In this document: positions 1-64,000 of the stretch, in pieces
Layout of the letters: every line of letters starts with the position of its first letter
Numbering within the stretch: the stretch's first letter is position 1
Notes under the pieces: model-generated
What the model was told of the DNA's origin: nothing
The model's database searches: none
The model's input: only the letters and a program-made list of their open reading frames with translations
Program-made: the position numbers and the translations under genes
Assembly: GCF_003427025.1 (NCBI RefSeq)
Contig: NZ_QVAI01000004.1
Span: forward strand, 434,001 to 498,000
Length of the DNA: 64,000 nt
Reading direction: 5' to 3'
From: Jiangella endophytica
GTDB taxonomy: Bacteria > Actinomycetota > Actinomycetes > Jiangellales > Jiangellaceae

Positions 1-156
1 CCCCGAGCCCAGCATGTTGAGCGTGCCGCCGGTGACGGCCTCGCCCGTGGAGTTGCTTCCGGCGGTGCTGCCACCGCCGCCCCCGCAGCCCGCGAGGGCC
101 AGCAGGCCGGCCACGCCGATGACGGCGGCGGCCCATCGTGCTCTGGCGTGCCTCAT
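1..156 (-). CDS. Extracellular solute-binding lipoprotein, N-terminus only (partial)
   Basis: Only the first 52 codons lie in the window; the gene runs off the left edge. The product starts with a basic segment, then a hydrophobic stretch ending in a lipobox (LALAGC), a Gly/Ser-rich linker, and the beginning of a mature domain reading GGTLNML. That opening is typical of family 5 (peptide/nickel-type) ABC substrate-binding proteins, so a surface-anchored binding protein for an importer is the likely role. The ATG at 154-156 is the only sensible start. It is divergent from the two-component system that follows, with about 165 nt between them. The substrate cannot be told from this fragment. Confidence 0.7.
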   Translation of the reverse strand, partial: MRHARARWAAAVIGVAGLLALAGCGGGGGSTAGSNSTGEAVTGGTLNMLGSG

Positions 157-239
157 GCCGCCATGAGACTCCCGATCTTGACCGCCGTCCCGGCCGCGCC
201 GCCGGATGTCACCGGTTCGCCATCTGCGCGGGCCGGTTC

Positions 240-285
240 GTGACGCCCGGATGACGCGCCGTCATCTTCGTCATGCGAGCGTCAT
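240..285. promoter_or_regulatory. Cluster of GTGAC/ATGAC and GTCAT half-sites
   Basis: Five half-sites are packed upstream of the response-regulator gene: GTGAC at 240, ATGAC at 251, then the inverted form GTCAT at 261, 270 and 281. Several are spaced 11 nt apart, about one helical turn, as expected for binding of an OmpR-family regulator. It may be the autoregulatory site of the adjacent system, or control the divergent lipoprotein gene. Inference only. Confidence 0.35.
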
Positions 286-322
286 CCGCGGATCGCGGGC
301 CGCGCCGCGCCATACTGGAGGC

Positions 323-1006
323 GTGACGCGCAGTGTGCTGCTCGTCGAGGACGACCAGCGGGTGCGCCGGGCACTGCGGCTGGCGCTGGAGGACGAGGGC
401 TACCAGGTCCGCGAGGCCGGATCGGGCCGCGACGGCCTGGCCGAGCTGAGCCGCAACCCGCCCGACGTCGTGCTGCTGGACCTCATGCTCCCCGACACCG
501 ACGGGTTCGCCGTCTGCCACCAGATCAGGCACACCAGTGCCATCCCCGTCATCATGGTGACCGCCCGCACCGACAGCCACGACGTCGTCGCCGGGCTCGA
601 GGCGGGCGCCGACGACTACGTCACCAAGCCGCTGGTCGCGAAGGAGCTGTCGGCGCGCATCCGGGCGCTGCTGCGGCGCACCGACAACGCGCCGGGCGGC
701 GCGCCGCGCCGGCTCGCCTCCGGCGACCTCGAGATCGGGGTGGACGAGGGCGTCGTGACCCGCGACGGCGTCGCGCTGGCCCTGACGCAGACGGAGTTCA
801 AGCTGCTGGCCGAGCTGGCGCTGGCCGGTGGCAAGGTGCGCAGCCGCGAACAACTGCTGGAACGGGTCTGGGGGTACGGCTACTTCGGCGACAGCCGCAT
901 CGTCGACGTCCACGTCCGGCGGCTGCGGACGAAGGTGGAACGCGACCCGGCCAGCCCCGCCCACGTCGTGACGGTGCGCGGCCAGGGCTATCGTCTGGTG
1001 CCCTGA
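323..1006 (+). CDS. OmpR/PhoB-family response regulator
   Basis: A 227-residue two-component response regulator. The receiver domain (about residues 4-115) has the acidic pair at 10-11, the phospho-acceptor Asp53 in LLDLMLPD, Thr80 and Lys102. The C-terminal half (about 130-225) is a winged-helix DNA-binding domain ending in VTVRGQGYRL. I chose the GTG at 323 because the receiver fold starts right there; longer in-frame starts add an Arg-rich tail with no domain. GGAGG lies only 1 nt before this GTG, and a CATACT -10-like hexamer ends 6 nt before it, so translation may be leaderless. The stop overlaps the kinase start (TGATG). The signal and target genes are unknown. Confidence 0.93.
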   Translation: MTRSVLLVEDDQRVRRALRLALEDEGYQVREAGSGRDGLAELSRNPPDVVLLDLMLPDTDGFAVCHQIRHTSAIPVIMVTARTDSHDVVAGLEAGADDYVTKPLVAKELSARIRALLRRTDNAPGGAPRRLASGDLEIGVDEGVVTRDGVALALTQTEFKLLAELALAGGKVRSREQLLERVWGYGYFGDSRIVDVHVRRLRTKVERDPASPAHVVTVRGQGYRLVP

Positions 1007-2400
1007 TGACGTGGCCGCGGCCGGGACTGCGCAACCGGGTCGTGCTGTGGTTCGGGCTGCTGGGGTTCGGGCTGTCGCTGGTGCTCGCGGTGACGGTGTG
1101 GGTGCTGCTGAGCCGCTTCCTGGTCACCGAGCAGGAGTCGACGGCGCTCACCGAGACGTCGGCCAACGCGACCGCGATCCAGCGCGGGCTGACGGCCAGC
1201 CAGTCCGACATCGACGGCCTGCTCGCCGGGCTGCCCTCGACCGACGGCCGCACCGCGGCGATGCTGCGCTGGGACGGGACGTGGCACGTCACGCCGGCGG
1301 GGACGTCGCAGACCGACCTGCCCGCGCCGCTGCTGGCGACGGCCGAGGGCGGGCGGCCGGTGCAGGAACGGGTCGACGTCGACGGGTCGACCCAGCTGGC
1401 GGTCGTGCTGCCGCTGAGCAACCCCGGCGACGTGTACGTCGAGTTGTACTCGCTGTCGTCGCTGAACCGGGTGCTGCTGGTGCTCGCCGTCAGCCTGGTG
1501 GCCGGTGTCGTGCTGGCGACGGCGCTCGGGCTGGCGGTGGGGCGGGCGGCGGGCCGGCGGGCGCTGCGTCCGCTGGACGCCGTCAGCCGGACGGCGGCCC
1601 GGCTGGCCGGCGGCGACCTGGGAGTACGTCTGGAGCCCGGCGACGACCCCGACCTCGTCGAGCTGGCCGCCTCGTTCAACCGCACCGCCGACGCCCTGCA
1701 GCGCCGCGTCGAGTCCGACACCCGCTTCGCCGCCGACGTCAGCCACGAGCTGCGCACGCCGCTCACCACGATGCTGAACTCGATGCAGCTGCTCGAGGCC
1801 CGGCGGGCGGAACTGCCGCCGCAGCTGCGCGAGCCGCTCGACCTGCTGGCGGCCGAGCTGGACCGCTTCCGCCAGCTGGTCGTCGACCTCCTGGAGATCT
1901 CCCGCGACGACGCCGATCCCGGCGGGCCGGCTGGCCGCGAGACCGTCGTCATCGGCGACCTCGTCCGCCACGCCGCCGACTCCGCAGCCGGCCGCCCCGT
2001 CGCGTCGATCGACCCCGACGTGACGGGCGTGCTCGTGCTGGCGGACAAGCGGCGGCTCGAGCGGGTCGTCGCGAACCTGGTCGACAACGCCGAGCTGCAC
2101 GGCGGCGGGTGCCTGGCCGTGCGCGTGCTGGCCCACGACGGGCGCGTGCGGTTCGAGGTCGACGACGCCGGGCCGGGGGTGCCGGAGGATCGCCGCACCC
2201 GGGTCTTCGACCGCTTCGCCCGCGACGGCGTCGGTGGCGGCCGGGGTGGGCGCGGGGTCGGGCTGGGGCTCGCGATCGTCGCCCGGCACGTGCACTGGCA
2301 CGGCGGCACCGTCTCGGTGGTGGACCGCCCCGGCGGCGGCGCCCGCTTCGTCGTCGACCTGCCCGTCGTCCGCTCGTCGTCGGCCGGCTGGCACCCATGA
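1006..2400 (+). CDS. Sensor histidine kinase, HAMP-HisKA-HATPase
   Basis: A 464-residue membrane sensor kinase, partner of the preceding regulator (1-nt stop/start overlap). A first membrane helix spans about residues 14-36, an extracytoplasmic sensor region about 40-150, and a second helix about 155-180. HAMP follows (180-235), then the dimerisation/phosphotransfer helix with the acceptor His247 in DVSHELRTPL. The ATPase domain shows the N box (NLVDNAELHG), the G1 box (DDAGPGVP), and a G2 box (GRGVGLGLAI). It autophosphorylates and passes phosphate to Asp53 of the regulator. The extracellular domain has no motif I recognise, so the stimulus is open. Its stop codon abuts the 3' end of the convergent next gene. 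Confidence 0.93.
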   Translation: MTWPRPGLRNRVVLWFGLLGFGLSLVLAVTVWVLLSRFLVTEQESTALTETSANATAIQRGLTASQSDIDGLLAGLPSTDGRTAAMLRWDGTWHVTPAGTSQTDLPAPLLATAEGGRPVQERVDVDGSTQLAVVLPLSNPGDVYVELYSLSSLNRVLLVLAVSLVAGVVLATALGLAVGRAAGRRALRPLDAVSRTAARLAGGDLGVRLEPGDDPDLVELAASFNRTADALQRRVESDTRFAADVSHELRTPLTTMLNSMQLLEARRAELPPQLREPLDLLAAELDRFRQLVVDLLEISRDDADPGGPAGRETVVIGDLVRHAADSAAGRPVASIDPDVTGVLVLADKRRLERVVANLVDNAELHGGGCLAVRVLAHDGRVRFEVDDAGPGVPEDRRTRVFDRFARDGVGGGRGGRGVGLGLAIVARHVHWHGGTVSVVDRPGGGARFVVDLPVVRSSSAGWHP

Positions 2401-3327
2401 TCACGAGACGGAGCACGGGCGCCCACACCGCCGCGGGCGGCCGCTCCAGCCCCGGGCGCTCAGGACACGGACGTGTTCGGCGGCCACACCGCAGGGGTCG
2501 CCGAAGATGTCGGCGTGGCCGTAGCGCAGAGTGGCGTTGCCGTCGAGGGTGGCGTGGTTGTCGCGGTGGTGGTCGCGGAAGCGTCCTTCGCCGGTGTGGC
2601 CGATGCGTCCGTCGAGTTCGACGCGTACCCGGTACTCGGCGTAGTCGACGTCGATCCAGCTGACTCGGCTTCCCGCGATGCGGCGTTGGCGGTGTCCGGC
2701 GGGAAGGCCGTGGGCGCGTTCGACGCGACGCAGGTGGCGCAGTTCCAGCGGTGACTGGGCGCCATCGGCGAGCATGGCTTCGGTCATGGGACGCCAGCGG
2801 ATCTTCTTGCGTCGGCCGAGCGCGTCGGCGAGCCGTTCTGGTGTGCTGAGGCGACGTTGGCAGGCGGCAGTGATCCAGCCCTCGGCGTCGCGCGGGTGCG
2901 GGGCGATGTCGACGAGGTCGAGGACGGTGTCGTCGAGGCGGGTGCGTGGCGGGTTCCTCGACGGGTGTCGAGTCTGGGGCAGCCGGTGCGCGTAGTGCAC
3001 CCGGACACCGTCGACCTTGCCGCGCACGTGCCGATGCGCCGGTGCGGTGACGTGGATGACCGGTCCCGCGTCGTCGCACAGGCCGTCGAGGTAGGCCGCG
3101 GTACGGTGGCTGGCGACCGCGCCCCGGCCGACGCGCAGGATCGCCGCCCGCACCTGCGCCGCGAACGGCAACGGACCCGTGAACGTGGCATACACACCGA
3201 GGTGGACGCGCCGCCAGCGCCCGGACCCGACCAACCACTCGATCCGCCGGTCGGTGAGCCCGCACGCATGTGCCTGCGCACGGCTGAGCATGCTGTGCTG
3301 CCGGGCCAGCAGGTCGTCGAGATCCAC
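2401..3327 (-). CDS. AbiEi-antitoxin-domain protein with DUF559/PD-(D/E)XK-like C-terminus
   Basis: A 308-residue protein of a common actinobacterial family. The N-terminal ~60 residues (AQAHACGLTDRRIEWLVGSG) resemble the winged-helix domain of AbiEi type IV antitoxins. The C-terminal part (about 225-285) has the pattern of a Vsr/DUF559 nuclease-like fold, with an Asp in WIDVDY, a Glu in VELDGRIGH and a conserved RDNH stretch. No AbiEii-type toxin gene is adjacent, so the domain name should not be read as a working toxin-antitoxin pair. The start is the GTG at 3325-3327; no strong ribosome-binding site is visible. It converges on the kinase gene with no gap. Function unknown. Confidence 0.75.
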   Translation of the reverse strand: MDLDDLLARQHSMLSRAQAHACGLTDRRIEWLVGSGRWRRVHLGVYATFTGPLPFAAQVRAAILRVGRGAVASHRTAAYLDGLCDDAGPVIHVTAPAHRHVRGKVDGVRVHYAHRLPQTRHPSRNPPRTRLDDTVLDLVDIAPHPRDAEGWITAACQRRLSTPERLADALGRRKKIRWRPMTEAMLADGAQSPLELRHLRRVERAHGLPAGHRQRRIAGSRVSWIDVDYAEYRVRVELDGRIGHTGEGRFRDHHRDNHATLDGNATLRYGHADIFGDPCGVAAEHVRVLSARGWSGRPRRCGRPCSVS

Positions 3328-3390
3328 GTCACCAGCCTGCGCGAACCCGTCCCGCCGCGCCAGCCCTGGTTCGTCGCCTGTGGATAGCGT

Positions 3391-3440
3391 TGATCATCGG
3401 CGATCGGCCACGCCATGATGTGGTCGATCGCCGATGATCA
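3391..3440. terminator. Perfect 16-bp inverted repeat, probable terminator
   Basis: Arms 3391-3406 and 3425-3440 (TGATCATCGGCGATCG and its exact complement) can extend by four more pairs, including one G-T, to leave a 10-nt loop. The right arm includes the stop codon of the GH51 gene, so it probably ends that five-gene operon. There is no U-tract, as is usual for GC-rich actinobacteria. It belongs to a recurring family of hairpins with TGATC-containing ends in this window. Confidence 0.7.
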
Positions 3441-4952
3441 CGGGGTCGACGTGAGTGAGACCGCCGTCCACGACACCGGGGGGAGCTCGACTCGCAAGGT
3501 GCCGTCCGACACCGAGGCCACGGGCGTCGGGCGGAGGCCGACCCGGCCGGGGTGGTCGAGGGTGTTGCGGGCGTGCGGATCGTCGTCCCAGAGCGACAGC
3601 GCCTCGGCGACGGACGAGGCGCCCACACCGCGGACGTCCACCGTCGCCGGCGCGTCGACCGACCGGTTCACCAGGAACACGGCCGTCGACCCCGTCGACG
3701 CGTCGTGCGTCGCCACCGCGTCGACCACGGCGACGTCGCCGAAGGCCGCGGTCGAGTACGTCGGCGCCGACACGTCGACCGACAGCGTCACGCCACGGGC
3801 CAGCCGTGACGTCGTCGCGAACGGGAAGAACGTCGTCTGCCGCCAGCTCGGGCCGCCCGGCTCGGTCATGATCGGCGCGATGACGTTGACCAGCTGCGCC
3901 AGGCTCGCCGCCGTCACCCGGTCGGCGTGGCGCAGCAGCGACATCAGCAGGCCGCCCACCACGACGGCGTCGGCCACCGTGTACGAGTCCTCCAGGATCC
4001 GCGGCGCCACCGGCCACACCTGCGGGTCGGTGACCTTGTCCTCGTCGTGGTAGCGGTCGACGTACCAGACGTTCCACTCGTCGAAGGAGATGTCGACGCG
4101 GCGACGGCCCGGCCGCAGGGCACGGACGTGGTCGATGGTCGCGACGACGGACTCGATGAAGCGGTCCATGTCGACCGGCGAGGCGAGGAAACCGGCCAGG
4201 TCGCCGGGGGTCTCCGCGTAGTACGCGTGGCAGGACAGGTAGTCGATCTCGTCGTAGGTGTGCTCGAGGACGGTGCGTTCCCACGCGCCGAACGTCGGCA
4301 TCTGCCGGTTCGAGCTGCCGCACGCGACCAGCCGCACGCCGGGGTCGAGTTGCCGCATCGCCCGCGCGGTCTGGGCGGCCAGCTTGCCGTAGTCGTCGGC
4401 GCTGCGGTGGCCGAGCTGCCAGGGCCCGTCCATCTCGTTGCCGAGGCACCACAACGTGACGCCGTGCGGATCGGGCGTCCCGTTGGCCACCCGCAGATCG
4501 GAGAGCGTCGATCCGGACCGGACGTTCGCGTACTCCAGCAGGTCCAGCGCCTCCTGCACGCCGCGGGTGCCGAGGTTGACGGCCAGCATCAGCTCGGTGC
4601 CGGCCTTCGCCGACCAGCGGGCGAACTCGTCGAGCCCGATCTCGTTGGTCTCGAGCGAGTGCCAGGCCAGGTCGAGCCGGCGCGGGCGCTGCGAACGCGG
4701 GCCGACGCCGTCCTCCCACCGGTAGCCGGAGACGAAGTTGCCGCCCGGGTAGCGGACGGTCGACACGCCCAGCTCGCGGACCAGCTCGATGACGTCCTTG
4801 CGGAAGCCGTCCTCGTCGGCCGTGGCGTGGGCGGGCTCGTAGATGCCGTCGTACACCGCGCGTCCCAGGTGCTCGACGAACGAACCGAACAGGCGCCGGT
4901 CGACGGCGCCGACGACGAACGAGGGATCGACGGTCAGCGATGCGTGCGGCAC
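3438..4952 (-). CDS. abfA: GH51 alpha-L-arabinofuranosidase
   Basis: A 504-residue cytoplasmic (no signal peptide) glycoside hydrolase family 51 enzyme that removes terminal alpha-L-arabinofuranosyl units from arabino-oligosaccharides. The family hallmarks are clear: YPGGNFVSGY near residue 70, acid/base Glu173 in CLGNEMDGPWQ, and nucleophile Glu292 in ISFDEWNVWY, all at the family's usual spacing. The C-terminal ~120 residues form the beta-sandwich. The GTG at 4950-4952 is the start, directly against the stop of the upstream GH1-like gene, so it is the last gene of the import operon. The whole operon is probably repressed by the LacI protein at 9354-10376. Confidence 0.95.
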   Translation of the reverse strand: MPHASLTVDPSFVVGAVDRRLFGSFVEHLGRAVYDGIYEPAHATADEDGFRKDVIELVRELGVSTVRYPGGNFVSGYRWEDGVGPRSQRPRRLDLAWHSLETNEIGLDEFARWSAKAGTELMLAVNLGTRGVQEALDLLEYANVRSGSTLSDLRVANGTPDPHGVTLWCLGNEMDGPWQLGHRSADDYGKLAAQTARAMRQLDPGVRLVACGSSNRQMPTFGAWERTVLEHTYDEIDYLSCHAYYAETPGDLAGFLASPVDMDRFIESVVATIDHVRALRPGRRRVDISFDEWNVWYVDRYHDEDKVTDPQVWPVAPRILEDSYTVADAVVVGGLLMSLLRHADRVTAASLAQLVNVIAPIMTEPGGPSWRQTTFFPFATTSRLARGVTLSVDVSAPTYSTAAFGDVAVVDAVATHDASTGSTAVFLVNRSVDAPATVDVRGVGASSVAEALSLWDDDPHARNTLDHPGRVGLRPTPVASVSDGTLRVELPPVSWTAVSLTSTP

Positions 4953-6215
4953 TCAGCTCTCCTTGCTCTCGACGGGCACAGCGTTGCGGGGGTCGTGGGC
5001 GTGCGCGCGGAACCGGTCGACGAGGGGCGTGGCGACGCGGTGCAGCACACCGTCGCGTTCGGCCAGCTCCCAGAGGCCCATCGTCAGACGGTGCGCCTCG
5101 CGCGGGGCGGTCGAGTGCCGGTAGGTCCACTCGTACATGTCGAACACCGGCCACCACGTGTACGCGGCGACGGGGACGCCGTCGGCCCGCAGCCGGTGGA
5201 CGGCGTCGACGGACGCGTCCAGCCAGGCCAGCCGTTCGGCGACGCTCGCCGTCACGCAGGTCTCGGTGAGCGCGACGGGGACGCCGTGTCGCGCGTGGGC
5301 GGCGCGCAGCAGCTCCTCCAGCCCGGTGACGCCGTCGTCGTGGGTCGGACGGGGGTCGCGGAAGCCGCCGCCGTGCGGCTTCCCCGCCGAGACCACCTCG
5401 GTGGAGTGCCGCGGGTAGTAGTTGACGCCCATGACGTCCGGCGGCGTGGGGTCGGCGGCGAACCAGCCGAGGTCGTCGTCGCGGAAACCGTGCTCGAGCA
5501 GGAACGGGGCCAGCGGGTGGGCCGCGTCGACCCGGCCGGTGACCAGGTCCTCGACGAGGTGCACCTGCTGCCGCAACCGCTCGATCAGCGGCACGTCGTC
5601 GCCGGCATAGCGCATACCGGCGTCGACGTGCACGAACACGCCCCGCTCCCCCAGCACGTCACGCATCGCCCGCTGCGCCAGCACGAACCCGCGGGCCAGT
5701 TGGCCGGCCATCGTCACCAGACCGTCCGGGCCGGCCAGGTACGGCGGCCAGTAGGCGTACTCGCCGGAGAACAGCGCGTGGATCATCGGCTCGTTCACCG
5801 GCGTGTAGTCGGTGACGCGGTCGGCGTAGCGCTCGGCGACCCGGGCGGAGTACTCCGCCACGTGCGACGGGTAGTCGGGGTGGGCGAACTGGCTGTCCAG
5901 CCAGAGCGGTGTGCCGTAGTGCAGCAGGTCGACGACCGGCCGCAGTCCCAGCTCGGCGAACCGGTCCATGACGCGGTCCAGCCAGGACCACTCCCAGGTG
6001 TCCGGCGCCGGGTTGACCCGGTACCACGGCACGCCCCAGCGCAGCAGCGTCGCGCCGGCGTCGGCGGCCAGGCCGAGATCGCCGGACCAGAACTCGTAGT
6101 GCTGGGTCAGCTCGTACTCGTCGATGGCCCGTTCGCCCGGCCGCTCCTGCGGCACGAAGGTGTCCTCGACGCCCAGCGCGAAGTGCAGCGCGCCGTCGGT
6201 GTGCCAAGACGTCAT
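4953..6215 (-). CDS. GH1-like beta-glycosidase
   Basis: A 420-residue clan GH-A (TIM-barrel) glycosidase, closest in layout to family 1. The acid/base motif TPVNEP gives Glu142. The expected nucleophile motif I/L-T-E-N-G reads ALTETC, with Glu318 as the candidate nucleophile. GH1 features such as DLLHYGTPLWL and GVNYYPRH are present. It is shorter than many GH1 enzymes and cytoplasmic. The ATG at 6213-6215 overlaps the permease stop (ATGA), which fixes the start over longer upstream frames. In this operon it probably cleaves a beta-linked glycoside taken up by the neighbouring ABC importer; the exact substrate is unknown. Confidence 0.8.
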   Translation of the reverse strand: MTSWHTDGALHFALGVEDTFVPQERPGERAIDEYELTQHYEFWSGDLGLAADAGATLLRWGVPWYRVNPAPDTWEWSWLDRVMDRFAELGLRPVVDLLHYGTPLWLDSQFAHPDYPSHVAEYSARVAERYADRVTDYTPVNEPMIHALFSGEYAYWPPYLAGPDGLVTMAGQLARGFVLAQRAMRDVLGERGVFVHVDAGMRYAGDDVPLIERLRQQVHLVEDLVTGRVDAAHPLAPFLLEHGFRDDDLGWFAADPTPPDVMGVNYYPRHSTEVVSAGKPHGGGFRDPRPTHDDGVTGLEELLRAAHARHGVPVALTETCVTASVAERLAWLDASVDAVHRLRADGVPVAAYTWWPVFDMYEWTYRHSTAPREAHRLTMGLWELAERDGVLHRVATPLVDRFRAHAHDPRNAVPVESKES

Positions 6216-7039
6216 TTGATCCCCGTCGTCGCGATGCTCTCGATGAACCGCCGCTGCACCAGCAGGAACGCGATCACCAGTGGCAGGATCGCCACCAGCG
6301 CGCCGGCCATCATGACGCCGTACGGGACGATGCCGCCCGGTCCGGTCAGCAGCGTCAGCCCGGACGTGATGGTGCCCATCTCGCGCTCCGTGGTGAAGAT
6401 CAGCGGCCACAGCAGGTCGTTCCAGTTGTTGACGAAGGTGAAGATCGCCAGGGTCAGCAGCGCCGGGACGGCGTTGGGCAGGACGATGCTGCGGAAGATC
6501 CGGAACTCCGACGCGCCGTCGATGCGGGCGGCGTTGTCGAGGTCGCGCGGCAGCGCCAGGAAGAACTGCCGCAGGAAGAAGATGCCGAACGCGTCGGCGG
6601 CCCGCGGCGCGATCAGCCCGGCGAACGTGTTCACCCAGCCGAGGTCGCTGACCAGCTGGTACACGGGGACGAGCGTCGCCTGGAACGGGATCATCAGCGT
6701 GGCGATGATCGCGATCAGCAGCGTCCGCCGGCCGGTGAAGTCGATGCGGGCCAGCGCGTACGCCGCCAGCGAGTCGAAGACCAGCGCGAACATCGTCACC
6801 CCGCCGGCGAACAGGAAGCTGTTCAGCACCAGCCGGGCGAAGGGCAGCTCGTCGACGATCCGGCGGAGGTTGTCCAGCGTCCAGTCCTGCGGCAGCAGGG
6901 TGGGCGGGAACGCGTTCACCTCGGACACCGGCTTGAACGCGGTGAGCACGATGATGGCCAGCGGCAGCAGCACGGCGGCCGTCACGGCCAGCATCGCCAT
7001 CGTGCCGAGGACGGTGCTCGGCCGGATGCGGGCGATCAC
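6212..7039 (-). CDS. Sugar ABC transporter permease (MalG/CUT1 type)
   Basis: A 275-residue inner-membrane permease with about six membrane helices. The EAA coupling motif appears as DNAARIDGASEFRIFRSIVLPNAVPA near residues 175-200, in two overlapping pieces (DNAARIDGAS and VLPNAVPA). The start is GTG at 7037-7039, overlapping the stop of the upstream permease (GTGA), while its own stop overlaps the GH1-like gene (ATGA); all point to translational coupling. It pairs with the next permease and the binding lipoprotein at 7995-9263 to import an oligosaccharide. No ATPase is encoded here, as is usual for actinobacterial CUT1 systems served by a shared MsiK-type ATPase. Confidence 0.93.
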   Translation of the reverse strand: MIARIRPSTVLGTMAMLAVTAAVLLPLAIIVLTAFKPVSEVNAFPPTLLPQDWTLDNLRRIVDELPFARLVLNSFLFAGGVTMFALVFDSLAAYALARIDFTGRRTLLIAIIATLMIPFQATLVPVYQLVSDLGWVNTFAGLIAPRAADAFGIFFLRQFFLALPRDLDNAARIDGASEFRIFRSIVLPNAVPALLTLAIFTFVNNWNDLLWPLIFTTEREMGTITSGLTLLTGPGGIVPYGVMMAGALVAILPLVIAFLLVQRRFIESIATTGIK

Positions 7040-7989
7040 TGGGTGTCCTTCTCTCGGCGGCCGAAGAACACGAACTGGAGGACGCTCAAGAGCAGCGTCG
7101 CGATCAGCAGCACGTACGACAGCGCCGACGCGAAGCCCAGCTCCAGCTTGCGGAACCCGGACTCGTAGATCTCCATGACGATGGTCTGGGTGTTGCCGTA
7201 CGGCCCGCCGCCGGTCATCACGTAGATCTGGTCGAACGCCTGCAGCGCCGCGATCATCGCGAACACCAGCACGAACGCCAGCGTGTTCGACAGCAGCGGC
7301 AGCGTCACGTTGGTGAAGCGCCGCCATGGTCCGGCGCCGTCGACCTTCGCCGCCTCGTACAGGGAGCCCGGGATGTCCTGCAGCCCGGCGAGGAAGATCA
7401 CCAGGTAGAAGCCGAAGTTCTTCCAGACCGCGACCAGCGCCACCGCCGGCATCGCCAGCTGCGGATCCTCGAGCACGTTGCCCAGCTGCAGGCCGACGCC
7501 GCCCAGCCAGTGGTTGAGCAGCCCGACCTGCGGGTCGATGAGGTACGTCCACGCGTAGGCGGCGACCGCCAGCGACACCACGAACGGCACGAACAGCGCG
7601 GTGCGGAAGAACCCGCGGAACGGCAGCGCCGGGCTGTTCAGCACCAGCGCCAGGACGAGCGCCGCGATCACCGCCGTCGGGGTGAACAGCACGGTGTACC
7701 AGAGCGTGTTCCTGACGGCGTCGAACAGGTCGGGGTCGGTGAACACCTGGACGTAGTTGTCGAACCCGACCCATTCGGCCTCGCCGAAGCCGCTGGCGTC
7801 GGTGAACGAGGTGCGCAGCGCCGACAGCATCGGCCAGGCGACGAAGACGGTGAGGATCAGCAGGGCCGGGGCGAGGAAGGCCAGCGCGGTGGCGCCGCGC
7901 CGGCCGCCTCGCCGGCCCCCGGGCGCTACCCGCCGCCCGCCCAGTGGCGCGGGCGGCCGGTAGCGCCGTCGTGGTGCGGTGAGGGACAC
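7036..7989 (-). CDS. Sugar ABC transporter permease (MalF/CUT1 type)
   Basis: A 317-residue permease, the MalF-like half of the importer. It has an Arg/Pro-rich cytoplasmic N-terminus, about six membrane helices, and the coupling motif LYEAAKVDGAGPWRRF in its second half. The GTG at 7987-7989 is chosen because it lies 5 nt after the binding-protein stop and starts just before the first helix; longer frames would overlap the whole binding-protein gene. The stop overlaps the MalG-like start. It is part of the LacI-controlled operon that continues into GH1 and GH51 genes, which suggests import of an arabinose-containing oligosaccharide. Confidence 0.93.
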   Translation of the reverse strand: MSLTAPRRRYRPPAPLGGRRVAPGGRRGGRRGATALAFLAPALLILTVFVAWPMLSALRTSFTDASGFGEAEWVGFDNYVQVFTDPDLFDAVRNTLWYTVLFTPTAVIAALVLALVLNSPALPFRGFFRTALFVPFVVSLAVAAYAWTYLIDPQVGLLNHWLGGVGLQLGNVLEDPQLAMPAVALVAVWKNFGFYLVIFLAGLQDIPGSLYEAAKVDGAGPWRRFTNVTLPLLSNTLAFVLVFAMIAALQAFDQIYVMTGGGPYGNTQTIVMEIYESGFRKLELGFASALSYVLLIATLLLSVLQFVFFGRREKDTQ

Positions 7990-7994
7990 GGGGC

Positions 7995-9263
7995 CTACCC
8001 GACGGCCGATTCGATCTCGGCCTGGGCCTCGGACAGCAGCGTGCCGATGTCCTCGCCGGCCATCGCCCGCTGCGTCAGCTCGTCCACGGCGGTGAGCACG
8101 TCGACGCTGTTGACGACGCCGGGCAACAGCGGCCGGCCGAACTCGGCCTGCTCGGTGAGCGCCGCGACCACCGGGTTCTCGGCGACCGCGTCGGCCGCGA
8201 CGTCGGTGCGCAGCGGCGGCCAGCCGGAGCCGAGCGACCACGTGACGGCGTTCTCCTGGTCGAGGAAGTAGCTGAAGAACTGCTCGGCCGCCTCGACGGC
8301 GTCGTCGCCGGCCTGCTCGGTGACGGCCATCGAGACGCCGATGGCCGACGCGGCCTGCGCCTGCGGGCCGGCCGGAACCGGCGCGATGCCGTAGTCGATG
8401 CCGTTCTCCTCCGAGATCGACGCCATCCACGGGCCGCCCAGGTACATCGCGGCCTTGCCGCTGCTGAACAGGCCGTCGCCCGCGATGCCGTCGACGCCGG
8501 TGGGCGAGATCTTGTCCACGGCGATCGCCTGGTACCAGAACTCCAGCGTCGCGCGGTTCTCCGGCGAGTCGATGACGACGTCCGTGCCGCCCTCGACGAT
8601 GTCGCCGCCGCCTCCGTAGAAGAGGCTCGGCCAGACGCCGTTGGCGACGGTGGCGTGGTCCGGGATCGCCGCGCCGTACTGCTCCGGCGTGCCGTCGCCG
8701 TTCTGGTCGACGGTGAGCGCGCGGGCCGTCTCGACCCAGTCGTCCCAGGTGGCCGGCGGTTCGGTGATGCCGGCGGCGGCGAACAACGCCTTGTTGTAGA
8801 ACATCGCCAGCGGAACGAACCCGGTCGGCACGCCGTAGCGGGTGCCCTCGACCGTCACCATCTCCACGGCACCCGGGTTGAGCTGCGCGGTGTTGCTGTC
8901 CGGGTCGTCGTAGAAGTCGTCGAGCTCCACGAACGCACCGCGGTCGGCGTAGACGGGCAGCCGCTCGGCCGGCATCGCGACGATGTCCGGGCCGTTCCCG
9001 GCCGACAGCGCCGGCAGCAGGGTGTCGTCGATGACGTCCCACGGGTTGATCTCGGTGCTGATCACGACCTCGTCCTGCGAGGCGTTGAAGTCGTCCACGA
9101 GCTGCTCGAGCACATCGCCGTCGGCCTCGGTGTACCCGTGCCAGAAGGTGAGCTCGACGGGGCCGCCGGCGGAGTCGCCGCTCGAGTCGTCGTCGCCGCC
9201 ACAGGCCGTCAGGCCGATGGCCAAGGCGAGGGCGAGCCCCAAGGTGAGGCGGTTGCGTGTCAT
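7995..9263 (-). CDS. Sugar ABC transporter substrate-binding lipoprotein (family 1)
   Basis: A 422-residue extracellular binding protein. The signal peptide ends in a lipobox IGLTAC with lipid-anchored Cys21, followed by an acidic Asp/Ser linker. The mature part begins VELTFWHGYTEADG, a typical family 1 (MalE-like) opening, and continues with VPTGFVPLAMFYNKALF. The ATG at 9261-9263 is preceded by AAGGA with a 7-nt gap. It is the first gene of a five-gene operon (binding protein, two permeases, GH1-like, GH51). A TTGACA box and a perfect LacI-type palindrome lie upstream, so induction by the imported sugar is expected. Confidence 0.94.
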   Translation of the reverse strand: MTRNRLTLGLALALAIGLTACGGDDDSSGDSAGGPVELTFWHGYTEADGDVLEQLVDDFNASQDEVVISTEINPWDVIDDTLLPALSAGNGPDIVAMPAERLPVYADRGAFVELDDFYDDPDSNTAQLNPGAVEMVTVEGTRYGVPTGFVPLAMFYNKALFAAAGITEPPATWDDWVETARALTVDQNGDGTPEQYGAAIPDHATVANGVWPSLFYGGGGDIVEGGTDVVIDSPENRATLEFWYQAIAVDKISPTGVDGIAGDGLFSSGKAAMYLGGPWMASISEENGIDYGIAPVPAGPQAQAASAIGVSMAVTEQAGDDAVEAAEQFFSYFLDQENAVTWSLGSGWPPLRTDVAADAVAENPVVAALTEQAEFGRPLLPGVVNSVDVLTAVDELTQRAMAGEDIGTLLSEAQAEIESAVG

Positions 9264-9296
9264 GGTGCATTCCTTCTCGACAGTGAGATGATCATG

Positions 9297-9316
9297 ACCT
9301 TACAACGTTGTAAGGT
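9297..9316. promoter_or_regulatory. LacI-family operator O1 (perfect 20-bp palindrome)
   Basis: ACCTTACAACGTTGTAAGGT is a perfect palindrome with the central CG typical of LacI-family operators. It covers the predicted transcription start of the import operon, just downstream of the adjacent LacI gene. The core TTACAACGTTGTAA recurs at 10440 and 10465. Confidence 0.85.
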
Positions 9317-9318
9317 TC

Positions 9319-9347
9319 AGGATGGGGAACGCGCCGGAAGATGTCAA
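9319..9347 (-). promoter_or_regulatory. Promoter of the sugar import operon
   Basis: On the minus strand, TTGACA (9347-9342) is followed after 17 nt by CATCCT (9324-9319). The -35 box is consensus and the -10 box weak. The predicted start of transcription would fall inside operator O1, so bound repressor would block it. Confidence 0.5.
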
Positions 9348-9353
9348 GCCGGT

Positions 9354-10376
9354 TCAGCCCTGCGGCTGGAGCGCGCCCGTCGACTCGCGTTCGACGATGC
9401 GGTAGGCCGAACGCAGCTCGCGCCGCGGCTCCTCGGGCCCTTTCTCGATGCGATCCAGCAGCACGTCGACGGCCAGCCGGGCGATCTCGCGCCGGCCGGG
9501 GTCGACCGTGCTCAGGCTGGGCAGCGAGTACTTGCCCTCGTCGACGTCATCGAAGCCGATGATCGCGACGTCGGCCGGCACCCGGATGCCCTGCTCCTGC
9601 ATGACCCGCAGCGCGCCGAGCGCCAGCTCGTCGTTGAGCGCGAAGACCGCGTCGAACTCGACGCCGCGTTCGAGCAGCGACCGCATCGCCTCGGCGCCGT
9701 TGATGCGGTGCCACGGCCCGGCGTCGACGACCAGCGCCTCGTCGTAGGCGATGCCGCGCGCGTCGAGCGCCGCGCGGTAGCCGCGCAGCCGCAGGCCGGC
9801 CGAGCCGATGACCTCGCCCTCGTGCGCGCCGATGACGGCGACGCGCCGCCGGCCGAGGTCGAGCAGGTGATCGGTGGCGGCCCGGGCGGCGTCGACGTTC
9901 TCCATGGTGACGTGGTCGACCGGGCCGTCGAAGATGCGCTCGCCGAGCAGCACCAGCGGGAAGTCGACGGCGAGCAGCCCGCCGTCGTCGTTGCTCAGGC
10001 CCAGCGGGCTGAACAGCAGGCCGTCGGTCAGCTGCCGCCGCGACCCGGACAGGACGTCCAGCTCGCGCCGGCGGTCGCCGCCGGTCTGCTCGATGACGAC
10101 GACGACGTCGCGCTGCTCGGCGGCGGTGATGACCTCGTCGGCCAGCTGGGCGAAGTAGGCGAGGCTGAGCTCCGGGACGGCGAGGCCGATGGCGCCGGTG
10201 CGACCGGAGCGCAGGCTGCGCGCCTGACGGTTCGGCCGGTAGCCCAGCTCGTCGATGGCGGCCTGCACCTTGGCGCGCGTGGTGTCGGAGACGTACGGAT
10301 GGTCGTTGACGACATTCGACACGGTCTTGAACGACACACCCGCGAGCCGGGCGACATCACGCAGCGTCGCTGTCAT
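9354..10376 (-). CDS. LacI-family transcriptional repressor
   Basis: A 340-residue LacI/GalR regulator. The N-terminal helix-turn-helix and hinge (ATLRDVARLAGVSFKTVSNVVN, here residues 3-24 in two parts, ATLRDVARLAGVS and FKTVSNVVN) is followed by GYRPNRQARSLRSGR and a periplasmic-binding-protein-like sugar domain with FALNDELALGALR and IIGFDDV. I take the ATG at 10374-10376; a GTG two codons upstream is also possible. TACCGT sits 6 nt before this ATG, so the gene may be leaderless. It lies between the import operon and the secreted enzyme gene, and operators with the same core flank it on both sides. It probably represses both until an arabinose-derived inducer binds. Confidence 0.93.
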   Translation of the reverse strand: MTATLRDVARLAGVSFKTVSNVVNDHPYVSDTTRAKVQAAIDELGYRPNRQARSLRSGRTGAIGLAVPELSLAYFAQLADEVITAAEQRDVVVVIEQTGGDRRRELDVLSGSRRQLTDGLLFSPLGLSNDDGGLLAVDFPLVLLGERIFDGPVDHVTMENVDAARAATDHLLDLGRRRVAVIGAHEGEVIGSAGLRLRGYRAALDARGIAYDEALVVDAGPWHRINGAEAMRSLLERGVEFDAVFALNDELALGALRVMQEQGIRVPADVAIIGFDDVDEGKYSLPSLSTVDPGRREIARLAVDVLLDRIEKGPEEPRRELRSAYRIVERESTGALQPQG

Positions 10377-10382
10377 GTGCAC

Positions 10383-10388
10383 ACGGTA
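10383..10388 (-). promoter_or_regulatory. -10 box of a leaderless LacI-gene promoter
   Basis: TACCGT on the minus strand matches TANNNT and ends 6 nt before the ATG at 10376, as in leaderless actinobacterial genes. No convincing -35 box is seen. It overlaps the divergent promoter region of the secreted enzyme gene. Confidence 0.4.
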
Positions 10389-10392
10389 ACCG

Positions 10393-10422
10393 TTGACACC
10401 AGCACTGACCCAACTCTAGGGT
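10393..10422 (+). promoter_or_regulatory. Promoter of the secreted sialidase-fold enzyme gene
   Basis: TTGACA (10393-10398), an 18-nt spacer, and TAGGGT (10417-10422) make a strong housekeeping-type promoter. Transcription would start near 10429, just upstream of two LacI operators, which would act as a roadblock. Confidence 0.65.
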
Positions 10423-10439
10423 GCTGATCAACACCGGTG

Positions 10440-10453
10440 TTACAACGTTGTAT
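10440..10453. promoter_or_regulatory. LacI-family operator O2
   Basis: TTACAACGTTGTAT differs at one position from the core of operator O1. It lies about 10 nt downstream of the predicted transcription start of the gene at 10509. Confidence 0.8.
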
Positions 10454-10464
10454 GGCGCCTGGCC

Positions 10465-10478
10465 TTACAACGTTGCAT
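10465..10478. promoter_or_regulatory. LacI-family operator O3
   Basis: TTACAACGTTGCAT is a third copy of the core with two changes in the right half, 25 nt (centre to centre) from O2. The pair suggests cooperative binding upstream of the secreted enzyme gene. Confidence 0.78.
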
Positions 10479-10508
10479 GACTGAGCCCGCACCCATCAGA
10501 GGAGAGTC

Positions 10509-12611
10509 ATGTCCACCGTTGTCCGCAGCCCACGCCGCCGTGCGCTGGCCGCTCTCGCCGCTGTCGCCGCGCTTGCGGCAGCCGCCCTCGCCGCAGCGCC
10601 CGATCCCACCGCCACCGCCGTCACCACCGGGAACGGCGCTCTCGTCTACTCCCCCGCCGCCGGCACCTCGTTCGACCCGGAGGGCAACCGGCCGGTCGGC
10701 ACCACCTATGCCAAGGTGATCACGCTCAAGCACAACGGCTCCGCCAACGGCACCCAGCTGGTGACGTTCGACCAGCTGGTGCTCGTGGGCGGCGTGCAGG
10801 TCTACCCGATCCACCGCAGCACCGACGGCGGCACCAGCTGGAGCAAGATCGCCGACGTCGCGCCCAGTGCGACCTTCCCCACGCTCACCCGCACCGCGCA
10901 GCCGTTCCTCTACGAACTGCCGCAGCAGGTCGGCGCCTTGCCGGCCGGGACCATCCTGCTGGCCGGGATGATCATGCCGGCGGACCGGTCGAGCAGCCGC
11001 TTGGTGGTCTACAAGAGCCAGGACCGCGGCGTCACCTGGTCCTATCTCAGCACCATCGACACCGGTGGGCCGGCGGTCTACGACCCCAGCCCGACGTCGA
11101 CCACCACCACCGTCTGGGAGCCGGCACTCGCCGTGGACGGCCAGGGCGGGCTGGTGGCCTACTTCTCCGACGAGCGGCAGAAGCCGAACGGCGTGCTGCA
11201 GGCGGTCTCGTACCGGCGCTCGACCGACGGCGGCCTCACCTGGGGTCCGCTGGTGAACGTGTCGGCGCCGGCCGGCACGAACGACCGGCCGGGCATGATC
11301 ACCGTGACGAAGCTACCCGACGGCCGCTACCTGGCCACGTTCGAGGTGGTGAACCGGCCGAGCCTGAGCCAGAACACGGCGCCGGTCTACTACAAGACCT
11401 CCCCCGACGGCCTGAACTGGAGCCCGGAGTCCAGCATCGGGACTCCGGTCCGGCTGGCCGACGGCCGCGGTATCGGGTCGTCGCCGTACGTGAAGTGGGT
11501 GCCCGGCGGCGGGCCGAACGGCATGGTCATCGTGTCGTCGAAGTGGTCGCTGGACGCCGGCGGCAACATCAACACCGGCCAGCACTTCTACGTGAACTAC
11601 AACCTCGGCGAGGGCCCTTGGGAGCGGCTGCCATACGCCGTCACCTATGACTCCACCGACACCCAGGGTGGTGCGTTCAGCGGGTTCGCACAGGGCTTCG
11701 ACACCAGCGTCGACGGCCGCACGCTCGTCCACGCGACCAACGTCTTGAACACGTCGACCACCTACAACGACGTCCGCGTCGGCACCATCCCGCTGGACTC
11801 CCAGCAGTACGAGGCCGAACGGGCGGTGCGCACCGACGCGACGCTGGTCACCCATCACGATGCGTCGAACGGCCAGAAGGTCGGCAACATCAACAACGCC
11901 GGCAGCTCGCTGGCGTTCACCGTCCGGGCGCCCGCCGCGGGGTCGTACCGGCTGAACGTCCGCTACGCCAACGGGATGGGCAGCACCAGCACCCACGCCA
12001 TCAGCGTCAACGGCGGCGCGGCCACCACCATCTCCTACCCGCCGACGGTCGACTGGGGCCGCTACCTCTGGGCGCAGCACACGGTGAACCTCAACGCCGG
12101 CGTCAACACGATCACCTTCACCAAGGCGACGTCCTTCGCCGAGCTGGACGTCGTGCACGTCTACCGGACGTCGGCGGCGCTGGACCCGCAGTTCCGCGTC
12201 GTCAACCGCACCAGCGGAAAGTTCCTGGAGATCCTGTCCGCGCTGACCACCGATGGCGCCGGCTCCGGCCAGTGGGGCGACACGAACCACGCCACTCAGG
12301 TGTGGGACCTGCGCTCCGTCACCGGCGGATTCCAGTTGGCCAACGTCAACAGCGGGAAGCTGCTGGAGATCCCCGGCGCCGCGACCGGTGACGGTGTCCA
12401 GGCCGCGCAGTGGGGCCCGACCGGCCACGCCACCCAGACCTGGGTGCCGACGCTGCTGAGCGGCGGCTGGTGGCGCCTGGCCAACGCCAACAGTGGCAAG
12501 AGCCTCGAGATCGCCGGCAGCTCCACCGCCGACGGCGCAGTCGCCCAGCAGTGGACGACGAACTCCTGCCAGTGCCAGCACTGGCGACTGGTCCGCGAAG
12601 GCATCCAGTAA
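10509..12611 (+). CDS. Secreted sialidase-fold glycosidase (GH93-like?) with CBM and ricin-type lectin domain
   Basis: A 700-residue secreted protein. A signal peptide covers about residues 1-35. A beta-propeller (about 40-430) carries Asp-box repeats such as STDGGTSWS, SQDRGVTWS, STDGGLTWG and SPDGLNWS. A CBM6/35-like domain (about 434-555, starting YEAERAVRTDATL) follows, then a ricin-B/CBM13 trefoil (about 560-700) with three repeats of the type SGKFLEI/SGKLLEI/SGKSLEI. The fold fits sialidases, but the neighbourhood (GH51, shared LacI operators) makes an exo-arabinanase of family GH93 more likely; that is inference. The ATG at 10509 follows AGAGGAG by 4 nt. It would release arabino-oligosaccharides outside the cell for the neighbouring importer. 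Confidence 0.72.
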   Translation: MSTVVRSPRRRALAALAAVAALAAAALAAAPDPTATAVTTGNGALVYSPAAGTSFDPEGNRPVGTTYAKVITLKHNGSANGTQLVTFDQLVLVGGVQVYPIHRSTDGGTSWSKIADVAPSATFPTLTRTAQPFLYELPQQVGALPAGTILLAGMIMPADRSSSRLVVYKSQDRGVTWSYLSTIDTGGPAVYDPSPTSTTTTVWEPALAVDGQGGLVAYFSDERQKPNGVLQAVSYRRSTDGGLTWGPLVNVSAPAGTNDRPGMITVTKLPDGRYLATFEVVNRPSLSQNTAPVYYKTSPDGLNWSPESSIGTPVRLADGRGIGSSPYVKWVPGGGPNGMVIVSSKWSLDAGGNINTGQHFYVNYNLGEGPWERLPYAVTYDSTDTQGGAFSGFAQGFDTSVDGRTLVHATNVLNTSTTYNDVRVGTIPLDSQQYEAERAVRTDATLVTHHDASNGQKVGNINNAGSSLAFTVRAPAAGSYRLNVRYANGMGSTSTHAISVNGGAATTISYPPTVDWGRYLWAQHTVNLNAGVNTITFTKATSFAELDVVHVYRTSAALDPQFRVVNRTSGKFLEILSALTTDGAGSGQWGDTNHATQVWDLRSVTGGFQLANVNSGKLLEIPGAATGDGVQAAQWGPTGHATQTWVPTLLSGGWWRLANANSGKSLEIAGSSTADGAVAQQWTTNSCQCQHWRLVREGIQ

Positions 12612-12626
12612 CCGGCCCCCACTCCG

Positions 12627-12678
12627 ATGATCATCAATGATCCAACCATCCATAGGGGGTCGGATCATTGATGATCAT
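12627..12678. terminator. Perfect 17-bp inverted repeat between convergent genes
   Basis: Arms 12627-12643 (ATGATCATCAATGATCC) and 12662-12678 pair perfectly around an 18-nt loop. It lies between the 3' ends of two convergent genes and probably terminates both. Same TGATCAT-ended family as at 3391. Confidence 0.75.
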
Positions 12679-12684
12679 GGATCG

Positions 12685-13935
12685 TTACCGAACCGCACCG
12701 CCGCGGCGCTTGTTCCAGATGTCGAACGCGACCGCCAGCATCAGCACCAGGCCCTTCACCACCGACTGCACCGACTGGTCGACGCCCATGAGCTGCATGC
12801 CGTTGCTCATCACGGCCATGATCAGTCCGCCGACCATCGCGCCGACGACGGTGCCGACGCCGCCGGTGACGGCCGCTCCCCCGATGAACGCCGCCGCGAT
12901 CGCGTCCAGCTCGAACATGGTCCCCGCCGCCGGCTGCGCGCCGTTGGACCGCGACGAGTAGATGACGCCGGCGACCGCGGACAGGAAGCCCATGTTGACG
13001 AAGATCCAGAAGTTCACCGTCCGCACCCGCACGCCGGACAGCAGCGCGGCGGAGAGGTTGCCGCCGATCGCGTAGACCTGGCGGCCGAACACCGTCCGCT
13101 TGGTGACGACGGCATACACGATCACCAGCACACCGAGGATGATCAGCACGATCGGCAGGCCGCGGGCGTGCGCCAGCTGCCACGCAAAGGACATGACGAC
13201 AGCGCCGACGGCCAGCACCCGGGCGACGAACAGCGGGAACGACTCCACCGGCTGGCGGTAGCGGATGCGCGCGACGCGGGTGCGGAAGCCGCTGACGGCG
13301 TAGCCGGCCACCGCGAACGCGCCGATGAACAACGTGAACGCGTCGTACCCCTGCCCACCGAACAGGCCGTTGAGGAAGCCGCTGGCGACCCGCTGGTAGT
13401 CCGCGGGGAACGGCGACAGCGAGATGTTGTCGAGCACCTGCAGCGTCAGCCCGCGGAACAGCAGCATGCCGGCGAGCGTGACGATGAACGCCGGGATGCC
13501 GACGTAGGCGATCCAGAACCCGTGCCAGGCGCCGACCGCGATCCCGACCAGCAGCGCGGCCAGGATGCCGATCCACCAGGCGTAGCCCTGCTGGATCACC
13601 AGCACCGCCGACACCGCGCCCGTCAGCGCCACCACCGACCCGACGGACAGGTCGATGTGCCCGGCGATGATGACGATCACCATGCCGATGGCCAGCACCA
13701 GGATGTAGGAGTACTGCAGCACGATGTTCGTGATGTTGCCGGGGCTGAGCAGCACGCCATCGGTCAGGATCGCGAACAGCGCGACGATCACCACGAAGGC
13801 GACGTAGATGCCGCTCTGCCGCATGTTGCGGGTCACCAGCGTGCGCAGGTTGCTGGTGCCGGTGTGCAGGGCGGCGGCCTGGGCGCTCTCCGGCTCCCCT
13901 CGGTCCTCGGCCGGCGGTCGCTGCGTGCTGGTCAT
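12685..13935 (-). CDS. gguB: Multiple-sugar ABC transporter permease (GguB/MmsB-like)
   Basis: A 416-residue permease of the RbsC/XylH family (CUT2). About ten to twelve hydrophobic helices are visible, with the conserved GHIDLSVGSVVALTGA near residue 90 and a C-terminal GGxxxSGG-like stretch reading GGAAVTGGVGTVVGA. Its length and its pairing with a twin-domain ATPase and a ChvE-like binding protein match the GguAB-ChvE importers for arabinose, galactose and xylose. The ATG at 13933-13935 overlaps the ATPase stop (ATGA). It is the last gene of the operon and ends just before the shared terminator. Confidence 0.9.
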   Translation of the reverse strand: MTSTQRPPAEDRGEPESAQAAALHTGTSNLRTLVTRNMRQSGIYVAFVVIVALFAILTDGVLLSPGNITNIVLQYSYILVLAIGMVIVIIAGHIDLSVGSVVALTGAVSAVLVIQQGYAWWIGILAALLVGIAVGAWHGFWIAYVGIPAFIVTLAGMLLFRGLTLQVLDNISLSPFPADYQRVASGFLNGLFGGQGYDAFTLFIGAFAVAGYAVSGFRTRVARIRYRQPVESFPLFVARVLAVGAVVMSFAWQLAHARGLPIVLIILGVLVIVYAVVTKRTVFGRQVYAIGGNLSAALLSGVRVRTVNFWIFVNMGFLSAVAGVIYSSRSNGAQPAAGTMFELDAIAAAFIGGAAVTGGVGTVVGAMVGGLIMAVMSNGMQLMGVDQSVQSVVKGLVLMLAVAFDIWNKRRGGAVR

Positions 13936-15473
13936 GCGGCGCCCTCCTTGTCCTTCGTCATCAGGGCCATGAGGTTCTCCTGGGTCGCCGCCGCGACCGG
14001 CACCTCACCGGTCAGCCGGCCTGCCGCGAGCGTGTAGATGCGGTCGCAGACGCCGAGCAGCTCGGGCAGCTCGGACGAGATGACGACGACGCCCTTGCCG
14101 GCCGCCACCAGCCGGTTGATGATCGTGTAGATCTCGTACTTGGCGCCGACGTCGATGCCGCGGGTCGGTTCGTCCAGGATCAGCACGTCGGGGTCGGCGA
14201 ACAGCCACTTGGCCAGCACGACCTTCTGCTGGTTGCCGCCGGACAGCGTGCCGACGGCGGTCATCACGCTCGGCGTGCGGATGCCGAGGTAGGACCGGCT
14301 CTCCTCGGCGACGCGGATCTCCTCGTTGTCGTCGACCCAGCCGCCCCGGCCGGCGAGCTTGCGCAGCGCCGCCGCGGACACGTTGCGGCGCACGTCCTCG
14401 ATGAGGTTGAGGCCGTACCGCTTGCGGTCCTCGGTGGCGTAGGCGAGGCCGTTGTCGATCGCCTCCGAGACCGACCGCGCCCGCACCTCGCGGCCGCGCA
14501 CGTACAGGCGGCCGCTGACGTCGCGGCCGTAGGACCGGCCGAACACGCTCATCGCCAGCTCGGTGCGCCCGGCGCCCATCAACCCGGCGATGCCCACCAC
14601 CTCCCCAGCGCGGACGCCGAGGCTGACGCCGTCGACCACCTTGCGGTCCTGGGTGGGGTGCCAGACGGTCCAGTCCTCCAGCCGCAGCACCTCGTCGCCC
14701 GGCACGCTGACGCGATCGGGGTAGAAGCTCTCCAGATCGCGCCCGACCATGCCGCGGATGATCCGCGCTTGCGTCACCTCGCCGTCGCCGGTCCGCAGCG
14801 TCTCGACCGTGCGGCCGTCGCGCAGCACGGTGATGGCGTCGGCGATCGACGTCACCTCGCCCAGCTTGTGCGAGATGAGGATGCAGGTGATGCCGCGGTC
14901 GCGCAGCCGGCGCAGCAGGTCGAGCAGGTGCGCGGAATCGGTGTCGTTCAACGCGGCGGTCGGCTCGTCCAGGATCAGCAGCCGGACCTCCTTCGACAGC
15001 GCCTTCGCGATCTCGACCAGCTGCTGCTTGCCGACGCCGAGCTGCGCGACCGGCGTCACCGGGTTCTCGTCCAGGCCGACCGACGCGAGCAGCTCGGCCG
15101 CCTCGGCGTTGGCGCGGTTCCAGTCGATCAGCCCGCCCCGGCCGCGGCGCTCGTTGCCGAGGAATACGTTCTCCGCGACCGACAGGTACGGCACCAGCGC
15201 CAGCTCCTGGTGGATGATGACGACGCCGACGGCCTCGCTGTCGCGGATGCCGTGGAAGCGCGCCGGCACGCCGTCGAGCACGATGTCGCCGTCGTACGAA
15301 CCGGCCGGGTGCACCCCGGACAGCACCTTCATCAGCGTCGACTTGCCGGCGCCGTTCTCACCGCAGATCGCGTGGATCTCGCCGCGCCGCACCGCCAGCG
15401 AGACGTCCTGCAGCGCCGTGACGCCCGGGAACGTCTTGGTGATGCCGCGCATCTCCAGGATGGTGTCGCTCAT
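13932..15473 (-). CDS. gguA: Sugar ABC transporter ATPase with two nucleotide-binding domains (GguA/MmsA-like)
   Basis: A 513-residue fused double ATPase of the CUT2 type. The first domain has a complete Walker A (GENGAGKST) and Walker B (LLILDEPTAAL) but a degenerate signature (GVGKQQLVEIAKAL). The second has a degenerate Walker A (GLMGAGRTE), a good signature (LSGGNQQKVVLAKW) and Walker B (VLILDEPTRGID). This complementary loss is normal for RbsA/XylG-type proteins. It powers the GguB permease. The ATG at 15471-15473 lies 10 nt after the binding-protein stop. Confidence 0.93.
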   Translation of the reverse strand: MSDTILEMRGITKTFPGVTALQDVSLAVRRGEIHAICGENGAGKSTLMKVLSGVHPAGSYDGDIVLDGVPARFHGIRDSEAVGVVIIHQELALVPYLSVAENVFLGNERRGRGGLIDWNRANAEAAELLASVGLDENPVTPVAQLGVGKQQLVEIAKALSKEVRLLILDEPTAALNDTDSAHLLDLLRRLRDRGITCILISHKLGEVTSIADAITVLRDGRTVETLRTGDGEVTQARIIRGMVGRDLESFYPDRVSVPGDEVLRLEDWTVWHPTQDRKVVDGVSLGVRAGEVVGIAGLMGAGRTELAMSVFGRSYGRDVSGRLYVRGREVRARSVSEAIDNGLAYATEDRKRYGLNLIEDVRRNVSAAALRKLAGRGGWVDDNEEIRVAEESRSYLGIRTPSVMTAVGTLSGGNQQKVVLAKWLFADPDVLILDEPTRGIDVGAKYEIYTIINRLVAAGKGVVVISSELPELLGVCDRIYTLAAGRLTGEVPVAAATQENLMALMTKDKEGAA

Positions 15474-15483
15474 CGCCGGGTGC

Positions 15484-16623
15484 TCAGCCGTCGGTCTGAC
15501 CGGCGGCGACCTCCTCGGCCGTGTAGTAGCCGGAGTCGACGAGAAGCGGCGCGATGTCCTCGGCGTACACGGTCTCGACCGGCAGCAGGAACGACGGGAC
15601 CACCTTGACGCCGTTCTCGTAGGTCTCGGTGTCGTTGGCCTCCGGCTCGTCGCCGGCCAGGAACGCCTCCGCCGCGGCGACGGCCTGCTCGGCCAGCAGG
15701 CGGGTGTCCTTGAAGATGGTGGAGTTCTGCACGCCGTCGTCGATCAGCTTCACCGACGCGATCTCCGCGTCCTGCCCCGTCACCACCGACATCGGGCTCG
15801 CGGCGGCGCCGTAGCCGGCGTTCTGCAACGCCGTGATGATGCCCCGGGAGAGCCCGTCGTACGGCGACAGCACGCCGTCGACCCGCGAGCCGTCGTTGTA
15901 GCTCGAGGTCAGCAGGTCCTCCATGCGGCGCTGGGCGGTCTCCTGCTGCCAGCGCAGGATCGCGACCTGCTCGATGTCGGTCTGGCCGGACTTCACCACG
16001 AGCGAGCCATCGTCGATGAACGGCTGCAGGGTGTCCATCGCGCCGTCGAAGAAGAAGTGCGCGTTGTTGTCGTCCAGCGAGCCCGCGAACAGCTCGACGT
16101 TGAACGGCCCCGTCGCCTCGCCCGGCTGGCCGTCGGCCGTCCGCAGCCCCAGCCCGGTGAGCAGCGCCTCGGCCTGCGCGACGCCGACGCGGTAGTTGTC
16201 GAAGCTGACGTAGAAGTCGACGTTCTCGCTGTCGCGGATCAGCCGGTCGTAGGCGATGACCGGGATGTCCGCGTCGGCCGCCGCCTGCAGCTGGCTGCTC
16301 AGCGCCGTCCCGTCGATCGCGGCGATGATCAGGACGTCCGCGCCCTGCGTGATCATCTGGTCCACCTGCTGCGACTGCGTCGGGATGTCGTCGCCCGCGT
16401 ACTGCAGGTCGACCTCGTAGCCGAGCTCCTGGAGCTGCTCGCGCACCGAGTCGCCGTCGGCGATCCACCGCTCGGAGGTCTGGGTGGGCATCGAGACCCC
16501 GATGGTGAGGTCCTCCGGCGCGGCCGATTCCTCGGTGCCGCCGCCCGCGCCCTCGCCGCCACAGGCCGCCACCGTCAGGGCCAGCAGGGCGCCGCCGACC
16601 AGCGCTTTGACTCGTGTGTTCAC
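15484..16623 (-). CDS. chvE: ChvE-like sugar-binding lipoprotein
   Basis: A 379-residue periplasmic-binding-protein-fold lipoprotein. The signal peptide ends in TVAAC (Cys21), followed by a Gly/Glu-rich linker. The mature sequence begins LTIGVSMPTQTSERW and contains VIAYDRLI, FELFAGS-like VELFAGSLDDNNA, and VVTGQDAE, features of the ChvE/XylF group that binds arabinose, xylose or galactose. The GTG at 16621-16623 follows GGGAGGGG. It is the first gene of the operon with gguA and gguB; a palindrome of LacI type lies about 67 nt upstream. Together with the GH51 locus it suggests uptake of monomeric L-arabinose. Confidence 0.92.
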   Translation of the reverse strand: MNTRVKALVGGALLALTVAACGGEGAGGGTEESAAPEDLTIGVSMPTQTSERWIADGDSVREQLQELGYEVDLQYAGDDIPTQSQQVDQMITQGADVLIIAAIDGTALSSQLQAAADADIPVIAYDRLIRDSENVDFYVSFDNYRVGVAQAEALLTGLGLRTADGQPGEATGPFNVELFAGSLDDNNAHFFFDGAMDTLQPFIDDGSLVVKSGQTDIEQVAILRWQQETAQRRMEDLLTSSYNDGSRVDGVLSPYDGLSRGIITALQNAGYGAAASPMSVVTGQDAEIASVKLIDDGVQNSTIFKDTRLLAEQAVAAAEAFLAGDEPEANDTETYENGVKVVPSFLLPVETVYAEDIAPLLVDSGYYTAEEVAAGQTDG

Positions 16624-16689
16624 AAGGCCCCTCCCTCGCGGAAACGGGCCATTTGACCCGTCACTGGATCACGTCCGGAATGTGCTGGT

Positions 16690-16703
16690 TGTGAACGTTA
16701 ACA
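16690..16703. promoter_or_regulatory. LacI-type operator upstream of the ChvE-like gene
   Basis: TGTGAACGTTAACA is a near-perfect palindrome (one mismatched pair) around a central CG. Its core AACGTT is shared with the operators at 9297, 10440 and 10465, but the flanks differ, so a different LacI or ROK-type repressor encoded elsewhere is more likely. Confidence 0.6.
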
Positions 16704-16726
16704 GCAGTTTCACGACAAGGCTGTCA

Positions 16727-16753
16727 CGATCCGATAACAGGGCTGTCGGATCG
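16727..16753. promoter_or_regulatory. 8-bp inverted repeat in the divergent intergenic region
   Basis: CGATCCGA (16727-16734) and TCGGATCG (16746-16753) are separated by 11 nt. It could be an operator for either the ChvE-like operon or the MFS gene. No regulator can be assigned. Confidence 0.35.
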
Positions 16754-16807
16754 GCCGTGAGTCGCATTTCACATCCCCACGCCGGCGGCGCGGCGCCAAG
16801 CCGCCTC

Positions 16808-16813
16808 TAGGGT
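16808..16813 (+). promoter_or_regulatory. -10 box of a leaderless promoter for the MFS gene
   Basis: TAGGGT is followed by 7 nt and then the ATG at 16821, the classic spacing for a leaderless actinobacterial transcript. No ribosome-binding site precedes the ATG. Confidence 0.6.
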
Positions 16814-16820
16814 CGGCCCC

Positions 16821-18041
16821 ATGCCGCCGCCACGGGGTCCCGTCGCGGCCGAGCCGCCGCCGGGCGGGTACCGACGCGGTTCGGCCGGCTATCGGCGGAC
16901 CAGCGCGGCGGCGTTCCTCGCCGGCGCCGGCACGTTCGCGCTGCTGTACAGCGCGCAGGCGCTGCTCCCCCAGCTCTCCGCCGCGTTCGGCGTCTCGGCG
17001 GCGACGGCCAGCCTGGCGCTGTCGGCGGCGACCGGCGCGATCGCGGTGTCGTTGCTGCCGGTGAGCTCGGCGGCGGCCCGCTGGGGAACGTCGCGGGTGA
17101 TGACCGCATCGCTGGCCGCCGCGACGGTGCTCGCCCTGCTGGTGCCGCTGTCGCCGTCGTTCGGCCTGCTGCTGGTCCTGCGAGCGGCGCAGGGCGTCGC
17201 GATGGCCGGCGTCCCGGCGCTGGCCATCGCCTACCTGGGCCGGACGATCCACCCGTCGGCCCTGGGCGGCGCTGTCGGCCTGTTCGTCGCCGGCAACACC
17301 ATGGGCGGGCTGTCCGGGCGGCTCATCGCGGCGGCGTCCGCCGACCTGCTCGGCTGGCGGCCCGCGTTCGCCGTGACCGCCGTGTTCGCGACCGTGTGCC
17401 TGGCCGCGTTCTGGTGGCTGCTGCCGACGCGCGACGCCGGCCTCGAGCCGCGGCGCGGCGCCGGGGTGTCCGCGCCGCGGTACGTGGCCGAGCACCTGCG
17501 CGACCCGGTGCTGCTGCGGCTGTTCGGCCTCAGCTTCGTGCTGATGTCGGCGTTCGTGACGGTGTACAACTACCTGCCCTACCGGCTGCTGGCGGCGCCG
17601 TTCGCGCTGTCCGCGACCGCCGTAGGACTGGTCTTCCTGGCCTACGTGCCCGGCTCGGTGTCGGCCGGGGTCGCCGGACGCATCGGCGACCGGTTCGGCC
17701 GGCGGGCGGTGCTGTGGGCGAGCGTGCTGCTGGCGCAGCTGGCGGTGCTGCTCACCTGGCCCGACGTGCTCGCACTGGTGGCCGGCGGGCTGGTGCTGTT
17801 CACCGTCGGCTTCTTCGGCGCGCACGCGTCGGCCAGCACGGCCGTCAGCGCCCGCGCCGTCCATGGCCGGGCCCAGGCGTCGGCGCTGTACCTGACCGCC
17901 TACTACGCCGGCAGCAGCCTCGGCGGGTCACTCAGCGGGCTGGCGTTCGCGGCGTACGGCTGGACCGGCATCGTCGGCTTCGTCAGTTGCGCGATCCTGC
18001 TCGCCGCCTGGCTGGTGTCCGGCGTGCGGGCGGGCCGCTAG
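16821..18041 (+). CDS. MFS transporter (YnfM-like drug/metabolite efflux family)
   Basis: A 406-residue major facilitator with twelve predicted membrane helices. The N-terminus (about 1-28) is Pro/Arg-rich and cytoplasmic. Between helices 2 and 3 lies AARWGTSRVM, an MFS signature-like loop, and between helices 8 and 9 AGRIGDRFGRRAVLW. The overall pattern resembles YnfM-type exporters, but the substrate cannot be told. The ATG at 16821 follows a TAGGGT box by 7 nt and appears leaderless. The TAXI lipoprotein gene starts 21 nt after its stop, so the two may be co-transcribed. Confidence 0.88.
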   Translation: MPPPRGPVAAEPPPGGYRRGSAGYRRTSAAAFLAGAGTFALLYSAQALLPQLSAAFGVSAATASLALSAATGAIAVSLLPVSSAAARWGTSRVMTASLAAATVLALLVPLSPSFGLLLVLRAAQGVAMAGVPALAIAYLGRTIHPSALGGAVGLFVAGNTMGGLSGRLIAAASADLLGWRPAFAVTAVFATVCLAAFWWLLPTRDAGLEPRRGAGVSAPRYVAEHLRDPVLLRLFGLSFVLMSAFVTVYNYLPYRLLAAPFALSATAVGLVFLAYVPGSVSAGVAGRIGDRFGRRAVLWASVLLAQLAVLLTWPDVLALVAGGLVLFTVGFFGAHASASTAVSARAVHGRAQASALYLTAYYAGSSLGGSLSGLAFAAYGWTGIVGFVSCAILLAAWLVSGVRAGR

Positions 18042-18062
18042 ACTCCCGGGCCGGGAGGCCGG

Positions 18063-19031
18063 GTGCGGGTTCGCGAGGTGCGCCGCCGTTCCGTGCTGGC
18101 CGCCGCGGCCGGCGCGGCGCTGCTGGGTGCGTGCTCGCCGAACCGAGCCGCCCACGACGTGGAGCTGCGGCTGGCCACCGGGCCCGAGGGCGCGGTCTAC
18201 CGGCGCATCGGCGGCGCGCTGGCGGAGCGGATCACCAGCGCCGTGCCCGGCGCCCGGGTCACGACGGTGCCCAGCCGAGCATCCACCGACAACATCCGGA
18301 TGCTGCTGAACGACGAGGTCGACCTCGGCCTGACCAGTCTCGACGCCGTCTTCCCGGCCGGCAGCAACGAGTCGCCGGCCGGCCTCTCGGCGCTGTGCCG
18401 GCTCTACGACAGCCACCTGCACCTGGCGGTGCTCGCGGAGTCGCCGGTGACCACGCTGGCCGGCCTCGCCGGCGCGCGGGTCGGGCTGGGCGCACTGGAC
18501 TCCGGGACGGAGTTCACGTCGCTGCGGCTGCTGGCGCAGAACGGCATCGAGATCGACGGGTCGTACAACGCGCAGGCCGTCTCCGCGCAGGAGCTGCTCC
18601 GGGGCGACCTCGAGGCGATGTTCTCGCTCAGCGGCGTGCCCACACCCGCCATCAGCCAGCTCGCCACCGACCACCCGATCCGGCTGATCCCGCTCGAGCG
18701 CGAGGCCGGCGAACTGGCCCGTGCCTACCCCGGGCCCTACGTGCCCGCGGCCATCCCGTCGACGGCCTACCCGGACGTCCCCGCCACCGGCACCGTCGCC
18801 GTCCCCAACATCCTCCTCGTCCGCGACGACGTGCCGGCGGAGCTGGTGTCCGCGATCACCGAGACGATCTTCACCGGCACCGAGGCGCTGGCCGCCGACG
18901 GCGGGCCGTCCGCCGGCACCGCAGAACCGGTCCCCGAGGCCTGGCAGATCAACGTCCGCACCGGCATCTCCACCGGCCCGGTGCCGCTGCACCCCGGCGC
19001 CGCCGCCTGGTTCCGCGACCAGAAGCGCTGA
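18063..19031 (+). CDS. TAXI-family solute-binding lipoprotein (orphan)
   Basis: A 322-residue binding protein of the TAXI (TRAP-associated extracytoplasmic immunogenic) family. The signal has a Tat-like RRRSVLAAAAG stretch and a lipobox LLGAC with Cys24. The mature part starts LRLATGPEGAVYRRIGGALAERI, the TAXI opening, in which LATGPEGAVYRRIG is the key stretch, and has VDLGLTSLDAVF. TAXI proteins normally feed a fused DctQM permease, but none is adjacent. It lies convergent to a TctE-like kinase gene. The GTG at 18063 follows GGGAGG by 4 nt. It may serve a distant permease or present ligand to the sensor kinase; both are inference. Confidence 0.85.
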   Translation: MRVREVRRRSVLAAAAGAALLGACSPNRAAHDVELRLATGPEGAVYRRIGGALAERITSAVPGARVTTVPSRASTDNIRMLLNDEVDLGLTSLDAVFPAGSNESPAGLSALCRLYDSHLHLAVLAESPVTTLAGLAGARVGLGALDSGTEFTSLRLLAQNGIEIDGSYNAQAVSAQELLRGDLEAMFSLSGVPTPAISQLATDHPIRLIPLEREAGELARAYPGPYVPAAIPSTAYPDVPATGTVAVPNILLVRDDVPAELVSAITETIFTGTEALAADGGPSAGTAEPVPEAWQINVRTGISTGPVPLHPGAAAWFRDQKR

Positions 19032-19117
19032 CCCCGTCCCTCTCTCCACTCCCCACCCGCCCTAGCCCCAGCGCCAGCACCACCCCCAGCCCCAGGCCCA
19101 GCCCCAGGCCAGGCCAG

Positions 19118-19188
19118 GTTGATCTTGGAGTTCTTCGGCCACCGCGTCCGGAATGCCCGATAGATGGCCGAAGAACTCCAAGATCAAC
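19118..19188. terminator. Perfect 24-bp inverted repeat between convergent genes
   Basis: Arms 19118-19141 and 19165-19188 (starting GTTGATCTTGGAGTTCTTCG) pair perfectly around a 23-nt loop. It separates the convergent TAXI lipoprotein and kinase genes. The first 14 nt are identical to the arm of the hairpin at 27473. A run of CCCCAG-like hexamers (about 19064-19112) precedes it. Confidence 0.78.
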
Positions 19189-19201
19189 GCGGGTTGGGGG
19201 G

Positions 19202-20620
19202 TCAGGTGAGGGCGGCGTCGGCGGGCTCGACGGCGACCGGCAGCGCGACCACCGCGGCGAGCCCGTGGCCGCCGTCGCGCGGGAGGCCGTCGGCGAGCCG
19301 CAGGTCCCCGCCGGCCCGGGCCACCAGTTCGACGCAGATGGCCAGGCCGAGGCCGGTGCCGGGCACGTTCTGGTGCCGCGGCGATCGCCAGAAGCGGCGC
19401 AGCGCCTGGTCGCGGTCGGCCGGGTCGATGCCGCGGCCGTCGTCGCGCACGACGACCTCGACCATCCCCGTCGCGTCGGCGGGTCGCGCCGCCACCTCGA
19501 CCACGGCCGCGCCCGACAGCCGCAGCGCGTTGCTGATCAGCTCGTCGAGGACGCTGCCCAGCCCGCCGGGCGGCTCGAGCAGTAGCAGCCCGGGCGGGAC
19601 GTCGACCCGCAGCTCCTGACCCTCGACGGAGGTCAGGGCGCGCCACCGATCGATGCGGGTGGCCAGCAGGGTGTCGAGGTCGACCGGCTCGGCGGCGCGG
19701 ATGCTCTCCATCCGGGCGCTGGCCAGCAGCGCGTTGAGCATGCGGTGCATCGCCCGCAGCTCGTCGACTGCGACGTCGTAGGCCTGCCGGCCCGCCTCGC
19801 CGGACAGGTGCGGACGCAGACTCTCGACGACGAGGCGCAGGCTGGTCAGCGGGTTGCGCAACTGGTGCGACGCGTCGGCGACGAAGGCCCGCTGCCGTTC
19901 GACGGCGTGCTCGACGGCGTCCATCATCGTGTTGAACGAGCCCGCCAGCCGGCGCAGCTCGACCGGCCCGCCGCCGGCGTCGACCCTGATGGAGAGGTCG
20001 CCGCGGGAGATGCCTGCGGTCGCGGTGTCCAGTTCGCGCACCGGCCGCAGGACCCAGCTCGACACCGGCCAGGCCACCGCCACCAACGCGAGCAGCGGCA
20101 GCAGCCCCAGCGCGGCCAGCTGCGCCCACCGCGTGAGGATGCGCTCACGGGTGCGTTCGAGGTCGGAGATCGTGACGACGACGCCGACGACCTCGCTGTC
20201 ACGGCCGACCGGCTCGGCCACGACGAGCGGGGAGTCCTGCCACGGCCACCAGTCGCGCGACGGCTCCGACCTCGCCCCGGCCAGCGCCGCCTGCACGATC
20301 GTCGGCAGCGCGTCGTTGTCGCCACGGGCCGCCTCGAACTCGTGCTCCGAGCCGACGAGCAGGGCGCTGTCGGTGCCCAGCAGGGCGCCCGGGACACCGT
20401 ACAACTCGTGGTAGCGCTCCAGCTCCTGATCCAGCGCCTCGGTGCGGCCGCCGGACAGCGCCGTCTCGGCCAGTGAGGCGAACCGGCCCGCGTCGTTGAG
20501 CCGGTCGACGTAGGTCTCCTGCAGTTCGCGCTCGGCCACCGTGATGCCCAGCGGGACGCCGAGGGCGCCGACCAGCAGCACCGCGAGCGGGACCAGGACG
20601 GCGAGCAGGCGATGGCGCAC
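19202..20620 (-). CDS. Sensor histidine kinase (TctE-like)
   Basis: A 472-residue membrane kinase. Helix 1 covers about residues 5-27, an extracellular sensor about 30-165, helix 2 about 167-190, HAMP to about 240, then the phospho-acceptor His252 in DASHQLRNPLTS. The ATPase domain has VLDELISNALR, RDDGRGIDP and GTGLGLAIC. The ASHQLRTPL-type H box and position beside tctCBA match TctE sensors of tricarboxylates. The GTG at 20618-20620 starts 3 nt after the regulator's stop. The pair probably controls the divergent tct operon, where the ligand may be citrate or another carboxylate. Confidence 0.92.
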   Translation of the reverse strand: MRHRLLAVLVPLAVLLVGALGVPLGITVAERELQETYVDRLNDAGRFASLAETALSGGRTEALDQELERYHELYGVPGALLGTDSALLVGSEHEFEAARGDNDALPTIVQAALAGARSEPSRDWWPWQDSPLVVAEPVGRDSEVVGVVVTISDLERTRERILTRWAQLAALGLLPLLALVAVAWPVSSWVLRPVRELDTATAGISRGDLSIRVDAGGGPVELRRLAGSFNTMMDAVEHAVERQRAFVADASHQLRNPLTSLRLVVESLRPHLSGEAGRQAYDVAVDELRAMHRMLNALLASARMESIRAAEPVDLDTLLATRIDRWRALTSVEGQELRVDVPPGLLLLEPPGGLGSVLDELISNALRLSGAAVVEVAARPADATGMVEVVVRDDGRGIDPADRDQALRRFWRSPRHQNVPGTGLGLAICVELVARAGGDLRLADGLPRDGGHGLAAVVALPVAVEPADAALT

Positions 20621-20623
20621 GCG

Positions 20624-21331
20624 CTACCCGATCAGCTCCGGCTGGTCGGCCGGCTCGTCGGCCGGGTGCTCGGCCAGCAGGCGGTAGCCGACCCCGCGGA
20701 TGGTGCGGATCGGCACGTCCGCGCCGAGCTTCCCGCGCAAGGCGGCGATGTGGGTGTCGAGGGTACGGGTGGACGCCTCCCAGGACGCGCCCCAGATCTG
20801 GTCGAGGATGACGTCGCGGCTGACGACGTTGGGCGCGCGCCTCGCCAGCAGCACGAGCAGCTCGAACTCCTTGCGGGTGAGCCCGACCGGCGCGCCGTGC
20901 ACCGCCACCTCGCGGGTGCCGGGGTCGATGCGCAGGCCGGCCAGCTCGATCGGCCGGTCCGGATGCGTCTGCGCCCGGGCGGCCCGGGTGCGGCGCAGGA
21001 CGGCGTCGATGCGGGCCAGCAGCTCGGGCACCCCGAACGGCTTCACGATGTAGTCGTCGGCGCCGGTGCGCAGGCCGCGCACCCGCTCGTGCTCCTCGGA
21101 CCGGGCGGTGACGGCGATGACGGCCGTCTCGGGTTGGTCGCGCAGCTGCCGGATGACGTCGAGGCCGTCGCCGTCGGGCAGCCCGAGGTCGACGAGCACG
21201 ACGTCGGCGGGCGCGGCACGCAGCCCTTCGACCGCCGTGGCCACCCGGTGGACGTCGAACCCGGCCTGGGTCAGGACGGTGACGAGCCCTCGCGCCACGC
21301 GGTCGTCATCTTCGACGACGGTGATCCGCAT
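20624..21331 (-). CDS. OmpR-family response regulator (TctD-like)
   Basis: A 235-residue response regulator. The receiver domain shows acidic residues at 8-10, phospho-acceptor Asp48 in LVDLGLPDGDG and Lys97 in ADDYIVKPFG. The winged-helix DNA-binding domain (about 130-222) ends in IRTIRGVGYRLL. It is first in a two-gene operon with the kinase and divergent from tctC, so it likely activates the transporter. The ATG at 21329-21331 lies 8 nt after a TAGAAT box, suggesting a leaderless or near-leaderless transcript. Confidence 0.93.
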   Translation of the reverse strand: MRITVVEDDDRVARGLVTVLTQAGFDVHRVATAVEGLRAAPADVVLVDLGLPDGDGLDVIRQLRDQPETAVIAVTARSEEHERVRGLRTGADDYIVKPFGVPELLARIDAVLRRTRAARAQTHPDRPIELAGLRIDPGTREVAVHGAPVGLTRKEFELLVLLARRAPNVVSRDVILDQIWGASWEASTRTLDTHIAALRGKLGADVPIRTIRGVGYRLLAEHPADEPADQPELIG

Positions 21332-21339
21332 ACCGGCGC

Positions 21340-21345
21340 ATTCTA
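21340..21345 (-). promoter_or_regulatory. -10 box for the TctD-like regulator gene
   Basis: TAGAAT on the minus strand ends 8 nt before the ATG at 21331, matching TANNNT with leaderless-type spacing. The -35 region is not obvious. Confidence 0.45.
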
Positions 21346-21470
21346 CGGATTTCCGCGGGCCGCACCCGGGTCCGGACTTTCTTCAGGTTTCTCTGACACA
21401 ACGCCCGCGCATTCCCGCCAAGAATTGTCGCCACCCACGACCCCACGACGCTGACGAGGAGGTCAGTTCG

Positions 21471-22484
21471 ATGACGAACCTCAGGAAGCCCGCGGTGCGG
21501 TTGTTCGCCGCCGTCGCCGCGGTGTCGCTCGTCGCCGCCTGTGCCGAGGACGGCGACACCGCCTCCGGCGGCGGCGCCGACTACCCGGACCAGAACATCA
21601 CCTTCGTCGTCCCGTTCAGTGCCGGCGGCCCGACCGACACCGTCACGCGGCTGATCGCGGAGCCGATGTCGGAAGAGCTGGGCGCACAGATCGTCGTCCA
21701 GAACGTGGAGGGCGCCGGCGGCACCGTCGGTTCCGGGGAGGTCGCCGGCGCCGACCCCGACGGCTACACCGTGCTGATGCACCACATCGGCATGTCGACC
21801 GCCCCCGCCCTCTACGCGGACCTCGGGTTCGACCCGATGGCGGACTTCGAGATGATCGGCCTGGTCACCGAGGTCCCGATGACGATCGTGGCGCGCGCCG
21901 ACTTCGAGCCGGAGACGCTCGAGGACCTCATCGACCACGTCTCCGAGAACGCCGACTCCGTGACGCTGGCCAACGCGGGCATCGGCGCGGCGTCGCACCT
22001 GTGCGGGCTGCTGTTCCAGGACGCCCTCGGGGTGTCGCTGCAGGAGGTCCCGTACGAGGGCACCGGCCCCGCCCTGACCGACCTCGTCGGCGGCCAGGTC
22101 GACTTCATGTGTGACCAGACGACCAACACGTCGGGCCAGATCAGCGCCGGCGAGGTGAAGGCGTACGCCGTCACGACGCCGGAGCGGGTGGAGAGCCTGC
22201 CGGAGCTGCCGACGACCGCCGAGGCCGGGCTGCCGGAGCTGGAGGTCGCCGTCTGGCACGGTCTGTACGTCCCGGCCGGCACGCCCGATGAGGTCGTCCA
22301 GCAGCTCTCCGACGCACTCGTCGTCGCGCTGGCCGACCAGGGCGTCATCGACCAGCTGGCCGACCTCGGCACCGCGCCGGTGCCCGCCGAGGACGCGACG
22401 CCGGAGGCGCACCGGGCCAAGCTCGAGGAGCAGATCGAGACCTGGGGCGAGATCATCGCCGACGCCGGCGTCGAGCAGTCCTGA
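21471..22484 (+). CDS. tctC: Tripartite tricarboxylate transporter substrate-binding lipoprotein
   Basis: A 337-residue extracytoplasmic binding protein of the TctC (Bug) family. The lipobox LVAAC gives Cys24. The mature domain begins YPDQNITFVVPFSAGGPTDT, a TctC hallmark, and contains GSGEVAGADPDGYT and VPYEGTGPALTDLVGGQVDF, both in the usual places. It captures a carboxylate and hands it to TctA/TctB. The ATG at 21471 follows GAGGAGGT by 8 nt, and other starts upstream fall in the promoter of the divergent regulator. A strong hairpin separates it from tctB, probably keeping binding protein in excess over the membrane parts. Confidence 0.93.
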   Translation: MTNLRKPAVRLFAAVAAVSLVAACAEDGDTASGGGADYPDQNITFVVPFSAGGPTDTVTRLIAEPMSEELGAQIVVQNVEGAGGTVGSGEVAGADPDGYTVLMHHIGMSTAPALYADLGFDPMADFEMIGLVTEVPMTIVARADFEPETLEDLIDHVSENADSVTLANAGIGAASHLCGLLFQDALGVSLQEVPYEGTGPALTDLVGGQVDFMCDQTTNTSGQISAGEVKAYAVTTPERVESLPELPTTAEAGLPELEVAVWHGLYVPAGTPDEVVQQLSDALVVALADQGVIDQLADLGTAPVPAEDATPEAHRAKLEEQIETWGEIIADAGVEQS

Positions 22485-22495
22485 CCCTGTCCGCG

Positions 22496-22534
22496 GCGGT
22501 GGGCGGCCCTGTCCGTGAGCGGGCCGCCCACCGC
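22496..22534 (+). terminator. Intercistronic 14-bp hairpin between tctC and tctB
   Basis: GCGGTGGGCGGCCC (22496-22509) pairs perfectly with 22521-22534 around an 11-nt loop, followed by TCTTCC. It starts 12 nt after the tctC stop. It may be a partial terminator or a 3'-end stabiliser giving more tctC than tctBA message. Confidence 0.6.
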
Positions 22535-22557
22535 TCTTCCACGATCGGAGGTGACCT

Positions 22558-23019
22558 GTGGAGAACCGACGTTCCCTCCCCGACGTGCTCTCCGGGGCGA
22601 TCTTCGCCGGCATCGGCCTGGCGTTCGTGGTGGCCTCGCTCGGCTACGACGTGGGCACGCTGCTGCGTATGGGGCCCGCCTACTTCCCGCTGGTGATCGG
22701 CGGGCTGCTGGTCGTCCTCGGCCTGGCGATCGTCGTCAAGGGCCTGGTCGCCGGCGAGGCGATCGCGTTCGGCGCGATCCCGTGGCGCTCGGTCGTCATG
22801 GTCGTGGCGGCGCTGGTGTTCTTCGGGCTGACGGTCCGCCGGGCCGGCTTCGTGCCCGCGGTCTTCGTGACGGCGCTGCTGACCGCCCTGGCCAGCTACC
22901 GCATCAAGCCGGTGACCGCCGTCGTGGTGGCCGCCGGGCTCACGGTGCTGAGCGTGCTCGTGTTCATCGTCGGCCTGCAGCTGCGCCTGCCGCTGCTCGG
23001 CCCCTGGCTCACGTTCTAG
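22558..23019 (+). CDS. tctB: Tripartite tricarboxylate transporter small membrane subunit
   Basis: A 153-residue membrane protein with four predicted helices (about residues 10-30, 43-63, 78-98 and 112-145). It carries the TctB-type loop MGPAYFPLVIGGLL. TctB supports the large TctA subunit. The GTG at 22558 follows GGAGGTGA. It lies between tctC and tctA in the standard C-B-A order, and tctA starts 9 nt after its stop. Confidence 0.9.
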   Translation: MENRRSLPDVLSGAIFAGIGLAFVVASLGYDVGTLLRMGPAYFPLVIGGLLVVLGLAIVVKGLVAGEAIAFGAIPWRSVVMVVAALVFFGLTVRRAGFVPAVFVTALLTALASYRIKPVTAVVVAAGLTVLSVLVFIVGLQLRLPLLGPWLTF

Positions 23020-23028
23020 GCGGCCCGC

Positions 23029-24534
23029 ATGGACCTGCTGGACAACCTCGCGCTCGGGCTGGAGACCGCGTTCCAGTTCGAGAACCTCCTGTACTGCCTG
23101 CTCGGCGTCGTTCTCGGCACGGCGGTCGGTGTGCTGCCCGGCATCGGCCCGACCGCGACCATCGCGATGCTGCTGCCGATCACGTTCAGCCTCGAGCCGG
23201 TCGCCGCGCTGATCATGCTCGCCGGCATCTACTACGGCGCCCAGTACGGCGGCTCGACGACGGCGATCCTCATCAACCTGCCGGGCGAGTCGTCGGCCGC
23301 GGTCACCGCGATCGACGGTCACGAGATGGCCCGCCAGGGCCGCGCGGGACCAGCACTGGCCGCCGCGGCGCTCGGCTCGTTCGTCGCCGGCACGGTCGCG
23401 ACGGTGGTGCTGGCCGTGTTCGCGCCACCGCTGGCCAGGGCCGCGCTGCAGTTCGGCCCGGCCGAGTACTTCTCGCTGGTCGTGCTCGGCCTGATCGCGT
23501 CGATCGCGCTGGCCCGCGGCTCGACGCTGAAGGCTCTGGCGATGATCGCCCTCGGCGTCCTGCTGGGCACCGTCGGGCAGGACATCTACACCGGTACGCC
23601 GCGGTTCACGTTCGGCGCGCGCGAACTGTACGGCGGCCTCGACTTCGTCTCCGTCGCCGTCGGTGTCTTCGGGGTGGCGGAGATCCTGCGCAACCTGGAG
23701 AACGAGAAGACCCGGACCGCGATGGTGCGCAGGATCGCGAACCTCTGGCCGAGCCGCGAGGACCTGCGCCGCATCGTGGCGCCGGTGCTGCGCGGCACCG
23801 GCCTCGGCTCGCTGCTCGGCGTGCTGCCCGGAGGCGGGCACGTGCTGGCCTCGTTCGCGTCGTACGCGGTGGAGAAGCGGGTGGCCAGGGAGCCCGAACG
23901 CTTCGGCCACGGCGCCATCGAGGGGGTCGCCGGCCCGGAGTCGGCCAACAACGCCGCCGCCCAGACGTCGTTCATCCCCCTGCTGACGCTCGGTCTGCCG
24001 GCGCACCCCGTCATGGCGCTGATGATCGGCGCGTTCATCGTCCAGGGCATCACACCCGGCCCGAACGTCATCAACGAGCAGCCGGCGCTGTTCTGGGGCC
24101 TGATCGCCTCCATGTGGATCGGCAACCTGCTGCTGGTGATGCTGAACCTGCCGCTGATCGGCCTCTGGGTGCGCATGCTGCAGATCCCCTACCAGTGGCT
24201 GTTCCCCGCGATCGTGGTCTTCGCCGCCATCGGCACCTTCTCGCTCGATCTCAACGCGTTCGACGTCTACGCGGTCGCGGTGTTCGGCGTGCTCGGCTAC
24301 GTGCTGATCAAGTGCGGGTGCGAGCCGGCGCCGCTGCTGCTGGGTTTCGTGCTCGGGCCGCTGCTGGAGGAACACCTGCGCCGGGCGCTGATCATCTCGC
24401 GTGGCGACGCGACGGTGTTCCTCACCCGCCCGATCTCGGCCACCCTGCTCGCGCTGGCCGTGGTCGCCCTCGTGGTGGCCGTGCTCCCGACGATCCGCCG
24501 TAAGCGCGAGGAGGTCTTCGTCGAGGACGACTGA
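23029..24534 (+). CDS. tctA: Tripartite tricarboxylate transporter large permease
   Basis: A 501-residue polytopic permease of the TctA family. The signature LGTAVGVLPGIGPTATIAML lies near residue 30, the loop YYGAQYGGSTTAILINLPGE near 65-85, and the second repeat reads GTGLGSLLGVLPGGGHVLASF near 260 (LGVLPGGGH is the key part). Both glycine/proline-rich loops form the expected inverted-repeat transport core. With TctC and TctB it makes a cation-coupled carboxylate importer. The regulation is probably by the divergent TctDE-like pair. The stop lies 37 nt before the next gene. Confidence 0.94.
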   Translation: MDLLDNLALGLETAFQFENLLYCLLGVVLGTAVGVLPGIGPTATIAMLLPITFSLEPVAALIMLAGIYYGAQYGGSTTAILINLPGESSAAVTAIDGHEMARQGRAGPALAAAALGSFVAGTVATVVLAVFAPPLARAALQFGPAEYFSLVVLGLIASIALARGSTLKALAMIALGVLLGTVGQDIYTGTPRFTFGARELYGGLDFVSVAVGVFGVAEILRNLENEKTRTAMVRRIANLWPSREDLRRIVAPVLRGTGLGSLLGVLPGGGHVLASFASYAVEKRVAREPERFGHGAIEGVAGPESANNAAAQTSFIPLLTLGLPAHPVMALMIGAFIVQGITPGPNVINEQPALFWGLIASMWIGNLLLVMLNLPLIGLWVRMLQIPYQWLFPAIVVFAAIGTFSLDLNAFDVYAVAVFGVLGYVLIKCGCEPAPLLLGFVLGPLLEEHLRRALIISRGDATVFLTRPISATLLALAVVALVVAVLPTIRRKREEVFVEDD

Positions 24535-24559
24535 TGCCTTCGCGCCCCGGCCGCGCCGG

Positions 24560-24565
24560 TACCCT
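24560..24565 (+). promoter_or_regulatory. -10 box of a leaderless promoter for the BTAD regulator
   Basis: TACCCT lies 6 nt before the GTG at 24572, matching TANNNT with leaderless spacing. No ribosome-binding site precedes that GTG. Confidence 0.55.
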
Positions 24566-24571
24566 CGACCT

Positions 24572-27457
24572 GTGCCCGAGCCGGTGATCCTCATCCGACT
24601 GCTGGGTCCGTTCGAGCTGCTCCGCGGCGAAGAGCCCGTCGCCCTGGCCCGGCGCCCCGCCGTGCTGCTGGCCGCGCTCGCGCTCCGGCTGGGCGCGCCG
24701 GTCTCCTACGACGCCGCCACGGAGCTGCTGTGGTCGCCGGACGAGCTGCCGGCCAGCCCGCGGCGGGCCATCCAGACGTACGCCTCGCGGGTGCGCGACG
24801 TGCTGGGGCGCGACGCCGTCGTCGCGTACGGCGACGGCCTGCGGCTGGACCTCGACCCGGACCGGATCGACCTGCACCGCTTCCGCCGCCTCGCCGGCTC
24901 CGACGCCGGGTCGGCCCGCGACGAGCTCGCCCGGCTGACCGAGGCGCTCGGCCTCTGGACCGGCGACCCGCTGTCCGGCCTGGCCGGCGAGCAGCTGGCC
25001 GAGACCGAAGGGGCCGCGCTGCTGGAGGAGCTGCTCGGGGTCGCCGAGCGGCACAACGAGCTGCGGCTGCGGCTCGCCGACGTCGACGACCTGTTCGTGG
25101 CGTCCCTGCGGCGCCTCGTCACGGACCATCCGTGGCGGGAACGCAGCTGGTGCCACCTCATGCTCGCGCTCTACCGCAGCGGCCAGCAGGGCGAGGCGCT
25201 GGCCACGTTCGCCCGCCTGGTCACCGTGCTGCGCGACGACCTCGGCATCGACCCGGGCGCCGAGGCGACGCAGCTGCACCAGCGGATGCTGGCCGGCGAC
25301 CCGGGACTGCTCGAACCGGCCCGCCCGGCGCCCGATCCCGCGCCCGAGCGGCCCGCCCAGCTGCCCGCCGGTTCCCCGGCCTTCGTCGGGCGGCGGCGGG
25401 AGCTGTCCGCGCTGGCCGCACTGCTGGACCAGCCGGCCGACCGGGTCCGCGTCGCCATCGTGTCGGGGCCGGCCGGGATCGGCAAGACGACGACGATCGT
25501 CGAAGCCGCGCACCAGGCTCGGGCCCGGTTCCCCGACGGGCAGCTGTTCGCCGAGGGCACCAGCCGCGGCGCCGCGGTGCCCTCGCCCGACATACTTGGG
25601 ACGTTCCTGCGCGACCTCGGAGTCGCGGCCGACGACGTCCCGCACTCGCCGACCGGCCGCGCGACGCTGTTCCGCACCATCTGCGCGCGGCGCCGGCTGC
25701 TGATCGTCATCGACGACGCCCACTCGGCCGGGCAGATCGCCGCGCTGCTTCCCGGCGCCGGCGAGTGCGCCGTCCTGGTGACCAGCCGGCGCCGGCTGGA
25801 CCTTCCGTCGAACCTGTCCCTCGATCTCGACCTCATCTCGGTCACGGAGTCGCACCAGTTGCTGGCCAGGCTCGTCGGCGCCGACCGGCTGGCCGCCGAG
25901 CCCGAGGCCGCCGCCGGGATCGTCGAGGCGTGCGCAGGCTCGCCGCTGGCGTTGCTGATCGTCGGCGGCCGGCTCGCCACTCGCCCGGCGTGGCCGCTGG
26001 CGTACCTCCGCGACCGGCTCACCGGGCCCGGCCGGCTGGCAGAGCTGCGCCTCGGCGACCGGTCGGTTCGGGCCGCCCTCGACGCCACGACCAGCACGCT
26101 GGAGCCGTCCGACGCGGCCCGATTCCGCGCCCTGGGTGCGCTCCCGGCCGGCCTCGTCGACGTCGAGTCCGCCACCGCGCTGTGGGAGACCGGCCGCGCC
26201 GACGCCCGTGACGTCCTCGAGCGCCTCTGCGACGTCCGGCTGCTGGAACCGGCGGCACCCGAGTGCTACACCTGGCACGACCTCATCGGCGAGTACCTCC
26301 ACGACCGGCCCGGGCCCGCGGACCACGCCGGCCGGCGGCGGATGCTGCGCCAGGCGATCGCCTCGATCACCAACGCCCGCGACCGGTTGCGGCCCCGCGA
26401 CCGCCCGCACCAGCCGGTGGTCGCCGCCATCGCCGCCGAGGGCGCCGGCATCGCCTTCGCGCGGCGCGACGACGTCCACGCATGGGTGCATCCCCGCATG
26501 CCGCTGTTCGCCGGGCTGAACCGCGACGGCCTGATGTCTCCCGACGAGGACCAGGCGGTCGAGGCCGCCGCGTTGGCGCCCAACCTCGACGTCGTCCTCA
26601 TCGAATGCTGCGGGGCGCGGGACGACGCCGAGGAACTGCTCCGCGCCGTCACCGCCGCGCCGCTACCGCCGGCCGCCTCGCACTTCGTCGCCGCGTCGTG
26701 GCAGAACCTCGCCACCATCCACTCCGATCAGGGCCGGTTCGCCGAGGCCCGGGCGGCCGCCGAGCGGGCGATCCTGCTCTGGCGGCGGCTCGGAGATCGC
26801 TTCGGCGAGGCGGCCATGCTGAACAACCTCGCCGTCCTGAACGACCGGATGGGCGACCACGCGACCGCCGTCGAGATGAGCCGCCGCTGCGTCGCGGCCG
26901 CCGAGGCGCAGCCGGTGGCCCTGCGGATCCGCTGCCAGCTCACCTACGCCCAGCTCCTCGCCCGGCACGGCGATCCCGACGCGGCGCGGGCGGCGCTGGC
27001 GGCGGCCCGGGAGCTGTACGTGCCGGAACCGGGCTCCTTCGACGCGCACGAGCTCCGTCTGGCCGAGACCTACGTACAGCTCGCGGACGGACGGCCGGCC
27101 GACGCCATCGAGGCGGCCGAGCAGGCGATCGCGGCGGCCCGGGAGATGCGCTCCGACCGGCTCGTCGCGCACTCCACCATCCTGCTCGCCCGGGCGCGGC
27201 GGCGGGCCGGACAGGACAGCCTCGAGACCGCCGCCGAAGCGCTCCGGCTCCTGGTCGGCCAGGGCGCGCCCGACGTCCAGGCGACCTGCGAGGCACTCGC
27301 CGAGCTGGCGCACGCGCACCGGGCCGGCGGCGAGCTGTTCAGCTCCGACGCCTGCGTCGCCGAGGCGACCCGGCTCGTCGACCTCGCCGGGCTGCGCGGC
27401 ACCCTCTGGGCCGACGCGGTGCTCGCCCCGTTCGGCCCGGTCCAGTCCATCCGCTGA
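24572..27457 (+). CDS. AfsR/SARP-like regulator: winged helix, BTAD, NB-ARC ATPase, TPR
   Basis: A 961-residue STAND-type regulator. The N-terminal winged helix (about 5-92) starts IRLLGPFELLRGEEPVALA. The bacterial transcriptional activation domain (about 98-245) includes ERSWCHLMLALYRSGQQGEA. The nucleotide-binding domain starts near 270 with Walker A GPAGIGKT (299-306) and Walker B LLIVIDDAH. The C-terminal ~270 residues contain TPR-like repeats such as NLATIHSDQGRFAEARAAAE. Such proteins turn on antibiotic or stress genes when a ligand triggers ATP-dependent assembly. The GTG at 24572 is chosen since the winged helix begins there and a TACCCT box precedes it. No biosynthetic cluster is adjacent, so the target is unknown. 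Confidence 0.88.
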   Translation: MPEPVILIRLLGPFELLRGEEPVALARRPAVLLAALALRLGAPVSYDAATELLWSPDELPASPRRAIQTYASRVRDVLGRDAVVAYGDGLRLDLDPDRIDLHRFRRLAGSDAGSARDELARLTEALGLWTGDPLSGLAGEQLAETEGAALLEELLGVAERHNELRLRLADVDDLFVASLRRLVTDHPWRERSWCHLMLALYRSGQQGEALATFARLVTVLRDDLGIDPGAEATQLHQRMLAGDPGLLEPARPAPDPAPERPAQLPAGSPAFVGRRRELSALAALLDQPADRVRVAIVSGPAGIGKTTTIVEAAHQARARFPDGQLFAEGTSRGAAVPSPDILGTFLRDLGVAADDVPHSPTGRATLFRTICARRRLLIVIDDAHSAGQIAALLPGAGECAVLVTSRRRLDLPSNLSLDLDLISVTESHQLLARLVGADRLAAEPEAAAGIVEACAGSPLALLIVGGRLATRPAWPLAYLRDRLTGPGRLAELRLGDRSVRAALDATTSTLEPSDAARFRALGALPAGLVDVESATALWETGRADARDVLERLCDVRLLEPAAPECYTWHDLIGEYLHDRPGPADHAGRRRMLRQAIASITNARDRLRPRDRPHQPVVAAIAAEGAGIAFARRDDVHAWVHPRMPLFAGLNRDGLMSPDEDQAVEAAALAPNLDVVLIECCGARDDAEELLRAVTAAPLPPAASHFVAASWQNLATIHSDQGRFAEARAAAERAILLWRRLGDRFGEAAMLNNLAVLNDRMGDHATAVEMSRRCVAAAEAQPVALRIRCQLTYAQLLARHGDPDAARAALAAARELYVPEPGSFDAHELRLAETYVQLADGRPADAIEAAEQAIAAAREMRSDRLVAHSTILLARARRRAGQDSLETAAEALRLLVGQGAPDVQATCEALAELAHAHRAGGELFSSDACVAEATRLVDLAGLRGTLWADAVLAPFGPVQSIR

Positions 27458-27471
27458 CCCACCCACGCCAA

Positions 27472-27546
27472 AGTTGATCTTGGAGTTGACCGTGGGTGTC
27501 ATCGGGCAGATCGCCCGCCCATTCCCCGGCTACTCCAAGATCAACT
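27472..27546. terminator. 15-bp inverted repeat with inner hairpin between convergent genes
   Basis: AGTTGATCTTGGAGT (27472-27486) pairs with 27532-27546. The 45-nt interior holds a second small stem (CGGGC/GCCCG). It separates two convergent genes and its outer arm repeats the TTGATCTTGGAG sequence of the hairpin at 19118. Confidence 0.72.
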
Positions 27547-27558
27547 CGACGGCCCGAC

Positions 27559-30500
27559 CTACTCCCGCGACTCGAACGGCGCGAAGTACGGGTACAGCGG
27601 CGCGTCCGGCCCCCACGCCCCCGGCCGGCCGCGGGTGTCCGCCGTCGTGAAGACGGCCGGGGTGGAGGCGGTGACGCCGCCACCCGCGCTGTGCGCGGTG
27701 ACGATCCACGCGAAGGTGCTGCCCGGCGCCAGGCCCGCCCAGTCGACCGAGGCGACCGACCCCGACGGCACCGTCACCGACCCGATCGGCTCCGACGGCG
27801 AGTAGAGCGCGATCGCGTCGGTCTGGAAGGTCGTGGTGCGGGTCTGCAGGTCGACCGGCAGCACCATGTTGTCCTCGGTGCCGTTGTACCGGCCGTCCTG
27901 GTCGAACTCGGTCGCCCCGAAGTTCGCCAGCAGCGGCGAGTAGGTGTCGACGATCATCTCCGACCGCTCGACGTCGAACTGCAGCAGCCGGAAGAAGCTG
28001 GCGCCGAACTGCAGCTGGTCGTCCGGCTGGTAGCCACCGATCTCGGTGAGCCCGAGCCGGTCCGCGGACACCGTGTAGAACTGGTAGTCCGCCAGCAGCT
28101 CCACCACGCCGTGCCCGATCTCGCCCACCGGGGGCCGGACGTTCGTCCCTACGCCGTGCCGGTGGCCGGCCAGCACCAGGAACACGTTCGGGTTGGGGGC
28201 CACGACCCGGTTGTAGAGCACCGCGCCGTCGGGCGCGGCGATCGCGGCGTCGCGGCCGTCGGGCAGCGTCGAGGGCATCACGTAGTCGTGCGTGAGCAGG
28301 ATGCCGTTGCGGTCCGGGAACCGCTGGAAGACCGAGTTGGCCCAGTCGACCTCCTCCTTGGTGACGCCGAACGAGAGGCCGACGACGACGAAGTCCAGGC
28401 CGCCGGCCGAGAACAGGTCGTAGTGGTTCTGGTTGTCGCCCTCGCGCCACGGGCCGCCGTACTCCGCCTGCTCCCACTGGTCGTCGGCGGCGGCGTAGCG
28501 GTCCGGGCCGAAGTACTGGTTGTACAGCGCCTCGGGTCCGGTCTCGCGGCCGCCCTGGTTGTCGTGGTTGCCGGCGACGACGCCGTTCGGGATGCCCGCG
28601 CCGTCGAGCACGCCCTGCTGCTCCGAGGAGAACTCGAACTCGCCGATGACCTGCTGGCGCATCGGCTCGTCCAGCGGCGGCCGGGTGTTGTTCTCGATGA
28701 TGTCGCCGGTGTGCGCCGCGTAGGCGACCTTGCGCTCCTCGGCGTTCTCGACGACCCAGTCGACGATGCCCCGGTAGGCCGAGGCCCAGACGGCCCGCTC
28801 CTCCGCGGTCTCCTGCTCCACCGCACCCTCGGACAGGTACTGGGTGTCGGTGAAGTGGACGATGGAGAAGTCGTAGCTGTCCGGGTCGGCGAAGCCGTTC
28901 GGGTCGCCGTCCACGATGTCGTCGGCGAACGGGTCCTCGCCGGTGACGAGGACGTTGACGCGGTTGCGGTCGACGTACGTCGCCTCGATCGTCGCGGACA
29001 GCGCGGTGTTGCCCTCGGCGGCGCCCCGAGCACTGGTCAGCGCGTCCCACGCCTGCGTCTCGGCGTTCCAGGCGTGCAGCGTGACCAGCCGCTCCGGGTC
29101 GACGACGCCCTCCCAGCGCACGAACGGCGCGTCGACGTTCTTCCGTACGCGGATGTCGAAGCGCTGGTAGCTGATGTCGCGGCTGGCCGGCGCGGCGACC
29201 GTGCGGCCGTCCAGCGGGGCGAGGTCCTTCGTCTGGACCGGCCGCTCCCCCGGCACCCGCGGCGTCGTCGGCATGGTGTCCGTGCTCCCCTGCCAGGCGG
29301 TGTTCGCGGTGGCCACCTCGGCCTGCGCGAACGACGTCGTCACATCGCCGCCACCGGGCGTGGCGACCCGCGCCGACAGCGTGACGGACTCGCCGACGCC
29401 GATGCTGCCCGACGCCGGGCTCGTCTCGGCGGGGACGTCCGGGATGCCGGCGCTGGTGAAGACGATCTCGCGGACCGCCGTGTTGCCGAGCACGTCGGTG
29501 CCGGTGACGGCCAGCGTGTGCTCGCCCGGCGCCAGGCCGGGTCCGATCGGCGCGCCGAGCGCGACCGCCGTGCCGTCCAGCACGACCTCCGGGCCGGTCT
29601 GCACTCCCGAGGCGTCCTCGAGCTGGACGTCCAGCACCACCGCCGACGTGATCGTCCCGCCCTCGGCCGGCGTGCTCACCGTCACCTCGGGCGCGGTGTT
29701 GTCGGTGACGAGCTGCCGGGTGGCGACCTCGCCGGTGGTGGACGACGCGGCGATGGTGTGCGCGCCGTCCGGCAGCGCGGTGGTGTCGACGTCGGCGCGC
29801 AGGCCGCGGGCCGGCGCGTCGACGAGGAAGTGCAGGTCGACCTCGCGCAGCGGGTTCACGGTGGAGCCGCAGTCTCCGTCGCCCATCCCGTAGCTGGGCA
29901 GGGCGTGGTGCTGCGTGGCCGTGCCCTCCGCGGGCGTGAGTGTCACGTTGCTGACGGCGAAGTCGTCGCGGTTGTTGCCGCAGCCGGTGGCGAACGTGCC
30001 GGTGACGAGGTCGATGGTGTTCCAGCCCGGCTGCAGCCACTCGTTCGGGATGGTGACGTCGACGCGCTGGCTGACGTAGTCGCCGCCCAGCTCGACCTTC
30101 ATGCCGTTGACCAGCAGATGGTTGCGGTAGCGCGCCTCGATCGAGTTGCTGCCCACGTCGAAGCTGACGCTGGCCAGGCCCGACCCGAGGGTCTCGCGGG
30201 CCGCCGCCGCGGGCGCGTCCACGACGTAGCGCAGCTCGACCTCGCGCAGGGCCGTCGTGCTGCTGCCGCATGTCCCGTCGCCCATCACGTACGACGGCTC
30301 GATGCCCTGACCCGCCGCGGTGCCGTCGGGGACGACCAGCTCGAGGTTCGCGACGGCGAAGTCGTCGCGGTTGACGCCGCAGGTCGACTGGACACCGCCG
30401 GTGACGAAGGTGATGACGTTCTCGCCGGGGACGAGGAACTGGTTCGGGATCGCGATGTCGACCCGCTGGCTGACGTAGTCGCCCCCCAGCTCGATCCGCT

Positions 30501-31530
30501 TGCCGTTGACCAGGAGGTGGTTGTGGTAGCGCGCCTCGATCGAGTTGCTGCCGACGTCGAAGCTGAACGTCGACACGCCCGTGCCCAGCGTCGGCCGGGT
30601 GACCGGCTCGGCGCCGTCGACGGTGAGCGCCGGCACCGCGCCGGACGTTCCGGCCGGGAACGACGCGAACACCGGCTGCGTGCCGGCGGTGAGGGTGCCG
30701 TCGGCCGGCGCGACGTGAGGGGCGCCGGTCGGGGCGTTGTTCACCGTGACGGCGTGCGTAGTGGCGGCGCCGGAGGTGGTCCGGGCGACGATCTCGTGCG
30801 GCCCGTTCGCCAGCGTCGTCGTGTCGACCTCGGCGGTGAGGCCGGTCGTGCGCTGCGGGTCGCCGTCGACGACGAACGTCAGCTCGGCGTTGAGTAGCAG
30901 CGACGTGTTCGAGCCGCAGTTGCCGTCGCCGAAGGCGTAGCTGAACTCGTTGGCGTCGCCGTCCGCGGCCCCGCCGATCAGGTCGAGGCTGAAGTCGGAG
31001 AGCACGAAGTCGTCGTGGTTCACGCCGCAGCTCGTGGTGATGGTGCCCGCGACCACCTCGACGGTGTTCTGCCCGGGCACGAGGTGCTCGTTCGGGATCT
31101 CCAGGCTGACCCGCTCGTTGACGGCGTCGCCGAGCTCGATCCGGTGCGTGTCGTTGACCAGGACGTAGTTGCGGTAGCGGGCCTCGGTCGAGTTGCTGCC
31201 GACCTCGAAGCTCAGCGTCGACACGCCGACCGTCGGGGTGGCCTGGACCGGGGCGCCGTCGATGGTGAGCGCGGTGACGTCGTCGTCGGCCGCGACCGGC
31301 TCGGACGCGACGGTGACGGTGCCCTCCAGGTATGCGCCGTCCTCCGGGGTCAGCGTCGGCGGCTGCGCCGCCACGTCCCGGTTCCGCTCGGCGGCCCCGG
31401 CCGCGGCGTCCGATGCGGCCGTCACCGCGTACGAGGCCGGCCAGGTGACACCGACGAGGACGGCGGCCAGCGCGGCCGCGGCCAGGCCGGCCCGTCTCTT
31501 GCGTCGTCCGGGACGTGGGGGCAGCGTCAT
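27559..31530 (-). CDS. Large secreted metallophosphoesterase with three Cys-pair repeat modules
   Basis: A 1323-residue exported protein. A basic N-terminus and hydrophobic stretch (about 10-38) form the signal. Three copies of a ~120-residue module lie at about 104-224, 319-439 and 452-572. Each has FDVGSNSIEARYRNHLLVNG-like text, a CGVNRDDF-like motif and a GDGTCGS-like motif; the two Cys are always 37 residues apart (168/205, 384/421, 517/554), suggesting a disulfide. Ig-like regions follow (about 580-700). The calcineurin-like domain (about 880-1150) has HFTDTQYL, HTGDIIEN, VAGNHDN, LLTHDY and LAGHRHG. A fibronectin-like tail ends the protein. ATG at 31528-31530. It probably cleaves extracellular phosphoesters; the repeat module is unassigned. 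Confidence 0.85.
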   Translation of the reverse strand: MTLPPRPGRRKRRAGLAAAALAAVLVGVTWPASYAVTAASDAAAGAAERNRDVAAQPPTLTPEDGAYLEGTVTVASEPVAADDDVTALTIDGAPVQATPTVGVSTLSFEVGSNSTEARYRNYVLVNDTHRIELGDAVNERVSLEIPNEHLVPGQNTVEVVAGTITTSCGVNHDDFVLSDFSLDLIGGAADGDANEFSYAFGDGNCGSNTSLLLNAELTFVVDGDPQRTTGLTAEVDTTTLANGPHEIVARTTSGAATTHAVTVNNAPTGAPHVAPADGTLTAGTQPVFASFPAGTSGAVPALTVDGAEPVTRPTLGTGVSTFSFDVGSNSIEARYHNHLLVNGKRIELGGDYVSQRVDIAIPNQFLVPGENVITFVTGGVQSTCGVNRDDFAVANLELVVPDGTAAGQGIEPSYVMGDGTCGSSTTALREVELRYVVDAPAAAARETLGSGLASVSFDVGSNSIEARYRNHLLVNGMKVELGGDYVSQRVDVTIPNEWLQPGWNTIDLVTGTFATGCGNNRDDFAVSNVTLTPAEGTATQHHALPSYGMGDGDCGSTVNPLREVDLHFLVDAPARGLRADVDTTALPDGAHTIAASSTTGEVATRQLVTDNTAPEVTVSTPAEGGTITSAVVLDVQLEDASGVQTGPEVVLDGTAVALGAPIGPGLAPGEHTLAVTGTDVLGNTAVREIVFTSAGIPDVPAETSPASGSIGVGESVTLSARVATPGGGDVTTSFAQAEVATANTAWQGSTDTMPTTPRVPGERPVQTKDLAPLDGRTVAAPASRDISYQRFDIRVRKNVDAPFVRWEGVVDPERLVTLHAWNAETQAWDALTSARGAAEGNTALSATIEATYVDRNRVNVLVTGEDPFADDIVDGDPNGFADPDSYDFSIVHFTDTQYLSEGAVEQETAEERAVWASAYRGIVDWVVENAEERKVAYAAHTGDIIENNTRPPLDEPMRQQVIGEFEFSSEQQGVLDGAGIPNGVVAGNHDNQGGRETGPEALYNQYFGPDRYAAADDQWEQAEYGGPWREGDNQNHYDLFSAGGLDFVVVGLSFGVTKEEVDWANSVFQRFPDRNGILLTHDYVMPSTLPDGRDAAIAAPDGAVLYNRVVAPNPNVFLVLAGHRHGVGTNVRPPVGEIGHGVVELLADYQFYTVSADRLGLTEIGGYQPDDQLQFGASFFRLLQFDVERSEMIVDTYSPLLANFGATEFDQDGRYNGTEDNMVLPVDLQTRTTTFQTDAIALYSPSEPIGSVTVPSGSVASVDWAGLAPGSTFAWIVTAHSAGGGVTASTPAVFTTADTRGRPGAWGPDAPLYPYFAPFESRE

Positions 31531-31682
31531 CGGCGGGGCCTGTCTCTCGGGGGCCGGTGTGGGGCGGAGCGCCCTGAATCGTCCCGATCACCGGGAACCG
31601 CCGCCGATCCGCTCGACGACACCACGGTGACCGTTGCGTGAACCCTTTGGCCGCGGCCGGTGCATCTGGAAAGCTGTGCGCC

Positions 31683-31973
31683 ATGGATGGGGACCCCGAG
31701 ACCAAGCCCCGTCCCCGCGGCCTCGGCGGGCCGGCGCTGTTCACCGGCGTGCTCGCCCTGGTCTTCGCGTTCGTGCCGTTCGTCGGCGAGTTCGTCGCCG
31801 CGCCCGCGGCCGTCGTGGCCATCGTCCTCGGCCTGATCGGGTTCGACCGCGCCGAGAAGGGCCTGGCCGACGACGGCGCCCGCGCGCTCACCGGCGGGGT
31901 GCTCGGGCTGGTGGCCGGCCTCGTCGTGCTGTTCGTCTTCCTCGCCACCATGGGCCCGCCCGACGCTCATTGA
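31683..31973 (+). CDS. Small two-helix membrane protein (DUF4190-like)
   Basis: A 96-residue protein with a short acidic/Pro-rich cytoplasmic start and two hydrophobic helices (about residues 20-52 and 66-90), joined by FDRAEKGLADDGARA. This pattern resembles small DUF4190-type actinobacterial membrane proteins. The ATG at 31683 is preceded by GGAAAG; an in-frame ATG 15 codons upstream lacks a good site. It is divergent from the phosphoesterase gene with about 150 nt between them. Function unknown. Confidence 0.6.
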   Translation: MDGDPETKPRPRGLGGPALFTGVLALVFAFVPFVGEFVAAPAAVVAIVLGLIGFDRAEKGLADDGARALTGGVLGLVAGLVVLFVFLATMGPPDAH

Positions 31974-32027
31974 TCATGGAGAACCGCGGGTTCCGGCCGC
32001 CCGGGATCCGCACTTCCCCCTGATCAA
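31970..32027. other. Weak member of the TGATC hairpin family
   Basis: TTGATCA (31970-31976) and TGATCAA (32021-32027) are complementary 7-mers flanking 44 nt. The left end, TTGATCATGGAGA, resembles the TTGATCTTGGAGT arms at 19118 and 27473. It overlaps the stop codon of the small membrane protein gene and may be a decayed terminator. Confidence 0.35.
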
Positions 32028-32059
32028 CTGGCGACGGGGCGGAGACAAAGGGTGATGAG

Positions 32060-32078
32060 TTAGGTTAGCCTTTCCTCA
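32060..32078. promoter_or_regulatory. IdeR/DtxR-type iron box 1
   Basis: TTAGGTTAGCCTTTCCTCA matches the consensus TTAGGTTAGGCTAACCTAA at 15 of 19 positions, all in the left half-site except the central position. It lies 21 nt before the start of the DUF2470 gene, so iron-dependent repression is expected. Confidence 0.8.
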
Positions 32079-32098
32079 TCGTCAGCCCGGAGGTGGAC

Positions 32099-32833
32099 AT
32101 GAGCTGCCCGTCGCCGGCCGAGCGGGCCCGCACGCTGCTGCGCGGCCGGCTGCCCGGCCTGCTGTTCCTCGACGACGTCGCGGTGCCGCTGCCGGTGCGG
32201 CACGGCACCGACCACGTCGGCCAGCCGCTGCTGCTGGTCCCGGCGGCCGGCGGGCTCCGGGAGGCGCTGCGCTCACGCGGCCCCGTCGGGCCCGGCGGCG
32301 TGCTCCGCGTCGACGACGTGCCGCCGACGGCCGACGCGCCCAGCCTCGGCCAGGCCCGGGCCAGCGGCCGGCTGCACCCGGTCGCCGACGACGCCGGCCT
32401 CGCGGCGGCGCTGGAGTTCGCCGAGGCCAACCCGCTGCCCAGCCTGCTCGGCGTCGGCACCGAGGCCGTCCTCTACCGGCTGCACCTGACCGGCGTCCAC
32501 CTGGTCACCGAGCAGGGCGGCGGCCCGCTGAACCCGGCCGAGTACGCCGCCGCCGAGCCGGACCCGCTGCACGAGGCCGAGCGCGACCTGCTGCTCGACC
32601 TCGCCGACCACCACCGCGACGAGCTGGAACCGTGGTTCCGCGCCGCCCTGGCGTCGGCGGGCATCGACGCCGACCATCCGCGGGCGGTCCGGCTGGACCG
32701 CTACGGCTTCACCGCCGACACCGGCCGCCCGCGACGTCGCTGGGTGCGGCTGGACTTCACCCAGCCGCTCGACACCGTCGAGCAACTGGCCGAGCTGCTG
32801 CACCCGGTGCTGTTCCACCCGCACGTCAGCTGA
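32099..32833 (+). CDS. DUF2470-domain protein, HugZ/split-barrel-like
   Basis: A 244-residue cytoplasmic protein. The N-terminal ~125 residues look like a flavin/heme split barrel (PVRHGTDHVGQPLLLVPAAG; DVPPTADAPSLGQARASG). The C-terminal part (about 160-240) matches DUF2470: a helix with HEAERDLLLDLADHHRDEL, then VRLDRYGFTAD and VRLDFTQPLDTVEQL. Relatives degrade heme or accompany siderophore uptake. The ATG at 32099 is chosen because GGAGG at 32089-32093 sits 5 nt before it and overlaps a possible GTG at 32093. It is preceded by an iron box and its 3' end overlaps the convergent ABC gene by 8 nt. Confidence 0.8.
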   Translation: MSCPSPAERARTLLRGRLPGLLFLDDVAVPLPVRHGTDHVGQPLLLVPAAGGLREALRSRGPVGPGGVLRVDDVPPTADAPSLGQARASGRLHPVADDAGLAAALEFAEANPLPSLLGVGTEAVLYRLHLTGVHLVTEQGGGPLNPAEYAAAEPDPLHEAERDLLLDLADHHRDELEPWFRAALASAGIDADHPRAVRLDRYGFTADTGRPRRRWVRLDFTQPLDTVEQLAELLHPVLFHPHVS

Positions 32834-34508
32834 TGCCGACGACCCCGGCGTCGACCCGCACGACGGTCGAGTGCCGGGCGATCGTCTCCGGGCGGTGCGC
32901 CACCATGATCAGCGTCCGCCCGGCCCGCACCCGGTCGACGGCGGTCTCGATGCTCGCCGCGACGACGGGATCGAGGTCGGCCGTGGCCTCGTCGAGGATC
33001 AGCACCGCCGGGTCCACCAGCGCGGCCCGGACGATGCCGACCAGCTGCTGCTCCCCCGCCGACAGCGCCGCACCGTACGGCCCGACGACGGTGTCCAGCC
33101 CGGCCGGCAGCCCGGCCAGCCACGCCGTCAGCCCGAGCCGGTCGACGGCGTCGAGCAGCTCCGCACGCGTCGGTTCGTGCGGCACCAGCGCGAGGTTGTC
33201 GGCGAGCGTCCCACTGACCAGGTGCACCTGCTGCGGCACGAGGACGATGCGCCGCCGCACCTGCGCCTCGGTGGCCGTCGCGAGGTCGACGCCGCCGAAC
33301 TCGACCGTGCCCGCGTCCGGCCGGTACAGCCCGCTGGCCAGCTTGACCAGCGTGCTCTTGCCCGACCCGGTCGGCCCGGCGACGGCCACGTGCGCGCCGT
33401 GCGGGAACGTCACGTCCACGCCGGCCAGCACGTCGGTCCCGGCACGGTAGGCGTAGCGCACGCCGCGGACGGTGAGGTCACCGGCCTCCGGCAGCGCGGC
33501 GCCGGCCGCGGGCGAGCGGTCCGCCGTCCGCTCGAGCAGGTCGAGCAGCCGGGCCAGGCTGACGGCGGTGGCCTGCAGCTCGCCGAACACCTGCGACAGC
33601 CGCAGCACGCCCTCGAACAGGTTCGTCATCGCCAGCACGAACACGGCGACCGTCCCGATGGTGACCCGGCCCTCCCCTGCCAGCCAGGCGCCGGCCACCA
33701 GCAGGACCGCCACCGACAGCCCCTCCAGGAAGCCGATCAGCCGCAGCCGCAGCTCGACGTCGACGGTGCGATCCTCGTCGGCGCGCAGGTCCTCGCTCTG
33801 GGCGGCGAACAGGCGCCGGCGCTGCGGCATCCCACCGGTGAGGTGCAGCGTCTCGCGACCGGCCAGCGTCTCGGTGAACGTCGCCGCGATGCCCGCACGA
33901 CCGGCCGCGACCCGTCCGTAGGCGCCCGCCGCGTCGCGCCGGAACCAGCGGATCACCAGCCACGTCGCCGGCAGCGTCACGGCCAGCGTGATGAGCGTCA
34001 GCAGCGGCGAGTACGACAGCAGCACGGCCAGCGTCAGCAGCAGCGACAGTGACAGGTTGACGACGTCCGGCAGCTGCTGGCGGACGAAGTCGGTGACGGT
34101 CGCGACCTCGCCGGTGGTGCGCTGCAGCAGGTCGCCGACCCGGTGCGACTCGATGAACCGCAGCGGCGCCGTCGCGATCCGGCCGACGGCGGTGTCGCGC
34201 AGGTCGCGGACCACCCGCTCGCCGGTCCGGGTCAGCAGCACCTCGGAGGTGCGCAGCAGGAAGATCCGCGCGACGACGACCACGGCCAGCACGGCGACGG
34301 CCGTGAACAACCCGGACCGCGACCGCTGCACCAGCTCGTCGATCGCCCGCCCGATGATCGGCGCCATCGACACCAGCGCCGCGGCGCTGAACAGGCTGAC
34401 CGCCAGCGCGAGCAGTGCCTCGCGCCGGTACGGCCGGGCCACGGCGGCGAAGCGCCGATACACCCCGCGGGTGGACGGTGCCTCCTCGAGGACGGGCGCG
34501 TCAGCCAT
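32826..34508 (-). CDS. ABC half-transporter, permease-ATPase (IrtB-like)
   Basis: A 560-residue exporter-fold ABC protein. About six membrane helices cover residues 20-310, then a nucleotide-binding domain with Walker A (GPTGSGKST), the Q-loop VLVPQQVHL, a variant signature LSAGEQQL in place of LSGGQ, and Walker B (AVLILDEATADLD). Together with the upstream half-transporter it should form a heterodimer. Beside an iron box and a siderophore-interacting protein, it fits IrtAB/YbtPQ-type siderophore importers, which use the exporter fold for uptake. The ATG at 34506-34508 follows GGGGAG by 5 nt and overlaps the end of the preceding gene. Confidence 0.88.
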   Translation of the reverse strand: MADAPVLEEAPSTRGVYRRFAAVARPYRREALLALAVSLFSAAALVSMAPIIGRAIDELVQRSRSGLFTAVAVLAVVVVARIFLLRTSEVLLTRTGERVVRDLRDTAVGRIATAPLRFIESHRVGDLLQRTTGEVATVTDFVRQQLPDVVNLSLSLLLTLAVLLSYSPLLTLITLAVTLPATWLVIRWFRRDAAGAYGRVAAGRAGIAATFTETLAGRETLHLTGGMPQRRRLFAAQSEDLRADEDRTVDVELRLRLIGFLEGLSVAVLLVAGAWLAGEGRVTIGTVAVFVLAMTNLFEGVLRLSQVFGELQATAVSLARLLDLLERTADRSPAAGAALPEAGDLTVRGVRYAYRAGTDVLAGVDVTFPHGAHVAVAGPTGSGKSTLVKLASGLYRPDAGTVEFGGVDLATATEAQVRRRIVLVPQQVHLVSGTLADNLALVPHEPTRAELLDAVDRLGLTAWLAGLPAGLDTVVGPYGAALSAGEQQLVGIVRAALVDPAVLILDEATADLDPVVAASIETAVDRVRAGRTLIMVAHRPETIARHSTVVRVDAGVVGIS

Positions 34509-36243
34509 CGTTACTCCCCGCCGTGACCGGGACCCGCAGGTCGATGACCCGGTCGGCTCGCTCGCTGACCTGCGCCCGGTGCGACACGGCGACGATCGCG
34601 GTGTCCGGCAGCTCGGTGCGCAGGCGGTCCAGGATCGCCCGCTCGGTGCCGACGTCGACCGCCGAGGTGACGTCGTCGAGCAGCAGCACCCGCGGCCGGC
34701 CGAGCAGCGCCCGGGCCAGCGCCAGGCGCTGCACCTGCCCGCCGGACAGCGTCGTCCCGCGCTCGCCGACGGCCGTCTCGTACCCGGCGGGGAGCGCGCG
34801 GACGTACCCGTCGGCGCCGGCGACCCGGCAGGCCCACGCGACCTCGTCGTCGCGCGCCTCCCGCCCGAGCCGGACGTTGTCCGCGACGGTGCCGGAGAGC
34901 ACGAGCGGCCGCTGCGGCACGTAACCGATCCGGGCCCACCAGTCGGCGCGGTCCGCCTGCGCGACGTCGGCCCCGCCGAACCGGACGGTGCCCGCCGCGG
35001 GCTCGTCCAGCCGGGCCACCGCCCGCAGCAGCGACGACTTGCCGCTGCCGACCGGTCCCCGCACCACGACCAGCTCACCGGGCGACGCCGTCAGCCGCAG
35101 CGGCGCGGTCGGCTCACCGCCGCTGCCGGTGCGCGCGGAGAGCTCGTCCAGCACCAGCTCGCCCCGCTCCGGCAGGACGGCAGTGAGGGCCGGCCCGCTC
35201 GACGCCGGTCCAATCGGTGACGGCGAGTGTCGGTGCCCGCCCGTAGGGTGGGCCCCACCCGGGCCAGGGAGGGGCATGTCCAGCACCTCGGCGATCCTCG
35301 TCCCCGACACCTCGGCCTCGCGCCGGTTCGACACCAGCAGCACCAGGAAGCTCAGCGCGATGGTCAGCATCGTCATCCACGACGTGTAGGCGATCAGCCC
35401 GCCGATACTGAGCCCGCCGTCCAGCACCGCGAGCCCGCCGGCCGCCAGCCCGGCGGCGATCGCCAGCCGCGGCACCGACGGCGGCACCGACGCCCACCAG
35501 GCGGCCACCCGGGCGACGGCCAGCGTGTGGACCGTGACCTCGCCGCTGGCGTCGGCGTGCCGCCGCACCAGCCGGCCGGTGCCGCCCAGCCCTCGCACGG
35601 CCCCGGCGGCGGACAGCAGCTCCTCGACGGCGCCGGCTCGGCGGGCATGCGCCCCGGCCAGCCGCTCGGCCGCGGCGGCGAAGCGGGGCGGGAAGATCAG
35701 CTGTGTGACGACGACCAGCGGCGCCATGATCGCCGTCACGACCAGCAGCCGCGGATGCAGGGTCGCGACCGCCGGCACGACCACGACGATCGTGCTCAGC
35801 GCCAGCGTCCAGTAGGTGAGCTTGTCGACCCAGTCGGCGACGGCCAGCACGTCACGCTCGGCCCGCGAGGCGAGGTCGCCTCGGTCGATCCGGGCGGTCA
35901 CGGCGCCGTCGGCGGCGCCGGCCCGGGCCAGCAGCCGCTCGCGCAGGTCCAGCGCGGTCGCGTTCGCGGCGTGCCGGGTCAGCCGCTCCCCCGTCGCACC
36001 ACCGGCCAGCACGATCAGCGCCAGCCCGACGACGGCCAGCGCCCATCCGGCGGTCCGGCCGGGCGCGCCGGCCTCCAGGCCGTCGTCGACGGCGCGCTGC
36101 ACCAGGGCGGGCGTGGCCAGGTAGCCGAGCTGGGCGGCGAGCCCGCAGAGCAGGCCGGTGACGATCACGCGCCGGCGGCGGCGGAACAGCTCCCGCAGCA
36201 GCCGGCGCCCAGGGGCGCGGGTCGGGTCCGCCATCGCGGGCAT
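34501..36243 (-). CDS. ABC half-transporter, permease-ATPase (IrtA-core-like)
   Basis: A 580-residue exporter-fold ABC protein, first gene of the pair. Membrane domain about 20-310; ATPase domain with Walker A (GPVGSGKSS), Q-loop YVPQRPLV, full signature TLSGGQVQRLALARALL, and Walker B (VLLLDDVTSAVD), where Asp replaces the usual catalytic Glu. The partner has Glu, so ATP hydrolysis may be asymmetric. A Pro/Gly/His-rich linker (about 322-345) is encoded by the palindromic repeat at 35228. Mycobacterial IrtA carries a fused siderophore-interacting domain; here that function is the separate gene at 37429. ATG at 36241-36243, with a second ATG three codons in. Confidence 0.88.
   Translation of the reverse strand: MPAMADPTRAPGRRLLRELFRRRRRVIVTGLLCGLAAQLGYLATPALVQRAVDDGLEAGAPGRTAGWALAVVGLALIVLAGGATGERLTRHAANATALDLRERLLARAGAADGAVTARIDRGDLASRAERDVLAVADWVDKLTYWTLALSTIVVVVPAVATLHPRLLVVTAIMAPLVVVTQLIFPPRFAAAAERLAGAHARRAGAVEELLSAAGAVRGLGGTGRLVRRHADASGEVTVHTLAVARVAAWWASVPPSVPRLAIAAGLAAGGLAVLDGGLSIGGLIAYTSWMTMLTIALSFLVLLVSNRREAEVSGTRIAEVLDMPLPGPGGAHPTGGHRHSPSPIGPASSGPALTAVLPERGELVLDELSARTGSGGEPTAPLRLTASPGELVVVRGPVGSGKSSLLRAVARLDEPAAGTVRFGGADVAQADRADWWARIGYVPQRPLVLSGTVADNVRLGREARDDEVAWACRVAGADGYVRALPAGYETAVGERGTTLSGGQVQRLALARALLGRPRVLLLDDVTSAVDVGTERAILDRLRTELPDTAIVAVSHRAQVSERADRVIDLRVPVTAGSNDG
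35228..35260 (+). repeat. Palindromic repeat copy A with PafBC/RecA-NDp promoter consensus
   Basis: The first 25 nt (35228-35252) are identical to 52444-52468. They read TGTCGGTG, then eight bases, then TAGGGT, which fits the RecA-independent DNA-damage promoter consensus TTGTCRGTG-N8-TANNNT. GGGTGGG and CCCACCC follow as a small hairpin. It lies in antisense inside the ABC half-transporter gene, in the linker-coding part. Confidence 0.7.
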
Positions 36244-36276
36244 CGTCCTCTCGGGGGTCGGGCGTCACCCGACAGG

Positions 36277-36295
36277 TTAGGTTCGGCTAACCTGG
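36277..36295. promoter_or_regulatory. IdeR/DtxR-type iron box 2
   Basis: TTAGGTTCGGCTAACCTGG matches the iron-box consensus at 16 of 19 positions. It lies between the divergent ABC pair and the AraC gene and can control both. Confidence 0.85.
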
Positions 36296-36357
36296 TATCG
36301 GTCCAACCCAGCGGTCACCTCGCATCAGGCCGCGGACGTCGACGGTCGGGAGGTGTG

Positions 36358-37122
36358 GTGTTCGCGCGCGCGTTCGGCGGCGGGCTCGACGGCGCCGAGG
36401 AGTTCTGGCTGTCCCGCTTCGACATGCCGCGGCAGAGCGGCTTCACGACCCACGATCACGCCGAGCACCAGCTGTCCTGGGTCGCGCACGGCCAGCTGGA
36501 GGTCGAGGCCGGCGGGACGTGGCTGCTGCCGCCGTCGCAGGCGGTGTGGATCCCGGCCGGCACACCGCACGCGCTGCGGGCGACCCGTCCGACCCAGCTG
36601 TACTGCCTCTACCTGTGGCCGGCCGACTGCCCGATCGCCTGGACCAGCACCACGGTCGTCGCGGCCGACCCGATGCTGCGCCAGGTCATGCTCTATCTCG
36701 CCCGGCCGGACCTGCCCGACGACGCCGCCCAGCGGGCCCGCGCCCTGCTGGCCGACCTGCTGCGTCCCGACCCCGGCCCGGCGGCGGACATCCCGATGCC
36801 GGCCGGTGGGTCGGCCCGCGAGCTGGCCGATGCGATCGTCCGCTCCCCCGGCGACCCACGGAGCCTGCACGAGTGGGCCGCCGCCCTGCACGTCAGCGAG
36901 AAGACCCTGCGCCGCTCGTTCGTCGCCGAGACCGGCATGACGTTCACCGACTGGAGGACGCAGGTCCGGCTGAGGGCGGCACTGCCGCTGCTCGCCGACC
37001 GGCTGCCGGTCGCGGCCGTGGCGGCGCGGGTCGGCTACCGCAGCGTGAACGGGTTCATCAACGCGTTCCGCCGCCACTTCGGCCGCACGCCGGGCAGTTA
37101 CGCGGCGTTGCTCGGCGCGTGA
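36358..37122 (+). CDS. AraC-family regulator with cupin sensor domain
   Basis: A 254-residue regulator. The N-terminal cupin (about 1-90) has THDHAEHQLSWV and WIPAGTPHALRA, both typical metal or ligand pocket stretches. The C-terminal double helix-turn-helix (about 155-252) contains LHVSEKTLRRSFVAETGM and VAARVGYRSVNGFINAFRRH, ending FGRTPGSYAA. It is divergent from the ABC pair with an iron box between, so it is probably a siderophore-responsive activator of that uptake system. I place the start at GTG 36358, 4 nt after GGGAGG; GTG 36355 is too close to that site. Confidence 0.88.
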   Translation: MFARAFGGGLDGAEEFWLSRFDMPRQSGFTTHDHAEHQLSWVAHGQLEVEAGGTWLLPPSQAVWIPAGTPHALRATRPTQLYCLYLWPADCPIAWTSTTVVAADPMLRQVMLYLARPDLPDDAAQRARALLADLLRPDPGPAADIPMPAGGSARELADAIVRSPGDPRSLHEWAAALHVSEKTLRRSFVAETGMTFTDWRTQVRLRAALPLLADRLPVAAVAARVGYRSVNGFINAFRRHFGRTPGSYAALLGA

Positions 37123-37307
37123 TGGTCATGTGCCAGGCCCAGCCGCTGGGCTCGGCGCATCAGGCCCAGCCGCTCGTCCAGCCACCCGTCGATCGCCGTC
37201 TGGATCCGCAGCAACTCACCCGGGTCGTCGCAGCGCAGGCGGTAGTCGGCCAGCCAGCGCAGCGTCTCGTCGACATAGCGGAGCTTCGCCGCAATCGGCC
37301 ACGTCAT
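37098..37307 (-). CDS. Small hypothetical protein
   Basis: A 69-residue helical protein rich in Leu, Arg and Asp (LRYVDETLRWLADYRLRCDD), without signal or membrane segment. The ATG at 37305-37307 follows GGGGGAG by 5 nt, a good site that supports it being real. It lies downstream of the siderophore-interacting protein gene on the same strand and overlaps the 3' end of the AraC gene by 25 nt. Function unknown. Confidence 0.5.
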   Translation of the reverse strand: MTWPIAAKLRYVDETLRWLADYRLRCDDPGELLRIQTAIDGWLDERLGLMRRAQRLGLAHDHHAPSNAA

Positions 37308-37414
37308 CACGGCTCCCCCTCACCGTAGGCCGTCCCCGTGCTCCCAGGTTCCCCGTTCCGGCGCGTGCACACCTCCTCCGGGCTGGGTGAGATCGCGGGG
37401 CCGATGACGCTCGG

Positions 37415-37428
37415 CCCGGCGCGCCGGG
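37415..37428. terminator. 14-bp perfect palindrome after the SIP gene
   Basis: CCCGGCGCGCCGGG directly follows the stop of the siderophore-interacting protein gene. It may act as a terminator, but with no loop it could also simply be a GC-rich palindrome. Confidence 0.35.
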
Positions 37429-38328
37429 TCAGAGGCCGAGCGTCTCCAGCCGGGCGATGTACTCGTCCTCCTGGTCCTCCTCGTCGGCGTCGCTCTCCCA
37501 CGGCGCGAGCAGCCACTGCTGGGTGGCGTCGTCGAGCGCGGCCAGGCGGCGGTTGTACTCGTCGCCGTTGTCGGTCCAGTAGCCGACCACCTTGTACGCC
37601 GACGGCGGCAGCTTCAGCTCGTGCCGCAGGTAGCGGCGGGCGTCGCGCAGGACCGCGGTCTCGCCGGCCACCCACACGTAGCCCGGGCCGTCCGGCAGCT
37701 CGGCCGTGCGCAGGGCGCCGGACAGCAGGCTCGGGCCGTGGCCGTTGCCGCCGTACAGCCAGACGACCTCCAGGCCGGCACCGCCGGGCAGGTCGACCCG
37801 GTGCCGCGGTGTGGGCACCTCGAGCACCGCGCGGGTGCGCACGCCGGCCGGGACGGCCTCCAGGATCCGGGTCGCGGCCGGCAGCCCGGCGGCGTCGGCC
37901 AGCAGCAGCTGCCAGCGCAGGTCACCGGGCGGGTCGTACATGCCGGTGGGTGTGTTGACGGCGACGACGTCGCCCGGCGCCGCCTGCTGGGCCCACGTCG
38001 CCGCCACGCCGCCGTCGTGCACGACGAAGTCGATCACCAGCTCGCCGCTGGCGCGCCGGAACTCGCGCACCGTGTAGGTGCGCATCGGCGACGCCTCGGC
38101 GCCGTCCGGGTAGCTCCAGCGGCCGTTGGCCTCGACGACGGGCAGCACCGGCTCGGCGCCCGGCGCCGGGAAGAAGATGCGCAGGTACTCGTCGCCGACC
38201 CCGGTCGACGCGAACCCGGTCAGGTCCGGCCCGCCGAACACGACCCGCACCATGTCGGCGCAGACCGGACGGGCCTCGATCACCTCCGCGCGGAAGAACC
38301 GCATGGGCAGGTCGGCACCGACGGCCAT
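37429..38328 (-). CDS. Siderophore-interacting protein (ViuB/FAD-dependent ferric reductase)
   Basis: A 299-residue cytoplasmic flavoprotein that reduces ferric siderophores to release iron. The FAD-binding motif RTYTVR lies at 83-88, followed by HDGGVAATWAQQAAPGD (isoalloxazine/phosphate loop). The NAD(P)H-binding part shows VWVAGETAVLRDARRYLRHE and GYWTDNGDEYN near residue 255. The C-terminus is acidic (SDADEEDQEDE). The ATG at 38326-38328 follows GAGGAG by about 6 nt. An iron box lies 33 nt upstream. It supplies the domain that is fused to the transporter in mycobacterial IrtA. Confidence 0.93.
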   Translation of the reverse strand: MAVGADLPMRFFRAEVIEARPVCADMVRVVFGGPDLTGFASTGVGDEYLRIFFPAPGAEPVLPVVEANGRWSYPDGAEASPMRTYTVREFRRASGELVIDFVVHDGGVAATWAQQAAPGDVVAVNTPTGMYDPPGDLRWQLLLADAAGLPAATRILEAVPAGVRTRAVLEVPTPRHRVDLPGGAGLEVVWLYGGNGHGPSLLSGALRTAELPDGPGYVWVAGETAVLRDARRYLRHELKLPPSAYKVVGYWTDNGDEYNRRLAALDDATQQWLLAPWESDADEEDQEDEYIARLETLGL

Positions 38329-38360
38329 CCGTACTCCTCGGACATCACAGGCGACAGAAG

Positions 38361-38379
38361 TGAGGAAAGCCTAACCTGC
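38361..38379. promoter_or_regulatory. IdeR/DtxR-type iron box 3
   Basis: Read on the minus strand, GCAGGTTAGGCTTTCCTCA matches the consensus at 14 of 19 positions. It lies upstream of the siderophore-interacting protein gene and overlaps the stop codon of the amidase gene. Confidence 0.72.
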
Positions 38380-39807
38380 TACCGCCTCGTACGCGACGCC
38401 GGCGCCGAGGCACACGTCCTCCCGCCAGCACGGCGCCACCAGTTGCAGGCCCGCCGGCAGGCCGGTGCCCGCGACGCGGCCGCAGGGCACCGTCAGCGCC
38501 GGGTGGCCGGAGACGTTGAACACCGACGTGTTGCGGGCCACGACGGTCGCCAGCACGCGGTCGCGGCCGCCCAGCGCTACCGCGTCGACGCCCTCCGGCG
38601 GGGCCACGATCGCCGACGTCGCGCAGGCCAGCACATCCACGTCCGCGAACAGCGCGTCGACCGCGCCGGCCAGGACCGTCCGGCAGCGCAGGGCGTGCAG
38701 GTAGTCGACAGCGGACAGCGACCGGCCGCCCGTGAGCAGCTGGGTGACGACCGGGCCGTAGCCGTCGAGGTCGTCGCCGGCGTCGTGCAGCGAGGCCGAC
38801 TCCGCCGCGACCAGGATCCGTTTGATCGCGTCCGGGTCGATCTCCTCGATCACCGGCAGCTCGACCGGCACCAGCGTCGCGCCCAGCCCGGCCAGCACCT
38901 CGGTGGCGGCGTCGACGAGCCTCAGCACCTCGTCCTCGGCCACCCGGAACCAGCCGCCGAGCACACCGACGCGCAGCCCGGTCAGCGGCGCGGCGCCGGC
39001 GACCGGCCAGCGCGGCCGCGCGTCGGCCGGCGGCACCCCGGTCATCGCCGTCAGCGCGGCGCCGGCGAGGGCCGCGCTCCCGGCCAGCGGCCCGGTGTGG
39101 TCCATCGTCCAGGTCAGCGGCGGAGTGCCGGCACGCGGGACGCGACCCAGCGTCGGCTTCAACCCGACCGCTCCGCACCAGGCGGCCGGCACCCGGATCG
39201 AGCCGCCGGTGTCCGTGCCGACGGCCAGCGGCAGCAACCCGGCACCGACCGCCGAGGCCGGGCCGGACGACGACCCGCCGGAGCGACGGCCGGGATCGCA
39301 CGGGTTGCGGGTCCGGCTGTTCGGCCCGGACGCGAACTCGTACGTCGCCAGTTTGGCCACGAGGACGGCGCCGGCGGCGCGCAGGTTCCGCACCACCCGC
39401 GCCGTCGTCGCAGGCCGGAAGTCCGCGTAACGGTCCGAGCCGAACCGCGTCGGCGACCCCTCGACCTGGATGACGTCCTTCACCCCGAACGGCAGGCCCT
39501 CCAGCGGGCGGGCGGCTCCGGCGGCGATCCGCCGCCGCGACTCCGCGGCGGCGGTCAGCGCCTCGTCGGCCAGCAGCACCTCCACGGCGCCCAGCTCGCG
39601 CCCGCGCCCGTCGAGGCCGGTCAGGACCCGTCGGACGGCGCCCACCGGGTCCGGATCCGGCTCGACCGGCGCCGCCGGGACCAGGCCCGGCGGCGCGGCA
39701 CGGACGACGTCGCCGAACGGCACGACCGGGTCGGGGAACAGGTCGAGCCGGTGGCGCCGCAGCGCCGCGACGTCGGACCGGACGTCCGGGTGCGCGGTCG
39801 CGCTCAC
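38371..39807 (-). CDS. Amidase-signature-family hydrolase
   Basis: A 478-residue cytoplasmic amidase. The Ser-cisSer-Lys triad is visible: Lys110 in PFGVKDVI, the Gly/Ser loop SGGSSSGPAS with cis-Ser179, and nucleophile Ser203 in GTDTGGSIRVPAA. The spacing between the two Ser (24) is that of the family. The GTG at 39805-39807 overlaps the stop of the deacylase gene (GTGA), so it is the last gene of the peptidase-deacylase-amidase operon. It cuts a C-N amide bond; the substrate is unknown. GatA is unlikely since no gatB or gatC is near and the context is catabolic. Confidence 0.88.
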   Translation of the reverse strand: MSATAHPDVRSDVAALRRHRLDLFPDPVVPFGDVVRAAPPGLVPAAPVEPDPDPVGAVRRVLTGLDGRGRELGAVEVLLADEALTAAAESRRRIAAGAARPLEGLPFGVKDVIQVEGSPTRFGSDRYADFRPATTARVVRNLRAAGAVLVAKLATYEFASGPNSRTRNPCDPGRRSGGSSSGPASAVGAGLLPLAVGTDTGGSIRVPAAWCGAVGLKPTLGRVPRAGTPPLTWTMDHTGPLAGSAALAGAALTAMTGVPPADARPRWPVAGAAPLTGLRVGVLGGWFRVAEDEVLRLVDAATEVLAGLGATLVPVELPVIEEIDPDAIKRILVAAESASLHDAGDDLDGYGPVVTQLLTGGRSLSAVDYLHALRCRTVLAGAVDALFADVDVLACATSAIVAPPEGVDAVALGGRDRVLATVVARNTSVFNVSGHPALTVPCGRVAGTGLPAGLQLVAPCWREDVCLGAGVAYEAVAG

Positions 39808-40841
39808 ACCTCCAGCCGCCACTGCTCGGGCGACGGGACCCAGGTGCCGGATCCGGCGTCGGCGATGATGTACATGTAGTCGCCCGGGTTGACCCGCGAG
39901 AACCCCGGCCGTGTCTGCAGGATCGCCGACTGCTCGTACGGCGCCCTGATCTCCTGCAGCGTCTCGCCGGTGTGCGCGTCGACCACGCGGGACAGCAGCG
40001 TGCCGCCCGCCACCACCGTCGACAGCGCCTCGATCCCCACCGCCGGGTAGCACAGGCCGCCGTGGTCGGCCCGGATCAGCACCCGCTCGCGCATGAGCAG
40101 CTGCCGCTCCGGCAGCTCGGGTACCCCGTCGATCATGCCCAGCCCCTTGAGGAAGTTGTCGATGCGGGTCTGGGTGAGCGCGGCGAAGCCCTCCGGCATG
40201 ACGTTGCCGCCCTGCTCGGCGACGATGGACAGCTTGCCCAGCGACTTGACGTACTGGTCGATGGTGCCGGCGAAGGGGTCGACGTCGTGGACGAAGACGA
40301 AATCGGTGCCCATCAGCCGGGTGAAGTCGAAGATCCGCTTCTGCTCCGGCGTCCGGTCGGAGTTCACCAGCGTGTAGTTGATCGAGGTGTCGCCGGCGCA
40401 GTGGTAGTCGAGCATCGCGTCGATGTGCGGGATGATCTCCTCGCTGATGACCGCCGCCATTTTCTGGGTGATCCAGCCCTGACGGGTGCCGGGGAAGACC
40501 CGGTTCATGTTGTTCATGTCGGTGTTCCAGCCCTGGCCCGTGGCCCGGGTGCCGCTCTCGAACGCGACCGGGTTGGCGACCGGGACGCCGATGACGGTGC
40601 CGGCCAGCTGCTCCGGGTCCAGCCGGGTCAGCGCCGTGTTGACCGCCTCGGCACCGAAGATCGCGTCGCCGTGCACGTTCGCGATCAGCAGCAGCGTGGG
40701 GCCGGACGAGCGGCCGCGCACGACCTGCCCGCTGATCGCCAGCTCCTCGCCGGAGCTGCGCCGCGCGACCGGGAGCCGGAACCGGGACTTCGAGCCCGGC
40801 GTGACGGCGGCGAGGTCATCGGAGTGGGTCAGCGTGGTCAT
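39804..40841 (-). CDS. Succinylglutamate desuccinylase/aspartoacylase-family protein, copy A
   Basis: A 345-residue M14-fold deacylase. Family text is clear: NPVAFESGTR, GWNTDMNNMNRVFPG, DYHC (His147) and AEQGGN. The first metal motif, normally H-x-x-E, reads H57-G-D-A60, so the usual Glu ligand is Ala. The same change occurs in the paralogue at 48047. It should remove an acyl or amidino-acyl group from an amino-acid-like substrate if metal binding is kept. The ATG at 40839-40841 overlaps the carboxypeptidase stop (ATGA), and its own stop overlaps the amidase start. Confidence 0.85.
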   Translation of the reverse strand: MTTLTHSDDLAAVTPGSKSRFRLPVARRSSGEELAISGQVVRGRSSGPTLLLIANVHGDAIFGAEAVNTALTRLDPEQLAGTVIGVPVANPVAFESGTRATGQGWNTDMNNMNRVFPGTRQGWITQKMAAVISEEIIPHIDAMLDYHCAGDTSINYTLVNSDRTPEQKRIFDFTRLMGTDFVFVHDVDPFAGTIDQYVKSLGKLSIVAEQGGNVMPEGFAALTQTRIDNFLKGLGMIDGVPELPERQLLMRERVLIRADHGGLCYPAVGIEALSTVVAGGTLLSRVVDAHTGETLQEIRAPYEQSAILQTRPGFSRVNPGDYMYIIADAGSGTWVPSPEQWRLEV

Positions 40842-42346
40842 CGGGTCTCCCCTTCGGAGTCGGGCGCGTAGCGCCGATGGAGATGGGACAGGTAGGCGTC
40901 GGCGCCGAGGTCGGCGCCGGTGGCGCGGGGCACCAGCTCGGCGAGGGTGTACGTGCGGCCGGGCGCATGCACGTGGCGGCGCAGCCAGCCGAGCATCGGG
41001 CCGAACGTCCCGGTGCCGGCATCGGCGTCGATGTCCACGCCGTCGCGGCGCATCGCCTCGGCCAGCTGGGCCGACACCAGATTGCCGATGACGTAGCTGG
41101 TGAACAGCCCCATCCACCGGTGGCACCAGTGCGGGTCCTGCAGGGCGCCGTCGCGGTCGGACGCGGGCGCGGCGCCGAAGTACTCGGCGCTGCGGGCGTT
41201 CCACAGCTCCGGCACGTCGGCGACGTCCAGCGTGCCGGACAGCAGTGAGGTCTCGATCTCCCAGCGCAGCAGGATGTGCAGGTTGAAGGTCAGCTCGTCG
41301 GTGGCGATGCGGATGACGCTGGTCGGCCGGGCCACCAGCGCCTCGTGCAGCGACTCGGGCGTCACCGCGTCGGGATGATCGCCCAGGTACGGCACCAGCA
41401 CCCGGTGGGCGAAGCGCGCGAACTGCGGCGTCCGGCCGACGATGTTCTCCCAGAACTTCGCCTGCGACTCGTGCAGCCACGGCATGACCCCGCGCGCGGC
41501 CGAGGTGCCCCACAGCTCCGGCGCGATGCCCTGCTCGTAGAGCGCGTGCCCGATCTCGTGGACGGCGCTGGTGAGGATCTCGTCGAACGGGACGTCGTCG
41601 CGCAGGGTGAAGCGGACGTCGTTGGCGCCCGACGGGCTGGTGAACGGGTGCGGCGACACCGCGAGACCGCCGCGGTTCCAGTCGTAGCCGATCCGCTCGG
41701 TGAGGTCGCGGACGAACGCGAACGTGGTCCGGCGGTCGAGGTCGGGGAAGCGCACCGGCGCCCGGCCGGCATAGCGCGCCTGCCGCTGTGCGTTGAGCCG
41801 CAGGACCGGCTCGCGCAGACCGTTCAGCAGCCGGTCGGTCGCGGCGTAGGACAGGCCGGGCTCGTAGGTGGACAGCAGCGCGTCCATCGGGTGGTCGGTG
41901 TAGCCGATGGAGTCGGCCATCCGCAGGTTGATGTCGAGCAGCCGGCGCAGCCAAGGCGCGAAGTCGGCCCACCGGCCGGCCGCGCGAGCGTCACGCCAGG
42001 CCGGGAACGCCTCGGCGGCCACCACCTGGAAGTCGGCCAGCGCCTCGACCGGCCGCTGCCGGGCCGCCTCGTGGTCGCGGCGCGCCGTCCGCGCGATGGC
42101 CCAGGCGGCGAAGTCCTCCTCCGGGTCCGGCGCGAGCCGCTCGACGGCCGCGACCAGTGCGTCCAGTCGCGGGTCGGCGATCCGGGCCCTCAGCTGCCGC
42201 TCCATCAGCCCGATCTGGCGGGCGCGGTCGGCGGTGGCGGCGTCGGGCAGCGCGGTCTGCTGGTCGTAGCGGAGGTGGTCGAAGATCCGGCGGTAGTCCT
42301 CGGTCTCGGCGAGGTAGTCACGCAGGTCGGCGATCGGGGGTGCCAC
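40838..42346 (-). CDS. M32-family (Taq-type) metallocarboxypeptidase
   Basis: A 502-residue zinc carboxypeptidase. All M32 landmarks are present: HPF (233-235), DVRFT (243-247), the zinc motif HEIGH (263-267), HESQ (292-295), a RIATDEL stretch and GALQDPHWCH. The enzymes trim single residues from peptide C-termini in the cytoplasm. The GTG at 42344-42346 follows GGAGGA by 6 nt. It is first in a three-gene operon (carboxypeptidase, deacylase, amidase) located next to a GntR gene on the same strand (30 nt after it), suggesting breakdown of an imported peptide-like compound. Confidence 0.94.
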   Translation of the reverse strand: MAPPIADLRDYLAETEDYRRIFDHLRYDQQTALPDAATADRARQIGLMERQLRARIADPRLDALVAAVERLAPDPEEDFAAWAIARTARRDHEAARQRPVEALADFQVVAAEAFPAWRDARAAGRWADFAPWLRRLLDINLRMADSIGYTDHPMDALLSTYEPGLSYAATDRLLNGLREPVLRLNAQRQARYAGRAPVRFPDLDRRTTFAFVRDLTERIGYDWNRGGLAVSPHPFTSPSGANDVRFTLRDDVPFDEILTSAVHEIGHALYEQGIAPELWGTSAARGVMPWLHESQAKFWENIVGRTPQFARFAHRVLVPYLGDHPDAVTPESLHEALVARPTSVIRIATDELTFNLHILLRWEIETSLLSGTLDVADVPELWNARSAEYFGAAPASDRDGALQDPHWCHRWMGLFTSYVIGNLVSAQLAEAMRRDGVDIDADAGTGTFGPMLGWLRRHVHAPGRTYTLAELVPRATGADLGADAYLSHLHRRYAPDSEGETR

Positions 42347-42375
42347 GTGCGTCCTCCTGGTTCTGCGGTCGTGGG

Positions 42376-43083
42376 TCAGGCGGGACGGTGCCCGGCGGCG
42401 GCCTCGTCGGTGCCGGCGACGCGCTGCCGGAAGTACTCCAGGACCTGGTCACCGGTCTGGTAGAGGAACGCGCTGACCAGACCGGCCACGGCGCCGGCGT
42501 TGCCGTTGCGCACGGCGGTGGTGGCCTGGCGGTAGAAGACGTTGTTCAGCGCGACGTGCTCGGGGTCGTCGCGCAGCCCGTGCGGGACCGACGAGATGCG
42601 GGCGCGCAGCTGGCGGACCAGGTCCAGCGCCGTGCGGTTGCCGGACGCGTCGTAGAGGATCTCCCGCCACTGCCACGCGGTCTGGAACATCAGCTCCCAC
42701 TCACCGCTGGCCGAGAGCGCGAGCACCTGGTCCAGCAGGTCCTCCATCCGCGCCACCTCGGCCGGGCCGAGGCGCGGGACGGCCGCGCCGGCCATCGTCG
42801 ACTCGATCAGCGCGCGCAGGGCGTACACCTCGCGAACGGTCTGCCGCGACATGCCGCTGGACACCGCGCCGACGTTCGGCACGTGCCGGACCAGCCCGCG
42901 GCCGGCCAGGATGCGCAGCGCCTCGCGGACCGGCGCCCGGCTGACCTCCAGTTCCCTGGCGATCTCCAGCTCACGGATGCGGGCGCCCTCGGGGAACCGG
43001 CCGTCGATGATGGCCCGCTCGATCCAGTCGGCCACGGTCTCGGGCAGGGTCGATGACTCCGTCACGGCGTCGGTTGCGGCCAT
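42376..43083 (-). CDS. GntR/FadR-family transcriptional regulator
   Basis: A 235-residue regulator. The winged helix (about 12-75) contains GARIRELEIARELEVSRAPV and LAGRGLVRHVPNVGA; the C-terminal helical FCD domain (about 85-215) binds the effector. The ATG at 43081-43083 is chosen since a longer in-frame start would run through the operator. A perfect 12-bp palindrome ATTGTCGACAAT lies 27 nt upstream, and a one-mismatch copy precedes the divergent binding-protein gene. It therefore probably controls both its own operon (peptidase, deacylase, amidase) and the transporter operon. Confidence 0.92.
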   Translation of the reverse strand: MAATDAVTESSTLPETVADWIERAIIDGRFPEGARIRELEIARELEVSRAPVREALRILAGRGLVRHVPNVGAVSSGMSRQTVREVYALRALIESTMAGAAVPRLGPAEVARMEDLLDQVLALSASGEWELMFQTAWQWREILYDASGNRTALDLVRQLRARISSVPHGLRDDPEHVALNNVFYRQATTAVRNGNAGAVAGLVSAFLYQTGDQVLEYFRQRVAGTDEAAAGHRPA

Positions 43084-43109
43084 CTCTCGTTCCTGTCTCG
43101 TGGGAATTG

Positions 43110-43121
43110 ATTGTCGACAAT
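43110..43121. promoter_or_regulatory. GntR operator 1
   Basis: ATTGTCGACAAT is a perfect 12-bp palindrome 27 nt upstream of the GntR start codon. The TTGTCGACAA core recurs at 43381-43392. Confidence 0.78.
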
Positions 43122-43216
43122 AGAGCCGGGTTGTCGCCGACGCAACACCCCGCGGACCCCGACTCGGCCCCGCCCCGCCACGTCGACGTCCGGTTCGTAA
43201 AGTCTGCGTGACGTCA

Positions 43217-43245
43217 TTGACAGCCCGCATGGCGTTTCCTAAGCT
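43217..43245 (+). promoter_or_regulatory. Promoter of the PotDBCA-like operon
   Basis: TTGACA (43217-43222), 17-nt spacer, TAAGCT (43240-43245): a good housekeeping-type promoter. Transcription would start near 43252, leaving a leader of about 160 nt that contains GntR operator 2. Confidence 0.65.
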
Positions 43246-43380
43246 CAGCGCAATCGCACCGGCCGTCGGCCGCACTCGATCGCCGGCCGGCCCAGCGCGG
43301 CGCCGTCCCCTCCGACCGAGGGTCAGACCTCGCGTTCAGCCGCCTCTTCGCCTCGACGAGAGGCCACATTGAACCACTGT

Positions 43381-43392
43381 AGTGTCGACAAT
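43381..43392. promoter_or_regulatory. GntR operator 2
   Basis: AGTGTCGACAAT differs from operator 1 at one position. It lies 22 nt before the start codon of the binding protein, inside the predicted leader, where a bound repressor would block elongation. Confidence 0.72.
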
Positions 43393-43414
43393 CTTCCTGA
43401 TCTGGAGGTCAGGC

Positions 43415-44488
43415 ATGGCACCCGAACTCAGTCGACGGTCGCTACTGACCATCGCCGGCGGACTCGGCGCCGGCTACCTGCTCGCCGGGTGCGGCAGCGA
43501 CGACGAACCGTCGGCCACCGGGGCGTCCGGTGGCGGCGGCGAGCTCGTCGTCCGCACCTGGAGCGGCGTCTGGGAGGGCGCCGTCAACGCGATGGCGTCC
43601 GGGTTCGAGTCCGCGAGCGGCATCTCGCTGCTCAACGACCCGGGCAGCGACACCCTCACGCTGCTGGAGCAGCGCCCCGGCGAGCACGACGTCGCATGGC
43701 TCATCGGCACCGACTCCACCCGCGGCATGACCGACGGCGTCCTCGAGCCGATCGACACCAGCCGGATCGAGCGGTTCGCGCAGATCAACACCCGGCTCTC
43801 CGACGGCATCACGCACGAGGGCCGGCTGTCCGGCGTCCCGATCAGCTACACCGCCACCGGCATCATCTACAACCGCGACCGCCTCGGCTTCGAGATCACC
43901 AGCTGGGAGGACCTGTGGCGGGACGAGCTACGCGGCCAGCTGTGCATCCAGAACGCGCCGTCGATCGGCGGGCTCTTCCTCGTCTTCACCGGCGCCCGTG
44001 TCTTCGGTTCCGGACCGGACGACTACGAGGCCGGCTGGAAGGCGATCGAGGAGCTGGCGCCGAACGTGCAGTTCCTCTTCAACACCAGCAGCGACGGCGT
44101 CAGCAAGCTCGCCTCGGGCAGCGTGCTGGCCTGCGTCACGATCGCCGACCAGGGCGTGCCGCTGCGCGAGCAGGGCATCGAGACGGTGATCCCCGACGAG
44201 GGCACCACCTACAGCATCCAGAGCCTCACCGTCCCGGCCGCCTCGGAGAACAAGGACGCCGCCTACGAGTTCATCAACTTCATGCTCGACCCGGACAACC
44301 AGGTCGAGTGGGCCCGCAACGGCAAGGCCGCGCCGTCGACCACCGACGTCGAGCTGCCCGACGACCTCGCCTCCGAGCTGCTGGAGACGCCCGCCGTCGC
44401 GGAGAACCTCTGGCCGATCGACTGGTACGAGTTCGGCCAGCAGATCCCGGACTGGACCACGCGCTGGCAGAGGATCTTCGGCTCGTGA
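43415..44488 (+). CDS. PotD-like ABC substrate-binding lipoprotein
   Basis: A 357-residue binding protein with a Tat-type lipoprotein signal: twin Arg at 7-8 (SRRSLLTIAGG) and lipobox LLAGC with Cys26. The mature domain begins LVVRTWSGVWEGAVNAM and continues VPISYTATGIIYNRDRL, SWEDLWRDELRG and FINFMLDPDNQVEW, in the pattern of spermidine/putrescine-type (family 1/8) binding proteins. The ATG at 43415 follows GGAGGT by 5 nt; a GTG at 43382 inside the operator is rejected. It heads a six-gene operon. The family takes up polyamines, opines or other cationic compounds, so an amino-acid-like substrate fits the neighbouring enzymes. Confidence 0.9.
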   Translation: MAPELSRRSLLTIAGGLGAGYLLAGCGSDDEPSATGASGGGGELVVRTWSGVWEGAVNAMASGFESASGISLLNDPGSDTLTLLEQRPGEHDVAWLIGTDSTRGMTDGVLEPIDTSRIERFAQINTRLSDGITHEGRLSGVPISYTATGIIYNRDRLGFEITSWEDLWRDELRGQLCIQNAPSIGGLFLVFTGARVFGSGPDDYEAGWKAIEELAPNVQFLFNTSSDGVSKLASGSVLACVTIADQGVPLREQGIETVIPDEGTTYSIQSLTVPAASENKDAAYEFINFMLDPDNQVEWARNGKAAPSTTDVELPDDLASELLETPAVAENLWPIDWYEFGQQIPDWTTRWQRIFGS

Positions 44489-45351
44489 CCCGAGCCCGCT
44501 CCCCCGAGGACGAGGCCACGCTGGGGCGGCGCGGCAGCTGGCTGCTGGGCGGCCCGATGCTGGTGTTCGTGGTGGCCCTGTTCGGCTACCCGGCGTACCT
44601 CGTCCTGCGCACCAGCGTGGCCAGTGGCGACGGGCTGGACTCCGGCGGGTTCAGCCTGACCCACTACGTCACGTTCTTCACCGACTCGCTGTACCTCGAC
44701 GCGCTGCTGAACACGTTCGTCATCGCGGTGGTGTCGACGGCGGTCACCGCGGTGCTCGGGCTGCTGTACGCCTACGAGATCACCCGCCGGCCGGGGCTGC
44801 GCACCGTGCTGCTCCTGCTGCTGGTGCTGCCGCTGCTGGTGAACGGCGTGGTGCGGATCTACGGGCTGCAGCTGGGGATGATCTCGCTGGACCGGGTGCT
44901 GCTCGACCTCGGGCTGCGCGACACCCCGCTCGGGCTGCAGTACTCCTTCGCCGGGATCATCATCGCGCTGGTCATGTTCCAGTTCCCGTTCATGGCGCTG
45001 GCGGTCTACGCCGGGCTGTCGCGGCTGGACGTCTCACTGGTCGAGGCAGCTCAGACGCTCGGTGCGCCGCGACGTGAGGTGCTGGTCCGGGTGGTGCTGC
45101 CGCTCGCGGTGCCCGGTCTGGTGGCGGGCAGCGTGCTGACGTTCGCCGCCGCGGCGGGCACGTTCATCGTCCCCGCGATGATGGGCGGCGGCCGGGTCAA
45201 CACGATCCCGCAGATGATCTACACGTCGGTCAGCCAGACCTCGCAGTGGGCCACGGCCTCGGCGTTCGCCGTCGTGCTGGTCGCCATCCTCGCGGTCTCC
45301 ATCCTCTACAGCCTGCGGCGCGGCCTGCGCTCGACGGCGGGGACGAGGTGA
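44485..45351 (+). CDS. PotB-like ABC transporter permease
   Basis: A 288-residue permease with about six membrane helices. The EAA motif appears as LVEAAQTLGAPRREV near residue 190, which couples to the ATPase. The GTG at 44485 overlaps the binding-protein stop (GTGA), so no separate ribosome-binding site is needed. With the next permease it forms the membrane channel of the importer. Confidence 0.92.
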   Translation: MTRARSPEDEATLGRRGSWLLGGPMLVFVVALFGYPAYLVLRTSVASGDGLDSGGFSLTHYVTFFTDSLYLDALLNTFVIAVVSTAVTAVLGLLYAYEITRRPGLRTVLLLLLVLPLLVNGVVRIYGLQLGMISLDRVLLDLGLRDTPLGLQYSFAGIIIALVMFQFPFMALAVYAGLSRLDVSLVEAAQTLGAPRREVLVRVVLPLAVPGLVAGSVLTFAAAAGTFIVPAMMGGGRVNTIPQMIYTSVSQTSQWATASAFAVVLVAILAVSILYSLRRGLRSTAGTR

Positions 45352-46181
45352 GCGGGCGCATGCGCACATCGTCGACGCCCCGGGAGCGGACCCGCTACCC
45401 CGTCTTCGCGATCTGCTTCACGCTGCTGCTCCTGGTGCCGCTGGTGGTGGTCGTCGCGACCGCCGTCAACCCCGGCGCCTACCTCAAGTTCCCGCCGGAC
45501 GGGTTCACCCTCGACTGGTTCACCACCGCGATCGAGACGCCGCGATTCCAGTCGTCGCTGCTGCTCAGCCTGCGGATCGCAGTCATCGCGTCGGTGGTCG
45601 GGCTGGCGCTGACGATCCCGACCGCGGTCGCGATCACCCGCGGCCGGCGGCGGCTGCGGCCGTGGGTCAGCACCGCGACCGTGCTGCCGCTGATCACGCC
45701 GGACATGCTGCTGGCCCTCGGCCTGCTGATCATGCTGGTGCAGATCGGCATGGCCAGCAGCCTGATCGGGCTGGTCCTCGGTCACGTCCTCATCGGCATG
45801 CCGCTGGCTGTCCAGGTGCTGGTGGCCGCATTGAGCGGCGTCGACGAGAACATCGAGCAGGCCGCCCAGACCCTCGGCGCCTCGCGGGCGACCGCGTTCG
45901 TCCGGGTGACGCTGCCGGCGATCCTGCCGGCCATCGGATCGGCGGCGGTGTTCCTGTTCATCTTCTCCTTCGACAACGTGTCCATCTCGCTGTTCCTGTC
46001 CGCACCGGGCCAGACGACGCTGCCGATCACGATGTTCCAGTACCTGGAGTACAACTCCGATCCGACCGTCTCGGCGATGTCGACGATCCTCATCGTCCTC
46101 TCACTGGTCGTCGCCGTGGTCCTGTCGCGGCTGGGTGGCCTCTCCCACCTCGCCGGCTCGCCCACCAGGAGATCGTCATGA
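45348..46181 (+). CDS. PotC-like ABC transporter permease
   Basis: A 277-residue permease, second channel subunit, with about six helices. The EAA-type motif reads IEQAAQTLGASRATAF near residue 175. The GTG at 45348 overlaps the previous stop (GTGA); an internal ATG four codons in is possible. Its stop overlaps the ATPase start (ATGA). Confidence 0.92.
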   Translation: MSGRMRTSSTPRERTRYPVFAICFTLLLLVPLVVVVATAVNPGAYLKFPPDGFTLDWFTTAIETPRFQSSLLLSLRIAVIASVVGLALTIPTAVAITRGRRRLRPWVSTATVLPLITPDMLLALGLLIMLVQIGMASSLIGLVLGHVLIGMPLAVQVLVAALSGVDENIEQAAQTLGASRATAFVRVTLPAILPAIGSAAVFLFIFSFDNVSISLFLSAPGQTTLPITMFQYLEYNSDPTVSAMSTILIVLSLVVAVVLSRLGGLSHLAGSPTRRSS

Positions 46182-47266
46182 CGTTCACCCACCACGAGTC
46201 CGGCACCGACCGCGCCCCCGCGGACTCGCCCTCGGCGTACCTGCGGCTGCGGGCCGTGACGAAGCAGTACCCGACCGGCGGCGGCGTCGCCGGCGTCGAC
46301 CTCACCGTCACCAAGGGCGACATGCTGGTGCTGCTCGGCCCCTCCGGCTGCGGCAAGACGACGCTGCTGCGCACGCTCGCCGGGCTGCTGCAGCCCGACT
46401 CGGGCGCCATCGAGCTGGACGGCGAGGACCTGGTCGCGGTCCCGACGTTCAAGCGCAACATCTCGATGGTCTTCCAGACCTGGGCGCTGTTCCCGACCAT
46501 GACCGTCCGCGACAACGTCGCGTTCGGGCTGAAGATGCGCCGCGTCGGCAAGCAGGAGCGGGCCGACCGGGTGGCCCGGGCGCTCGAGCTGGTCGGGCTG
46601 ACGGAGTTCGCCGGCCGGCTGCCGCGGCAGCTCTCCGGCGGCCAGCAGCAGCGGGTCGCGGTGGCCCGCGCGATCGTCGTCGAGCCGCGGCTGATCCTCA
46701 TGGACGAGCCGCTCTCCAGCCTCGACCACCGGATCCGGGTGCAGCTGCGGGCCCAGCTCAAGGAGCTGCAGCGCGGCCTCGGTCTCACCGGCGTCTACGT
46801 CACGCACGACCACACCGAGGCGCTGGCGCTGGGCGACCGGATCGCCGTCATGGACTCCGGGCGCATCGTCGAACTCGGCCGGCCGGTCGACGTGTTCGCC
46901 CGGCCCACCCGCCGCTACACCGCCGAGTTCCTCGGCCTCGCCAACGTCGTCGACGTCAGCACCGGCGACGGCGGCTACCGGACGTCCGGCGGGTCGCGGA
47001 TCCCGGCCGAGGTGACCGCCGGCCGGTCCGACGTCGTCGCCGTCGCACTGCGGCCCGACTGCGTGCGGCTCGGCCAGACCGACGACGGCGGCACGCCCGG
47101 CGTGGTCCGGGTGGTCGAGTACCAGCCGGGCGGCGTCCTGCACGACGTCGAGCTGCCCGGCGGCACCCGGCTGCAGGCGCTGACGCCGGTCGGGCTCAGC
47201 TACTCGATCGACACCCCGGTCTTCGTGACACCGGAATGGAGCAAGGCCGTACCTCTGGCCGACTGA
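46178..47266 (+). CDS. PotA-like ABC transporter ATPase
   Basis: A 362-residue ATPase of the polyamine/iron/sulfate import group. Walker A GPSGCGKTT, Q-loop MVFQTWALFP, signature QLSGGQQQRVAVARAI, Walker B LILMDEPLSSLD and the switch His in YVTHDHTEAL are intact. The C-terminal ~110 residues form a TOBE regulatory domain. It energises the PotB/PotC-like channel. The ATG overlaps the previous stop. A short gap separates it from the amidohydrolase, the first enzyme gene of this operon. Confidence 0.94.
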   Translation: MTFTHHESGTDRAPADSPSAYLRLRAVTKQYPTGGGVAGVDLTVTKGDMLVLLGPSGCGKTTLLRTLAGLLQPDSGAIELDGEDLVAVPTFKRNISMVFQTWALFPTMTVRDNVAFGLKMRRVGKQERADRVARALELVGLTEFAGRLPRQLSGGQQQRVAVARAIVVEPRLILMDEPLSSLDHRIRVQLRAQLKELQRGLGLTGVYVTHDHTEALALGDRIAVMDSGRIVELGRPVDVFARPTRRYTAEFLGLANVVDVSTGDGGYRTSGGSRIPAEVTAGRSDVVAVALRPDCVRLGQTDDGGTPGVVRVVEYQPGGVLHDVELPGGTRLQALTPVGLSYSIDTPVFVTPEWSKAVPLAD

Positions 47267-47282
47267 TGCGAAGGAGCGTTCG

Positions 47283-48050
47283 TTGCGGATCGACTTCCAC
47301 ACCCACATCTGGAACACCCAGCTCGACGAGGTGGACACGTTCGTCCAGAACATCACCGCGCTCGGGATCGACAAGGCCGTGGTGCTGCCCATCGCGCCGT
47401 ACATGTCCAACCAGGCGGTCGCCGACCTCGTCACCAAGGCCGACGGCGCCATCGTCGGGTTCGCCTCCGTCGTCCCGTTCGCCGAGACCACCGGCATCCC
47501 GCGGGAGGACCCGGTCGAGACGCTGGCGCACGCTGTCACCGTCCTCGGCCTCAAGGGGCTCAAGCTGCACCCGCTGATCCAGGGGTTCAGCCTCGCCGAC
47601 CCCGGCCTGGTCCCGGTGGTCTCCGCCGCCGGCGACCTCGGCATCCCGGTGATCTTCCACACCGGGCCGTCCAACGGGCGCGCCGGGCGGCTGGAGAACG
47701 GCCGGGTCGAGCTGCTGGACGACCTCGCCATCATGTGCCCGGGCACGGTGCTGGTCGCCGGGCACGCCAACCCGATGAGCGACGCGCTGTACCTCGCCCG
47801 CAAGCACCCGAACGTCTACCTCGAGACGTCGATCTCGTGGGCGCGGTGGGGCGCCCTGATCCCCGGCCTGGTGCGGCAGGTGGTCACCGAGGCAGGCCCG
47901 GACAAGATCCTCTACGGCAGCGACTTCTCCCTCGACCGCGACCAGCGGGTGATCGACACCGATGCCGTCTTCACCTCGTCCGGGCTGTCCGACGCCGACC
48001 TCGAGCTGGTCTTCGGCGGCAACGCCGCCCGGCTGCTGGGGCTGTCGTGA
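47283..48050 (+). CDS. Amidohydrolase-2-family metal-dependent hydrolase
   Basis: A 255-residue TIM-barrel hydrolase. The metal motif HTH (His6, His8 in DFHTHIWN) opens the protein; KLHP, IFHTGP, GHANP and YGSDFS follow in the expected order. The start is an unusual TTG at 47283, fixed by AAGGAG 6 nt upstream and by the HxH motif lying only five residues in. It sits between the importer genes and the second deacylase (GTGA overlap). It may hydrolyse or decarboxylate an intermediate of the imported compound. The substrate is unknown. Confidence 0.85.
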   Translation: MRIDFHTHIWNTQLDEVDTFVQNITALGIDKAVVLPIAPYMSNQAVADLVTKADGAIVGFASVVPFAETTGIPREDPVETLAHAVTVLGLKGLKLHPLIQGFSLADPGLVPVVSAAGDLGIPVIFHTGPSNGRAGRLENGRVELLDDLAIMCPGTVLVAGHANPMSDALYLARKHPNVYLETSISWARWGALIPGLVRQVVTEAGPDKILYGSDFSLDRDQRVIDTDAVFTSSGLSDADLELVFGGNAARLLGLS

Positions 48051-49102
48051 CCGCCGCGTTGCTGACCGGGCCGGCGCAGCTGCTCGACGTCGCGCCCGGC
48101 ACTCGGCGGCTCTTCCACCTCCCCGTGGCCCGCCGAGCATCGGGCGAGGACCTGCGCATCGCCGTCCACGTCGCCCGCGGTGGGGCAGGCGACGGACCGG
48201 TGCTCGGGCTGGTGGGCGCCGTGCACGGCGACGCGATCTTCGGCTCGCACATCATCCGGCTGGCGATGGAGCGGCTCGACCTCGCCGGGCTGGCCGGCAC
48301 CGTCGTCGCCGTCCCCGTCGCCAACCCGGTCGCGTTCGAGTCGGGCACCCGGACCACCGGGCAGGGCTGGAACACCGACATGAACAACCTCAACCGGGTC
48401 TTCCCCGGCGCCGCCGACGGCTGGGTGACGCAGCAGCTGGCGGCCGCGCTGTCGGAGAACGTGCTCGGCCGGCTGGACGCCCTGATCGACTACCACTGCG
48501 GTGCGAACACGTCGATCAACTACACGCTGGTCAGCGGCGACTCCACGCCGGAACAGAAGCGGACGTTCGACTTCAACCGGCTGATGGGCTGCGACTTCGT
48601 CTACGTCCACGACGTCAACCCGTACTCCGGCACGATCACCGGCTACGCGGCGGAGCAGGGCGTGCTGTGCGTCGTCGCCGAGCAGGGCGGCAACGTGCTG
48701 CCCGACGGGTTCGACGAGCTGGCGCTGACCCGGATCGACAACTACCTCAAGGCGCTCGGCATGATCGACGGCGAGCCGGTGCTGCCGGACCGTCAGCTGG
48801 TCATGCGCGGCGGGCGGACGCTGCAGCGGGTGGTCCACGGCGGGCTGTTCTACCCGGCCGTCGGCGTCGAGGCGCTGTCGGCGACCGTACCGGGCGGCAC
48901 CCTCCTCGGCCGCGTCGTCGACCCGCACTCGTTCGAGGTGCTGCAGACCATCACCGCGCCGTACGAGTCGTCGGCGATCTTCCAGCTGCGGCCCGCGTTC
49001 GGCCAGGTGAACCCCGGCGACTACGCCTACATCATCGGCGACGCGACCCGGGCGGCCGAGCTGCCCCGGCTGACCGACTGGCGGTTCCCGCTACCGGCGT
49101 AG
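48047..49102 (+). CDS. Succinylglutamate desuccinylase/aspartoacylase-family protein, copy B
   Basis: A 351-residue M14-fold deacylase, clearly paralogous to the one at 39804: both share NPVAFESGTR, GWNTDMNN, NRVFPG, DYHC, SINYTLV, TPEQKR and AEQGGNV. Here too the H-x-x-E metal motif reads H60-G-D-A63; the second His is His150. The GTG at 48047 overlaps the amidohydrolase stop. Last gene of the GntR-controlled transporter operon. Two copies, one in each divergent arm, suggest two related acyl substrates or a heteromeric enzyme. Confidence 0.86.
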   Translation: MTAALLTGPAQLLDVAPGTRRLFHLPVARRASGEDLRIAVHVARGGAGDGPVLGLVGAVHGDAIFGSHIIRLAMERLDLAGLAGTVVAVPVANPVAFESGTRTTGQGWNTDMNNLNRVFPGAADGWVTQQLAAALSENVLGRLDALIDYHCGANTSINYTLVSGDSTPEQKRTFDFNRLMGCDFVYVHDVNPYSGTITGYAAEQGVLCVVAEQGGNVLPDGFDELALTRIDNYLKALGMIDGEPVLPDRQLVMRGGRTLQRVVHGGLFYPAVGVEALSATVPGGTLLGRVVDPHSFEVLQTITAPYESSAIFQLRPAFGQVNPGDYAYIIGDATRAAELPRLTDWRFPLPA

Positions 49103-49276
49103 CGACCGCCGCCACTCCCCGGTCAGAGTGTCCGTGTCGGGCACGTCGAACGCGCCGACGTGCTCGCCCAGCGACACCCAGTCGTCCTCGGCCGCGACCC
49201 ACTGCAGCGTGACCTGCTCGCCGTCGGTGCTGAGCGTGGCGACCAGGGGCGGGCCGAACGGGTGGGCGGGGAGCAC
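49091..49276 (-). CDS. Small orphan ORF, possible gene remnant
   Basis: A 61-residue reading frame with protein-like composition (VTLQWVAAEDDWVSLGEHVG) and a GTG start at 49274-49276 without a good ribosome-binding site. The frame stays open about 20 codons further upstream, with no start codon there, so it could be the 3' remnant of a longer decayed gene. It overlaps the 3' end of the convergent deacylase gene by 12 nt. I recognise no family. Confidence 0.35.
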   Translation of the reverse strand: MLPAHPFGPPLVATLSTDGEQVTLQWVAAEDDWVSLGEHVGAFDVPDTDTLTGEWRRSLRR

Positions 49277-49768
49277 GCCCGACAGCCAAGCGCACGACCG
49301 TGAACCCGCGGTGAACGCCGAGCAGTCAGCCGGGGGTCAGTTCGCCGATCCGCCGCACGATCGCTGCCGTCGACGCGCGCCATGGTGATCACGAGACGGC
49401 TCACGACGTGCCTTCTGACGACACCCACTGCTCGTGAACACGGGTTCACACACCACATCATGAGGCGTTCTCCCGCTCCACCAGGCATGCATGCCTCGTG
49501 GAGTGGGAGAACGCCTGGTGATGTGCGCGATCGTTGATGATCATCGCCGGGTGGCGTCCCCTGGAGTGGTGGATTTCGCGGTCGCCGGGCGTCGCCGTGT
49601 CGACAGTGGCGTTGTGCGGATCGGGGCGATGGCGCACGTGGGTTGGTCGCGGTCACCGGAACTCTGGGCGACTGGCGGCGTGGATCACGGTCGCCGGGTG
49701 GACCGCGACCACGCCTGCGATGCCCGAGGCGTGCCCAGACCCGCCCCGTCCCCCTGATAGCTGCCCGT
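49277..49768. other. Gene-poor intergenic stretch
   Basis: About 490 nt without a convincing gene; the short open frames here have Arg/Val-rich low-complexity products. The stretch holds the large imperfect hairpin at 49456-49523 and a GATGATCATC palindrome near 49536. The 14-mer TGATCACGAGACGG at about 49385 is also found at about 2399. Confidence 0.5.
49456..49523. repeat. Large 26-bp imperfect inverted repeat with inner palindrome
   Basis: Arms 49456-49481 and 49498-49523 pair with three mismatches in 26. The 16-nt loop contains AGGCATGCATGCCT, itself a palindrome, so the whole 68 nt can fold into one long hairpin. It is not next to a gene end. It could be a decayed small mobile repeat or a structured RNA. 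Confidence 0.55.
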
Positions 49769-49824
49769 TCATGATCATCAACCTTCTGTGCTGCCATCAC
49801 GACCGAGAAGGTTGATGATCATGA
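49769..49824. terminator. Perfect 19-bp inverted repeat, probable terminator
   Basis: TCATGATCATCAACCTTCT (49769-49787) pairs exactly with 49806-49824 around an 18-nt loop. The right arm includes the stop codon of the Pro-rich protein gene. Same TGATCAT family as the hairpins at 3391 and 12627. Confidence 0.75.
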
Positions 49825-50340
49825 GCCAGGCGCGGCCCTGTTGTCCTCGATGACCGGCCCGCCCTCCTGCACTCTGATCGCCACGCGAGCGCCGGAGCGC
49901 AGCCGGATGGTGGGGGGCAGCGCCGCCGCCACCTCCGGCTCGTCCACGCCGACCTCGACCGCTGCGGCCTCGTGGTCGGCGTAGGTGAAGTACACGAGCG
50001 CCGGGTCGGTCGCCCACGCGGACCGCTCGGCGAAGATCCGCTCCGCCAGCTCGTCCAGCTCGGCCGCGGTCGGCGGCCGCCCGGGGAGCGGCGCCGGCTC
50101 GACCGGGGCGGACTGGACGGGCTCGGGCTCGGCCGGGGCCGGCTCGACCGGGGCCGGCTCGACCGGGGCCGGCTCGACCGGGGCCGGCCGGACGGGCGCC
50201 TGCAGCGGCTCGGCGGCGACCAGCACCAGGCCGGCCACCACCAGCCCACCCGCGGCGATCGCCGTGACGACGTTCCGGTGGCCGGAGTCCACACACCGGA
50301 TCATCCTCCGGCCGGGCGCGCGGGCACAGTCCTCGCTCAT
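49819..50340 (-). CDS. Membrane-anchored protein with Pro/Ala/Glu repeat linker
   Basis: A 173-residue protein: a short cytoplasmic start (MSEDCARAPGRRM), one membrane helix (about 27-46), then a PAPVEPAPVE-type linker (about 52-85) encoded by 15-bp tandem repeats, and an outer domain of about 85 residues (ELDELAERIFAERSAW; IRLRSGARVAIRV). The ATG at 50338-50340 is preferred over longer frames that cross the divergent gene. The linker length may vary between strains. The outer domain matches nothing I know. Confidence 0.6.
   Translation of the reverse strand: MSEDCARAPGRRMIRCVDSGHRNVVTAIAAGGLVVAGLVLVAAEPLQAPVRPAPVEPAPVEPAPVEPAPAEPEPVQSAPVEPAPLPGRPPTAAELDELAERIFAERSAWATDPALVYFTYADHEAAAVEVGVDEPEVAAALPPTIRLRSGARVAIRVQEGGPVIEDNRAAPGS
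50096..50185. repeat. 15-bp tandem repeat in the Pro-rich linker
   Basis: GGCTCGACCGGGGCC occurs three times perfectly (50141-50185), with degenerate units on the left back to 50096, six units in all. Each unit encodes five residues (PAPVE type), so copy changes keep the frame. Confidence 0.75.
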
Positions 50341-50354
50341 GATTCGATAGGGCG

Positions 50355-51125
50355 ATGAGCGCCGGAGTGACCCGACTGGCCGAGTCGTCCTGGACCCAGG
50401 TGCGAGCGGCTCTCGACGCCGGGCGGCGGACCGCCTTGTTCGCGGTGGGATCCACCGAACAGCACGGGCCACACCTGCCGCTGATGGCCGACACCCTGCT
50501 CGGTGACGCGTTGGTGACGCGGCTGGCGCCCCGGCTCGGCGACGTCGTGGTGGGGCCGACGGTGCCGTTCGGCGTCGCCACGCACCACATGGCCTTTCCC
50601 GGCACGGTGACGCTGGACACCGAGACGTTCCAGGCCGTGGTGCTGCAGTACGTCGCCAGTCTGGCCTCCCACGGCTTCGAGGCCGTGCTGGTGGTGCCCA
50701 GCCACGGCGGCAACTTCGGGCCGCTCGCGCAGCTGCTCGAGTCCACCGGCGGGGTCGTCGGCGGCGCCCGGTTCGTGCCGTACACGGGCCTGGGCGAGTT
50801 CGTCGCCGTGCTCGAGCGGGTGGGACGCGACGACGACATCCCGCCCGAGATCGGCGGGGTGCACGCGGGCGAGGCCGAGACGTCGATCATGCTGGCCGAG
50901 CGGCCGGACCTCGTCGACATGAGCGCCGCCGTCCGCGGCTTCGACGGCGCCTTCGACGACGACGTCGCCCGGCGCATCTTCACCGGCGGCACCGCCGCGC
51001 TCTCCGACAACGGGGTCCTCGGCGACGCCCGCCCGGCCGACGCCGCGCGCGGGGCCCGCTACCTCGACGCGCTGACGGACCTGCTGGTGGCGCACTTCGC
51101 GCCGGTGCTCGCGGACCATCGGTGA
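50355..51125 (+). CDS. Creatininase-family metallo-amidohydrolase
   Basis: A 256-residue enzyme of the creatinine amidohydrolase family. Metal residues are visible: Glu35, His37 and Asp46 in GSTEQHGPHLPLMADT, His117 in PSHGGN, and the Glu-rich HAGEAETS loop (170-177). Members open cyclic amides (creatinine) or act in cofactor pathways such as mycofactocin (MftE). No mftABCD genes are adjacent, so it is best called a stand-alone family member. The ATG at 50355 is 14 nt from the divergent gene's ATG, so the two must share a very short promoter region or use leaderless starts. Confidence 0.88.
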   Translation: MSAGVTRLAESSWTQVRAALDAGRRTALFAVGSTEQHGPHLPLMADTLLGDALVTRLAPRLGDVVVGPTVPFGVATHHMAFPGTVTLDTETFQAVVLQYVASLASHGFEAVLVVPSHGGNFGPLAQLLESTGGVVGGARFVPYTGLGEFVAVLERVGRDDDIPPEIGGVHAGEAETSIMLAERPDLVDMSAAVRGFDGAFDDDVARRIFTGGTAALSDNGVLGDARPADAARGARYLDALTDLLVAHFAPVLADHR

Positions 51126-51182
51126 CGGCTGGGCCGCCCGCCCGGCCCGCCCGGTGATCGTCGCGTTCCGCCTGGAGCGGGT

Positions 51183-51815
51183 CTACGCGGCGCCCCGGTC
51201 GAGGCGCAGCGTCGCGACCAGGTCCTCGTGCAGCTCGAACCAGACCCGGTGGCAGGAGTCGACGTCGGTGCGGTCGACCCAGCCGCCGTCACCCGCCCGG
51301 GCGCGTTCCAGGGCGGTGGCGAAGCGTGTGTCGTAGCCGCCGAACCGCGTGAGCACGGCCGTCAGGCGGCCGGCCAGCGGGCCGAGACCCGCACCGACGG
51401 CGGCCAGGCCGGCCAGCACCCGGGCGTCCCAGGCGGGATCACGGTGGTCGTTGACGGCGAGCCGGTCGCCCTCCGCCGGCCGCAGCTGCCAGTCGGTGCA
51501 GGCCCGCTGCAGGCGGGCGTTCAGCGGCAGGAACTCGCGGTGGACGGCGCGGACCTCGCCCTCGCCGCCGGCCTCGTCCAGCTCCGCGGCCAGTAGCCGC
51601 TCGTTCTCGGCCCGGCCCGACTCGGTCAGCGACCAGCCCGCGAGGCCGGCGAAGTCCGCGTGCTCGACCCACCCACGCGCGGCACCGTCGGCCAGCAGCT
51701 CGGCCGTCAGCGCGACGTCCAGCCCGAACCGCCGGGCCAGCACCAGGGTGTCGGCGAACCCGGAGATGCGGACGGCGTGCAGCGCCAGCAGGTCCGGCGC
51801 GGAGTCGCGGGTCAC
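51183..51815 (-). CDS. Winged-helix regulator-like protein
   Basis: A 210-residue cytoplasmic protein. The N-terminal ~75 residues (LLALHAVRISGFADTLVLAR; GWSLTESGRAENERLLAAEL) look like a winged helix of MarR/PadR type; the C-terminal part is helical with DWQLRP and DHRDPAWDARVLAGL. The GTG at 51813-51815 overlaps the stop of the upstream HTH gene (GTGA), so the two are co-expressed. Together they are divergent from the PEP-utilising enzyme, which they probably regulate or serve. No closer assignment. Confidence 0.68.
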   Translation of the reverse strand: MTRDSAPDLLALHAVRISGFADTLVLARRFGLDVALTAELLADGAARGWVEHADFAGLAGWSLTESGRAENERLLAAELDEAGGEGEVRAVHREFLPLNARLQRACTDWQLRPAEGDRLAVNDHRDPAWDARVLAGLAAVGAGLGPLAGRLTAVLTRFGGYDTRFATALERARAGDGGWVDRTDVDSCHRVWFELHEDLVATLRLDRGAA

Positions 51816-52234
51816 GAGCCGCCGCCCTGCCGCGCCGCCAGCCGGGTGAAGTGCTGCTGGCAGGCCTGCGGCGAGTTGAACCCCATGGCGTCGCCGATGT
51901 CGGCCCAGGTCAGCCCGGCACCGCGGGCGACGAACAACAGGCCGCTCTCCAGCCCGTCGACCTCGGCACGCGCGGCGGCCAGCAGGGCGAGCGCGGCCCG
52001 CAGGTCGCCGGGCTCGAGGTCGGCGGCGCGCCAGAGCGCGTACTGAGCGAGGTCCACCGCCGACGGCGGGACCGGATCGGGCCGCCACGGCCGCGCCTCC
52101 AGCTCGCCGGCGCCGAGCGCGAGCAGCCGGTCGCGGGCCTCCTGCTCGCGGCGGGCCTCGGCGTGGCGTGCCTGGGTGTGCCGGGCCTGAGTGTGCCGGG
52201 CCTGGGTGTGATCGGGGTCCTGCTTGCGGGTCAT
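51812..52234 (-). CDS. Small HTH protein with HTQAR repeats
   Basis: A 140-residue protein. The N-terminus has a tandem repeat HTQAR-HTQAR-HTQAR-HAEAR (residues 9-28), then a helical middle and a C-terminal helix-turn-helix (GLTWADIGDAMGFNSPQACQ) of the kind seen in small actinobacterial regulators. ATG at 52232-52234. An extended dyad lies 20 nt upstream, between it and the divergent PEP-utilising gene, and is the likely binding site. The repeat is probably a flexible, length-variable tail. Confidence 0.7.
   Translation of the reverse strand: MTRKQDPDHTQARHTQARHTQARHAEARREQEARDRLLALGAGELEARPWRPDPVPPSAVDLAQYALWRAADLEPGDLRAALALLAAARAEVDGLESGLLFVARGAGLTWADIGDAMGFNSPQACQQHFTRLAARQGGGS
52151..52210. 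repeat. 15-bp tandem repeat encoding HTQAR
   Basis: Four 15-bp units code for three HTQAR copies plus one HAEAR copy near the N-terminus of the HTH protein. Unit length keeps the frame. Confidence 0.7.
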
Positions 52235-52253
52235 GGCATCGATCGTGTTTCAT

Positions 52254-52280
52254 CAACAGAACGTTGTCAACAATCTGTTG
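52254..52280. promoter_or_regulatory. 27-bp dyad operator between divergent genes
   Basis: CAACAGA at the left end mirrors TCTGTTG at the right end around a TTGTCAACAA core. Only a few central positions break the symmetry. It sits between the HTH gene and the PEP-utilising gene and just before the AAGGAG of the latter, so it is a likely autoregulatory operator. Confidence 0.65.
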
Positions 52281-52293
52281 AAGGAGTGGTCTG

Positions 52294-53664
52294 GTGCTGG
52301 TGCCGCTCAGCGAGGCGGAAGCGGACACCTGCGGCGGCAAGGCGAGTGCGCTCGGCGCCCTGCTGCGGGCCGGCCTGCCGGTCCCCGACGGCTTCGTCGT
52401 GCCGTTCGCGGGTCCCGCCGGCCCGGTCAGCGACGCGGCCGACTGTCGGTGCCCGCCCGTAGGGTGGGGTCCCACCCCATCCGGGCGGGATGTCACTCCG
52501 GCCCAACGCGGACCGACCCCGGCCGAGCACGGCCCCACCGCAGCCCAGCACCGCTCGACCCCGGCCCAACACGACCCCGCCCCTGCCCAGAACGGCCCCG
52601 CCCCTGCCCGGCAGAGCAGCGCCCCAGCCGGTCGGGCGTCACAGCTGCTCGACGAGCTGCGGCGCGGGCTGGCCCGGCTCGGCGACCCGCTGGTGGCGGT
52701 GCGGTCGTCGGCGTCGGACGAGGACACCGCGCAGGCGTCGGCGGCCGGTCAGCACGAGACCGTGCTCGCGGTACGTGGCGCCGCAGACGTGGCCGGCGCG
52801 GTCCTGGCCTGCTGGGAGTCGGCGGGCTCGGCGCGCGCCGTCGACTACCGCGACGGCGCCGCCGCCCCGGCGATGGCGGTCCTCGTGCAGCGGCTGGTGG
52901 ACGCCGATGTCTCGGGGGTGCTGTTCACCCCCGCGGCGCCGGACGGCGTCACCGCGATCGAGGCGTCGTGGGGGCTCGGGCCCAGCGTCGTCGGCGGCAC
53001 GGTGACACCCGACGCCTACACCGTCGCCGCCGACGGGTCGGTCGCGTGCGTCGTCGGGGACAAGCGGATCCGGCTGGACCGCGACGGCGCGCGGCTGGTC
53101 ACCCGAGGAGTCCCGCTCAGCGATCGGACTCGGCCGGTCCTGGACGACGACACCGCCCGGCGACTGGCGCGGCTCGGCCACCGGGTGGCCGCGCTGCGCG
53201 GCGGGCCGCAGGACGTCGAGTGGGCGATCGCCGGCGGACGCGACTGGCTGCTGCAGGCGCGCCCGGTCACCGCCGCTCCCCCACCACGCCCGGCCGCCGC
53301 ACCGGCACCACCGTCCGCCAGGGCGTCCGCGGCATCACCCGGCACGCTGACCGGCACACCCGGCAGCCACGGCACCGCGACCGGCCCGGCGAGGGTGGTC
53401 CGCGGTCCAGGCGACTTCGCCCGGATGCGCCCGGGTGACGTGCTGGTCTGCCGCTACACCGACCCGGCCTGGACGCCGCTGCTGCGCCTCGCCGCGGGCG
53501 TCGTCACCGAGATCGGCGGCGTGCTCTCCCACGCCGCGATCGTCGCCCGTGAGCGGGGCGTCCCCGCCGTCCTCGGCGTCGCCGAGGCCACCACCCGGCT
53601 CCGCGACGACACCACCGTCACCATCGACGGCGACGCCGGCACCGTCACGACCACCCGGGAGTGA
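52294..53664 (+). CDS. PEP-utilising (PPDK/PEP-synthase-like) enzyme, minimal two-domain form
   Basis: A 456-residue enzyme with an ATP-grasp domain and a swivelling phospho-His domain. N-terminal text GGKASALGALLRAGLPVPDGF and VRSSASDEDT are PPDK_N features; DVEWAI and LLQARPVT close that domain. The mobile domain has GGVLSHAAIVARERGVPAV with catalytic His413. A third (PEP/pyruvate or rifampin-binding) domain is absent. Residues 51-113 are an in-frame insertion: a palindromic repeat then seven heptad repeats, breaking the ATP-grasp region. The GTG at 52294 follows AAGGAG by 7 nt. It may phosphorylate a small molecule, as rifampin phosphotransferase does; substrate unknown. Confidence 0.82.
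   Translation: MLVPLSEAEADTCGGKASALGALLRAGLPVPDGFVVPFAGPAGPVSDAADCRCPPVGWGPTPSGRDVTPAQRGPTPAEHGPTAAQHRSTPAQHDPAPAQNGPAPARQSSAPAGRASQLLDELRRGLARLGDPLVAVRSSASDEDTAQASAAGQHETVLAVRGAADVAGAVLACWESAGSARAVDYRDGAAAPAMAVLVQRLVDADVSGVLFTPAAPDGVTAIEASWGLGPSVVGGTVTPDAYTVAADGSVACVVGDKRIRLDRDGARLVTRGVPLSDRTRPVLDDDTARRLARLGHRVAALRGGPQDVEWAIAGGRDWLLQARPVTAAPPPRPAAAPAPPSARASAASPGTLTGTPGSHGTATGPARVVRGPGDFARMRPGDVLVCRYTDPAWTPLLRLAAGVVTEIGGVLSHAAIVARERGVPAVLGVAEATTRLRDDTTVTIDGDAGTVTTTRE
52444..52635 (+). repeat. In-frame insertion: palindromic repeat copy B plus seven 21-bp repeats
   Basis: 52444-52468 is identical to 35228-35252 and fits the PafBC/RecA-NDp promoter consensus (TGTCGGTG, 8 nt, TAGGGT). Outer arms CCCGCCCG (52452-52459) and CGGGCGGG (52482-52489) enclose an inner stem GGGTGGG/CCCACCC. 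From about 52489 seven 21-bp units encode heptads of the form GPTPAEH. Total length 192 nt, 64 codons, so the reading frame is preserved. Confidence 0.72.
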
Positions 53665-53666
53665 GC

Positions 53667-54263
53667 ATGGCGACGCGCCACCTCTACCTCGCCCGCCACG
53701 GCGCCGCCGACCCGTTCGGCGCGCTCACCGACGACGGACGTCGCCAGGCCGGCCTGCTGGGCGCGCGGCTGACGCGTGTCCCCGTCGACGTCGTCTGGCA
53801 CTCGCCGCTGGCGCGCGCCGCGGACAGCGCGCACGAGCTGGCGCGTCACCTGCCCGGTGTCCCGGTCGCCGCGGCCGACGAGCTGGCCGACCACGTCCCC
53901 TACGTCCCCGCCCCGGCCGAGACGCCGCCGGCCTGGGCCGGCTTCTTCGACGGCTACGACGCGGCCGAGGCGGCCGTCGGCCACCGGCTCGCGCAGGCGC
54001 TGGTCACCCGGTTCGCCGCCGCGCCACCGGACGGCGACACGCACGAGGTGCTCGTCACCCACGCCTACCCGATCGCCTGGCTGGTGCGGCACGTGCTGGC
54101 GGCGCCGCCGGCCCGCTGGCTCGGTCTGGACAGCGCCAACACCGGGCTGACGCTGGTCGAGTGCCGCACCGGCCTGCCGCCGACGCTGGTGCTCTTCAAC
54201 GACCTCGGGCATCTCCCGGACGAGCTGCGCTGGACCGGCTTCCGCGGCGTCGTGCGGCCGTGA
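53667..54263 (+). CDS. Histidine phosphatase-family protein
   Basis: A 198-residue phosphoglycerate-mutase-like phosphatase. The catalytic His is in YLARHGAADP near residue 9; VDVVWHSPLARAADSA and VLVTHAYPIAWLVRH supply the second Arg and His. The ATG at 53667 lies 5 nt after GGGAG; a GTG at 53661 that overlaps the previous stop is also possible. It follows the PEP-utilising enzyme immediately, so the two may act on one phosphorylated metabolite, one adding and one removing phosphate. That link is inference. Confidence 0.88.
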   Translation: MATRHLYLARHGAADPFGALTDDGRRQAGLLGARLTRVPVDVVWHSPLARAADSAHELARHLPGVPVAAADELADHVPYVPAPAETPPAWAGFFDGYDAAEAAVGHRLAQALVTRFAAAPPDGDTHEVLVTHAYPIAWLVRHVLAAPPARWLGLDSANTGLTLVECRTGLPPTLVLFNDLGHLPDELRWTGFRGVVRP

Positions 54264-54273
54264 CGCGCGCCTC

Positions 54274-54520
54274 AGATGAGTGAGTCCGAATGATCTCTCG
54301 TTCAGCGCGCCGGTCGTCCAGGTGTGGAATCGGCGTGCCTTGCCTCGGCAAGGCCGGCCACGTCCTTGGCAAGGTCCACCGTCGCCCGACCGTCCGACTC
54401 GTCCCGGTTTGCGGGGCGGTGAGCCTTGCCAAGGTGACCGGTCCGAACGAGGCCTCCTGGTGAGGTACGCGATCCCGAGCGCACCGCCGCCCCACCACCG
54501 ACAAACGGACTCACTCTTCT
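54274..54520. mobile_element. MITE-like element with 15-bp terminal inverted repeats
   Basis: About 247 bp bounded by AGATGAGTGAGTCCG (54274-54288) and its near-exact inverted copy (54506-54520, one mismatch). The interior has no credible gene but several short palindromes built on CCTTGGCAAGG / GCCTTGCC (about 54336-54440). The right end contains the stop codon of the ECF41 gene. No clear target-site duplication is seen. Confidence 0.55.
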
Positions 54521-55451
54521 AGCGCGTGCGTCCCGAGCCGCGACGGGCCCGGCGCAGCTCGTGAGCGACGGCCCAGGCATCGGACAGCGGGCCCAGGTGC
54601 CCGAGCTTGTCCGGGTTCACCACCGAGCGGACCGCCTGGATCCGCCCGTCGAGCACGTCGAGCGTCATGGTCCCGATCAGCGCGCCGTCGCGGTCGCGCA
54701 CGACGGCACCCGGCTGACCGTTCAGCGTGCGCGGCTCCAGCGTGGCGCCCACCGCGTCCAGCAGCGGCATGAAGGACGTGACCAGCCGGGCCACGTTGTC
54801 GACGCCGTACACGCCCTTGGCGAGCGCCGGCGCCTTGCCACCACCGTCGCCGACCATCTGGACGTCGGCCGCGAGCAGTTCGCGCAAGCCGTCGACGTCG
54901 CCGTCGCGGACCGCGTCGAAGAACCGGGCCGCGAGCTGCTCACGCTCCTCGCGGTCGGCCGCGAACCTGGGCCGGCCGTCGTCCATGTGCCGGCGGGCCC
55001 GGACGGCGAGCTGGCGGCAGGCCGCCTCGGACCGGTCCACCGCCGCCGCGATCTCCGGGAAGCCGAAGCCGAACACGTCGCGCAGCACGAAGACCGCCCG
55101 CTCCAGCGGGCTGAGCCGCTCGAGCAGCAGCAGCGCCGCCATCGACACCGAGTCGGCCAGTTCGGCGGACCGAGCCGGGTCCTCGTACGGGTCGGTGGCC
55201 AGCGGCTCCGGCAGCCACGGCCCGACGTACTCCTCGCGCCGCACCCGAGCCGAGCGCAGCACGTCGATCGACACCCGGGTGACGACGGCGGACAGGTACG
55301 CCTTCACCGACTTGGGCTGAGTGGTGGACGTCTGATAGCGCACCCACGTCTCCTGGACCGCGTCCTCGGCCTCGCTCACGCTACCCAGCAGCCGGTAGGC
55401 GATCGAGAACAGCAGTGGCCGCAGGTCCTCGAACTCCTCGGCCGGGGTCAT
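54519..55451 (-). CDS. ECF41-type RNA polymerase sigma factor with SnoaL-like domain
   Basis: A 310-residue sigma factor. Region 2 (about 5-70) and region 4 (about 105-158) flank a WLPEP linker (79-83). The C-terminal SnoaL-like domain carries DGGGK (202-206) and NPDKL (279-283). These three motifs define the ECF41 group, in which the extra domain modulates activity instead of a separate anti-sigma factor. The ATG at 55449-55451 overlaps the stop of the epimerase gene. ECF41 genes typically neighbour a carboxymuconolactone decarboxylase, oxidoreductase or epimerase gene, as here. A promoter matching the published ECF41 target sequence precedes the operon. Confidence 0.95.
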   Translation of the reverse strand: MTPAEEFEDLRPLLFSIAYRLLGSVSEAEDAVQETWVRYQTSTTQPKSVKAYLSAVVTRVSIDVLRSARVRREEYVGPWLPEPLATDPYEDPARSAELADSVSMAALLLLERLSPLERAVFVLRDVFGFGFPEIAAAVDRSEAACRQLAVRARRHMDDGRPRFAADREEREQLAARFFDAVRDGDVDGLRELLAADVQMVGDGGGKAPALAKGVYGVDNVARLVTSFMPLLDAVGATLEPRTLNGQPGAVVRDRDGALIGTMTLDVLDGRIQAVRSVVNPDKLGHLGPLSDAWAVAHELRRARRGSGRTR

Positions 55452-56383
55452 GCCGCCTCCTCCTTGAAACCCGTGCGCCAGCTGGGATACCGCGGTTCCC
55501 AGCCGAGCTCCCGCCTGGCCTTCGCGTTGGCGAACGGGCGGCCCTCGGTCATGATCGCCACGCCCATCTCGCCGGCGAGCGGCCGGACCAGCCACGCGGG
55601 GATCCGCAACGGCCGTTTCGCACCGACGCACGCGGCCAGGTACGGCAGCCACTCGCTGACCGGGGCCGGATCGTCGTCGACGATGTTGAACACGCCGTTC
55701 GCCCGCTGCTCTACAGCCAGCACGGTAGCGCTCGCCGCGTCGTCGATGTGCACCCACGAGAAGTAGCCGGCGCCGCCGCCGATGACGGGCATCCTCCGCT
55801 TGCGCACGAGATCGATCTGGTTCTCGATGCCGCCGCCGGGACCGTAGAAGACGCCGTAGCGCAACGCCGCCCCGCCGGCCTTCACGACCGCGTCCTCCAC
55901 GTACCGCAGTGGCCGGGCCATGAACCGCAGCTTCGCCGGCAGCTGCTCCGGCGGCAGCGCCTCGTCCTCGGTCACCGGGCCGGCGTCGCGGTGCGCGGGC
56001 CAGGTGGCGAGGCTCTGCGCGACGACGTGCGTGACTCCGGTCGCCTCGGCGGCCGCCAGGAGGTGGTCGGTCCCGGTGGTGCGCAGCCGGCTGGTGATGG
56101 CGGCGATCCGCTCCGGATGCCGGAAGTCCGGCTTGCCGATGTAGTCCGGCGACAGCGCGGTCATCTGGTGCACGATCGCGTCCGGCCGGGCATGCGCCAC
56201 CGCCTGGCCGACGGATGCGGCGTCCAGCCCGTCCATCAGCGTGGCTTCGGCGCCCAGCCGGGTCAGCAGGCCCAGCCGGTCCGGGTGGGTCGTCGTCGCC
56301 GTCACCTGGTGGCCCCGCGCCACGAACTGAGGCACCAGGCGCCGCCCGACGGCCCCGGTCCCGCCCGCCACGAACACCCGCAT
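55448..56383 (-). CDS. NAD-dependent epimerase/dehydratase (ECF41-associated)
   Basis: A 311-residue short-chain-type NAD(P)-binding protein. The Rossmann motif FVAGGTGAVGRRLV opens the sequence; GVFYGPGG and YFSWVHIDDAA follow. The extended-SDR fold is likely, but the YxxxK motif is not clear, so the reaction is uncertain. The ATG at 56381-56383 follows the ECF41-type promoter by about 40 nt. Its stop overlaps the sigma-factor start (ATGA), making a two-gene, self-regulated unit. Confidence 0.88.
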   Translation of the reverse strand: MRVFVAGGTGAVGRRLVPQFVARGHQVTATTTHPDRLGLLTRLGAEATLMDGLDAASVGQAVAHARPDAIVHQMTALSPDYIGKPDFRHPERIAAITSRLRTTGTDHLLAAAEATGVTHVVAQSLATWPAHRDAGPVTEDEALPPEQLPAKLRFMARPLRYVEDAVVKAGGAALRYGVFYGPGGGIENQIDLVRKRRMPVIGGGAGYFSWVHIDDAASATVLAVEQRANGVFNIVDDDPAPVSEWLPYLAACVGAKRPLRIPAWLVRPLAGEMGVAIMTEGRPFANAKARRELGWEPRYPSWRTGFKEEAA

Positions 56384-56404
56384 CTCGTCACGCTCCTCGT
56401 CCGG

Positions 56405-57895
56405 CTATCGCTCCCGGTTCCGAGACGAGACAGCCCGCCGCGCCGTGACATGGGCGACGGCGGCAGCGGCCAGCGGCAACGCGACGAGCAGCAGCACCGG
56501 CCAGTCGCCGGTGCGGGCGTACGGGGTCAGGCCGGTCCGCAGCGGCACCCGCTGCTCCAGCAGCTCCTGCGTGCCGAGCCCGCTCAGCCGCGTCACCGAC
56601 CCGTCGGGCAGCACGATCGCCGAGTACCCGGTCGGCGCGGCCTGCAGGACCGTGCGGCCGAACTCGCGGGCCCGCAGCCGCGACGCCGCCACCTCGATGG
56701 CCGGCACCTCCTCCCCCACGTAGGACGATGCGTTGGTCGGCGCCAGCACCAGCTCGCCGCCGTCGCGGACGCCGTCGGCGACCCGGTCGGCGAAGAACAC
56801 CTCGTAGGAGATGACGATGGCCAGCGGCGTGCCGGCGGCCTGGACGACGGCGTCGGTGTCGCCGACGATCGCGTCGCGCGGGACGAACCGGGTGGCGTCG
56901 CTGAGCCGCTCGAACAGGCCGCGCAACGGGATGTACTCGCCGAACGGGACGCGGTGCACCTTCTCGTAGCGGTCGGTGATGTGACCGTCCGGTCCCCAGA
57001 CGATCGAGGCGTTGCGGAAGCGGTCGCCCTCGCGCTCGGTGACGCCGACGACGAGCGTGGTGCGCAGCCGGCGGGCCTGCTCGGCGAACGCCTCGTCCAG
57101 GGCGGTGCCGGCGATCGGCCCGTCGACGTCGGCGACGTTCTCCGGCAGCAGCACGACGTCCGGCTGGTCCCGCACCTGCGCCAGCGCCTCGAGATGCCGG
57201 TTGGTGGCGTCCATGGGATCGGTGAAGATCGCCCGCAGCCCGCGCGGGCCGCCACCCTGCACGATCACCGCGTCCAGGCTGCCCGCGCCGTGCGTCGCGG
57301 CGGCACCGCTCAGCGCGATCGGCACGCCGACGGCGACCACCGCAGTCGCCGCGGCGATGATCCGGGTCCGGTTCGGCCCGGCCACGACCGCCGCGAGCGC
57401 CCCGCCGCCGAGCGCCGCGAGTGCCGTCACCAACAGGGCGCCACCCAGCGGCGCGACCGCCAGGAACGGGCTGTCCGCCAGACTCAGCCCGAACGCCGGC
57501 AGCGGGAACCCGCCGAACGGGAAGCGGTACTGCACGGCCTCCAGCAGCACCAGTGCCGCCGGCGCGACCAGCCACCAACCGGGCCGGCGGCCCGCCGAAC
57601 GTCCCGGCGACACCACGGCGACCAGCGTCAGGAGCAGGGTCTGCAGCACCGCGACGGCGACGTAGCCGGGCGGGCTGAAGTCGGTCAGCCAGCGCAGCGC
57701 GACGACGTAGTGCACCGCGCCGCACAACGCGCCCAGCCAGAGCCGGTCGCGCAGCCCGTGCCCGGCCAGCGCCAGCACGAACCCGGCCACGCCGAGCGGG
57801 AACAGCGGCCACCAGTCGCGCGGCGGCAGCGCCAGCCACCACAGCAGCGCGACGGCCACCATCAGCGCGGCGCTGACGGCCCGCCGCCGGGTCAC
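56405..57895 (-). CDS. lnt: Apolipoprotein N-acyltransferase homologue with Cys-to-Ser change
   Basis: A 496-residue membrane protein of the Lnt family: about six to eight N-terminal helices (to residue 195), then an extracytoplasmic nitrilase domain, and a C-terminal helix (about 465-485). Two of the three catalytic residues are present: Glu252 in LLPENVAD and Lys312 in YEKVHRVPFGEYIP. The third, normally Cys in ICYEV, is Ser363 in VISYEVFF; the codon is TCC. It may be inactive as an acyltransferase or use Ser. The GTG at 57893-57895 overlaps the BlaR-like stop. It ends a blaI-blaR-lnt operon, an unusual setting. Confidence 0.85.
   Translation of the reverse strand: MTRRRAVSAALMVAVALLWWLALPPRDWWPLFPLGVAGFVLALAGHGLRDRLWLGALCGAVHYVVALRWLTDFSPPGYVAVAVLQTLLLTLVAVVSPGRSAGRRPGWWLVAPAALVLLEAVQYRFPFGGFPLPAFGLSLADSPFLAVAPLGGALLVTALAALGGGALAAVVAGPNRTRIIAAATAVVAVGVPIALSGAAATHGAGSLDAVIVQGGGPRGLRAIFTDPMDATNRHLEALAQVRDQPDVVLLPENVADVDGPIAGTALDEAFAEQARRLRTTLVVGVTEREGDRFRNASIVWGPDGHITDRYEKVHRVPFGEYIPLRGLFERLSDATRFVPRDAIVGDTDAVVQAAGTPLAIVISYEVFFADRVADGVRDGGELVLAPTNASSYVGEEVPAIEVAASRLRAREFGRTVLQAAPTGYSAIVLPDGSVTRLSGLGTQELLEQRVPLRTGLTPYARTGDWPVLLLVALPLAAAAVAHVTARRAVSSRNRER
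56424..56450 (-). promoter_or_regulatory. ECF41-type promoter
   Basis: On the minus strand TGTCACG (56450-56444), then exactly 16 nt, then CGTC (56427-56424). The published ECF41 consensus is TGTCACA-N16-CGTC, so only one base differs. It lies about 40 nt upstream of the epimerase start and inside the 3' end of lnt. Confidence 0.85.
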
Positions 57896-58872
57896 CACGG
57901 CTCGCTCCCGGACCGGCAGTCGAGGTCGCAGGTGGCGGCGTCGTACGCGGCCGTCGCGATCGGGGCCGCCAGCACGGCCAGCTGGATCGTCAGCATCGCG
58001 ACCAGCCCGGTCACGGCGCCGACCATCGCGACCGGCGCCAGCGGACGGCGGTGCGGCACCGTCCGCTCCAGCAGCCGCTCGACCCGGGCGACCATGCCGA
58101 CGGCGCCGATGCCGATGCCCGCTTCGGGGGTGGCGGCGCGGCCGAGCTTCAGCAGCGCACCGGCGACCACCAGCGGTGACGTGCTCCGCGCGGCGGCGTC
58201 GTCGGCGTGCAGCTCGGCCAGCAGCCGCAGCGATCGGTGGCTGTCGCGGGCGCCGGGCAGCCAGCCCGCCCGGGCGAACGTCGCCGCGACCCCGAGCAGC
58301 CGGGCGTGCCGCGCACGCAGGTGGGTCCGCTCGTGCGCGAGCACCGCGGTCAGCTCGGCCGCGTCGAGCGCATCGCGGGCGGCGGAGGTCAGCACGACGG
58401 CGCCGGGGCGGCCGGGCACCGCGTACGCGGCCGGCTGCGGCACGTCGACCACCAGCACGCCGGGCAGGCCGACCGGCCGGGCGACCAGCCCCAGATCGGC
58501 CAGGTAGCGCCGCCGGTCCGCGGCCGAGCGCCTGGCGCTGATGACGACCGCCAGCACCGCGCCCGTCACCACCGACGCCGCGACCCCGCCGACGACGGCG
58601 TCGAGCGGCCGGCCGCCCAGGTGCGCGTAGCTGCGCAGCAGGGCATCGGTGTGCCCGGGCAGCCAGGCGTGCAGCGCGGCCGCGATGGGCGGGAGGTGCA
58701 GCACCAGCGACAAGGCCGCCGCGATGACCGTGCCGTACGTGGCCGGGAGCACCAGCATCCAGGCCAGCATCGCGGCCCGCGGGTAGCGCAGCGGCCAGCG
58801 CGCCGCCGCGAGCAGCGCCGGCAGCGTCCACGCCGCCACCAGCCCGGTGACGGCGACGACCAGCGCGGTCAC
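57892..58872 (-). CDS. M56 (BlaR1/MecR1-like) membrane metallopeptidase
   Basis: A 326-residue membrane protease. About four helices surround a cytoplasmic/membrane-edge zinc site: HERTH (180-184) and Glu220 in LLAELHADDA. The extracellular penicillin-binding sensor of true BlaR1 is missing, as in the many short actinobacterial M56 proteins. The GTG at 58870-58872 overlaps the BlaI-like stop, and its own stop overlaps lnt. It probably inactivates the adjacent repressor on a cell-envelope signal. Confidence 0.9.
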   Translation of the reverse strand: MTALVVAVTGLVAAWTLPALLAAARWPLRYPRAAMLAWMLVLPATYGTVIAAALSLVLHLPPIAAALHAWLPGHTDALLRSYAHLGGRPLDAVVGGVAASVVTGAVLAVVISARRSAADRRRYLADLGLVARPVGLPGVLVVDVPQPAAYAVPGRPGAVVLTSAARDALDAAELTAVLAHERTHLRARHARLLGVAATFARAGWLPGARDSHRSLRLLAELHADDAAARSTSPLVVAGALLKLGRAATPEAGIGIGAVGMVARVERLLERTVPHRRPLAPVAMVGAVTGLVAMLTIQLAVLAAPIATAAYDAATCDLDCRSGSEPW

Positions 58873-59255
58873 GTCGCCGGCCCTTCGCCCGCGTCCGACC
58901 GCCGCCGCTCCAGCGCCTCGGCCAGCCGCCGGACGTCGGCGTCGTCCATGCGGTCGGCGAACCGGATGAGCACGGCCGCCGGGTCGGGTGCTCCGGACAG
59001 CGCCGCGCCGACGAGATCGGCGGCGAACTCCTCGCGGGTGGCGGCCGGCCGGTAGACGTTCGCCCGGCCGGCCGGCTCGCGGGTCAGCATGCCCTTGCGG
59101 CACAGGTTGTCCATGACCGTCTGGACGGTGGTGTAGGCCACGGTCCGGCCGGCCAGCAGGGTGTCGAGCACCTGGCGGACCGTCGTCGGTCCCGGCGCCG
59201 CCCAGAGGACGTCCATCACGTCGGCCTCCAGCGAGCCGAGGCTGTTCCGCGGCAC
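58869..59255 (-). CDS. BlaI/MecI/CopY-family repressor
   Basis: A 128-residue winged-helix repressor: SLEADVMDVLWAAPGPTTVR, TVAYTTVQTVMDNLCRKGML and VYRPAATREEFA are family hallmarks. The C-terminal half forms the dimer and is the usual cleavage target. The GTG at 59253-59255 follows AAAGGGG by 8 nt. A CTACTAT/ATAGTAG dyad lies 32 nt upstream, between it and the divergent DsbA-like gene; it is likely the operator for both directions. First gene of the blaI-blaR-lnt operon. Confidence 0.93.
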   Translation of the reverse strand: MPRNSLGSLEADVMDVLWAAPGPTTVRQVLDTLLAGRTVAYTTVQTVMDNLCRKGMLTREPAGRANVYRPAATREEFAADLVGAALSGAPDPAAVLIRFADRMDDADVRRLAEALERRRSDAGEGPAT

Positions 59256-59287
59256 CCGCTCACCCCTTTCCGTCCGGCCGGGTCATA

Positions 59288-59306
59288 CTACTATCTCGCA
59301 TAGTAG
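59288..59306. promoter_or_regulatory. BlaI-type operator
   Basis: CTACTAT (59288-59294) and ATAGTAG (59300-59306) form a perfect 7-bp dyad with a 5-nt spacer between the divergent BlaI-like and DsbA-like genes. Length and TAC/GTA composition fit BlaI/MecI-family sites. Confidence 0.75.
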
Positions 59307-59323
59307 ATCTCGGAGGAGCGCCC

Positions 59324-59995
59324 GTGTCCAAGGACCTCAAACGCTCGCTGCTGCTCGTCGCCGGCTTCGCCGTCGCACTCGTCGTGCTACTGGCATTGAA
59401 CCGGACCGGCGGCGACGACGAGCCGTCGGCCGCCGCTCCGACCGGTGGTGGCGGCGGCACGCCGGCGCCGGTGGTACGCGACGACAGCCACGTCCTCAGT
59501 CCCGCGCCCGACGGCGCGCCGGTGCTCGTCGAGTTCCTCGACTTCGAGTGCGAAGCCTGCCGCGCCGTCCACCCCGGCATCGAGCAGTTGCGCCAGGAGT
59601 ACGACGGCCGCGTCGCGTTCGTCGCCCGGTACATGCCCGGTCCCGGTCACTTCAACGCCGAGAACGCCGCCGTCGCCGTCGAGGCCGCCGCCCTGCAGGG
59701 GCAGTACGAAGCCATGTACGACCGGATGTTCGAGACGCAGGCCGACTGGGGCGAGCAGCAGGTCTCGGCGGCGGACCTGTTCCGCACCTTCGCCGAGGAG
59801 CTCGGCCTCGACCTCGCCGCCTACGACGCCGCCGTCGCCGACCCGGCGACCCTCGAGCGCGTCCTGCGCGACCGCGACGACGGCCTCACCCTCGGCGTCG
59901 AGGGCACGCCGACCTTCTTCCTCGACGGCGCGAAGATCGAGCCGCAGTCCCTCGACGACCTGCGGGCGATGCTCGACGCCGCGGTCGCGGGCTGA
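59324..59995 (+). CDS. DsbA-like thioredoxin-fold protein, membrane anchored
   Basis: A 223-residue exported oxidoreductase. A membrane anchor covers about residues 9-26, followed by a Gly/Pro-rich linker. The thioredoxin-like domain has the active pair Cys76/Cys79 in FECEACRAVHP and the cis-Pro at 196 in GTPTFF, as in DsbA/BdbD. It would catalyse disulfide formation in exported proteins. The GTG at 59324 follows GGAGGAG by 5 nt. It is divergent from the BlaI-BlaR-Lnt operon and shares its operator, which suggests one envelope-stress regulon. No VKOR or DsbB partner is adjacent. Confidence 0.9.
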   Translation: MSKDLKRSLLLVAGFAVALVVLLALNRTGGDDEPSAAAPTGGGGGTPAPVVRDDSHVLSPAPDGAPVLVEFLDFECEACRAVHPGIEQLRQEYDGRVAFVARYMPGPGHFNAENAAVAVEAAALQGQYEAMYDRMFETQADWGEQQVSAADLFRTFAEELGLDLAAYDAAVADPATLERVLRDRDDGLTLGVEGTPTFFLDGAKIEPQSLDDLRAMLDAAVAG

Positions 59996-60020
59996 CGGCA
60001 TCGCCGCTTCTTCCGCGCCG

Positions 60021-60614
60021 TCAGTCGTAGGTGACGCCGTAGCGCAGGTGGGTGACCTGGTGGCCCTCGACGACCTGCAGGAGCTCGAGGTGGGCGCGGT
60101 CGTTCTCGAGGTTGTCGAGGTAGCGGACGCCGTCGCGCAGCAGGATCGGGACGAGGTCGACCCGGATCTCCTCCAGCGCGCCCAGGTTGATGCACTGCTG
60201 CGCGATGTCCGGCCCGGCGACGCCGATGTCCTTGTCGCCGGCAAGCACCCGCGCCTGCGCCAGCGCCTCCTCCACGCTGGGGACGAAGGTGAACGGGGCG
60301 TCCGGGATCGGCGGCCATCCCTCCGGCGGCGGCCGGTGCGTCACCACGAACGTCGGCGAGTCGTTCGGCGGCCGGCCGCCCCAGCCGTTGGCGTGGTCGA
60401 AGATCCGGCGCCCGGCGATGAACACGCCCTCGGTCTCGTTCTGGTGCCAGTAGGCGGCGCTGGCCTCGGACATCCGGAACGTGATCGGGTAGCCCGCCGG
60501 CCGGACCTCGACCTCGCCGCTGCCGTACCAGTCGAAGAGCGCCCCCACCGAGTCGTCCGGATACGCCACGAATCCGTCGAGCGACATGGTGAAGCTGGAG
60601 AAGACGACACCCAT
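60021..60614 (-). CDS. RibD/dihydrofolate reductase-like protein
   Basis: A 197-residue protein of the RibD C-terminal/DHFR-like family. The N-terminal FSSFTMSLDGFVAYPDD, the middle GRRIFDHANGWGG and the GDKDIGVAGPDIAQQCI segment that builds the NADPH site are characteristic. These proteins are NADPH-dependent reductases of unknown natural substrate, common in actinobacteria. The ATG at 60612-60614 follows GGGAGG by 6 nt. A single gene, convergent with the DsbA-like gene. Confidence 0.9.
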   Translation of the reverse strand: MGVVFSSFTMSLDGFVAYPDDSVGALFDWYGSGEVEVRPAGYPITFRMSEASAAYWHQNETEGVFIAGRRIFDHANGWGGRPPNDSPTFVVTHRPPPEGWPPIPDAPFTFVPSVEEALAQARVLAGDKDIGVAGPDIAQQCINLGALEEIRVDLVPILLRDGVRYLDNLENDRAHLELLQVVEGHQVTHLRYGVTYD

Positions 60615-60681
60615 CAGTGCCTCCCGGTGGTGACCGTTCCGGTGTGCCCGCCGAGAGTCGGACTCGACCCGGCCACGGAAC

Positions 60682-61668
60682 TCATCGGCCGAGGAGGGCC
60701 TGCGCGACGTCGATGTCGGTGACGAGGACGTTGATCCACTGGCCGCGCAGCGCGCCGGTCAGCGCGGTCAGCTTCCGCTCGCCGCCCGCGACGCCGATGC
60801 GCCGTGGCACCGCCCGCAGCTGCGACTCCCGGATGCCGATGATCCGCTCGTCCAGCGAGGAGTCGACCGGCTTCCCGTCGGCGTCGAAGAAGCGCATGCA
60901 CACGTCGCCGACGGCGCCGGCCCCGCGCAGCATGGTCTGGTCGTCGGGCGCGACGGCGTTGCCACTGCTGCGCAGCAGCGGCGACGGCTCCAGCGTGCCG
61001 ATGCCGACGAGGACGGTGGTGAGCTCGTCCCACAACGCGGTGACCTTGGTCAGCGTCGGGTCGGCGGTGAGGATGTCGCGCGCGCTGGCGCTGCCGAGCA
61101 GACAGGGCGCGGCGAGGAACACCGGGTCGGCGCCGGTGGCGCTGGAGAACGCCGTCATGATGCGGGTGGCCTCGACCTGCGCGATCGGGTCGCCCATGCC
61201 GCCCATGAGCTGGACGACCTTCTCGACCACCCGGCTGTTGGCGGGCCGCATGGACTCGACGCTGGCCAGCAGGTTCGCGCTCCAGGTGGAGATGCCGACC
61301 ACCTCGGAGCCCATGAGGGTGTTCTCGAGGTAGACCGCGGCGGCCGCGCCGATGGCGGGGATGACCGCCTCCTCGTCGCCGCTGACGTTCACCACGACGG
61401 CTTCCTGGAGCTGGAAGCGCTGCTCCAGCTCCTCCTCGAGCTCGGTCTGGACGCCGGGAGGCGCGGTGACCGTGGTGCGGACGATGCCCACCTCGGCGGC
61501 CCGCTTGAGCAGCCGCGACACCCGCGCCTGCGACAGGTGCAGCTCGGCGGCGATCTCGTTCTGACGCATCCCCCGCAGGTGATACATGCGGGCGATCTTG
61601 GCCATCAGCCGCAGCTGCTCGCCCGGATGACCGACCTGCCGCGTCTTCGTGGCGTCGAGTCCGGTCAC
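60682..61668 (-). CDS. SorC/DeoR-type sugar-responsive regulator
   Basis: A 328-residue regulator of the SorC family. The N-terminal helix-turn-helix (about 18-65: IARMYHLRGMRQNEIAAELH; LSQARVSRLLKRA) is followed by a sugar-phosphate-binding domain (about 70-325) with VVGISTWSANL and GDVCMRFFDADGKPVD. The GTG at 61666-61668 follows GGGAG by 5 nt. It lies downstream of the split transketolase genes on the same strand, 45 nt after them. It probably senses a phosphorylated sugar and controls that operon and itself; a dyad sits just upstream. Confidence 0.92.
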   Translation of the reverse strand: MTGLDATKTRQVGHPGEQLRLMAKIARMYHLRGMRQNEIAAELHLSQARVSRLLKRAAEVGIVRTTVTAPPGVQTELEEELEQRFQLQEAVVVNVSGDEEAVIPAIGAAAAVYLENTLMGSEVVGISTWSANLLASVESMRPANSRVVEKVVQLMGGMGDPIAQVEATRIMTAFSSATGADPVFLAAPCLLGSASARDILTADPTLTKVTALWDELTTVLVGIGTLEPSPLLRSSGNAVAPDDQTMLRGAGAVGDVCMRFFDADGKPVDSSLDERIIGIRESQLRAVPRRIGVAGGERKLTALTGALRGQWINVLVTDIDVAQALLGR

Positions 61669-61689
61669 GGGTCTCCCATACGGTCGTTC

Positions 61690-61714
61690 GAATCTTTCAG
61701 GGCTGAATGGATTC
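61690..61714. promoter_or_regulatory. Dyad upstream of the SorC-type gene
   Basis: GAATC and GATTC flank a TTCAG-GG-CTGAA dyad. It lies 21 nt upstream of the regulator's start and touches the transketolase stop. A likely autoregulatory site. Confidence 0.5.
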
Positions 61715-62676
61715 TATGCCCGGCCCAGCAATTCCCGGCAGGCTTCGAGCGCGCCGCTCGCGCTGACGCCGTAGTGGTCGAGCAGCCAGGACGCCGAGCC
61801 CGTGGGGGCGAACTCGTCGGGGACGCCGAGCGTGCGCACCGGCGCCGGCTGGTGCCGCACGACCGTCTCCGCGACGGCGCCGCCGAGGCCGCCGACGACG
61901 GTCGCCTCCTCCATCGTGACGATCCCCCGCGTCTCCCGTGCCGCGCGCACGATCGCCTCGGTGTCGAACGGCTTGATCGTCGGCACGGCCAGCAGCCGCA
62001 CCGAGATGCCCTCGGCCGCCGCCAGCTCCGCCGCCTCCACCGCGCGCGAGACGACGGTGCCGGTGGCGGCGATGGTGACGTCGGTGCCGTCGCGCAGCAG
62101 GACGGCCCGGCCGGGCTCGAACTCGTAGCCGGCGGGCATGACGTCGGGGACGGGCATGCGGCTGACCCGGACGAACACCGGCCCGGTGTGGGCCGCGGCC
62201 CATCGGATCGCCTGCTCGGTCTCACGCGGGTCGGCCGGCACGACGACGGTCAGGCCGGGGATCGCGCGCAGCCAGGCGAGGTCCTCGATGGAGTGGTGCG
62301 TCGGCCCGAGCTCGCCGTAGGCCATGCCCGGGCTCTGCCCGATGAGCTTGATGTTGTACTGCGAGTACGCCGCGTCGACCTTGATCTGCTCCAACGCTCG
62401 CGCGGTGAGGAAGCAGGCCGCCGCCGACACGAACGGGATCTTGCCGCCGTTGGCGAGGCCGGCCCCGACGCCGACCATGTCCTGCTCGGCGATGCCGACG
62501 TTGATGAGACGCTCGGGGAACTCGTCCTGGAAGCCCACGAGCTTGCTGGAACCGACGGAGTCGTTGACGACGGCGACGATGCGCGGGTCGTGCCTGGCGA
62601 GGTCGACGAGCGTCGCGGCCCAGGCGTCGCGGCAGTCGTGCAGGGGCCGCTCAGCCGAGACGGGTGCGGTGATCAT
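61714..62676 (-). CDS. Transketolase-like, C-terminal (pyrimidine-binding) subunit
   Basis: A 320-residue subunit holding the Pyr and C-terminal domains of a split transketolase. The thiamine-activating Glu lies in INVGIAEQDMVG; GPTHHSIEDLAWLRAIPGL and VRVSRMPVPDV follow, and the C-terminal domain starts near 190. It should join the N-terminal subunit encoded just upstream to move two-carbon units between sugars. The ATG at 62674-62676 overlaps that gene's stop. Context (SorC regulator, isomerase) suggests sugar or sugar-acid catabolism rather than the general pentose phosphate pathway. Confidence 0.93.
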   Translation of the reverse strand: MITAPVSAERPLHDCRDAWAATLVDLARHDPRIVAVVNDSVGSSKLVGFQDEFPERLINVGIAEQDMVGVGAGLANGGKIPFVSAAACFLTARALEQIKVDAAYSQYNIKLIGQSPGMAYGELGPTHHSIEDLAWLRAIPGLTVVVPADPRETEQAIRWAAAHTGPVFVRVSRMPVPDVMPAGYEFEPGRAVLLRDGTDVTIAATGTVVSRAVEAAELAAAEGISVRLLAVPTIKPFDTEAIVRAARETRGIVTMEEATVVGGLGGAVAETVVRHQPAPVRTLGVPDEFAPTGSASWLLDHYGVSASGALEACRELLGRA

Positions 62677-63569
62677 GAGGTTTCCAGTTCATCGAGAGCG
62701 GTCTGGACGTGTTCGGCGGTCGGCACCTTGTGGTGCCAGGACACCTGGTCGCGCATGTAGCTGACCGGATAGCCCTTGTCGGTGTGCGCGATCACGAACG
62801 TCGGCCGCCCGGACGCGGCGGGCACGGCGGCGAACGCGTCGATCAGCGCGCCGTGGTCGTGCCCGTCGACCTCGACGACGTCCCAGCCGAACGCGCGGGC
62901 CTTGTCGGCCAGCGGCTCGAGGTCGTTGGTCTGCGCGACTCGGGCGCCCTGCTGCAGCCGGTTGCGGTCGACGACGGCGACGAGGTGGTCCAGCCGGCGG
63001 TGGCCGGCGGTCATCAGCGCCTCCCAGTTCGAACCCTCCTGCAGCTCACCGTCGCCGAGGACGACGAACGTGCGGCGCGGCGACCCGTCCAGCTGGGCCG
63101 CGACCGCGGTACCGACGGCGATCGGCAGGCCGTGCCCGAGCGGCCCGGTCGAGGCCTCGACCGCGTCGATCTTCGTCCGCGCCGGGTGCCCGTTCAGCCG
63201 CGACAGCGGTTGCACGAACGAGCGCAGCTCGTCGACGCCGATGAAGCCGCGGGCGGCCAGGACGGTGTACAGCGCGGCCGCCGCGTGCCCCTTGGACAGG
63301 ATCAGCCGGTCGCGCTCGGGGTCGTCCGGCCGCTCCGGGGCGACGTTGAGCACGTGCATGTACAGCGTGACCAGGATGTCGGTGACCGAGAACTCGCCGC
63401 CGATGTGGCCCTGGCCGGCCTCGTGCACCATCTGGATGTCGCGACGGCGCACGGCCCGCGCCGCCTCGGCCAGGTGGGCGAGGACGGCCTCGCGCCCGGC
63501 GTCGGCGCCGATCCGGCCGAACACCGGCAGCGCGTCCGCCGGGGCGGCCGTCGCGGCGGAACCCGTCAT
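62673..63569 (-). CDS. Transketolase-like, N-terminal (diphosphate-binding) subunit
   Basis: A 298-residue subunit with the thiamine-diphosphate-binding domain. [46 protein letters not shown] and the Mg-binding [13 protein letters not shown] motif are clear. It needs the C-terminal subunit encoded next. The ATG at 63567-63569 overlaps the stop of the isomerase gene (ATGA), so three genes form one translationally coupled operon. Confidence 0.94.
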
Positions 63570-64000
63570 CGGTCACCCGCCATGGACTGCAGCAGCGCGT
63601 CCTGCACCAGCCGCTGTGCGGCCATGGCGTCCTGGCGTGCCTGCGCCTCGGCCAGCGCCGTGACGTCGAGCAGGTCCAGCGCGCGGTGGATCGCCTTGAG
63701 GAAGCGGATGGACGTGCGCGCGGCGTCGACGCTGTCCTCGCGGAACGGGAACTGGTCGAGCTGCCACACGCCGTCCCAGCCGTTGAGCCGCAGGGTGTGG
63801 AAGAACTCGAAGATCTCCGTCATGTGGACGGTGCCGACCACGAGGTCGTCGTCCCAGCCGCGCAGGTTGTCGTTGACGTCCATGCCGTAGAGCACGCCGT
63901 GGTCGATGAGCAGCTGGGCGGCGTCGGCCGGCGACTCCCCGCCGTACAGCGAGTGACCGAAGTCGAGCAGCACGCCGATGTTGTCGCGGCCGGTCTGCTG
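63566..64000 (-). CDS. Sugar-phosphate isomerase/epimerase-like TIM barrel, C-terminal part (partial)
   Basis: The last 144 residues of a xylose-isomerase-like TIM-barrel protein; the 5' end lies beyond the window. [16 protein letters not shown] and [20 protein letters not shown] give typical metal-binding Asp/His positions. It probably interconverts keto and aldo forms of a sugar (or sugar acid) that is then processed by the split transketolase. An in-frame GTG at 63973 is not the true start, since the barrel is open upstream to the window edge. Confidence 0.85.

Follow-up and report, generated by a model that had tools for sequence, protein, structure and literature searches.

An open reading frame of Jiangella endophytica that codes for a PEP-utilising enzyme contains a GC-rich palindrome followed by a run of short tandem repeats, raising the question of what such a sequence is and how it came to lie within a gene. 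The locus belongs to a stretch of 64,000 nt (contig NZ_QVAI01000004.1, positions 434,001 to 498,000), hereafter the window. The initial annotation took the palindrome and the repeats together as a 192-nt, REP-type element inserted in frame, possibly carrying a damage-inducible promoter, and held the palindrome to be present at a second place. This second occurrence is real: TGTCGGTGCCCGCCCGTAGGGTGGG is found exactly at 52444 (copy B) and at 35228 (copy A) and, with up to three mismatches allowed, nowhere else in the window, with zero occurrences expected from 100 shuffles. The nested outer and inner hairpin arms are likewise as annotated (Table 1), and the palindrome of copy B, folded as DNA, reaches -17.0 kcal/mol (z -2.8). 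The in-frame array of 21-bp units is detected by TRF at 52498-52609 (5.3 copies, 74% match) and at 52577-52629 (2.5 copies), and it is read as heptads within the open frame, in which the PPDK_N match picks up again only at residue 123.

Table 1. Features of the two element copies in the window and of the genes that host them (positions are those of the window).
Feature	Position	Strand	Basis
Copy B, 46-bp core (PafBC box, spacer, -10, interleaved palindrome)	52444..52489	+	25-bp exact match to copy A and family alignment
PafBC/RecA-NDp-type box TGTCGGTG	52444..52451	+	fits published consensus (PMC5656591)
Outer 5' arm CCCGCCC	52452..52458	+	sequence
-10-like TAGGGT, 8 nt 3' of the box	52460..52465	+	sequence
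Inner 5' arm GGGTGGG, overlapping the -10	52462..52468	+	sequence
Inner 3' arm CCCACCC	52471..52477	+	sequence
Outer 3' arm GGGCGGG	52483..52489	+	sequence
21-bp minisatellite, locus-specific, about seven in-frame heptads	52498..52629	+	TRF
Copy B host gene: PEP-utilising enzyme with PPDK_N and PEP-utilizers domains; N-terminal linker holds the insert	52294..53664	+	
Copy A: core as in copy B, 3' half different, heptads absent, antisense to the host gene	35228..35273	+	
Copy A host gene: ABC transporter with ABC_membrane and ABC_tran; inter-domain linker holds the element	34501..36243	-	

The hairpin of copy B is a member of a repeat family of the genus Jiangella rather than a peculiarity of a single gene. 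In this genome (7.85 Mb, 89 contigs), a search with GCCCGCCCNTANNNTG returned 52 matches, all of the same kind of palindrome, versus one match for the reversed pattern. Strict counts in the 12 Jiangella genomes are 0, 1, 3, 4, 11, 14, 19, 22, 51 (this genome), 60, 96, and 158, and decayed copies are missed in these figures because the counting patterns demand a conserved core. The top copy numbers belong to a clade of four genomes that are ~90-95% identical, and the other members of the same taxonomic family that were tested with the strict pattern have zero copies. When a looser box pattern was applied to the class (393 genomes from 137 genera), 13 to 165 matches were obtained in each of eight Jiangella genomes and at most nine in any genome outside Jiangella. 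Overall, 25 near-identical bases recur across ten Jiangella species at dozens of unlinked loci, as against control counts of 0-1, although copies from close relatives within the genus are not all independent. These dispersed exact copies already refute the notion of a fast-evolving, low-complexity coding linker whose palindrome is a by-product of GC-rich repeats; the high GC content and the repetitive, hypervariable flanks speak for such a linker, which we nevertheless find scarcely credible. The largely open-access literature searched yielded no account of this repeat family in Jiangella.

Over 125 aligned copies, conservation is confined to ~46 bp, with weak extensions to about -7 and +57. 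The elements follow the order TGTC[GA]G[TC]G, CCCGCCC, one free base, TA, GGGTGGG, 2-4 nt, CCC[TA]CCC, 3-5 nt, and GGG[CA]GGG, in which a box (TGTCRGYG), an 8-nt spacer, and a -10 (TAGGGT) are interleaved with C3NC3/G3NG3 arms. Every strong match of a profile search in which the TA of the -10 was not required has this TA, and the base that precedes it is variable. The RecA-independent damage promoters (RecA-NDp) have the consensus tTGTCRgtg-8 nt-TannnT (PMC5656591) and are activated by PafBC (PMC6789036), which is in turn activated by the binding of ssDNA (PMC11804915). The TGTCRGYG-8 nt-TAGGGT arrangement of the element matches this consensus, and the spacing is exact. Moreover, Jiangella encodes both pafB and pafC adjoining the Pup-ligase locus (PafB with WYL and WCX domains; PafC with HTH_PafC, E 6e-38), and in this genome box-spacer-(-10) sites outside any element precede recA, uvrC, a UvrD-type helicase gene, dnaE, and a nuclease gene, these names having been assigned by reading the translations. 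At several such sites the start codon lies 28-29 nt from the start of the box, and in other genera exact matches are located directly before start codons. The suspicion of a damage-inducible promoter was thus apt, in that the element carries a putative PafBC-dependent promoter as judged from its sequence and from the company of the regulator genes and of similar promoters before repair genes. The folds are less constant than the box. Specifically, the subfamilies differ in their 3' halves, not all of them have the long hairpin as their best fold, and the hairpin predicted for the 5' end of the RNA does not surpass shuffled sequences of equal composition in stability; a rule under which the long hairpin tolerates one mismatch at most seemingly holds in the main class and was abandoned because it fails in the second class described below.

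A profile search run without the box requirement identified a minor class in three genomes (G004, G009, and G010), which has the same core and a different upstream part, the reversed-sequence control returning two matches only, both with E > 5. In this class, two 11-nt GTTCACGC repeats (GTTCACRC-like units at an interval of exactly 11 nt) take the place of the PafBC box, ~11 nt upstream of the -10, and CCGCCCGTAGGGT comes after them. The PHO box of S. coelicolor consists of two 11-nt direct repeats with a GTTCACC core (PMC4415409). The minor-class boxes have the form of a PHO box, with the heptamer GTTCACG instead of GTTCACC and a second unit that is degenerate in several copies, and are candidate PhoP sites. 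That two different activator boxes occur on a single -10/hairpin core is, among the arguments from sequence, the strongest for a promoter function of the core.

The location of the copies relative to genes is far from that of a conventional promoter. For 90 intergenic copies, genes were called on either side by our own simple codon-usage script. Of these copies, 43 lie between convergent genes, which account for 17% of the intervals and 26% of the length (p 8.7e-6 on the latter basis), while divergent-gene intervals are avoided and hold 8, compared with 30% by length (p 2.5e-6 by length); 64 of the 90 are directed toward the next gene's 3' end. Another 21 of the 125 copies are inside called genes, 12 in antisense and 9 in sense. 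This bears out the description of a small dispersed element that sits inside genes without breaking them, which applies to copies A and B and to about 20 of 125 copies overall. The genes just downstream of the copies are ordinary and are not repair genes, and the dispersed copies do not share the usual placement of PafBC promoters upstream of a damage-response gene. A function as promoter of the downstream gene was considered and rejected, given such ordinary and mostly wrongly oriented neighbours; since most copies aim at gene 3' ends and divergent regions are avoided, the element is generally not the promoter of the gene that follows it. The abundance between convergent genes and the GC-rich hairpin would instead suit bidirectional terminators or 3'-end RNA hairpins that spread behind genes and resemble promoters only secondarily. 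Such terminators, however, would have no need of a PafBC or PHO-like box at a fixed spacing, nor are they expected inside open frames in either orientation, where about a sixth of the copies lie, and we consider this explanation improbable.

The dispersal itself could reflect a non-autonomous mobile palindrome of the MITE or REP-like type, for which the promoter match would be ancestral baggage or a recognition sequence and the arrays and the 3'-end location would simply mark neutral sites. The subfamilies with distinct 3' halves, the presence or absence of copies at orthologous sites, the avoidance of divergent regions, and the copies within open frames are all compatible with it. Nonetheless, a RAYT-family (Y1) transposase was detected in none of the 12 Jiangella genomes, the controls being positive, and therefore the element is not REP in the RAYT sense of the initial annotation, its likeness to the REP/REPIN sequences associated with RAYT residing in small palindromes near gene ends. 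Outer terminal inverted repeats show no excess over permuted pairs, no target-site duplication was found at borders that are blurred by repeats, and the search for a mobility gene of the element was negative. Furthermore, the box, the 8-nt spacing, and the -10 have been kept, and a second box class on the same core is unexpected for baggage. Altogether, we regard a merely mobile palindrome as an unlikely explanation that still deserves serious weight.

Individual candidates for a partner or a source were also discarded. DUF222 (13E12-type) HNH genes are not the source, as 0 of 8 DUF222 matches in this genome carry the element; the DUF222 genes of other Jiangella species have PafBC-type promoters devoid of the palindrome. 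In the low-copy Jiangella species (L394, L395, L398, L402), several genes, one of them a confirmed DUF222, immediately follow PafBC-type promoters whose spacers are G-rich. Clustering of the neighbour proteins, carried out in search of an autonomous partner gene beside the copies, returned common families and true orthologues only. An IS256/Mutator-type transposase gene of G010 (L312:2350-4070) is located between two direct copies of different subfamilies, at a place where G004 has a single copy, and was rejected as a partner because it looks like an independent insertion. Separately from this family, the window hosts further repeated sequences: a dispersed repeat of ~165 bp that contains an inverted repeat (49384-49549), 78-86% identical at many places in the genome, some of which are near copies of the element; a 537-bp stretch (49117-49653) that is 98% identical to contig C23:104138-104674 and whose first ~230 bp have counterparts, 84-93% identical, in several further Jiangella genomes; and 48 bp (49726-49773) that are 94% identical to a further dispersed repeat near copies in L008, L022, and L043.

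The copies are associated with tandem repetition. As regards MINISATELLITES and duplication, tandem repeats make up 19.5% of the element-bearing intergenic DNA of this genome versus 3.4% of that without the element, and 11.6% versus 2.7% at the other Jiangella loci, their density near copies being 4-6 times that of other intergenic DNA. Both the sequence and the period of the repeat units change between loci, hence the minisatellites are not part of the element; the palindrome and the minisatellite are accordingly not one element, contrary to what had been proposed, since copy A has the palindrome without the heptads and other copies are accompanied by different repeats with other periods. At selected element loci, all 33 copy pairs less than 700 bp apart are on the same strand, with none on opposite strands, and their similarity extends into the flanks, as in the five head-to-tail 133-bp units with one element copy each at L295:3987-4565 (G010:C1 near 5.5-6.1 kb), near the contig start. 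Close copies are therefore tandem duplications. Copies have also been gained or lost between species: in G010 and G004, which are ~95% identical, the copy number is unequal at 5 of 8 orthologous loci picked as element-bearing in both genomes, and at three more syntenic loci (one in a glnD-like gene) the allele is longer where the element is present. These observations fit the element being a focus of tandem duplication, and the palindrome may well cause the duplications; the reverse order, in which minisatellites came first and the element was inserted into DNA that was already unstable, could also apply.

At the copy A site, G008 lacks the element and its linker is the shortest; a single copy is present in G000, G001, G004, G009, and G010 and two copies in G005, and every element-bearing allele contains ~20 to 290 bp of unrelated sequence in addition. 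The sole close orthologue of the copy B host gene is in G005 (protein ~75% identical) and at the same place has neither the hairpin nor the heptads. Alignment with this orthologue, which had been suggested for mapping the borders, thus documents the absence of both and leaves the exact border unobtained: the G005 linker contains an unrelated extra sequence with an inverted repeat of its own (GTCACCTGATCGTT...AACGATCAGGTGAC) and a broken frame (L169:1300-1510). For this reason there is no clean empty site for copy B, the proposed 192-nt border cannot be fixed, and the place appears to be an insertion hotspot. Tandem repeats of 15 bp are also present inside open frames near copy B, at 52152-52210 and 50089-50188 (HTQAR-type and PAPVE-type peptides).

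Taken together, copy B is probably a member of a Jiangella-specific family of ~46-60 bp dispersed cassettes, each combining a stress promoter with a hairpin and acting also as a hotspot of tandem duplication. Such a cassette would consist of an activator box (of PafBC type in the main class, PHO-like in the minor one) at a fixed spacing from a -10 set within the GC-rich interleaved palindrome. Because the -10 is embedded in the palindrome, a transcript starting ~7 nt after it would open with the C3NC3/G3NG3 hairpin. Once PafBC is active, RNA polymerase would start just past the -10, and the first ~20 bases of the RNA could pair. The cassette would accordingly be transcribed under DNA damage or, in the minor class, perhaps phosphate limitation, into a hairpin-led RNA that is presumably short or antisense; as most copies face gene ends, this RNA would usually be antisense or non-coding. 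The cassette would have spread to many sites, mostly behind genes or between convergent genes and at times into protein linkers, and after its arrival local tandem duplication would give rise to locus-specific minisatellites, such as the 21-bp heptads at copy B.

Among known systems, the closest likeness is with the Correia elements (CREE) of Neisseria, which, according to one account (PMC2649163), are short dispersed palindromes that can supply a promoter, influence their neighbours, and show signs of mobilisation; the same account describes terminal inverted repeats and binding by RNase III and IHF. The resemblance, that of a promoter-supplying dispersed palindrome, is treated as an analogy only, and membership is not claimed. 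Unlike CREE, the Jiangella element has an activator-box promoter inside the palindrome, an actinomycete host, and tandem-duplication arrays, and terminal repeats were not found. The Rickettsia palindromic elements (RPE) are dispersed palindromic repeats that occur in frame within protein genes. They share with the Jiangella element the in-frame palindromes in protein genes, whereas the Jiangella copies are mostly intergenic, their promoter box is the conserved part, and the organisms are unrelated. With PafBC (RecA-NDp) promoters the element has in common the consensus and the regulator genes; yet known PafBC promoters drive single repair genes, while the Jiangella copies are repeated up to ~160 times, are palindromic, and are for the most part directed toward the ends of genes.

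Should the copies be active, DNA damage would elicit transcription at dozens of dispersed sites in one genome, mostly antisense to gene ends, amounting to a damage regulon that is scattered and lacks repair genes. The exchange of activator boxes on one core would represent a natural experiment on the rewiring of regulons by repeats, and the repeated tandem duplications offer a system in which to ask whether promoter hairpins create minisatellites. On the broadest and rather doubtful view, Jiangella would have amplified interchangeable stress cassettes (PafBC for DNA damage, PHO for phosphate starvation, on one shared core) to up to ~160 sites that face the 3' ends of genes, each stress would produce antisense or hairpin-led RNAs genome-wide, and the cassettes would be stress-linked duplication hotspots from which minisatellites arise both in spacers and in the linkers of proteins.
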